A stretch of DNA of 27,616 nucleotides from a virus, in the IMG/VR virus record IMGVR_UViG_3300031957_002593, positions 1-27,616 of that record. One strand, written 5' to 3'. Under the pieces are notes generated by a model that saw only the letters and a program-made list of their open reading frames with translations, made no database searches and was not told the origin of the DNA. The position numbers and the translations under genes are program-made. Positions 1 to 27,616 of this stretch are shown in pieces (positions within the stretch are counted from its first letter, which is position 1; the number at the start of each line of letters is the position of its first letter).

Positions 1-213
1 GTACCACAGGGACAACAATTAGATGGTAGAGGTGGAGGTTTTATTCCAATGGGAGCACAAGAACGTAAAGACGATGTGCCAGCAATGTTGGCGAAAAATG
101 AATTTGTAATGACCGCTGATGCTGTACGAGCAGCAGGTGGTGGTAGTATTAACGAAGGTGCAAAACGTATGTATAATATGATGCACAATTTAGAAAATCA
201 AGGAAGAGGATAA
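1..213 (+). CDS. C-terminal end of a phage virion protein (5' truncated by window)
   Basis: Frame 1 is open from the first base to TAA at 211-213, so about 70 residues of a protein that begins upstream are visible. The segment reads FIPMGAQERKDDVPAMLAKN followed by EFVMTADAVRAAGGG. A stretch of the type 'D-(S/V)-(I/V)-PAML-x(2-4)-EFVM-T-x-(D/K)-AVR' is, as I recall, a recurring C-terminal signature of tail or internal virion proteins in marine phages. The next gene starts 4 nt downstream, so it is translated as part of the structural gene block. Its exact virion role cannot be told from this fragment. Confidence 0.75.
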   Translation, partial: VPQGQQLDGRGGGFIPMGAQERKDDVPAMLAKNEFVMTADAVRAAGGGSINEGAKRMYNMMHNLENQGRG

Positions 214-217
214 GATT

Positions 218-967
218 ATGGCAATGGCATCAATCATGGGTGGAGACTATACTAAGTTACCTAAATTTGTACAAGACGATTATCAACAGTCTATTGGTCA
301 AGCGTCTAATATTGCTAATCGGCCCGTGAATGTCGGAGCAATGTCTCCGGGTTTTGATCCATATCAATCAGGGGCGGCAGGAATACTAACTCAAGGTCTT
401 GGCTCGTACATGCCTTACATTGAAAAAGCAGCTCAATACGCGGGACCTCAAGGAGCTTCTGCATTTATGAACCCATACACTCAAAACGTGGTTCAAAACA
501 CAATGACTGATTTAAACAAACAATTTGGCTTACAACAAGCGCAAGCTGATCAACGAGCTATTCAATCTGGATCATTTGCAGGATCTGGGACTCGTGGCGC
601 TGTGTTTGACGCTGCTCTAAAAGGGGAACAAGCGAATACAATGAGAAACACCATAGGTGATTTATATAATAAAGGGTTTCAACAATCGCAACAAGCGGCG
701 CAAAACGCATCAGGTTTAATGGCGGGACTTGGTTCACAGTTGCAAACACAAAGATTAGGAGACGTCAACGCGTTATTCAATTTAGGACAAACAAGAAGAG
801 GATACGATGCTGAAAGAGCACGACTTGGTTATCAACTACCTATGAACCAAGCATCGTTCTTACAACAAGCGACTACTGGTATGCCAATGTTCCAACAAGC
901 AAACATGCCTAGTCCGTTCTTAGGTGGTCTTGCTGGAGCTGGAATCGCTGGAGCAATGATGAGATAA
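218..967 (+). CDS. Probable internal virion / DNA-ejection-type protein (249 aa)
   Basis: This 249-residue protein is rich in Gln, Ala and Gly. It has NPYTQNVVQNTMTDLNKQ near residue 85, followed by a Q/A-rich segment containing GSFAGSGTRGAV. The C-terminus is glycine/alanine rich (GGLAGAGIAGAMMR). Proteins of this composition and size occur beside large internal proteins in podovirus-like phages, where they are thought to play a part like T7 gp14 in building the DNA-ejection channel. That role is by analogy only, as no catalytic motif is visible. The start ATG at 218 follows AGGAAGAGGA. The stop overlaps the next start by one base (TAATG), which indicates coupled translation. Confidence 0.7.
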   Translation: MAMASIMGGDYTKLPKFVQDDYQQSIGQASNIANRPVNVGAMSPGFDPYQSGAAGILTQGLGSYMPYIEKAAQYAGPQGASAFMNPYTQNVVQNTMTDLNKQFGLQQAQADQRAIQSGSFAGSGTRGAVFDAALKGEQANTMRNTIGDLYNKGFQQSQQAAQNASGLMAGLGSQLQTQRLGDVNALFNLGQTRRGYDAERARLGYQLPMNQASFLQQATTGMPMFQQANMPSPFLGGLAGAGIAGAMMR

Positions 968-2562
968 TGTCTATCTTTCACAGAAAATTATTTACACACA
1001 CACCGTATCATCATTATGGTACAGGAATAGCTTCTGGGTTAGTCGAAAGACAAGGGTTCGCGGTCGGCGGACGGGTAAAGTTAAACAAGGGTGGGGACCC
1101 TAGTTTAGAGGACATAAGGAAACAGTCAACGGCTAGAGATTCCATAAAAGAATTTCAAGGAGAAGCTAGACAAACATTGAAAATGGCAATAAGCGATTCT
1201 ATTTACTCTGATTTTATTCAAAATTTTTCTACTCTTAGTGACTTTGATAAACCCGGTTTAGCTGACTACTATTCTTCAAAAATTACAGAAGTATTCAATC
1301 AATTGCCTGAGGAAATTTTACAGTCATTAACAGAACAAGACAAAAAAGATATTCTAACAAGGTATGACGAAGTTATAGATGAAATAAGCGCAACAGACGC
1401 AAGAGGTAATAATAAGTTTATTGCAAGTGGTAAAATCCCTATGATAACCAACAGCATTAAACGTAGAGAAAATGATTTAACACAATTTAGTGAAAAGTAT
1501 AAAGGCAAATTAAGCGGTTTAGTTGACGTTGTTCAAAATACAGAGAAAGATGGTTCTAGTTCAGATGCAACAGATACAACAGGAACAGAGGCTTCCGATA
1601 CAAAAACTGTTACAGACGCTGGCGTAAGCGCACCAACAACAGATGTAACAGGAATTAAAGGAGCAATTACCTCGGATGAAGGCCGTCAATCTTTTGTTAA
1701 ATATCTTAAAGACCTACAAGAAGAAACAGAACTTATGGAAAAAGCAAGACGTGCTGCAATACAAGATTCTTTTATTGCCGCGGGTTCTGTAGACTATGAT
1801 GGCGATATGATGAAATCTTTATCTCTAGCTTTTCAAGATCCAATGAAAGAACTTCGTGATCGAGAATACAAACAGGGAGAAGACATTTATACAACAGTCC
1901 GTGATCAAGCAACAGGAGACCTTGAACGTCCAGATATGCAAAAAATAATAGAGTTGGCACAAGGCAGCCCAGATTTTCTTTCTGCAGCGAAAGATATTTA
2001 TGGTAGTCAAGATATCAATATTGGCGACGCGCCGTTAGACGCATCAGACTATCAAACATACTATGAAATAGCAGATAAATTCAGTGATAGTGAGATAGCA
2101 GAATTATTTGGAATTAGTAAAGAAAAGGCAAAAGCCAACAGAGGCATTTTAGTTGATCAGTTAGCAAAAAACAAAAACCAAGTTCCGACAAAAATTGACT
2201 TGGGAGGAACAGATTTAGCACAAGCTACTTTAACGGAACCAACAATAAGCCGTCCAACAATTGCTGACGGAGGACGAATTGGTTTTCAAGAAGGTGGACA
2301 AACAGAAGAACAACCAGTTGAAAACGTACGAGGAATGCAAGAAGATGTTCAAACAACGTATGCTGCTTTAAGACAATCTTTGCCTGATTACATATCAGAT
2401 AACGTGGTTACACTTTTATCAGAAGACGCAAAAGCTTTGGCTGAGTTTGTTGAAATACAAACATATAGTCAAATAAAAGATTTTGAAGACAAATACAGAG
2501 TAGAATTAAATTTTCCGCAAGAAGAGGAGACAACAAATTTTCCAGAATCTGAAATGATTTAG
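967..2562 (+). CDS. Putative virion protein with GGR(I/V) glycine motifs (531 aa)
   Basis: This is a 531-residue acidic protein without a recognisable enzymatic domain. Two related glycine motifs stand out: VGGRVKLNKGG near residues 33-43 and ADGGRIGFQEGG near residues 433-444. Between them lies a Thr/Ser/Asp-rich low-complexity linker (about residues 196-230). I know motifs of this GGR-(I/V)-x-GG type from structural proteins of marine phages, but their function is unknown. The gene sits between two probable internal virion proteins and starts within the stop codon of its upstream neighbour, so it is most likely a virion component. A scaffold or chaperone-like role is also possible. Confidence 0.65.
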   Translation: MSIFHRKLFTHTPYHHYGTGIASGLVERQGFAVGGRVKLNKGGDPSLEDIRKQSTARDSIKEFQGEARQTLKMAISDSIYSDFIQNFSTLSDFDKPGLADYYSSKITEVFNQLPEEILQSLTEQDKKDILTRYDEVIDEISATDARGNNKFIASGKIPMITNSIKRRENDLTQFSEKYKGKLSGLVDVVQNTEKDGSSSDATDTTGTEASDTKTVTDAGVSAPTTDVTGIKGAITSDEGRQSFVKYLKDLQEETELMEKARRAAIQDSFIAAGSVDYDGDMMKSLSLAFQDPMKELRDREYKQGEDIYTTVRDQATGDLERPDMQKIIELAQGSPDFLSAAKDIYGSQDINIGDAPLDASDYQTYYEIADKFSDSEIAELFGISKEKAKANRGILVDQLAKNKNQVPTKIDLGGTDLAQATLTEPTISRPTIADGGRIGFQEGGQTEEQPVENVRGMQEDVQTTYAALRQSLPDYISDNVVTLLSEDAKALAEFVEIQTYSQIKDFEDKYRVELNFPQEEETTNFPESEMI

Positions 2563-2570
2563 GAGGTTTC

Positions 2571-5500
2571 ATGGGAGACAAAAGAAATTATATTCTTGGC
2601 ACGCAGTATGGAACTAAAGGCGAAGAATTTAATAAATTAGAACAAATTTTGTTAGGCCTTGGTTCTGGAGGCCTTAAAATTTTTGAAGCCATAGCAGAAC
2701 TCGGAGCTGGTGTATCTGATTATTTTTTAGACACAGAGCTTTTAACATCAATAGAAGAAAATTTTCCAAAAATAAATGTAGACGATGGAGTGGGTAAGTT
2801 TGTTGAGTTAATGACTCAATACGCTGTTCCTTATAGGGTAGCAACAAAGGCCGCCGGTAAATTAATGGGCCTTAAAAAATTGGACGCATTAAGAAAAGGA
2901 ACAGGCGTTTCAGGTGTAGCTAAAAAAATGGGGTACTACGGAGGACTTGGTTTAGCAGTAGAGCCTATTGTAACAACCAGTAGAGACAAAACATTAGGAC
3001 AAGCATTTGGTATAACAGCGGATCCAAAAATTTCTGAATTAACAGGTAGAGCTAGAGCAGCGGCTACTTTTAAACAAAAAGCATTAATGGGAATAGAAGG
3101 CTCTGGAGTAGGTGCCGTTCTCCCAGTGGCAGGAGTTGCAGCTAAAGGTGCGTTGGTAGGAGCTACAAAAGTTGCTAAACCTGCAGCGCAAGCTTTGGAC
3201 TTTGCTGTTGTTAATCCTTTGTCTACTGTTCTTTCAAAAGGTCCAGTGGGAGACTACATTACACAACCCGTATTTAATACATTAACTAAAAGCGTTGCTA
3301 AAGCAAAAGAAATTACAAAAAACACTTTGGGGGCAAAAACATTAGACGAAATTAGATTAACTAGAAACCCTGAAAATTTTATTGGAAGACTTCAAAAAAC
3401 AATAGCTAATAATTTAACAACATCAGGAATGGTTCCAAAAAACGCTTTTGATGTTAAACAAGTTCAGTCAAATATTTTTAGAGCTAAAACAAAAGATCTT
3501 CACAATTTATCTCAAAGTATAGATGAAGCAATAACAAATTTAGCTAGAGAACATAAAGATGCTAAAAAAGGATTTATTGTAGATTCTCTTCCTAAAAAAG
3601 AAAAATGGTACGCTGATGTTGGCAGAGTTGTTGATGGTGACAAACCTTTAAGTCAATTACCAAAAGATTTAAGGCGTCCTGTTAAAGAACTTAAAGATAA
3701 GTATAGTGAATTAAAAAAAGAAATCACTGATTTAATGACTAGCAAAGAAGTCTTAAATACGAAAGGATTGACTTTGTTTAAAAAAACAAAAATAAAAGAC
3801 AGAGTAAAAGCTTTAACAACTAAATCATTGCAAGATGTTTTATCGAGAGGTTTACACGGGAGTTACGCAGCGTTTACTATGAAAGATACGTTTAAAATAA
3901 GAGAACCGGAACGAGTTAAAGCAGCTGTCAAAGAGGTAAAAGAATTTTTAAAAAGTCACAGTAAAGTTAAAGGAAATGACGCGTATTTTGAAACTCAAGC
4001 AAAAAAACAAATAGATTCTTTTATAAATCAAGCAGAAAAATCAAAAAATGCAGCTTATTTTTTTGATGAGGCTCTTCCTAATTTTCTTATTAGAAGTAAA
4101 AAAAGACCTAGAGGTAAAATTACTTTTATGGATTTAACTGATGCTAAATACAGGCAGTTTAAAACAAGAGGTTTAACAGACTCATTGAGTAGTCTTCTTG
4201 GAAAAGGAGGGGTCAAAGAGTCTATATTTGATACCAATATTTTTCTAGCTGAAATGGTAGCTAAAAAAAGAATGATAAATGAAATTTTTTTATTTAATAA
4301 AAATACAACAAAAGCCGGAACAAAATTTATTTTTCAACCTGACTATTCTGAAATTGCTAGAGAACAATCAAAGTTATTAGGTAAACCTATTCGAGCTAAC
4401 TCTGCAAAATCAGATCTAACTAAAGCTACGAATGACGTGTATGCTAATGACGTTATACAACAAAACTTAGAAAATCAATTTAAAAAACAATACCCAAACA
4501 TAGAACCTCCTAACTTTAAAAACATGGGAGAAGAATTTAAAAGAGCGGGAGTTAGCGATGATCCTTTTGGATATTACAAATATATGCCAGACCATTATGT
4601 GCCAGAAAATATTCACGAAGCGTTGTTAGGAGAAGTTGCTGGCTGGTCTGTGCTGTTAGATCATGTTCCGTTTTACAAAGGATTTTTAGGTCTTAAAGGT
4701 TTAACACAAGCAGGAAAAACTGTTTTTAGTCCTACAACACAAGTTCGTAACTTTACATCTGCATCGTTTTTTGCTTTACACAACGGTCACATTGGTAGAC
4801 CATTTGGTGGCGCAGAACACACATTTGCTGATATTGTTAAGGCGCACATAGACGAGGTATTTCCAAGCGGAAAAATTTCAAAAGAAAACGTTAAAAAAGT
4901 TTTGGGTGAAAAAAGAACTAGGGCCATAGAATTAGGTGTTACTCAAAGTAACATTGCAATGAGAGAAATAGACGATTTGTTAGAAGACGTGGTTTCAGGA
5001 CAATCGAGATATGCCACAACAACAGCGTTGTTTAAAAAAATTACTCAATCAGCTTCTTTTAAAAAATCTCAAGAATTGTATACAAAAGGAGATGATATCT
5101 GGAAAGATTACGGATGGAGATTTACACAGTCTCAATTAAAAGAAGCGTTACCAGAAGGCAAAAATTTTGTAAAAGACGTAGATGAACTTTATTTTGAAGT
5201 GTTTGGAAAACAATTTAATCATTTAAACGCTGATGGTAGCATTAAAACATACATGGAAACTTTAGAAGAAATTTCAGCTCAGTATGTCAAGAATACATAC
5301 CCAAACTATAACTATGTGCCTAAGTTTGTTAGAGACATAAGAAGACTTCCCCTTGGAAACTTTATTTCGTTTCCAGCAGAAATTTTAAGAACATCTGCCA
5401 ACCTTATGAAGTTTGCTGCAAAAGAAATGGCTAGCAGCAATCCGGTTGTAAGAAAGATGGGAGCTAAACGAATGATAGGTCAGACCATAGGTCTTTCTTC

Positions 5501-6761
5501 AGGTGCTGTACTTTCAACAGCATCACTATCCGCGTTAGGGATGAACCAAGAACAATATGAGTCATTTAAAGAAACTCAAGTTCCTGAATGGAATAAATTT
5601 GGAGATTTAATTATGTTGTCTAAAAAAGAAGACGCTAATGGCAACATTGTGTACAGATACATACCGTTTTCTTATCAAAATCCTTATGCCTATTTACAAG
5701 CTCCTTTCTATGCTTTTTCCGGAGAGATGTCTGTAGGCAAAAAATTAGGTAGAGATTGGGACGATAGAATGATGAGATCTTTAATGAGTTCAGTTGGAGA
5801 AACATTACGTCCGTTTGTCAGTGAAGCTATTTTAAGTGAACGTCTTTTAGATGTAACTACCAGAGGAGGAGAAACATTAAGAAGATCTAGAGTTTGGTCT
5901 AATGATCCAAATACTCCTATTGGAGATAAAGTATACGCAGGTTTTGGACATTTACTAGAAGGAATAGAGCCCGGAATATTTACTCAAGCCACTAAACTGA
6001 CACAAGCTGTTGCTGAAGAAAAAACTCCATACGGCAAACAGTTTAAATTAGGAGACGAAGCGCTGGCACTGTTTGCTGGGGTTAGAATTTATGATGCTGA
6101 TCTTAACAATAATTTAAACTTCAAATACAATACTTTTGCAGCAGCAGATAGATCGATTGCCGCTACTGCAAAAGGTAGATTTTTTGCAGAAAATGCAACA
6201 ACAAACACAAGAATAAATTCTTATCAAACTTATTTAGAAAACTCGTACAGAAATTTTAATTCTTTTAAAAAATTAACTAATGATTTAGAAAAACTAGGGT
6301 TAAGCCCGCAATATATTCAAAAATTTTTAAAAGATAGAAAAGCTCAAAAAAATATTAGAGCTAGTGTTAAACAAAACAGGTTTGTTCCTCCTAGTTTTGA
6401 GACTTTTTACAACGATGGACGTTTTATAAAACTTGCTAAAAAATTAGGTGTGTCTAGATCTAGTTTATTCCCTCGAGGTGAGCTAAGAGAAATATATAAT
6501 AATTTTAGATACAGAGACTTATTTCAATCAATTAACAGTGTGCGTTCACAAATTAGAGAAGAAAATAAACCGAAAGAATCTTCTGCTAACACTCAAACTC
6601 AAAATATTGTTCAAGGCCAAGGAACAACGGCCGGCGGATCGCCGTTAAAAACTCCGCCAGCACAGGTAACTGGCATAACACAACCATTGGGCGGTTTAGC
6701 TTCTGGTAATTTAAGACAAAGAATTATTAGAGACGATGAGTTTTTAAAGGATTTAGCATGA
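2571..6761 (+). CDS. Giant internal virion protein (1396 aa)
   Basis: At 1396 residues this is the largest protein in the window, comparable in size to the large ejection proteins of podoviruses such as T7 gp16. It is lysine-rich and mostly predicted helical. There is a hydrophobic Ala/Gly-rich segment near residues 180-215. A conserved-looking region in the second half (RRLPLGNFISFPAEILRTSA, around residue 930) resembles the 'large polyvalent protein associated' segments found in such proteins, though I cannot confirm a family. I see no lysozyme or transglycosylase active site. A strong Shine-Dalgarno AGGAGG lies just before ATG 2571. The stop overlaps the next gene by 4 nt. Confidence 0.7.
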   Translation: MGDKRNYILGTQYGTKGEEFNKLEQILLGLGSGGLKIFEAIAELGAGVSDYFLDTELLTSIEENFPKINVDDGVGKFVELMTQYAVPYRVATKAAGKLMGLKKLDALRKGTGVSGVAKKMGYYGGLGLAVEPIVTTSRDKTLGQAFGITADPKISELTGRARAAATFKQKALMGIEGSGVGAVLPVAGVAAKGALVGATKVAKPAAQALDFAVVNPLSTVLSKGPVGDYITQPVFNTLTKSVAKAKEITKNTLGAKTLDEIRLTRNPENFIGRLQKTIANNLTTSGMVPKNAFDVKQVQSNIFRAKTKDLHNLSQSIDEAITNLAREHKDAKKGFIVDSLPKKEKWYADVGRVVDGDKPLSQLPKDLRRPVKELKDKYSELKKEITDLMTSKEVLNTKGLTLFKKTKIKDRVKALTTKSLQDVLSRGLHGSYAAFTMKDTFKIREPERVKAAVKEVKEFLKSHSKVKGNDAYFETQAKKQIDSFINQAEKSKNAAYFFDEALPNFLIRSKKRPRGKITFMDLTDAKYRQFKTRGLTDSLSSLLGKGGVKESIFDTNIFLAEMVAKKRMINEIFLFNKNTTKAGTKFIFQPDYSEIAREQSKLLGKPIRANSAKSDLTKATNDVYANDVIQQNLENQFKKQYPNIEPPNFKNMGEEFKRAGVSDDPFGYYKYMPDHYVPENIHEALLGEVAGWSVLLDHVPFYKGFLGLKGLTQAGKTVFSPTTQVRNFTSASFFALHNGHIGRPFGGAEHTFADIVKAHIDEVFPSGKISKENVKKVLGEKRTRAIELGVTQSNIAMREIDDLLEDVVSGQSRYATTTALFKKITQSASFKKSQELYTKGDDIWKDYGWRFTQSQLKEALPEGKNFVKDVDELYFEVFGKQFNHLNADGSIKTYMETLEEISAQYVKNTYPNYNYVPKFVRDIRRLPLGNFISFPAEILRTSANLMKFAAKEMASSNPVVRKMGAKRMIGQTIGLSSGAVLSTASLSALGMNQEQYESFKETQVPEWNKFGDLIMLSKKEDANGNIVYRYIPFSYQNPYAYLQAPFYAFSGEMSVGKKLGRDWDDRMMRSLMSSVGETLRPFVSEAILSERLLDVTTRGGETLRRSRVWSNDPNTPIGDKVYAGFGHLLEGIEPGIFTQATKLTQAVAEEKTPYGKQFKLGDEALALFAGVRIYDADLNNNLNFKYNTFAAADRSIAATAKGRFFAENATTNTRINSYQTYLENSYRNFNSFKKLTNDLEKLGLSPQYIQKFLKDRKAQKNIRASVKQNRFVPPSFETFYNDGRFIKLAKKLGVSRSSLFPRGELREIYNNFRYRDLFQSINSVRSQIREENKPKESSANTQTQNIVQGQGTTAGGSPLKTPPAQVTGITQPLGGLASGNLRQRIIRDDEFLKDLA

Positions 6762-6985
6762 GCGACGAAACAAAAATAGCGTTAGAAACACACTTGGCTG
6801 AATGTCAATTACGGTATGAAGTGTTTGAAGAAAAACTTGATAATGTTCAAGCACAACAAGAAAAAATAAATAAACACACATTTGAATTGAGACAAATGAT
6901 GACGTGGTTTATGGGTGCAGCAGCGTCGTTCGCTGCAATATCTATTCTACTGAGTATTGTGTGGGTGTTCCAAAAACTTCTTTAA
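6758..6985 (+). CDS. Small coiled-coil / single-TM protein, holin-like (XhlA type)
   Basis: This 75-residue protein has a charged N-terminal helix with coiled-coil character (residues 5-45). It is followed by one C-terminal transmembrane segment, from about MTWFMGAAASFAAISILLS to the end. That order, cytoplasmic coil then terminal membrane anchor, matches XhlA-type haemolysin/holin proteins, so a role in lysis is plausible; an ejection accessory role is an alternative. It begins at the ATGA overlap with the giant virion gene. Its last 44 nt overlap the 3' end of the convergent nuclease gene on the other strand. Confidence 0.55.
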   Translation: MSDETKIALETHLAECQLRYEVFEEKLDNVQAQQEKINKHTFELRQMMTWFMGAAASFAAISILLSIVWVFQKLL

Positions 6986-7247
6986 CGTATATTATTCTAA
7001 CAGTTAAATTTTTTGCTGACTTGTTTTTTGTTCTGTTAATTCTTCTCATCTTGCCTTTGTCCATTCGTTCACTATGTGTTTTCACATCATACAAATCAAT
7101 GGTTCCAATTTTTGAATCTATTACAACGAGGTCGCAAGGGCCTTTGCCTCCCAAATCATAATAGACATGATGGTAGGGTCGAGATAAAAACTCTATTGCT
7201 GCGAGCAATTCGTTGCGTATACCTTTTTGTTGTTTGCTTATAGCCAC
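6942..7247 (-). CDS. Small PD-(D/E)XK nuclease-like protein (101 aa)
   Basis: The protein shows a compact PD-(D/E)XK layout: acidic residues in the N-terminal helix (E13, E19), GPCDLVVID with D39, then YDVKT with D54-x-K56 on the next strand. This is the arrangement of small endonucleases of the Holliday-resolvase/VRR-NUC type. It starts with GTG at 7247 and overlaps the 3' end of the upstream helicase gene by 10 nt, so the two are surely co-translated. In phages, small nucleases of this fold often sit beside SNF2-like helicases, which supports a recombination or DNA-processing role. Its 3' end overlaps the convergent holin-like gene. Confidence 0.65.
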   Translation of the reverse strand: MAISKQQKGIRNELLAAIEFLSRPYHHVYYDLGGKGPCDLVVIDSKIGTIDLYDVKTHSERMDKGKMRRINRTKNKSAKNLTVRIIYVKEVFGTPTQYSVE

Positions 7248-8692
7248 TCTTTAAGTTCTTCACCTAATATTTCATTTGCAATATTTATTTTAGAACGTAA
7301 TGCCTTTACTATTTTTTCATCAACAGTGTTCTCACATATTAAATCCACATAATTAACTTTATGTTCTTGCCCTATTCTATGTGCGCGATCTTCTGATTGT
7401 AATCTTTTTTCCAAGTCGTAGCTGTTTGAGTAGTACACTACCGTGTTGGCCGCTGTAAGTGTAATTCCGTACCCTCCGGTTGATGGATTTCCAACGAAAT
7501 AGCGTGCAGGGCCCTTTTTCTCTTGAAACAGAGTGATTTGCTTCTGGCGGACCTTTGCATCCACTGCACCGTAATATGCCACTGTAGAGGCTTCTCCGTA
7601 AGCTTTTTTTAAAGCAGCGACTATATTTTCTATGTCTGCAACGTAAGTCGCCCATATTATGACCTTGCCATCTGTCTCTTCAAGCACAGACATTAGTTCT
7701 GACATTCTGTTGTTTTTAAGTTGTTTAATTGTACCGTCATCAGCTTTAAACGTGCCACATGTTATTTGATGAAGTCTTAACAGCTGTGTCAACACGCTCA
7801 TAGTAGAGCAAACTTTACCGTCAAGTTCTGCTAGTGCAATTGCTTTCATTGAATCATACGTTTTTCTTTGTTCTGGTGTCATTTCAATAATACGTTTTTG
7901 ATAAACTTTTTCTGGCAAATCTAAACAATCTTCTTTTAATATTCTGTAAGAAAATTGAGATACAATATCGGATAGTTCTGCCAAGTTACGGTAGCTGTCG
8001 TGAGGCCTTACTATATTTACAAAACGTCCATTCACATTAATTGTTTGCATGTGAGCGTATCGATTACGAAACGCTACAAAAGAGTCTTGTCCTAGCAATT
8101 CAGAATCTAAAAAATCACATTGTGAATACAGATCCAATGGGCTTTTGGTAACAGGACTTCCTGTCATAATTCTTTTATATTCAGCGTTCATGCCAACAGA
8201 TAATATGTTTCTTGTTCTTTGAGCCGTAGGTGTTTTAATAGATGTGCTTTCATCTACTGCCATCATTGCTTTATATGCCCACAAAAACTTTTCAGCTTCA
8301 TCACGACCGGGTTTAGTAGAGAACGCTTCTACATTTATTACAAAAAATGTAAGGTGAGGGTCTCTTGTTTTTGAGTATAATTGAGACAACATTTCTTTAT
8401 CGTTTTTGGAACGAGAACTAGGTGCTACCCAATAAAACGTTCTGCATTGTATGTGTTTGGGAATATGTTTAGGTATCTCTTGCTCCACCCAGTTTTTGTA
8501 AACACCTTTTGGTGCAACAATAACAGCGGCATTTATTTTTCCGTGATCATACAGCATAGCTATATTATCCAACAATATCTTAGACTTACCCGTACCCATC
8601 TCACAGAATAACGCGTAGTTTTTCTTATCCCAACTTTTTTTCAAAGCCGTCAATTGATGCTTGTACGGCTTTGTTTTGAACTTGTAATTCAT
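7238..8692 (-). CDS. SNF2-family helicase / DNA-dependent ATPase
   Basis: This superfamily 2 ATPase of 484 residues has motifs in order: Q-motif-like YKHQLTALKK (10-19), Walker A EMGTGKSK (31-38, K36), DExx box AVDES (145-149, D147/E148), TGSP (177-180), and the C-terminal arginine motif SEDRAHRIGQ (433-442), typical of SNF2 proteins. It should translocate on dsDNA or remodel branched DNA; phage homologues are placed near replication and recombination genes. It heads a two-gene leftward operon with a small PD-(D/E)XK nuclease. Transcription probably starts from the divergent promoter region at 8696-8746. Confidence 0.9.
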   Translation of the reverse strand: MNYKFKTKPYKHQLTALKKSWDKKNYALFCEMGTGKSKILLDNIAMLYDHGKINAAVIVAPKGVYKNWVEQEIPKHIPKHIQCRTFYWVAPSSRSKNDKEMLSQLYSKTRDPHLTFFVINVEAFSTKPGRDEAEKFLWAYKAMMAVDESTSIKTPTAQRTRNILSVGMNAEYKRIMTGSPVTKSPLDLYSQCDFLDSELLGQDSFVAFRNRYAHMQTINVNGRFVNIVRPHDSYRNLAELSDIVSQFSYRILKEDCLDLPEKVYQKRIIEMTPEQRKTYDSMKAIALAELDGKVCSTMSVLTQLLRLHQITCGTFKADDGTIKQLKNNRMSELMSVLEETDGKVIIWATYVADIENIVAALKKAYGEASTVAYYGAVDAKVRQKQITLFQEKKGPARYFVGNPSTGGYGITLTAANTVVYYSNSYDLEKRLQSEDRAHRIGQEHKVNYVDLICENTVDEKIVKALRSKINIANEILGEELKEWL

Positions 8693-8695
8693 ATA

Positions 8696-8746
8696 TTGTC
8701 TTTCTTTCTAAAGAAGATATAATAAGAAACATTTACAAATAGTCAA
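8696..8746. promoter_or_regulatory. Divergent, overlapping sigma70-like promoters
   Basis: On the + strand TTGTCT (8696-8701) and a perfect TATAAT (8718-8723) are 16 nt apart, pointing to the gene at 8758. On the - strand TTGACT (8746-8741) is followed after 17-19 nt by weak -10 candidates (ATTATA or TATATC, 8723-8716), pointing to the SNF2 gene. The two promoters overlap almost completely, so they would compete for polymerase and give either rightward replication or leftward helicase/nuclease transcription. Confidence 0.6.
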
Positions 8747-8757
8747 GAAAGAAAAAT

Positions 8758-9117
8758 ATGACAGTTTACTGTGTGCAAGAACCACCGGGAACATCAAGAG
8801 GTACACCAAAAATGGATGTGATGAAAGCATTACCTTTTGGAGATGTAAAATTTTTGTTTACAGAAAGAGCACAGTTGGTATATAGTGCCGGTGCACTTAT
8901 ACATGAACTTAGAAAGAAACTTGAAAATTTTAATGACGAAGATTATCTACTTCTTGTGGGTGATCCTGCTATCATTGCTGCTACTAGTGCTGTAGTTTCC
9001 GATATCAACAACGGTAAATTTAAGATGTTGAAATGGGATCGAGAATCTGCTAAGTATTATCCATTGAGTGTAAACTTATATCAGAAAGAAGAGAATAATG
9101 GAGAAGATCAATTTTAA
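8758..9117 (+). CDS. Conserved phage protein of unknown function (119 aa)
   Basis: First gene of the rightward replication block. The middle reads DEDYLLLVGDPAIIAA, a hydrophobic strand followed by a small-residue turn. The C-terminus contains MLKWDRESAKYYPLSVNL. I have the impression that similar short proteins begin replication operons in marine phages, but I know no function. The first residues (MTVYCVQEPPGTSRG) may be flexible. The start ATG follows an AGAAAG-type ribosome site about 35 nt downstream of a TATAAT -10 box. The 3' end overlaps the next gene by 20 nt. Confidence 0.7.
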   Translation: MTVYCVQEPPGTSRGTPKMDVMKALPFGDVKFLFTERAQLVYSAGALIHELRKKLENFNDEDYLLLVGDPAIIAATSAVVSDINNGKFKMLKWDRESAKYYPLSVNLYQKEENNGEDQF

Positions 9118-9658
9118 AGAAGATGAAATAGAGCAAGTCACAAACGACGATGCCGCAACAATCGGTGCACTTTGTCAAGAGTTAGTTGACACAGAAGCAG
9201 AGATTGATTCACTAAAAGAATTATTAAAACAAAAACAAGAGCATGCTCTGGACATCAGACAAGTTAAGATTCCAGAATGGATGCAGGATAAAAATTTATC
9301 GCAGTTGAAACTGAATGATGGCAGTTCAATTGACATAAAGAATTTTTATGGAATTACGATACCAAAGGACCCCGATCAACGGTCCACGGCGTATCAATGG
9401 CTTCGAGACAACAACCTTGGTGACCTTATTAAGAATGAGATTGCCGCTAGGTTTGGACGTAACGAAGACGGGAAGGCGTTGGAATTTGCCAAGTTAGCCA
9501 CCGCAAATGGGTATGAGGTTGAGCAAAATTTAAAAGTTGAACCTATGACTCTAAAAGCAACTCTTCGGGAACTGCACGAAAAAGGTGCGGCTCTACCACC
9601 AGAAGAGATATTTAAAACGTTTGTGGGTAGACAAGCAAAAGTTATAAGGAAAAAATAA
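9098..9658 (+). CDS. Conserved phage protein of replication block (186 aa)
   Basis: The N-terminal third is an acidic coiled coil (EIDSLKELLKQKQEHAL, about 35-51). A compact domain follows with AYQWLRDNNLGDLIKNEIAA near residues 98-117 and a basic C-terminus (RQAKVIRKK). The 'YxWLRxNxxGDLIK' segment recurs in phage replication-region proteins of unknown role, as I recall. Immediate linkage (2 nt) to a candidate ssDNA-binding protein suggests they work together at the fork, which is an inference. It overlaps the preceding gene by 20 nt. Confidence 0.65.
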   Translation: MEKINFKEDEIEQVTNDDAATIGALCQELVDTEAEIDSLKELLKQKQEHALDIRQVKIPEWMQDKNLSQLKLNDGSSIDIKNFYGITIPKDPDQRSTAYQWLRDNNLGDLIKNEIAARFGRNEDGKALEFAKLATANGYEVEQNLKVEPMTLKATLRELHEKGAALPPEEIFKTFVGRQAKVIRKK

Positions 9659-9660
9659 CA

Positions 9661-10452
9661 ATGAACAAAGTAGCAAAAACAAAAAGCAACGGGCAAGCAC
9701 TCACTGCAGTTAGTCTTGACTCAATCATATCAGACGCTGAATCATTATCGGGGCTCGAGAACGTGAACTCCGCAGATGACTTGGCACTGCCTTTCTTAAA
9801 AGTATTGAGCCAACTATCGCCGCAGTGCAACAAAACCAGTAACAATTTTGTGGAAGGTGCCGAACCCGGCATGATCTATAATAGTGTTAGTGGCAAACTC
9901 TATGACGGAGAAGAAGGGATCGATATCGTTCCTTGTTTCTACAAGCGAGAGTATATAGAGTGGGGCGAGAGAGGCACAGGGAGCGGAGCTCCTATTGCAA
10001 TTCACGACTCTGACTATGACATAAGTCAAGCTCCGAGAGACGCAGGTTTTCAAAACAGGTTGCCGAATGGTAACATTGTAGAAGAAACTGCAAATCACTT
10101 TGTATTGGTCTTAGATGGTGACGGAGGCTTTGAACAAGCTTTGATTACTATGAAATCAACACAGAGAAAAGTTTCTCGTAAGTGGAACTCTATGATGCTT
10201 CAAGTTAAGATGCAAGGTCCAGACGGAAAGTCTTTTACACCACCATCATATAGTCATGTGTATAGAATAAAAACTATACCACAGTCCAATTCAAAAGGGA
10301 CGTGGTTTGGTTGGGAGATCTTTAAGATTGGCCCGGTTCAATCACAAGGCGTGTACGATGCCGCAAAACATTTCGCACAAGGCGTTAATAAAAACGCTGT
10401 GAAAGTGGAGCACTCAGACGAAGCGCAAGTCTCACAAAAGAAAGCGTTTTAG
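9661..10452 (+). CDS. Candidate single-stranded DNA-binding protein-like phage protein (263 aa)
   Basis: The 263-residue protein contains DLALPFLKVLSQLSPQC (around 40-56), EGAEPGMIYNSVSGKLYDGE (62-81) and a beta-rich core with FYKREYIEW. These features match a widespread phage family that some annotations treat as SSB-like, but I cannot prove the fold by eye. The C-terminus is variable and basic/acidic mixed. The position directly upstream of primase, helicase and polymerase fits a DNA-binding fork protein. A strong terminator follows 8 nt after its stop, so this gene and the two before it can be transcribed at a higher level than the enzymes downstream. Confidence 0.5.
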   Translation: MNKVAKTKSNGQALTAVSLDSIISDAESLSGLENVNSADDLALPFLKVLSQLSPQCNKTSNNFVEGAEPGMIYNSVSGKLYDGEEGIDIVPCFYKREYIEWGERGTGSGAPIAIHDSDYDISQAPRDAGFQNRLPNGNIVEETANHFVLVLDGDGGFEQALITMKSTQRKVSRKWNSMMLQVKMQGPDGKSFTPPSYSHVYRIKTIPQSNSKGTWFGWEIFKIGPVQSQGVYDAAKHFAQGVNKNAVKVEHSDEAQVSQKKAF

Positions 10453-10460
10453 TTAGAACA

Positions 10461-10487
10461 GGGCGGCGATAGCCGCCCTTTCTTTTT
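10461..10487 (+). terminator. Rho-independent terminator between SSB-like gene and primase
   Basis: A perfect 7-bp GC stem, GGGCGGC (10461-10467) with GCCGCCC (10472-10478) and a GATA loop, is followed by TTTCTTTTT. It ends only 9 nt before the primase ATG at 10497, so it should act as an attenuator that sets the ratio of upstream binding proteins to downstream enzymes. Confidence 0.9.
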
Positions 10488-10496
10488 GTGGGGTTC

Positions 10497-12185
10497 ATGA
10501 AAGATAGATTATTTATTAGACAGGTATTCAAAGGAAACGAGAACGCTTACGGCACCTACGTTCCATCTGGAGAAGTAGACTCTAGAGGAAAAGCAAAAGG
10601 TTCTTGTAAGACCTTGCCTCTGCCAGAGGGAGAAGTGTTATCTGAAGACGAAACATTGTGGAAGAATCATTTAGATGGTGTTCAAAGTATAGGTGTTATT
10701 CCAATTAACAAACAACACGAATGTTTTTGGGGATGCATTGATATTGATAGTTACAAAGGATTTGATCACAGGCAACTTCTTGTAAGTATTAAAAGAGCAA
10801 AGCTTCCTTTTATTGTTTTTAAATCTAAGAGTGGTGGGGCTCACGTTTACATATTTTTTAAAAATCCTGTTAAAGCAAAAGCACTGAGAAAGAAATTAGA
10901 CAAGGCCGCCTCTTTGCTTGGATTTAAAGGCCAAGAGATATTTCCAAAGCAAAGTGAATTACCGACAGGTTTCTTTGGCAACTACGTCAACACTCCATAC
11001 TTTAATGCGCATAATCCAGATCGTTATGCGATGGTGTTGGATGACAACGAGCAAGTAAAACAGTTGTCGTTGCAGGAATTTTTTGCAGTGTACGAGAACA
11101 CACTTGTTGAATCAATAGATAAATTTGTAATAAAAACTGACACTGTATTTCCGGATGGTCCTCCTTGTAATAATTGTATAGCTCTTCGTGGTTGCGCTGA
11201 AGGTGGTCGTAACATGTATCTTTTTAATGTGGCTGTAATGTATAAAAAAATGTACGAAGAGAGCGGAGAAGACTGGTTTTCTAAACTTCAAGAAGCAAAT
11301 CAAAAATACATAACAAATCCTTTATCACCAACAGAGGTGTCTAGAATATATTCTTCAGTCACGAGTCACACAGAGTCTTCGGTAAACTCTATTACGGAAG
11401 AGGGAGAGCACTTAGACGAAGAGAGCACTTCGAGTTATCACTATTTGTGTAAGCAAGAACCTATGAAAAGTTACTGTAATCGTGAAGAGTGCATACCGAG
11501 AAAGTACGGCGTAACACGGACAACGGACGGTGATGATAATCAAACAGACATATCTCAAATACATAAAGTATTAGATGACCCTGTTTTTTATTATGTGACG
11601 TTTGAGAACGGCGTTGTTATGAAAGCAGAAGTTGATGACATTTTTGAAGAAAAGAATTGGAGAAAAAAAGTTGGTGTGACTTTAGATTTTAAACCTGCAC
11701 GAATGGGCGCAGACGATTTTGATACATACATTAATCATCACATGAGAGAGCATTTAGACATTATGGAGTTGCCAGAAGGTGTTGGAAGGAACAATAGAAT
11801 ACACAAAGGAGTTGAAGACTGGTTGTCTGGCACAGGACGTGGGGACGATGTTGAAGGTTTATTGCAGGGCAGTTCTTTCTACGATGAAAAGAAAAATAAA
11901 ATATTCTTTAAGTTTGAAGATTTGCGTTCGGCATTGGTGTCAACAAAAATTATTAGAGACACACAAAAAGAATCTTCTTTGCTATATGATTTTGTAAAGA
12001 AGCCGTACGAAATACAGATTGATGGTAAAACAGAACGAGTTAAAAACCCGGGTTTGAATGGAGAGCAAACAAAGAAAACTGTAAATAAAAAAACTATTCA
12101 CGTGTGGGTGGTAGATTCAAGACTATTTGATCTTGTAGGGGACAATGTTGAACCAAAAGAAATTATAAAAGAAAGGGCGTTTTAA
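10497..12185 (+). CDS. Archaeo-eukaryotic-type primase / primase-polymerase (562 aa)
   Basis: The N-terminal domain has AEP superfamily motifs: I as CIDIDSYKG (D82, D84), II as SKSGGAHVYIFF (S112, H116), III as QEIFPK (E147). This variant resembles primases of TOTE-type systems and of many phages. A PriCT-like helical region (about 237-290, GGRNMYLFNVAVMY) follows a Cys cluster (C224, C227, C233), and a second Cys group (C318, C327, C332: YLCKQEPMKSYCNREECIPR) follows it. The last 200 residues are unassigned. A GTG at 10488 is in frame, but it lies in the terminator tail, so I prefer ATG 10497. It makes primers for the family A polymerase encoded downstream. Confidence 0.85.
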   Translation: MKDRLFIRQVFKGNENAYGTYVPSGEVDSRGKAKGSCKTLPLPEGEVLSEDETLWKNHLDGVQSIGVIPINKQHECFWGCIDIDSYKGFDHRQLLVSIKRAKLPFIVFKSKSGGAHVYIFFKNPVKAKALRKKLDKAASLLGFKGQEIFPKQSELPTGFFGNYVNTPYFNAHNPDRYAMVLDDNEQVKQLSLQEFFAVYENTLVESIDKFVIKTDTVFPDGPPCNNCIALRGCAEGGRNMYLFNVAVMYKKMYEESGEDWFSKLQEANQKYITNPLSPTEVSRIYSSVTSHTESSVNSITEEGEHLDEESTSSYHYLCKQEPMKSYCNREECIPRKYGVTRTTDGDDNQTDISQIHKVLDDPVFYYVTFENGVVMKAEVDDIFEEKNWRKKVGVTLDFKPARMGADDFDTYINHHMREHLDIMELPEGVGRNNRIHKGVEDWLSGTGRGDDVEGLLQGSSFYDEKKNKIFFKFEDLRSALVSTKIIRDTQKESSLLYDFVKKPYEIQIDGKTERVKNPGLNGEQTKKTVNKKTIHVWVVDSRLFDLVGDNVEPKEIIKERAF

Positions 12186-13798
12186 TGAGGTATCTTGATG
12201 AAGCAGAAAAAATACTTGGGCCGGAGTCACATAAAATATTTGGTCCACCGGGAACAGGAAAAACAAATTATTTAATAACAAAATTAATTGATATTATTGA
12301 CAACAAAAAAATACATCCAAAAGACATTTGTTATATTACATTTACAAACAAAGGTATTGACGAAGTAAGAGAACGTTTAGGAGTTCTTAAAAAGACAGAG
12401 GGCTATGAATCCTTCGCTACTATTCACGGTCTATGTAATCGATACATAAAGGGTGAGAGTTCAAAGTTAGTTGAGGCATCAGACTTCGAATACTGGGCGA
12501 AGTCAGAACGAGGTGACGTAAAAAAAGAGTATGGAGAAGATCTTGATAATAATTTTATTTTAAATTTATACAATTTACAGAGAGTATCTAACACAACGTT
12601 GGAGCAGTCTTTTGTGAAAATTAATGAAAGAAACCACAAGTGGAAATATGTTAAATACTATGTAGACAGCTGGCATAAGTATAAAGAAAACAATAAGTTA
12701 CACGATTTTACAGATCAAATTTTATTTGCTTTGAAGGTTAATCAGTTTCAAAAATACAAAGCTGTGTTCTTAGATGAAGCTCAAGATTCTTCGTGGTGTC
12801 AGTGGCAAGTTATTGACAAACTGTTGGAGAAGAATTCTGTTGATTATTTGTACATTGCAGGAGACGACGATCAAGCAATTTTTGATTGGAACGGTGGAGA
12901 TGTTAATTATTTTTTAAATCAATATTCGAATACCTGTGAAAATATTTCTTTAACAAAGTCTCGTCGTTTGTCTCAAGAGCATATTAATTTTGCAAGTTTA
13001 ATTAGTGATACTATAAATAAAAAACAAGAGAAAAAATACATCGCGAAAAAAAAGGACAAGGGTTACTTGCAGTACACAGGAAGTTTTATGTCAATACCGG
13101 TAGACAATGGTGAGTCTTGGACAATCATGGTCACCGGCTCACGGATTATGAACGAGATGAAGAACATAATGATGAGAAGAAGATTGTGGTTCAAACAAAC
13201 TACGGCCAAAGGCTATGTTCATTATCCTGTGGGATCTAAAATACTCTCGGCTTTAAAATGTTATTTTAATTTACAAAAAGGTAAGTACGTTTCTAAATCA
13301 GATCTTCTTATATACAGAACATTAGTCAAACCAAAAAATTTTATGCCAAAACAATTAGAAGGTTTAGACAAAGATCAATTGTACAATAGGGAACAACTGG
13401 AGGAAATGTTTGACTTTGATTTTTCAATAGATTGGAAGGAACATTTTGCAAATGTGAACAATCCAGAATGGAAAAAGAAGTTTCGTTATATAAAAGACTG
13501 CATTGATAACAACGTTGATATATTTACAAAAAAGCCTGCGATCAAGATGTCAACGATTCACGGAATGAAAGGCGGCGAAGATGATAACATTGTTCTAGTT
13601 GGTAACATGGAACAACCATTTTATAATAAATATAAAAGTAATGAGCCGGACGAACGAGATGCTATCACGCGAATGTTTTACGTTGGTAGCACAAGAGCAA
13701 AGAAGGCCATGTATGTTTATGTATGTTCTGATTTGCCATATCGATTTAATTTTGATAGAGTGTTCAAGCAATACAACGAAAGAAAAAAAGTAGCATAA
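12185..13798 (+). CDS. UvrD/Rep-family superfamily 1 DNA helicase (537 aa)
   Basis: All SF1A motifs are present: Walker A FGPPGTGKT (19-27, K26), Ia YITFTNKGIDEVRERL (50-65), Walker B FLDEAQDSSWCQW (195-207), III GDDDQAIFDWNGGD (226-239), IV with SRR, V TIHGMKGGEDDNIVLVGN, and VI FYVGSTRAKKAMYVY near the C-terminus. At 537 residues it is shorter than cellular UvrD (about 720), typical of phage versions with reduced accessory subdomains. It overlaps the primase stop by one base (TAATG). No DnaB-type replicative helicase is seen in the window, so this 3'-5' helicase may serve the fork. Confidence 0.9.
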   Translation: MRYLDEAEKILGPESHKIFGPPGTGKTNYLITKLIDIIDNKKIHPKDICYITFTNKGIDEVRERLGVLKKTEGYESFATIHGLCNRYIKGESSKLVEASDFEYWAKSERGDVKKEYGEDLDNNFILNLYNLQRVSNTTLEQSFVKINERNHKWKYVKYYVDSWHKYKENNKLHDFTDQILFALKVNQFQKYKAVFLDEAQDSSWCQWQVIDKLLEKNSVDYLYIAGDDDQAIFDWNGGDVNYFLNQYSNTCENISLTKSRRLSQEHINFASLISDTINKKQEKKYIAKKKDKGYLQYTGSFMSIPVDNGESWTIMVTGSRIMNEMKNIMMRRRLWFKQTTAKGYVHYPVGSKILSALKCYFNLQKGKYVSKSDLLIYRTLVKPKNFMPKQLEGLDKDQLYNREQLEEMFDFDFSIDWKEHFANVNNPEWKKKFRYIKDCIDNNVDIFTKKPAIKMSTIHGMKGGEDDNIVLVGNMEQPFYNKYKSNEPDERDAITRMFYVGSTRAKKAMYVYVCSDLPYRFNFDRVFKQYNERKKVA

Positions 13799-14017
13799 AT
13801 GAAAGTTGATAACGTCAACCATCCTCCTCATTATAAACAGGGAGACGTAGAGTGCATTGATGCCATTGCATCTTGTTTGGGCGAAGGCTTTAAATTTTAT
13901 TTGCAAGGAAACGCTATGAAATATTTATGGCGCTATCAACATAAGGGCAAAGCACAAGAGGATCTAGATAAATCTATTTGGTACATAAATAAATTAAAGA
14001 GTACTGTTAATGAATAA
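13799..14017 (+). CDS. DUF3310 family protein (72 aa)
   Basis: The small protein carries the full DUF3310 signature: NHPPHY at the start, VECIDAI, then GNAMKYLWRYQHKGKAQEDL and a final KSIWYINKLK helix. The family is very common in phage replication regions. It is sometimes labelled nucleotide kinase, but its function is unproven and no P-loop is present here. It starts directly after the helicase stop and overlaps the polymerase start by 8 nt, so it is translated together with the fork proteins. Confidence 0.9.
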   Translation: MKVDNVNHPPHYKQGDVECIDAIASCLGEGFKFYLQGNAMKYLWRYQHKGKAQEDLDKSIWYINKLKSTVNE

Positions 14018-15911
14018 TCAAGTTAAATGGACTGAGTGGGTTGCTGACGACAATTTTCCTGATCTGTCCAAAGCTCCTTATCTAGCGGTTGACTTAGAGA
14101 CATGTGATATACACTTGATGACACACGGAGCAGGTTGGGCTACTGGTAAAGGATACATAACTGGATTTGCACTAGCCACAGCAGATTGGGAAGGGTACTA
14201 CCCAATAGCTCATGAAGAAGGTAACTACGAAAAAGATAAAGTTATTTCTTGGATAAAGAAAACTTTATCCTATCCCATGCCTAAAATATTTCACAACGCG
14301 TCCTACGATGTGGGTTGGTTACGAAACGCAGGCATAACCGTCAATGGTACAATACATGACACAATGATTTCAAGTGCTTTGATTGATGAAAATCGTTTTT
14401 CTTTTACTTTGAACAGTTTAGCTAAAGATAAATTGGGACAAACAAAGAACGAAGATGTTCTTGTGGAGTTTGCAAAGTCAAAAGGGATTGATCCCAAAGC
14501 TGAGATGTACAAGGTTCCGGCAATGTATGTAGGCAAGTATGCAGAAATGGACGCACGATTGACGTATGACTTATACTTTCACAATCAAAAAGAAATAGAG
14601 GATCAAGATCTTCATAAAATTTATGATTTAGAATGCAGACTACAACCTTGTTTGATTGACATGAGAGCTCACGGTGTTCGTGTAGATCTTGACGGAGCCG
14701 CGATTGCAAAAGCAGAATTGTTAAGTCAAGAAAAACAAGCGTTGTTTGAAATAAAAAAATTATCGAATGTAGACGTTGATATCTGGGCTGCAGCTTCTGT
14801 TGCAAAAGCATTTGATAATATGAACGTGAAGTATGAAACAACGCCAACAGGAAAACCTTCGTTTACAAAAAACTTTTTAAATACCAACGGATCTCCTTTA
14901 GCAAAATTAATTGTTAAGGCACGAGAAACAAACAAGGCACACACAACATTTATTGACAGTATATTGAAGCACCAGCACAAAGGACGCATTCATTCTGAGA
15001 TACATCAGATGAGGAGTGACAACGGCGGAACTGTGACTGGACGTTTTAGTTATAGCAAACCTAATCTGCAACAGATTCCTGCACGAAACGAAGATATTAA
15101 AAACAAAATACGTTCTTTGTTTATACCAGAAGAGGGGACACAATGGGGGAGCTTTGACTATTCACAGCAAGAACCACGATTGGTGGTGCATTTTGCAGAG
15201 AAAGTTAATGAAGTAGAAGGGTATACGCACAACTCAAAACGGCCAACGATGGCCACCAAAGAATTTATTAAAGGGTATCGCAAGGGAGATGCTGACTTCC
15301 ACACTATGGTCGCTAAGATGGCGGGCATTGATCGTAAGATTGCAAAAACAATTAATTTAGGATTATTTTATGGTATGGGTAAAGCCAAACTTACAGAGGA
15401 ACTAGGCATTGATCAAGAGACTGCTGAACAATTGATCGATGAATACAATCAAAAAGTTCCTTTTGTGAAACAACTATCTCAATATGCCATGAACGCAATG
15501 GATGAGAATGGTTTTGTGACCACGATAGGTGGTAGGCGTTGTCGTTCTTTTGGCTATGTTTCAAAGCAATGGAATGCAAAAGGATTTTTTAAAACAGAGA
15601 AAGAAGCAGAGGCAGAGTGGGGCAAGTACAATTATAAAAAAGCCTACACCTACAAAGCATTAAACAAATTAATTCAAGGGTCTGCGGCAGATCAAACCAA
15701 ACAAGCAATGGTGGACTTGTATGAACAAGATGGTATCATACCACATATACAAGTTCATGATGAACTTAACATCTCAATTGAGAGTGAGGAGCAAGCAAAA
15801 ATGATTGCACAAAAAATGGAAGACTGTATGCCGGGAGACGCGCCTTTGCATGTACCCAGTAAGGTTGAATACATTCTAGCCAAGAACTGGGGAGACGCAA
15901 AAGGTGACTGA
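14010..15911 (+). CDS. Family A DNA polymerase with 3'-5' exonuclease (633 aa)
   Basis: The N-terminal 3'-5' exonuclease shows Exo I AVDLET (D28, E30), Exo II HNASYD (D100) and Exo III YAEMD (Y178, D181). The polymerase domain shows motif A SFDYSQQEPRL (D383), the O-helix RKIAKTINLGLFYG and motif C QVHDEL (H583, D584, E585). There is no 5'-3' exonuclease domain, as is usual in phages. The O-helix residue equivalent to E. coli Phe762 is Leu450 (codon 15357-15359), a substitution common in marine viral polymerases. It is the replicative enzyme of the phage. No DnaJ-like insertion of the kind reported for phage HMO-2011 is apparent. Confidence 0.95.
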   Translation: MNNQVKWTEWVADDNFPDLSKAPYLAVDLETCDIHLMTHGAGWATGKGYITGFALATADWEGYYPIAHEEGNYEKDKVISWIKKTLSYPMPKIFHNASYDVGWLRNAGITVNGTIHDTMISSALIDENRFSFTLNSLAKDKLGQTKNEDVLVEFAKSKGIDPKAEMYKVPAMYVGKYAEMDARLTYDLYFHNQKEIEDQDLHKIYDLECRLQPCLIDMRAHGVRVDLDGAAIAKAELLSQEKQALFEIKKLSNVDVDIWAAASVAKAFDNMNVKYETTPTGKPSFTKNFLNTNGSPLAKLIVKARETNKAHTTFIDSILKHQHKGRIHSEIHQMRSDNGGTVTGRFSYSKPNLQQIPARNEDIKNKIRSLFIPEEGTQWGSFDYSQQEPRLVVHFAEKVNEVEGYTHNSKRPTMATKEFIKGYRKGDADFHTMVAKMAGIDRKIAKTINLGLFYGMGKAKLTEELGIDQETAEQLIDEYNQKVPFVKQLSQYAMNAMDENGFVTTIGGRRCRSFGYVSKQWNAKGFFKTEKEAEAEWGKYNYKKAYTYKALNKLIQGSAADQTKQAMVDLYEQDGIIPHIQVHDELNISIESEEQAKMIAQKMEDCMPGDAPLHVPSKVEYILAKNWGDAKGD

Positions 15912-16257
15912 GGATAACATTATCAATGTCTGTTTATGTCCGGGCTGTAGTCATTTGACTCACATGAAGCCCCTTGAGGACAATATTTATTTCTGTAGAT
16001 TATGCCATCAAAAATTTAAACAGTTTAAAAATGGTAAGTTAATTTACATACCTTTAGCTGTGGCTGAGACCATGGACGACAATAAAATTTTATTTACATT
16101 TAATTCTGATCGAACAGCAGAGGCCATGAAAGAATTGGATTCACGTTTAAAAGTAATATTTGAAAAATACAAAGAAGATGAAGAACCTGAACCAGACGAT
16201 GAACTTGAGTTCGACATTGATTTTGAGCCTGACTTTGACCCTGACAAAGTTAACTAA
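15904..16257 (+). CDS. Zinc-ribbon protein with acidic tail (117 aa)
   Basis: Two Cys pairs, CPGC and CRLC, about 17 residues apart form a classical zinc ribbon in the first 40 residues. The C-terminal 30 residues are almost entirely Asp, Glu, Pro and hydrophobics (EPEPDDELEFDIDFEPDFD), a DNA-mimic-like tail. The gene starts at GTG 15904, overlapping the polymerase stop by 8 nt, so it should be translated with the polymerase. A polymerase accessory or transcription-factor-like role is possible but unproven. Its last 8 nt overlap the convergent gene on the other strand. Confidence 0.6.
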   Translation: MTEDNIINVCLCPGCSHLTHMKPLEDNIYFCRLCHQKFKQFKNGKLIYIPLAVAETMDDNKILFTFNSDRTAEAMKELDSRLKVIFEKYKEDEEPEPDDELEFDIDFEPDFDPDKVN

Positions 16258-16555
16258 GTTTTTCTAACTGATTGAATACTTCACCAACAATTGTCGACGG
16301 CCTACCGTCAGTATGAAACGTTGCGCACGATTTTAATTCTTCAAGAGGTGTACCGTTTTGCAATGCAACTGAAACTAATCTTCCAAACTCAGTTAGTATG
16401 TCAAACCGTTCTGTCCCGGCTTTGCCTCCACCATTGATCCAAACCTCTTTAACAACGCCATTTTCAAACGAAACTGTGAGTCTGTATGGTGTTCCATTGT
16501 TGTCTTGTATAGTGAATGCGTAACACGGCCTACGGTCTGCTAATTCTGATCTCAT
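16250..16555 (-). CDS. Stand-alone TSCPD-like domain (RNR class II C-terminal type), 101 aa
   Basis: The chain resembles the TSCPD-type domain at the C-terminus of adenosylcobalamin-dependent (class II) ribonucleotide reductases. It opens with RSELADRRPCYAFTI and has LTVSFENGVVKEVWINGGGK, a helix with EFGRLVSVALQNGTPLEEL, and a closing DGRPSTIVGEVFNQLEKL. No reductase catalytic body is in the window. I chose ATG 16555 because GGAAG lies 6 nt upstream; an earlier in-frame ATG at 16636 would run through the operator. It is the only leftward gene here and has its own control region at 16573-16613. It may bind DNA or nucleotides, or act on a host or phage reductase. Confidence 0.65.
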   Translation of the reverse strand: MRSELADRRPCYAFTIQDNNGTPYRLTVSFENGVVKEVWINGGGKAGTERFDILTEFGRLVSVALQNGTPLEELKSCATFHTDGRPSTIVGEVFNQLEKLS

Positions 16556-16572
16556 AATTCTTCCTTTTTTTG

Positions 16573-16617
16573 TTGACAATTTTCCATAATCTACTACATC
16601 TAGTAGTAGATTACAAT
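16573..16617. promoter_or_regulatory. Divergent control region with 11-bp perfect inverted repeat (operator)
   Basis: A consensus -35 TTGACA (16573-16578) lies upstream of a perfect 11-bp inverted repeat: TAATCTACTAC (16587-16597), 5-nt spacer ATCTA, GTAGTAGATTA (16603-16613). The -10-like TACAAT (16612-16617) overlaps the right arm, but it is 33 nt from the TTGACA, so the promoter geometry is not settled. It lies between divergent genes (16555 leftward, 16635 rightward). A dimeric DNA-binding protein would occlude either promoter. The core CTACTACATCTAGTAG recurs almost exactly at 21765. Confidence 0.7.
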
Positions 16618-16634
16618 AAAATATGGAGGTTTCC

Positions 16635-16811
16635 ATGGATTATGACGATAATTTAGCGTTCAATTTGGATAACTGGACAGAGAAAAACGCTTTGGTTATG
16701 GAGAACGAACATTTACGACTACAAAATCGTTCTTTGACGGAGCAATTAAAGGAACTGAAAGTTTGTTTAGAGCAAGCAACAGGTCCTAAAAGACTCTCTA
16801 ACGTTAGATAA
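16635..16811 (+). CDS. Small coiled-coil protein (58 aa)
   Basis: The protein is 58 residues with an acidic start and a leucine/asparagine-rich coiled coil (NEHLRLQNRSLTEQLKELKV, about residues 24-43), of the kind that mediates dimerisation. It has no recognisable family. I place the start at ATG 16635, 5 nt after GGAGG (16625-16629); the upstream in-frame ATG at 16623 would precede that ribosome site. It is the first rightward gene after the operator at 16587-16613, so it is probably under the same control as the ribbon-helix-helix gene that follows. Confidence 0.65.
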   Translation: MDYDDNLAFNLDNWTEKNALVMENEHLRLQNRSLTEQLKELKVCLEQATGPKRLSNVR

Positions 16812-16841
16812 AGAACGAAATACATAAAGAAAGGAACAAGA

Positions 16842-17024
16842 ATGCCCGACATTCTTAAGTACAGTTCTGTCTCTGTGAATAAAAAGACATACAAAGAACT
16901 AAAGGCAGTATCTGCCGCGTTATCAACTGAGTTAGGAATGAAAGTATCTTTGGCTAAGACCATTGAGCACCTAGCAACACAGAAAGCAAAGCAACTAGGA
17001 TTGAATGGCCATTCAAAATCTTGA
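16842..17024 (+). CDS. Ribbon-helix-helix-like DNA-binding protein (60 aa)
   Basis: The 60-residue basic protein has the length and pattern of a ribbon-helix-helix regulator. A short beta strand YSSVSVNKKTY supplies base-reading side chains. Helix 1 is KELKAVSAALSTEL, followed by a turn at GMKVS and a second helix LAKTIEHLATQKAKQLG. Such proteins act as dimers or tetramers on inverted repeats. An operator-like perfect inverted repeat lies about 230 nt upstream in the same operon, so autoregulation is a reasonable guess. The ribosome site is AAAGGAA. The last 20 nt overlap the exonuclease gene. Confidence 0.65.
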   Translation: MPDILKYSSVSVNKKTYKELKAVSAALSTELGMKVSLAKTIEHLATQKAKQLGLNGHSKS

Positions 17025-17703
17025 GTCATTAATCACCGAGCGTTATGACTACAAGGATGTTCGACGTAAGAAGGTGAACGGAAAACGATATTACGAAGGG
17101 GAGAACAAACTTCTTCCTTCGGTCACAACGGTTATATCTGCAACAAAAGATGAGAAAGATAAGGCGGGTCTTCAACGATGGAGAGACAAAGTTGGCGACG
17201 CAGAAGCAGATGCAGTTATGCATCAAGCGGCTTCTGTTGGTACCGCTATGCACAAATTTCTCGAGTGTCATATAAAAGGTGTTGGTTATGACGATAAAAG
17301 TAATATTGGTATTATAGCCAAGAGAATGGCGCAAACAATTATTAAGAATGCTTTACCATCAATGGACGAATACTGGGGCACAGAAGTTCCTCTTTACTAC
17401 CCCACGTTCTATGGTGGCACAGCAGACTGTGTAGGAGTTTGGCGTGAACAGCCCGCAGTTATTGATTTTAAGCAGACAAACAAGCCAAAGAAAGAAGAGT
17501 GGATTGATGATTACTTTACACAGTTGGCGGCGTACTGCATGGCGCACGATGCACTGTATGGTACAGAGATGAAAGCCGGTGTGGTTCTTATGGCGTCGCG
17601 TGGTATGGATCTACAAATGTTCACGATCAACGGCCAACGGTTAGATGATTACAAATACAAATGGCTAAAGCGATGCGAAAAATATTATAATTTAGGAGAG
17701 TAA
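17005..17703 (+). CDS. PD-(D/E)XK exonuclease, RecB/MGME1-like (232 aa)
   Basis: The order of motifs fits the RecB/Cas4/MGME1 exonuclease group. LPSVTTVI (37-44) precedes VGTAMHKFLE with H83; then EVPL (E127), GGTADCVGVW (D141), AVIDFKQT (D154, K156) and the helix YFTQLAAYCMAH (Q173, Y177). These residues bind two metal ions and position ssDNA ends. The full length (232 aa) is normal for phage members. It likely resects host or phage DNA, or trims ends during replication and recombination. Together with the nucleases at 6942 and 24200, it is one of three PD-(D/E)XK enzymes in the window. Confidence 0.88.
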   Translation: MAIQNLESLITERYDYKDVRRKKVNGKRYYEGENKLLPSVTTVISATKDEKDKAGLQRWRDKVGDAEADAVMHQAASVGTAMHKFLECHIKGVGYDDKSNIGIIAKRMAQTIIKNALPSMDEYWGTEVPLYYPTFYGGTADCVGVWREQPAVIDFKQTNKPKKEEWIDDYFTQLAAYCMAHDALYGTEMKAGVVLMASRGMDLQMFTINGQRLDDYKYKWLKRCEKYYNLGE

Positions 17704-17704
17704 A

Positions 17705-17962
17705 ATGACGGATAAAACTATACTTTGTGACACGTGTCAAACTCCCTTGTTAGAGGAAGAGTTACCAGAAAATAGAAGACCTTCGTTGACATCACTTATA
17801 TCTGGTGTGATCTTAGGTTCTTTTCCAACAGAACATGAGTGTATGGTATGTTATTTTAAAAGAGCAGACTTAGATGGTAAGTCAACTGATCCTAAAGATC
17901 AAAAATTACATAAAGAATTTATAAAAGAACAAGCTTCTATACGAAGAAAAAAATTCAATTAA
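17705..17962 (+). CDS. Small zinc-finger-like protein (85 aa)
   Basis: Two CxxC pairs, CDTC near residue 8 and CMVC near residue 46, are placed like the knuckles of a zinc ribbon. They are separated by a Pro/Ser-rich loop (ELPENRRPSLTSLISGV). The C-terminus is strongly basic (EQASIRRKKFN). This suggests a nucleic-acid or protein-binding adaptor, with no family that I recognise. The ribosome site GGAGAG precedes ATG 17705, 1 nt after the exonuclease stop, so both genes are in one operon. Confidence 0.6.
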   Translation: MTDKTILCDTCQTPLLEEELPENRRPSLTSLISGVILGSFPTEHECMVCYFKRADLDGKSTDPKDQKLHKEFIKEQASIRRKKFN

Positions 17963-17963
17963 A

Positions 17964-18707
17964 ATGTATAACATAACTGAACTACCACGATTTCAAAAAA
18001 ACTTTGGGCGACCGTACATCTACAAGAACGCATTGTTATTGATGGCCTCTGAATGGTTTATTGATGATAAGACGTTGCCTTTGATCAATAGTGCGCTACC
18101 GGTTATGCAACGTTTTGAGAACGAAGAGGGCCTTGAAGATCCCGAGCCTACCAAACTACGGAACACGATCAACGAACCGTTGAATGAAGTGTTTACTTTG
18201 CCTATCTTTTCAAAAGAGTTTTGTTCTGTATTCATGGACGAGGTGCACAACATGGAGAAACAATTTACATTTGAACCAAACTACAGAGAACTGAAACAGC
18301 ATCAGATAAATGAGTTTGTTTTACAAAATGATGCGAGAGACCTGTATCTGTCGTTAATGAAACTTGTTATCTCTAAAATCAATGTGGTCTTTCAAACGTT
18401 GTGGAACAGAGAAGTTGTGGGTGGTGGCATTCAAGTCGCGAACTACAACCCACGAGACATTAGTCAGACAGCATGGCATCATGACACGAGCGCGGACATC
18501 AGTATGGTGGTGCCGTTAAACACCGGAGATTACAAGGGTGGAGGTACAGAGTTCTTTGGACGAGGAGTTGTACCACCGTTGCCTAATGGACATGGTCTTA
18601 TTTTTCCTAGTTTTACTCACTTACACAGAGGTTTACCAGTCGAAGATGGTGATCGCTATTTATTGGTATTTTGGTTGCAATCAGAAGAACGAAAGGAAGA
18701 TTTATGA
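17964..18707 (+). CDS. 2-oxoglutarate/Fe(II)-dependent oxygenase (247 aa)
   Basis: The double-stranded beta-helix motif set is present: HxD as WHHDTSAD (H172, D174), the turn GGGTEFFG (192-199), the distal histidine in FTHLHRGLPV (most likely H221) and the 2OG-binding arginine in DGDRYLLVFW (R231). Spacing is that of prolyl-4-hydroxylase-like 2OG oxygenases. Such enzymes are frequent in marine phages, and the substrate (protein, nucleotide or lipid) is not predictable. The first 100 residues form an unassigned N-terminal part. The stop overlaps the next start (ATGA at 18704). Confidence 0.88.
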   Translation: MYNITELPRFQKNFGRPYIYKNALLLMASEWFIDDKTLPLINSALPVMQRFENEEGLEDPEPTKLRNTINEPLNEVFTLPIFSKEFCSVFMDEVHNMEKQFTFEPNYRELKQHQINEFVLQNDARDLYLSLMKLVISKINVVFQTLWNREVVGGGIQVANYNPRDISQTAWHHDTSADISMVVPLNTGDYKGGGTEFFGRGVVPPLPNGHGLIFPSFTHLHRGLPVEDGDRYLLVFWLQSEERKEDL

Positions 18708-18922
18708 GCGCACGTTGGACAACAAAAGAACTAGTGTCTGTGTTAGAAAAGTTCTGCACAAGCCCGGAGGGAGCAAACGCCAGAGTGTCTCTTGCTGTGC
18801 CCATGGGATTTGGTTCACGACCTAACACATCATTTGACATAAAAAAGATTGATCTTGTACCAAACACTATTATAGGTGCAAAAGAAAAGTATCGTTTAAT
18901 AATTGTGATACAAGAACTATAG
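18704..18922 (+). CDS. Hypothetical protein (72 aa)
   Basis: I place the start at ATG 18704, which shares ATGA with the oxygenase stop and follows AAAGGAAG; a longer in-frame reading from 18671 lacks a ribosome site. The 72-residue product has an N-terminal helix (TTKELVSVLEKF) and a beta-rich C-terminus (KYRLIIVIQEL). I know no family. The tight coupling to the oxygenase is the main hint about its context. Confidence 0.6.
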   Translation: MSARWTTKELVSVLEKFCTSPEGANARVSLAVPMGFGSRPNTSFDIKKIDLVPNTIIGAKEKYRLIIVIQEL

Positions 18923-19162
18923 ATGAAAAAAATAATACATGTAAATATGCATAAGATAAGAAGCAATAAAAAGAACAACACTAACGAGCCTGTGTTGACA
19001 GTGAAAACATATAAGTCAAATAATTATGCTCATGAAGTGGACATACAAGGGCCGTCTAAAGTGGTTTATGCTAAGGACAAGCCTTTATCTTGTGGAGCAA
19101 GAGTCTGGATTGAAACAGATGAAAAAATAGTTTTAGATAACGGATTGTGTATCGACAAATGA
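18923..19162 (+). CDS. Hypothetical protein (79 aa)
   Basis: This basic, beta-rich 79-residue protein contains EVDIQGPSKVVYAKDKPLSC and a C-terminal ARVWIETDEKIVLDNGLCIDK. The start codon follows the previous stop without any gap, and the stop overlaps the next ATG (ATGA at 19159), so expression must be coupled. I recognise no family. The segment GPSKVVYAKDKPLSCGARVW could be a small beta barrel, which is speculative. Confidence 0.6.
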   Translation: MKKIIHVNMHKIRSNKKNNTNEPVLTVKTYKSNNYAHEVDIQGPSKVVYAKDKPLSCGARVWIETDEKIVLDNGLCIDK

Positions 19163-19332
19163 ACTGTTGGAGCTGTGGACACGAACTGATTTGGGGCGGT
19201 GATCACGACACCGAGTGGGAAGACAACGAAGAAGAACAGCACATGGTTGTTACAAATTTATCGTGCCCTAAGTGTACAGCAGAGGTTTTAGTATATCATG
19301 TCAACGTAGAAGGGAGAACAAATGATCAATAA
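19159..19332 (+). CDS. Zinc-ribbon microprotein (57 aa)
   Basis: The protein begins MNCWSCGHELIWGGDHD and has a second Cys pair in SCPKC about 32 residues later, a textbook zinc ribbon with an acidic insertion (EWEDNEEEQH). Very similar short 'CWxCxxELIWGGDHD' proteins occur in cyanophages and pelagiphages as far as I recall, with unknown function. ATG 19159 is favoured over the upstream GTG 19147 because it forms an ATGA overlap with the previous stop. Its 3' end overlaps the next gene by 11 nt. Confidence 0.7.
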   Translation: MNCWSCGHELIWGGDHDTEWEDNEEEQHMVVTNLSCPKCTAEVLVYHVNVEGRTNDQ

Positions 19333-19540
19333 AAGACTCAAAGATCAAATCACATTAAACCGCAGGATAACAAGACTGCAACAAAAGTATGATGACCTTA
19401 CAACACCCGTAAGTATGAAGACCATTTGGGGTGGGCATCTGTATGCTTTATTAGAGAAGCGCAAAAAAATTCAACGCGATCAAGAGGCCGCACTCGCCGA
19501 ACAAAAGATTATGGAAGCGCGCAAGAGAGGCATTATCTAG
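19322..19540 (+). CDS. Small charged helical protein (72 aa)
   Basis: Nearly the whole sequence is predicted helix with alternating Lys/Arg and Glu (NRRITRLQQKYDDL and EKRKKIQRDQEAALAEQK), so it is likely a coiled coil or an RNA/DNA-binding helical hairpin. A hydrophobic patch, TIWGGHLYALL, lies between the two helices. There is no family I can name. The GGGAGA ribosome site lies inside the preceding zinc-ribbon gene; the stop overlaps the next GTG by one base. Confidence 0.6.
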   Translation: MINKRLKDQITLNRRITRLQQKYDDLTTPVSMKTIWGGHLYALLEKRKKIQRDQEAALAEQKIMEARKRGII

Positions 19541-19683
19541 TGGCTAAAAAATTTCAACGAGAAACGCACCACGAACCAACGTTCAAAGGCACAAGTCAAG
19601 GCCGCAACCCCATCACAAGCACAATGAACAAGAGCAAGCGCCGTTCTTTTAAGCCATATCGTGGTCAAGGAAGACAACGATAA
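19540..19683 (+). CDS. Very basic microprotein (47 aa, GTG start)
   Basis: It starts at GTG 19540 within the preceding stop (TAGTG) and ends at TAA 19681-19683. The product, 47 residues, is extremely basic (KSKRRSFKPYRGQGRQR at the C-terminus) with Gly/Thr-rich middle (GTSQGRNPITSTMNK). It looks like a nucleic-acid-binding tail protein and could be largely disordered. It closes the operon; the next promoter begins 7 nt after its stop. Confidence 0.55.
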   Translation: MAKKFQRETHHEPTFKGTSQGRNPITSTMNKSKRRSFKPYRGQGRQR

Positions 19684-19690
19684 AAAATAC

Positions 19691-19719
19691 TTGACAGATA
19701 TAAGAACTAGCACTATATA
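19691..19719 (+). promoter_or_regulatory. Strong sigma70-like promoter
   Basis: A perfect -35 TTGACA (19691-19696) is followed after 17 nt by TATATA (19714-19719). The predicted start site is near 19726, which is just before the first stem of the structured leader at 19729. It drives the gene group from 19816 onward. Confidence 0.7.
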
Positions 19720-19725
19720 GGATAG

Positions 19726-19815
19726 TACGAGTAGACCTAAGTGCGGGCTATAGAGGACAGACCTCTTTAAAAAACGTGGTGGTGTCCGCCTACTCACATA
19801 TAGAAAGGAATACTT
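19726..19815 (+). ncRNA. Structured 5' leader RNA upstream of EF-hand gene
   Basis: About 90 nt without coding capacity folds into nested stems. P1 is GAGTAG (19729-19734) with CTACTC (19790-19795). P2 is GCGGGC (19743-19748) with GTCCGC (19784-19789, one G-U). P3 is AGAGG (19752-19756) with CCTCT (19762-19766), loop ACAGA. The 3' strands of P1 and P2 are directly adjacent, as in a compact junction, and P1 begins at the predicted transcript start. The ribosome site AGAAAGGAA lies 3' of the fold. I match it to no known riboswitch class. It could be a regulatory leader or a stabilising 5' hairpin. Confidence 0.5.
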
Positions 19816-20007
19816 ATGCTAACAAGCGCAGATTTTGATAGAGACAACTACATCACACAACACGAATTGTGTGAGGCAATAAATACATTATGTCATTTTA
19901 TTGATGATCATCATGGAAAAGATGCTCCATTTAAAGTTCGTGATGCAGTAGCTTATTTAGACAAAGCCATGGCAGATAAAGAATTGGTCATGGCCTATTA
20001 TCCATAG
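19816..20007 (+). CDS. EF-hand-like calcium-binding microprotein (63 aa)
   Basis: Residues 6-17 read DFDRDNYITQHE, a nearly canonical EF-hand loop with ligands D6, D8, D10, a hydrophobic I13 at loop position 8 and E17 at position 12; only the usual Gly at position 6 is Asn. The flanking N-terminus is short, so a complete helix-loop-helix needs the following ELCEAINTLCHFI helix and perhaps a partner. The rest is acidic and helical, with two histidines (DDHHGK). Calcium binding is inferred from the loop. Translation is from AGAAAGGAA-ATG behind the structured leader. Confidence 0.6.
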   Translation: MLTSADFDRDNYITQHELCEAINTLCHFIDDHHGKDAPFKVRDAVAYLDKAMADKELVMAYYP

Positions 20008-20018
20008 AAAGGAATATT

Positions 20019-20129
20019 ATGTTTACAGCAAATGAGATCAGACGGTTGTGGAAAGCGTTCTACAACAAAGACATTGATGAGGAGTTTATTAAGTACATAC
20101 AGAAATCATGGGGCAAAGCCTATGAGTGA
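20019..20129 (+). CDS. Helical microprotein (36 aa)
   Basis: ATG 20019 follows a good AGAAAGGAA ribosome site at 20006-20014, and the frame ends at TGA 20127-20129. The 36-residue product is one amphipathic helix-rich chain (TANEIRRLWKAFYNKDIDEE and FIKYIQKSWGKAYE). The stop overlaps the next start in ATGAGTGA. No family is recognisable at this length. Confidence 0.5.
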   Translation: MFTANEIRRLWKAFYNKDIDEEFIKYIQKSWGKAYE

Positions 20130-20313
20130 TGCAGTAGGAATTATAGGCACCAAAGTTTGTGTAGTTTGTGAAGAAGAGTTCGCAATCAACAGATGGCAAA
20201 GGCAAAAAAAGTATTGTTCTGACCGGTGCAGTACAGCGTATTTAAAGGTTCACGGACACCTAAAAAGCAGATATACTGGTAAACCAAAAGGGAGACCAAA
20301 AGCAAAAAAATGA
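20122..20313 (+). CDS. Zinc-finger / AT-hook-like protein (63 aa)
   Basis: A CVVCEEEF knuckle and KKYCSDRCSTAYLK form a four-Cys zinc finger of the CxxC...CxxxC type, common in phage and HNH-associated proteins. The C-terminus is GKPKGRPKAKK, close to an AT-hook (GRP core flanked by basic residues), suggesting minor-groove binding of AT-rich DNA. I use ATG 20122, which overlaps the previous stop, rather than the in-frame ATG at 20032 that would run antiparallel to the upstream small gene. It may regulate transcription or organise DNA, but no homologue is named. Confidence 0.6.
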   Translation: MSDAVGIIGTKVCVVCEEEFAINRWQRQKKYCSDRCSTAYLKVHGHLKSRYTGKPKGRPKAKK

Positions 20314-20465
20314 AAACGTTATTTTTATTTGCAACCATGGTGCTGTTGACATCTATGTCGATCAATCAATATCGATACCTTGATGTAAACTGGTGCTCAT
20401 CTGAGATACAGATATTGCGCGATCAAGTTAGCGATATATGGTATCATTATGGTCTCAATGACTGA
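20310..20465 (+). CDS. Small exported or membrane-anchored protein (51 aa)
   Basis: The chain begins MKTLFLFATMVLLTSMSIN, a basic-then-hydrophobic stretch resembling a signal peptide or a single membrane anchor. A soluble part with VNWCSSEIQILRDQVSDIW follows. A lone Cys sits 29 residues in, without a clear lipobox. Such one-anchor proteins can be spanin-like or superinfection-exclusion factors; I cannot choose. ATG 20310 overlaps the preceding TGA (ATGA). Its end overlaps the next gene. Confidence 0.5.
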   Translation: MKTLFLFATMVLLTSMSINQYRYLDVNWCSSEIQILRDQVSDIWYHYGLND

Positions 20466-20637
20466 GCGGCTAACCCCGGGCGATATACGGTGGATCAAAG
20501 AAAGCACTGAAAGAGCATTCAACAATCGCGATTATGTCAAGGACTACGTTAGACAACGTGAGGTTGAGGCAGAGCGGATTATGGAGAGGGACTACGGTCT
20601 ACGGTCTACGGCCAAGGGACAAAAATTACCTCTATAG
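20458..20637 (+). CDS. Hypothetical charged helical protein (59 aa)
   Basis: Starting from ATG 20458 the product is 59 residues; ATG 20449 would add MVS. It is rich in Arg and Glu, with a long helix (RDYVKDYVRQREVEAERIME). The 3' part holds a short tandem (ctacggt repeated at about 20594-20608), giving YGLRSTAKG. It is the last gene before the convergent, AT-rich intergenic region, and TTTTTTT follows CTCTATAGAG just after its stop. I recognise no family. Confidence 0.45.
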   Translation: MTERLTPGDIRWIKESTERAFNNRDYVKDYVRQREVEAERIMERDYGLRSTAKGQKLPL

Positions 20638-20645
20638 AGTTTTTT

Positions 20646-20859
20646 TGCCAGAAAATATTCTGACCAAGAAAAAAAATAATTTTACAGGTAATTTGGTAAT
20701 TTTTTATACGTAATGTATATATATCAATAGGTTAATACAGTTTATTAAAGTAATTTTAGGGTAATTTACAGGTAATTTTAGCACATTACAGGTAATTTAC
20801 TGTAGAGTCGTGTGGGCGGAACTTTATTTTGCTTTAAAATATTTCTGGCAGAAATACTC
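20646..20859. repeat. AT-rich convergent intergenic region with GGTAATTT iterons flanked by inverted repeats
   Basis: Five exact GGTAATTT copies (20687-20694, 20695-20702, 20760-20767, 20771-20778, 20791-20798) and one AGTAATTT (20749-20756) share one orientation. Three are preceded by ACA (20684, 20768, 20788). The cluster is bounded by TGCCAGAAAATATT (20646-20659) on the left and its near inverted copy TGCCAGAAATATT on the - strand (20850-20838) on the right. This pattern is typical of iteron-like replication or protein-binding sites, or of a DNA bend. No gene is present in these 222 nt. Confidence 0.6.
20840..20856 (-). terminator. Weak terminator-like hairpin of the leftward terminase operon
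   Basis: Reading leftward after the metallopeptidase stop (20860), TATTTCT, a GCC loop and AGAAATA form a 7-bp stem (20856-20840). It is followed by TTTTAAAG. The stem is AU-rich, so termination efficiency is uncertain. Confidence 0.4.
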
Positions 20860-21252
20860 TTAGAGGTCTTTTTCTATGTTCTTCTTTAGATAGTCAAGGA
20901 ACCAAGGATTATCTCTGAAGACGCCCATTAGATAGTTGCTGAGCTGATTTATTGTAAGTTCTTCAGCGTCCTCCTCTTTGAGAGGGCCGTTAGCTTGATT
21001 AAGCCCGGATCCGTAAGCGCACGCGTGCATTACTTCGTGTAATAAAGTGTTAGATTTCTCTTGCCCACACAGATTATGTTGTATTTGAATAAGTCCTTCT
21101 CTAGATTTGTACTGTCCATAACAATCTGTGAGCTCATCTGTCCTAAAATCTGGCGCCACCCATTCAATTCGTATGTCTCTGTAGCCTACTTTGACTAGTT
21201 CTGGTTCGCCTTCAGGCGTCTTCACTACTTGAGGTCTGCTTTTCTTTTTCAT
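20860..21252 (-). CDS. Zinc metallopeptidase-like protein (130 aa)
   Basis: A zincin motif, LLHEVMHACAYGSGL (H72, E73, H76), is followed by an acidic helix EEDAEELTINQLSNYL, which would supply a third metal ligand. This places it with the small phage/ImmA-like metallopeptidases; the target is unknown. The N-terminus is basic. It overlaps the small terminase gene by 41 nt, in a different frame, and shares its operon. A role in virion maturation or in anti-host proteolysis is possible. Confidence 0.65.
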   Translation of the reverse strand: MKKKSRPQVVKTPEGEPELVKVGYRDIRIEWVAPDFRTDELTDCYGQYKSREGLIQIQHNLCGQEKSNTLLHEVMHACAYGSGLNQANGPLKEEDAEELTINQLSNYLMGVFRDNPWFLDYLKKNIEKDL

Positions 21253-21742
21253 TACGCTTGATCTTTCTCTTGTTTATGATTTCTTCTGCTTTGCCTTCAA
21301 CAATCTTTGGATTGATTTGATTGGCTATTGACTCTAGTTCTTTGCGAACTTCTTCAGCTGATAGCTGATCTATTTTTCCATGCATGATGGTTTTAGTCTC
21401 GTGGTACAGTCCTGCCGCTTTGCCTCTCGCAACTTCTGCTTGGACAGCCGCCGAAAATGAGTTCTCTTCTAATGCTCTACGCTTGATGTCCGCGAGATCA
21501 CGCATGTGGGTCTCCAGAGATGCTCGATATTTCTCGTTCACTTCTTTTCTGAGCTTGTTGATTTCTTGTACAACGAGAGGATAGTAGTTTGAATTCTGTA
21601 GTTCACTAGCTGACGACCTTGCTCGTTCTTTAGCGTAGCCACTTTGAATAGCACATTCTGTAGCTGTTAAACGTCCTTCGTTATATACCAAAAGATTAAC
21701 AAATTTTAATTGTTGTGGTGTAAGGTGCTTTCTTCTCGACAT
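21212..21742 (-). CDS. terS: Terminase small subunit
   Basis: The N-terminus reads LTPQQLKFVNLLVYNEGRLT followed by ATECAIQSGYAKERARSSA, the helix-turn-helix signature of phage small terminases. It is followed by a long coiled coil (EINKLRKEVNEKYRASLET) for ring assembly and a Lys/Glu-rich C-terminal tail. It recognises phage DNA and recruits the large terminase for packaging. The large subunit is not in the window; the gene stands far from the virion genes and on the opposite strand. AGGAGAA lies about 12 nt before ATG 21742, a long spacing. Overlap with the next gene is 41 nt. Confidence 0.85.
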   Translation of the reverse strand: MSRRKHLTPQQLKFVNLLVYNEGRLTATECAIQSGYAKERARSSASELQNSNYYPLVVQEINKLRKEVNEKYRASLETHMRDLADIKRRALEENSFSAAVQAEVARGKAAGLYHETKTIMHGKIDQLSAEEVRKELESIANQINPKIVEGKAEEIINKRKIKRNEKEKQTSSSEDA

Positions 21743-21766
21743 CTAGTATCTGTTCTCCTTGAAGCT

Positions 21767-21796
21767 ACTATATCTAGTGGTTGTGGAAAAAGTCAA
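21767..21796 (-). promoter_or_regulatory. terS: Leftward terminase promoter with operator-like 16-mer
   Basis: On the - strand TTGACT (21796-21791) and TATAGT (21772-21767) are 18 nt apart. The + strand reads CTACTATATCTAGTGG at 21765-21780, overlapping the -10 box; it is the counterpart of CTACTACATCTAGTAG at 16591-16606 (14 of 16 identical). A repressor bound here would block terminase transcription. Confidence 0.65.
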
Positions 21797-21826
21797 TAAA
21801 AAAAATAAAATAATTATAAAATGCTA

Positions 21827-21856
21827 TTGACTATGGGAAACAAATCAGATTATGAT
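21827..21856 (+). promoter_or_regulatory. Rightward promoter of the small-gene block
   Basis: TTGACT (21827-21832) and TATGAT (21851-21856) are spaced by 18 nt. Transcription would start near 21863, 23 nt before ATG 21886. The ribosome site AGAAAGGAAG lies in that short leader. Confidence 0.65.
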
Positions 21857-21885
21857 TCGAAGTAATTTATTAGAAAGGAAGAATA

Positions 21886-22251
21886 ATGGGTAGATTTTAT
21901 CATGGTGACATAGAAGGTAAATTTTGGTTTGCCATACAAGATAGTGATGACGCAGATTTTTTTGGTGTTGAAGGTACGACACCTAGTTTACTAGAATACT
22001 ATTTTGATGAAGATAACTTAAATGACATAAAAAGAGGCATTGACGAGTGCAAAGAAAGATTAGGGGATTGGAAGAAAAAACTGGACGATTTTTTTGAAAA
22101 GAATGACGGCTATAACGACAAGATGTTAGAAGAAGAGATCAATCTAACAGACGGGTTAATGCTCGAGTGGTATGCACGATTAGAATTAGGTGAAAAAATT
22201 TTAAAATGTGTAGAAGAAAATAGTCAATGTGTGTTTGAGGCGGAGTGTTAG
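21886..22251 (+). CDS. Conserved acidic phage protein (121 aa)
   Basis: First gene after the promoter at 21827. It begins MGRFYHGDIEGKFWFAIQ and continues DSDDADFFG, which I recall as a conserved opening of a marine-phage hypothetical family. The remainder is an acidic alpha-helical chain with IDECKERLGDWKKKL and a C-terminal LELGEKILKCVEEN. Two Cys near the C-terminus (CVFEAEC). No catalytic residues are apparent, and its small size and acidic charge would be compatible with a DNA-mimic or inhibitor, which is speculation. Confidence 0.65.
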   Translation: MGRFYHGDIEGKFWFAIQDSDDADFFGVEGTTPSLLEYYFDEDNLNDIKRGIDECKERLGDWKKKLDDFFEKNDGYNDKMLEEEINLTDGLMLEWYARLELGEKILKCVEENSQCVFEAEC

Positions 22252-22254
22252 ATA

Positions 22255-22431
22255 ATGAAAGAACTCAATATACAAGTTTATTCTGCTGAAGAAGGACACC
22301 ACGAGATGTTAGAACAGTTTGAACAAATTTTAGACAGATTTAATATTGATTGTTTTAATGACGAACAACAAGCTGAGAAAGAAGACGTTGATCTTTATAT
22401 TAGAATTATAGAAAGGAAGAACAATGAGTAA
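22255..22431 (+). CDS. Small acidic protein (58 aa)
   Basis: The frame runs from ATG 22255 to TAA 22429-22431. It overlaps the next ATG at 22424, and the AGAAAGGAAG ribosome site of that gene lies inside its 3' end (encoding IERKNNE). The chain is acidic with two helices (HHEMLEQFEQILDRF and EQQAEKEDVDLYI). Such internal ribosome sites make tightly coupled pairs. No family is recognised. Confidence 0.55.
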   Translation: MKELNIQVYSAEEGHHEMLEQFEQILDRFNIDCFNDEQQAEKEDVDLYIRIIERKNNE

Positions 22432-22726
22432 ATTAGATATAAAAAAAGAACACATAGGTAAAAAAATCTATGACATAAAAATAAGTGAGTACGTTGTAGA
22501 GCATTATAAAGTTATGGCAGATAGCGAAGACGAAGCTACTGACATTATGTTTGATAATAGGTTTGATAAATCTTTTGCTGATGGAGAGAATATATTGTTT
22601 CAAGGCAACAAAGACCACCTTGACGAAATTAATGTACAAGAGATTACGACAATCAAGGAAGACGACTTCCGTCAATACGGAGAAGAAGATTTTGAATGCG
22701 AATATGATGGGGGGTATGATGAGTAA
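22424..22726 (+). CDS. Hypothetical acidic protein (100 aa)
   Basis: This 100-residue protein starts with a basic SKLDIKKEHIGKKIYDIKI segment and ends with a strongly acidic tail (DDFRQYGEEDFECEYDGGYDE). The middle, YKVMADSEDEATDIMFD, resembles the 'V.A.s.eeA' pattern seen in many small phage proteins. Ribosome site AGAAAGGAAG. The stop overlaps the next gene in ATGAGTAA. Function unknown. Confidence 0.6.
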   Translation: MSKLDIKKEHIGKKIYDIKISEYVVEHYKVMADSEDEATDIMFDNRFDKSFADGENILFQGNKDHLDEINVQEITTIKEDDFRQYGEEDFECEYDGGYDE

Positions 22727-22937
22727 TATGTATGAAGTAGATTACAATGGTGACACAATCCCGTTAGATGACAAGCATAATGCAGAGCCAAGATACGAAC
22801 TAAGCAAGATCAAAGTTGAAGTGATATTTGATGGTGATGTATCCAAAGTGTTCAATAGTGTTGTGTTGTCTGACGAAACAATCGCTAACATTTATAGAGA
22901 TATTGATAATCATATTATAGAGGGGTACGATCAATGA
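22719..22937 (+). CDS. Hypothetical protein (72 aa)
   Basis: I start the gene at ATG 22719, which overlaps the previous stop and has GGGGGG just upstream; the long in-frame extension upstream to 22551 is a shadow of the preceding gene. The 72-residue product is beta-rich with KIKVEVIFDGDVSKVFNSVV and a helical end. The stop overlaps the next start (ATGA). Confidence 0.6.
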   Translation: MSNMYEVDYNGDTIPLDDKHNAEPRYELSKIKVEVIFDGDVSKVFNSVVLSDETIANIYRDIDNHIIEGYDQ

Positions 22938-23137
22938 GCATGTATAAACAAAAGATGTTTGATTTATCTGAGGAACGTATCAATCAGAAAATTACTCACC
23001 TTAGACACGGACTAGTCACAGTAGATGAGGTACTATCGGACTTACATGATGACATTGTAGTATCTAGCATGTGGTCATTGTTTGAGGTAGAAAAGATAAT
23101 TGGTTTTGAACTTAGACGAGGGGAGACAGTACAATGA
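22934..23137 (+). CDS. Hypothetical protein (67 aa)
   Basis: The 67-residue protein starts with SMYKQKMFDLSEERINQKIT and has a long helical middle (VDEVLSDLHDDIVVSSMW) and a basic end (ELRRGETVQ). It overlaps its neighbours by four bases at each end (ATGA), as in many phage small-gene trains. No family is recognised. Confidence 0.6.
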   Translation: MSMYKQKMFDLSEERINQKITHLRHGLVTVDEVLSDLHDDIVVSSMWSLFEVEKIIGFELRRGETVQ

Positions 23138-23247
23138 AAAAATACACGCGTTATATAAGCAATATGGGTTGGTTGTACATTGTAGTTATTTTGGGAGCCG
23201 TTTACTTCCCTGTACGAGCTATTATTTTTTGGGGGTGGGGAGTATGA
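23134..23247 (+). CDS. Single-span membrane microprotein (37 aa)
   Basis: ATG 23134 to TGA 23245-23247 gives 37 residues. A basic N-terminus (MKKYTRY) is followed by one hydrophobic span (MGWLYIVVILGAVYF) and a tryptophan-rich end (FWGWGV). It is embedded in an ATGA-coupled train of small genes, which supports its reality. Candidates are a membrane-perturbing or host-takeover peptide; evidence is limited to topology. Confidence 0.5.
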   Translation: MKKYTRYISNMGWLYIVVILGAVYFPVRAIIFWGWGV

Positions 23248-23396
23248 CAATAGACAACATAATCGAAGACATAAGAAACCTCAGAGACGCAGACTTTCAT
23301 GTCTGTCCTAACGAAACAGATGACAGTCTTGAATGTACCTGCGGACATTTTGATCAAGTAATAGATAAGTTAGAGGGGTTGAAGAATGGAAAGTGA
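23244..23396 (+). CDS. Small Cys-containing acidic protein (50 aa)
   Basis: ATG 23244 overlaps the previous stop. The chain has VCPNETDDSLECTCGHFDQV, three to four Cys in a row of spacing that could hold a metal, and an acidic helix at each side. It belongs to the same coupled train. The longer in-frame reading from 23100 is a shadow of the upstream genes. Confidence 0.5.
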   Translation: MTIDNIIEDIRNLRDADFHVCPNETDDSLECTCGHFDQVIDKLEGLKNGK

Positions 23397-23550
23397 TCTT
23401 GAGTTTGAGTACAACAACGAACAGTCTGAAGATGAAAATTTTGATAGATGGCTCCGTTGGACAAACAGAGAGCATAGAGCATACAACGAACCAGAGTACA
23501 CCAGACAACAAGGACTAATTGTTTTTAAAAAAATATATAAAAGTACTTGA
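23386..23550 (+). CDS. Hypothetical protein (54 aa)
   Basis: ATG 23386 lies in the last codons of the previous gene; the frame ends at TGA 23548-23550, so the -35 box of the next promoter (TTGACA 23547-23552) overlaps its stop codon. The product is acidic at first (ESDLEFEYNNEQSEDENF), then contains DRWLRWTNREHRAYNEPEY. The Trp/Arg/Glu mixture does not match a family that I know. Confidence 0.5.
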   Translation: MESDLEFEYNNEQSEDENFDRWLRWTNREHRAYNEPEYTRQQGLIVFKKIYKST

Positions 23551-23581
23551 CATTATGGGATATATGGATTACTTGTATATT
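23547..23581 (+). promoter_or_regulatory. Promoter of the 23605 gene (same shell as the right-arm cassettes)
   Basis: TTGACA at 23547-23552 is clear. The -10 is ambiguous: TACTTG at 23570 (17-nt spacer) or TATATT at 23576-23581. The downstream leader TATTAAATCTAACAAGGAGAA, ending in the ribosome site, is nearly the same as before the gene at 25389. Confidence 0.5.
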
Positions 23582-23604
23582 AAATCTAACAAGGAGAAAA
23601 TGAA

Positions 23605-23910
23605 ATGAAAATACTAGGCTTTGAAAAACCTTTTGGTGTAAAAGCAAAAGGTTTTAGTGAATGGAGAACAGTAAAAGTTAAACTAGAAACATTAAATGAT
23701 GGAAGCATTTATGGACATAATGTAGGAACGACTTTTAAATCTTCATACACACAAGACGAATTAAATGAGCATAAAAGAATACAGCAAGATGAGAAACCTC
23801 TTGAAGACAACGATATTGTTTTAATTGATGGTAAACAATATCAAGCAGAAGTTTTCAGTGCAGACCATAGTGACTGTGTTAATTTTAATTTAATAGATAT
23901 TCCTTGTTAG
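23605..23910 (+). CDS. Hypothetical protein (101 aa)
   Basis: A 101-residue protein under its own promoter, with an AAGGAGAAAATGAA start region (ATG 23605). The chain starts KILGFEKPFGVKAKGFSEWR and is beta-rich; the C-terminal third holds IVLIDGKQYQAEVFSADHSD. No family is recognised. Its promoter-leader shell resembles those of the accessory cassettes at the right end, but the two or three GGGCCC repeats do not accompany it. A structured non-coding segment follows. Confidence 0.55.
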   Translation: MKILGFEKPFGVKAKGFSEWRTVKVKLETLNDGSIYGHNVGTTFKSSYTQDELNEHKRIQQDEKPLEDNDIVLIDGKQYQAEVFSADHSDCVNFNLIDIPC

Positions 23911-23917
23911 AGGAAAA

Positions 23918-24037
23918 GAGAGAGTTGTAAGATAAACGTGAGTACACCGCAACTTGCAACTCTCTTGTTAAAATATTCTCAAGAGAACAGAGAGCCGAAG
24001 TCGTGTCAGGTTCGCTACCTGATGGTGTTAGGCTCTC
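23918..24037 (+). ncRNA. Structured intercistronic RNA with two strong stem-loops
   Basis: The 149 nt between two genes have no supported reading frame. Stem 1 pairs 23918-23931 (GAGAGAGTTGTAAG) with 23953-23966 (CTTGCAACTCTCTT), 14 bp with two G-U pairs and a 21-nt loop. Stem 2 pairs GAGAGCC (23990-23996) with GGCTCTC (24031-24037) and encloses a hairpin TCAGGT (24006-24011) with ACCTGA (24017-24022) and a TCGCT loop. The GAGAG and CTCTC segments could re-pair between stems, as in a switch. The downstream ribosome site at 24049-24053 lies outside. No T-run follows, so it is not a standard terminator. I match no known family. Confidence 0.5.
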
Positions 24038-24059
24038 GCTAAATAACGAAGGAATAAAT

Positions 24060-24200
24060 ATGACTGACTATGAAATAATTATCAAAGTAGACGGCAAAGA
24101 ACTACATCATTCAGTGTTAAATGATTTAACTTATCAAAGTATTTCAGAAGATATTGCAGAGTATTTTGAGAAGATAGAAAAGGAATGTTCCGTTGAATAA
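24060..24200 (+). CDS. Hypothetical protein (46 aa)
   Basis: ATG 24060 follows GAAGGAATAA; the longer frame from GTG 24003 would read through stem 2 of the structured RNA, so it is less likely. The 46-residue acidic product has TDYEIIIKVDGKELHHSVLN and an amphipathic end (EYFEKIEKECSVE). The stop overlaps the next start (TAATG). No family is recognised. Confidence 0.5.
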   Translation: MTDYEIIIKVDGKELHHSVLNDLTYQSISEDIAEYFEKIEKECSVE

Positions 24201-24589
24201 TGAGTGGTAAAAATGAAACAAAATTATGGAAACTCATTAAACAACGTACCCCCAGAATTCGTTGGAATAGAATAGAAAATTCTGTCAATCGCGGCTTCCC
24301 AGACCTTATTGGAAGCCAAGCCAATAGCCATTTTTTTACAGTGGAACTTAAAGTAGCAAATGCCTCCGATACGATAGTGTTTTCAGCCCACCAAGTTGCC
24401 TTTCATCTGACCAATTACGGCTCCAAATTTATTATGACAACGAGCCGTTGTCAGTCAGCCGTAAAACTTTTTCAAGGTACGCTAGCTAGCGAACCACGAG
24501 TAAAATTAACGAACCACGAGCCGTTGTTCGTTGTCCACGATACGCTTGACCTTGTCCAATGGGACATGCTCCAAGATCTTCTAGTTTAG
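24200..24589 (+). CDS. PD-(D/E)XK nuclease, Holliday-resolvase-like (129 aa)
   Basis: The motifs are E6 in the first helix, GFPDLIG (P34, D35) and TVELKVA (E49, K51), then SAHQVAFHLTNYG (Q65), the exact spacing of VRR-NUC/Holliday-junction-resolvase-like enzymes. It probably resolves branched DNA before packaging. The C-terminal third (about residues 98-117) is encoded by DNA that contains parts of the right-arm repeat family (GAACCACGA twice, TTCGTTGTCCACG and ACGCTTGAC), so the C-terminus may have been replaced by repeat sequence. It overlaps the previous gene by one base. Confidence 0.75.
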   Translation: MSGKNETKLWKLIKQRTPRIRWNRIENSVNRGFPDLIGSQANSHFFTVELKVANASDTIVFSAHQVAFHLTNYGSKFIMTTSRCQSAVKLFQGTLASEPRVKLTNHEPLFVVHDTLDLVQWDMLQDLLV

Positions 24590-24603
24590 AATCATTCTAA
24601 TTT

Positions 24604-24719
24604 ACGCTTGACAATTCACGGGCCCACCCACCCTTGTCCGTGGTTCGTTGTCCACGCTTGACGGTTCACGGGCCCACCCTCCCTGAATCACGCATGACGG
24701 CTCACGGGCCCTCCCTCCC
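24604..24719 (+). repeat. GGGCCC-type ~30-bp repeat, copies 1-3 with abutting palindrome
   Basis: Copies at 24604-24633, 24654-24683 and 24690-24719 begin ACGC(T/A)TGAC and end GGGCCC(A/T)CCC(A/T)CCC. Between copies 1 and 2, CGTGGTTCGTTGTCCACG (24639-24656) is an inverted repeat whose last ACG is the first ACG of copy 2. All copies have the same orientation. Confidence 0.85.
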
Positions 24720-24731
24720 CAAGTGAAGCTA

Positions 24732-24792
24732 CGTTGTCTGACATAACAGCTCGTTATACAGTGTGGCATAAATGTCACAGTAGATAATAAAA
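24732..24792 (+). repeat. Upstream leader element of cassette 1 (duplicated at 25273)
   Basis: CGTTGTCTGAC (24732-24742) and a 27-nt block beginning GCATAAATG and containing CACAGTAGATAA (24766-24792) recur at 25273-25283 and 25293-25319. The 27-nt blocks differ at two positions only. They lie at the same place relative to the promoters. Confidence 0.75.
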
Positions 24793-24815
24793 GTGAAAGA
24801 AAGTGAAAAAAGGGG

Positions 24816-24843
24816 TTGTATCTATCCCACAATCTGCTAGGCT
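24816..24843 (+). promoter_or_regulatory. Cassette 1 promoter
   Basis: TTGTAT (24816-24821), 16-nt spacer, TAGGCT (24838-24843). The -10 is weak by itself, but its position matches TATGTT at 25354 and 26014 in the sister cassettes, each with a 16-nt spacer. Confidence 0.5.
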
Positions 24844-24874
24844 AAGGTAACTCTAACAAACAAGGAAAAATGAT

Positions 24875-25144
24875 ATGAAAAAACAATACGAAAAAGCATA
24901 CAACGAATTAAAAGAAATCGGTGTTCCTGTTATCCAAGGAGACATGAACGACAACCCAGACCGTTTCCGCATTAGTGCTGAGACTGGAGAGAACTGGGCA
25001 GACTACTGGGCGATTGGTTTCAACGAAGCTGAGTTGGGCTTAGATGACTTTGGAGTTAATCCAAAGATCAACACTATCTTGGACAAGCATGGCCTGTACG
25101 CCGAATGGTACGACCCGGGTACGTTGATTGTCTGCGAGGCTTAG
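24875..25144 (+). CDS. Cassette 1 cargo: hypothetical protein (89 aa)
   Basis: This 89-residue acidic protein begins KKQYEKAYNELKEIGVPVIQ and contains FRISAETGENWADYWAIGF, then a C-terminal KHGLYAEWYDPGTLIV. The last part, helix then 'GLYAEWxDPGTL', is reminiscent of plasmid-borne DUF proteins, but I do not assign one. Its codons use noticeably more G and C than the phage core genes (for example in the GACAACCCAGACCG stretch), consistent with recent acquisition. It is a single gene with its own promoter and ribosome site (AAGGAAAAA), between GGGCCC repeats. Confidence 0.65.
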   Translation: MKKQYEKAYNELKEIGVPVIQGDMNDNPDRFRISAETGENWADYWAIGFNEAELGLDDFGVNPKINTILDKHGLYAEWYDPGTLIVCEA

Positions 25145-25156
25145 TTGACCACGATC

Positions 25157-25245
25157 CGTTGTCCACGGTCATTGACCGTGGACAACGCTTGACGCTTCAA
25201 GGGCCCACCCTCCCTACGCTTGACGGTTCATGGGCCCACCCGCCC
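25157..25245 (+). repeat. 31-bp palindrome plus GGGCCC repeat copies 4-5
   Basis: A perfect 15-bp-arm palindrome, CGTTGTCCACGGTCA (25157-25171), T, and its reverse complement (25173-25187), runs directly into copy 4 (25185-25214), sharing ACG. Copy 5 (25216-25245) follows after one base and ends GGGCCCACCCGCCC. Confidence 0.9.
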
Positions 25246-25272
25246 GAGTAAATTGTGTCACGTGAAACATTT

Positions 25273-25319
25273 CGTTGTCTGACGAGGGTGTTGCATAAAT
25301 GCCACAGTAGATAACAAAA
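25273..25319 (+). repeat. Upstream leader element of cassette 2
   Basis: Second copy of the element at 24732-24792: CGTTGTCTGAC (25273-25283) and the 27-nt block GCATAAATG...CACAGTAGATAA (25293-25319). The distance between the two parts is shorter than in cassette 1. Confidence 0.75.
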
Positions 25320-25331
25320 AGAAAATAGTTG

Positions 25332-25359
25332 TTGACCTTATCCTTGATTATGCTATGTT
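25332..25359 (+). promoter_or_regulatory. Cassette 2 promoter
   Basis: TTGACC (25332-25337), 16-nt spacer, TATGTT (25354-25359), followed by ATTAAATCTAACAAAGGAG up to the ribosome site. The segment TATGCTATGTTTA is also present at the 26026 gene. Confidence 0.65.
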
Positions 25360-25388
25360 TACATTAAATCTAACAAAGGAGAAGACAA

Positions 25389-25745
25389 ATGGAAACAAAT
25401 AAAAGAGAGAAGACCTGTGCCGCCCTTGTACAGGGTGAGTGGTACGTCAGACAGGAAGAACTGGAAAAGTACGAGGCCAATGGTTGGGATAAGTTCCATG
25501 AGTATGGCTTAAGCTTTGACTACGTTGAAGCTGATACTTTCGACAACCAACCAAAAGGATATCACCGCTTTCAAATATCTTGGGGCGGTCCGTCAGATGA
25601 GCTACGCTTCTACTCATTGGACAGGGTAGAATATTGGTACATGGATTGGTTCGATGGGGCGTATATTGATGTTACTCATGAAGTCGTCATAAAAGATTTG
25701 TACGATCACTTCGACGAGTGTGGCTTAATTGAAGAGGGCTTATAG
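25389..25745 (+). CDS. Cassette 2 cargo: hypothetical protein (118 aa)
   Basis: The 118-residue acidic protein has GEWYVRQEELEKYEANGW, then KGYHRFQISWGGPSDELRF and VEYWYMDWFDGAYIDVTHEV, an aromatic-rich domain. I recall similar 'SWGGPxDEx(R/F)' proteins in plasmid and phage accessory regions, with no known role. Codon choice is more GC-rich than in the core genes. It starts at ATG 25389 after AAAGGAGAAG and is followed without gap by a 40-aa basic ORF. A host-interaction or anti-defence role is possible given the cassette context, but unproven. Confidence 0.65.
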   Translation: METNKREKTCAALVQGEWYVRQEELEKYEANGWDKFHEYGLSFDYVEADTFDNQPKGYHRFQISWGGPSDELRFYSLDRVEYWYMDWFDGAYIDVTHEVVIKDLYDHFDECGLIEEGL

Positions 25746-25868
25746 ATGATAACATTTAAAGAACTGTTGTCCCTTGTCCAACAGAAAGTGAAAGAAGGAG
25801 AACGGAAAGCGAAACAGAGAGGCGTTGAAATTAAACGACACCTCGTCAAAGAAAAGGTTTCCCGTTAG
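25746..25868 (+). CDS. Basic microprotein downstream of cassette 2 cargo (40 aa)
   Basis: ATG 25746 comes directly after the TAG of the preceding gene; the frame ends at TAG 25866-25868. The 40-residue product is basic and helical (FKELLSLVQQKVKEGERKAK and RGVEIKRHLVKEKVSR). Translational coupling makes expression likely, and the pair of acidic and basic proteins could interact, which is a guess. The next repeat palindrome begins 9 nt later. Confidence 0.45.
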   Translation: MITFKELLSLVQQKVKEGERKAKQRGVEIKRHLVKEKVSR

Positions 25869-25876
25869 AGAACGAC

Positions 25877-25968
25877 CGTCAACCGTGGACAACGAACCAC
25901 GGTTGACGCTTGACGGCCAACGGGCCCACCCTCCCTATTACGCTTGCAAGCTTGAGGGCCCACCCTCC
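25877..25968 (+). repeat. Palindrome plus GGGCCC repeat copies 6-7
   Basis: CGTCAACCGTGG (25877-25888), an 8-nt loop ACAACGAA and CCACGGTTGACG (25897-25908) form a hairpin whose end ACG is the start of copy 6 (25906-25935). Copy 7 (25940-25968) has a different middle, GCTTGCAAGCTTGA. Its inner part CGTGGACAACGAACCACG (25884-25901) is the exact reverse complement of 24639-24656. Confidence 0.9.
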
Positions 25969-25991
25969 TAAGAAATAAAAAAAAATAAGTC

Positions 25992-26019
25992 TTGTACTTC
26001 TGCTTGAATATGCTATGTT
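25992..26019 (+). promoter_or_regulatory. Cassette 3 promoter, predicted leaderless
   Basis: TTGTAC (25992-25997), 16-nt spacer, TATGTT (26014-26019). The ATG of the downstream gene begins 7 nt after the -10 box, about where transcription should start, and no Shine-Dalgarno fits in between. Confidence 0.6.
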
Positions 26020-26025
26020 TATTTT

Positions 26026-26250
26026 ATGATTGATAGACATTTTGATATATGCCCTAACTGTGGTTCTGACTGTAGTTCTACTTCTGCGTGGATACTGATG
26101 GACAACATGGGGTTTGGATGTGGCTATGTGTGTGATTCGTGCGAGTCTACTGTCCGTGCGAAGTATGACCCCAGCATTTTTGCGGAGGACTCCGAGGAGT
26201 ATCGGGAGCGTATGGCACATAGTGGCGAATCCTTTGAAGCCGATTACTAG
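26026..26250 (+). CDS. Cassette 3 cargo: zinc-ribbon protein (74 aa)
   Basis: CPNCGSDC (residues 9-16) and CDSCES about 27 residues further form a four-Cys zinc ribbon, separated by FGCGYV. The tail is acidic with an EYRERMAHSGESFEADY end. A role in nucleic-acid or protein recognition is inferred from the fold only. The gene has no ribosome site and probably a leaderless mRNA. It is flanked by a perfect 29-nt direct repeat (25937-25965 and 26278-26306), so it may be an exchangeable unit. Confidence 0.65.
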   Translation: MIDRHFDICPNCGSDCSSTSAWILMDNMGFGCGYVCDSCESTVRAKYDPSIFAEDSEEYRERMAHSGESFEADY

Positions 26251-26277
26251 TCTACATTAGACAACGTATAACGGTTC

Positions 26278-26342
26278 ATTACGCTTGCAAGCTTGAGGGC
26301 CCACCCACCATTACGCTTGACAACTCTAGGGCCCACCCTCCC
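26278..26342 (+). repeat. GGGCCC repeat copies 8-9
   Basis: Copy 8 (26281-26309) has the same variant middle as copy 7 and forms with 3 upstream bases a perfect 29-nt direct repeat with 25937-25965. Copy 9 (26313-26342) has the ordinary ACGCTTGAC opening and follows after 3 bases. Seven A residues come next. Confidence 0.9.
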
Positions 26343-26355
26343 TAAAAAAATTGAA

Positions 26356-26384
26356 CTTGTATATATCAGACTGATACATACAAG
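26356..26384. promoter_or_regulatory. 29-bp near-perfect palindrome upstream of DUF932 gene
   Basis: CTTGTATATATCAG (26356-26369), A, and CTGATACATACAAG (26371-26384) are inverted copies with a single mismatch. It lies 31 nt upstream of the -35 box at 26416, a typical place for an activator or repressor site. Confidence 0.55.
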
Positions 26385-26415
26385 ATATAGGCCTACATTA
26401 TTTAATATAAAGTAC

Positions 26416-26443
26416 TTGCTTATATAGTATAAATCTATATAAT
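26416..26443 (+). promoter_or_regulatory. Promoter of the DUF932 gene
   Basis: TTGCTT (26416-26421), 16-nt spacer and a perfect TATAAT (26438-26443). Transcription would start near 26450, giving a leader of about 160 nt. Confidence 0.6.
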
Positions 26444-26449
26444 TTTGGT

Positions 26450-26610
26450 TGTCTGGTAGGCGGTTTATATAGTTTACAAAATCGGACTTTGATTAGCTAT
26501 ATATTCAATCTGGTTTCCAGCTCGGAGCCTAAGCTCTTAAATCTCAAACAAGCGGGGGCAATAATGCGCCCGTAATCTAACAGGGATCAAAGATCTCAGA
26601 AAGTAATACT
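26450..26610 (+). ncRNA. Long structured 5' leader of the DUF932 gene
   Basis: The leader holds several hairpins: CTGG/CCAG (26510-26520), GAGC/GCTC with loop CTAA (26525-26536), a strong CGGGGGCA/TGCGCCCG stem with one G-G mismatch and an ATAA loop (26553-26572), and GGGATC/GATCTC with an AAA loop (26583-26597) right before AGAAAG, the weak ribosome site. No stop-free frame or known riboswitch consensus was seen. Translation could be controlled by the last hairpin. Confidence 0.45.
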
Positions 26611-27453
26611 ATGGAAAACATAGAAGTAAAACACAGTAACATTCATGATTTGTCAGTATTTCAAGACGATCAAATTGAAATGAGAACTAATGCCGTAATC
26701 GATGGCATGCAGTACTTAGGGCAAGACGTGTTTGTTAATACGAAACGAATAGGCAATTTTGCTGGGCAGTATCACATTAATAGAACTGATGCGATGCTAG
26801 AAAACATCAATGCTCGATTAATTGACAATGATATTAATGTATCAGATGTTGAAATCGTTGACCGCAAATGGGCACATGGTGGGGTTAATTCTCGAACTAT
26901 GACATTTAATAGAGAAGTTATTAATCCAGTTGAAGGCGATGCCGTAAAAGCTCAAATAACTTTAATCAATAGTTATGACGGCTCAAGGAAAGCCTCTATA
27001 TGTTTTGGCTTAATGCGCCTTGTCTGTTTAAATGGAATGATTGCATTAGATAAAGACTCTGGTGTTCAAGCATTTAAGAAACACACTAACGGCGATGTAT
27101 TTGGAAACGAGTACAATAAAATTAGTATGTTTAAAAGTGCTGTAGATCATTTTGATAAACAACTTCAAACTTATGCTAATACAGTGGTAGATCTTAAGAC
27201 GATTAGAAACACTCTTAAAAATACCATTGCAAAGAATGAAGTAAAAGAAAATCAAATCATGGAATACGTCGAGAGTAATAACCGAGGCTCTATTGATAAG
27301 ATTGACTTATACAGCGTCTACAATGGTGTAACCGAGTGGGCAACGCATCACGAGGCACGCAAGACCGCAGACGTTAACAACGTGTACTTGTCCCGTCAAA
27401 TGGACGTGACAAAATTGTTACAGTCTCAAGACTTTATGCAATTAGTAGCGTAA
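26611..27453 (+). CDS. DUF932 family protein (280 aa)
   Basis: The 280-residue protein shows the DUF932 signature, with a beta-rich N-terminal half and the central segment FGLMRLVCLNGMIALD (about residues 132-147), typical of the phage/plasmid family (TIGR03299-like). A helical C-terminal half contains FDKQLQTYANTVVDL and a DVNNVYLSRQMDVTKLLQ end. Function of the family is not established; it is frequent on plasmids and phages and is often proposed to counter or process DNA. It is the last cassette cargo, with its own promoter, a palindrome and a long leader. Confidence 0.8.
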   Translation: MENIEVKHSNIHDLSVFQDDQIEMRTNAVIDGMQYLGQDVFVNTKRIGNFAGQYHINRTDAMLENINARLIDNDINVSDVEIVDRKWAHGGVNSRTMTFNREVINPVEGDAVKAQITLINSYDGSRKASICFGLMRLVCLNGMIALDKDSGVQAFKKHTNGDVFGNEYNKISMFKSAVDHFDKQLQTYANTVVDLKTIRNTLKNTIAKNEVKENQIMEYVESNNRGSIDKIDLYSVYNGVTEWATHHEARKTADVNNVYLSRQMDVTKLLQSQDFMQLVA

Positions 27454-27459
27454 TTTCTC

Positions 27460-27509
27460 TTGACACATCATCTAGTAGGTAGCCTTCGGGCTACCTACTA
27501 CATGTAGTA
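27460..27509. promoter_or_regulatory. Right-end control element: TTGACA, UUCG hairpin, palindrome
   Basis: TTGACA (27460-27465) is followed by TAGTAGGTAGCC (27473-27484), a TTCG loop and GGCTACCTACTA (27489-27500): a perfect 12-bp stem capped by the stable UUCG tetraloop. TACTACATGTAGTA (27496-27509) is a perfect 14-bp palindrome overlapping it. ATCTAGTAG and CTACTACAT, the two halves of the operator motif seen at 16591 and 21765, both occur here in swapped order. No U-run follows the hairpin, so it may be an RNA processing or stability element rather than a terminator. Confidence 0.5.
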
Positions 27510-27510
27510 T

Positions 27511-27540
27511 ACGCCTGCTAGCTCAAGGGCCCACCCACCC
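27511..27540 (+). repeat. GGGCCC repeat copy 10
   Basis: The opening is diverged (ACGCCTGCTAGCTCA), and the conserved end AGGGCCCACCCACCC is intact. The remaining 76 nt to the window edge hold no further copy and no gene that I can support. Confidence 0.8.
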
Positions 27541-27616
27541 TGAAAAGCTGTAGGGTACCTGTAACTCTTGCCAAACTAGATTGATTGCTGTAAAATTCGT
27601 CAACACCCCCTTTTGC

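Follow-up and report, generated by a model that had tools for sequence, protein, structure and literature searches.

A probable two-unit member of a modular RNA-hairpin array family of marine phages

We report that a virus record from IMG/VR (27,616 bases, analyzed whole and hereafter called the window) very probably carries a two-unit member of a modular family of RNA-hairpin arrays found in marine, mostly pelagiphage-like, phages. Compensatory changes and strand-specific pairing among its sequence relatives indicate that the feature is a structured RNA kept by selection, and the family as a whole looks like an undescribed set of swappable phage RNA parts. The phage noncoding RNAs known to us are mostly single elements; an array of structured modules held in a constant frame and passed among unrelated phages would be the RNA counterpart of exchangeable defense and antidefense gene cassettes. 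The carrier phages have relatives that infect SAR11, the most abundant bacteria in the sea, and the roughly 58 module types recognized (27 A and 31 B) allow a direct search for partners.

Architecture of the window array and its gene neighborhood

Among cultured phages, Pelagibacter phage HTVC023P has the DNA polymerase closest to that of the window (52% amino acid identity), which makes SAR11 or a comparable marine bacterium the probable host. Phages of the HTVC023P type are podoviruses (PMC9599517).

The array occupies positions 23898 to 24046 on the plus strand, between a 101-amino-acid open reading frame (ORF; 23605 to 23910, plus strand) and a 46-amino-acid ORF (24060 to 24200, plus strand), and reads in the order A1, B1, linker GTTAAAA, A2, B2, linker GCTAAATAA, AGGA, and ATG (24060). 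Hairpin A1 (TATTCCTtgttagAGGAAAA; 23898 to 23917), the first hairpin of unit 1, folds by pairing TTCCTT with GAGGAA; it covers the final codons of the upstream ORF, whose stop codon at 23910 lies inside it, and its position and frame match those of A hairpins in other arrays. Hairpin B1 (23918 to 23966), with relatives in the phage locus L002 (two copies) and in L340, folds into a 14-bp stem (GAGAGAGTTGTAAG/CTTGCAACTCTCTT; arms at 23918 to 23931 and 23953 to 23966) and an inner 3-bp hairpin, GUG-AGUA-CAC. The between-unit linker GTTAAAA (23967 to 23973; consensus G[CT]TAAAA) leads to hairpin A2 (TATTCTCAAGAGAACA; 23974 to 23989), which also stands before the same B2 in L105, L109, L202, L343, and L345. 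Hairpin B2 (23990 to 24037; 8 distinct sequences, and 87 bits in the window with covariance model R1) has a 7-bp outer stem, GAGAGCC/GGCTCTC (23990 to 23996 with 24031 to 24037), and an interior with a GAA/GUUA internal loop, inner stems GUCG/UGGY and UCAGGU/ACCUGR, and the loop UCGC(U/A); the enclosed hairpin has a 6-bp core and extends to 8 bp in the minimum free energy (MFE) fold. The terminal linker GCTAAATAA (24038 to 24046) stands where closing linkers stand in other arrays. The window thus fits the A-B-linker definition of the family, with small departures: A1 ends in AAAA, A2 in AACA, and B1 in CUCUCUU.

An initial annotation of this DNA had described the 14-bp stem and a second stem enclosing a 6-bp hairpin, both of which are present, and had set the limits of the element at 23918 and 24037; the true start lies earlier, at the first base of A1, and A2, which lies between the two stems, had been missed, as had the modular makeup of the feature and the sharing of its units with unrelated phages. 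It rightly held that a translation start within the fold was unlikely, as both the predicted ribosome-binding site of the 46-amino-acid ORF (AGGA; 24050 to 24053, plus strand, outside the fold) and its ATG are 3' of the fold. Its remark that no T-run follows agrees with our scan for intrinsic terminators (a G+C-rich hairpin and then a T-run), which returned no site in 23450 to 24250. The array does not fill the only long gene-free gap, as had been proposed, since longer ones exist at 25145 to 25388 (244 bases) and 26428 to 26610 (183 bases). G+C-rich dispersed repeats of the CGCTTGACGGTTCACGGGCCCACCC type are found in gene-free gaps of the window at 24602 to 24722, 25145 to 25319, 25873 to 25985, 26313 to 26352, and 27458 to 27508, and also in L002, L003, and L005.

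None of five proteins scanned from the neighborhood of the array has a Pfam match, including the product of the next gene (129 amino acids; 24200 to 24589, plus strand). Relatives of this gene are encoded in 597 candidate stretches of viral contigs and served as a route to related loci. A search of viral contigs for relatives of the 101-amino-acid ORF returned none. That ORF is absent from this place in L002, a near-identical phage, which carries in its stead a promoter (TTGACA-17-TATAAA) followed directly by its array (TTGACA-17-TATAAA-AAA-TATTCC across the junction); a decayed coding sequence in relatives, which the initial annotation had named as an alternative, is not what is found there.

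Evidence for selection on RNA pairing

The 120-nucleotide stretch from B1 to B2 folds at −43.2 kcal/mol, compared with −27.5 ± 3.5 kcal/mol for dinucleotide shuffles (z, −4.46; 0 of 200). Extended to 23896 to 24048, the plus strand reaches −49.8 kcal/mol (z, −4.45) and the minus strand −43.1 kcal/mol (z, −3.35).

Covariation within modules lends support of differing strength to these folds. In the window B2 family (8 distinct, closely related sequences), 98.5% of cells are paired, against 31 to 48% in slid controls, and two pairs have changed on both sides, a count equaled by 14 of 500 shuffles; we regard this as moderate support for the predicted pairing. The outer stem GAGAGCC/GGCUCUC, in which covariation had been named as a check by the initial annotation, hardly varies within its own family and draws its support from comparison across families. 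Support is strong for module a5 (GCGUUAUGUAAGGU), whose 14 distinct sequences, set in two frames, are 91.6% paired versus 78.2% when shuffled and have double changes at six pairs and in 29 cells, versus 4.3 and 8.0 in shuffles (0/500 for cells and for covariation score). The six sequences of module GAGAUGACC have double changes at 4 of 11 pairs, and the GUG..CAC pairing of window B1 is AUG..CAU in L002, so that each of the two window hairpins belongs to a family with compensatory changes. Loops and internal loops (GCGUUAUGU, UCGC, and GGUAAGACA) are conserved while stems vary. Model R1 recovers B2 copies at 87 to 88 bits, and its weaker matches are mostly other B hairpins of arrays.

Comparison across module types, with one sequence taken per type, reveals that stem arms fit their own partners. 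Over 31 B types, stem positions 4 to 8 form on average 4.52 of 5 pairs with their own partner versus 3.03 when partners are swapped, and positions 6 to 9 form 3.26 of 4 versus 1.82, neither difference being reached in 10,000 permutations; positions 1 to 3 are uninformative because the B types, some of which were added by eye, were curated partly by their clamps. An earlier, uncurated B set that included false candidates gave the same result (4.07 versus 2.88 of 6; 0 of 4,000), and the 27 A types pair at 3.41 of 4 with their own partner versus 2.50 when swapped (0 of 5,000).

The first nine stem positions of the 31 B types contain 18 G-U pairs and no A-C pairs, which argues that selection acts on the RNA of one strand. 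Of 56 B hairpins, 45 fold better on the array strand than on the complement and 8 fold worse; for the 27 A types, the counts are 17 and 5. These sequence data point to pairing selected in RNA of one strand, namely, the strand of the upstream gene. The initial reading of the feature as an unassigned structured intercistronic RNA is upheld by the compensatory changes, by this one-strand selection on pairing, and by the lack of any Rfam 15 family above its gathering threshold in the window.

A mosaic array family and its relation to known systems

Pattern scans of linker, clamp, and module gathered related arrays of 1 to 7 units at about 36 marine phage loci, a count restricted to loci with recognized B hairpins after chance hits were removed. 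Each unit consists of a hairpin A (UAUUY...RAUA), a hairpin B (GAG...CUC) that abuts it directly, and then the linker G[CU]UAAAA. Clamp and linker are constant across units, and the interiors, about 27 A types and 31 B types that recur and are shuffled, are distinct RNA folds. A and B hairpins combine freely: window B2 follows A2 (UAUUCUCAAGAGAACA) in several phages, but in L082, L103, and L347 it follows different A hairpins.

The arrays start at a predicted transcription start (in L002, L089, L146, and L336, right at it) or at a stop codon, and on the other side they run up to a ribosome site or to the terminus of a convergent gene. The upstream gene is co-oriented with the array strand in 32 of 33 assessable cases, drawn from loci that form a few related groups and are not independent. 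The convergent gene of L105, L202, L340, L341, and L345 ends exactly at the closing linker of the array, and its product contains an HELMH-like metalloprotease motif.

Arrays differ between close relatives, and cassettes recur in unrelated phages. L002 is ~95 to 98% identical to the window phage in the flanks and has a different array at the same place; the contig G001 is ~95% identical to the window elsewhere yet carries a different array; and L003, L005, and L007 have single or double units of other types. Conversely, L103, L105, L109, L343, L345, and L347 share with the window array DNA only, over 68 to 89 bp. When array contigs were compared all versus all with blastn, the sole stretch shared by the window and the 37-kb contig G005, from an unrelated phage, was 83 bp long (94% identity) and corresponded to window positions 23959 to 24041, that is, to unit A2-B2 with its linkers. 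The portal protein of G005 is closest to that of pelagiphage HTVC106P, a tail protein of G012 to those of Skadi pelagiphages, and a structural protein of G006 to that of Roseobacter phage CRP-901, affinities which argue that modules cross widely different phage groups. Module a5 links G006 with L146 (63 bp, 98%) and G012 with G006 (37 bp, 97%).

A second frame extends this mosaic. In L350 to L360, L362, L363, and L365, a5 lies within GUUUCC...GGGAAUA in double-hairpin arrays with the linker (G)UAAA, mostly directly downstream of a gene for a single-strand DNA-binding (SSB)-like protein ending in DDIPF. As a5 occurs in both frames, a module can be retained when its frame changes. Other modules (for example, GTTTCGCTGAGCGA with GAGAGC..GGCTCTC and GAAGTTTCG) make up additional arrays in L367 (G003; 3995 to 4228) and L375 (G012 contig; 27993 to 28122), and L373 (G005 contig; 23363 to 24071) is a 709-base gene-free stretch that folds strongly. 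One B module contains a 16S rRNA-like AAUAAGCAC, a resemblance that could be due to chance. A hammerhead-like CUGACGAG in one A module was rejected as a ribozyme candidate, as the GAAA strand is absent and Rfam has no match.

Database searches returned no described counterpart. A permissive Rfam search of 23600 to 24200 gave chance-level matches only, and 25 loci carrying arrays or modules gave none at either gathering or permissive thresholds. An INPHARED DNA search with window positions 23000 to 25200 and three array segments gave only one chance match of 26 bases; a linker-pattern scan of GTDB genomes gave 117 stretches, about the level expected by chance, none with array features; and a loose A-hairpin pattern in viral contigs gave no new array among the matches listed. 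Models R1 and R2 found nothing in 197 genomes of the SAR11 order, a search without a positive control whose empty answer proves little. A search of cultured SAR11 phages for abutting hairpins by structure was insensitive, having missed the window array, and is not counted as evidence. In one such phage (L381, HTVC027P), positions 17670 to 18219 contain perfect hairpins that abut without a gap (ACTGATCCC..GGGATCAGT and GCAGGGG..CCCCTGC) and then a T-run; this looks like a terminator region with no sequence relation to the arrays.

Several known systems share some features with the arrays. The BIME/REP elements of enterobacteria are mosaic stem-loop arrays in transcribed intercistronic or 3' regions, built from a few near-identical palindromes present in many copies per chromosome. 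The phage arrays are likewise mosaic, with fixed motifs in varying combinations, but they differ in their constant clamps, their dozens of structurally different interiors, their sharing between unrelated phage genomes, and their RNA-strand selection, and in the contigs searched, neither model R1 nor model R2 detects more than one strong copy in any genome. The toxI RNAs of type III toxin-antitoxin systems are near-identical tandem structured repeats adjacent to a ToxN gene; the phage arrays are also tandem structured RNAs, possibly cut at their linkers, but their units differ from one another and the five neighboring proteins lack a Pfam match. STAXI, one pseudoknot repeated in two to three tandem copies, is a small structured RNA that often neighbors genes encoding single-strand DNA-binding proteins (PMC2864571). 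The second dialect of the phage arrays similarly follows an SSB-like gene, but each array unit folds differently and has no Rfam match. The small guide RNAs of TIGR-Tas come in tandem arrays in phages and combine constant edges with short spacers as variable parts (PMC12045711); compared on array features alone, the hairpin arrays are also tandem with constant edges and variable parts, but these parts are self-complementary and recur between phages. Racrs (RNA anti-CRISPRs) are small RNAs by which phages counteract the host, each a solitary CRISPR repeat (PMC10651486). The arrays, which are multihairpin, may also act against the host, but the analogy is one of function only. Integron attC arrays are marked by R/L box core sites and an integron integrase; no integrase occurs among the window proteins scanned. 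We found no description of such arrays of exchangeable clamped RNA modules in the open-license literature, and BIMEs, STAXI, TIGR arrays, and type III antitoxins each appear to lack a central property of this architecture.

Candidate functions

The account that we tentatively prefer, at slightly less than even confidence for the whole statement with its mechanism, is that of a modular array whose transcribed, linker-cut A-B units act as small RNAs. The arrays would be transcribed together with the abutting gene or promoter, and the AU-rich linkers (AAAAUAUUC, or AAAGUUUC in the second dialect) would be cut, possibly by host RNase E. RNase E prefers RN|WUU, which both linkers fit, a motif that is short and common by chance in AT-rich sequence. 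The released units would be small structured RNAs that bind proteins or RNAs of the host or the phage in the course of infection; they might, for instance, be decoys for host RNA-targeting factors. On this view, the quick replacement and the sharing of units would be marks of an arms race, as with antidefense gene cassettes. We favor action in trans on two grounds: stems change around conserved loops and internal loops, and the units have spread across unrelated phages with different neighbors. A broader and more speculative proposal, which we consider rather unlikely in its full form, is that marine phages draw on a common, rapidly evolving stock of RNA cassettes (an "RNA accessory genome") in which clamped double hairpins are exchanged in arrays, transcribed, cut at linkers, and act in trans against different host targets.

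Close behind stands a role in cis, to which we assign a real but smaller probability, namely, that the arrays are 5'- or 3'-terminal mRNA hairpins that protect against nucleases, place RNase cuts, or separate the expression of neighboring genes, with no trans activity. The arrays lie inside untranslated regions, between a predicted transcription start or stop codon and a ribosome site or convergent gene end, a placement also compatible with action in cis alone. Stabilizing hairpins, however, need no conserved loops, and the loops listed above are kept while stems change; moreover, local control in cis would by itself leave the near-identical cassettes in unrelated phages and different neighborhoods unexplained.

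An improbable alternative is a set of separate RNA aptamers, one per B (or A+B) module, each with a partner of its own and without any shared function, for which the array is just a recombination hot spot. The ~31 B types with unrelated interiors within identical clamps and linkers are what such a collection would look like, but the 0-nucleotide A-B joint and the linker, constant throughout, suggest one common handling machinery. Marginally less probable is that the arrays are selfish mobile palindromes of the BIME or MITE kind, which spread as DNA without RNA function. Cassettes do jump between unrelated phages, in many mosaic combinations and at gene-free sites, but the idea is largely refuted by the asymmetry of 18 G-U to 0 A-C pairs and by the better folding of one strand; orientation is also fixed relative to the upstream gene, loops and internal loops are conserved, and the window proteins scanned include no transposase or integrase.

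Least probable by far is a riboswitch or other two-state cis regulator built from both stems, the initial annotation having raised a two-state switch. In its favor are the complementary GAGAG and CUCUC segments in each stem and the place of the array before a gene. Forced folds put the exchanged pairings of the B1 5' arm with the B2 3' arm and of the B1 3' arm with the B2 5' arm 9.4 and 21.9 kcal/mol above the MFE, costs that leave the switch unsupported, and there is no expression platform, T-run, or Rfam match. The repetition of these segments is real and is explained by array architecture, as it is the common clamp repeated in all arrays, from 1 to 7 units, including those where the downstream gene is convergent.
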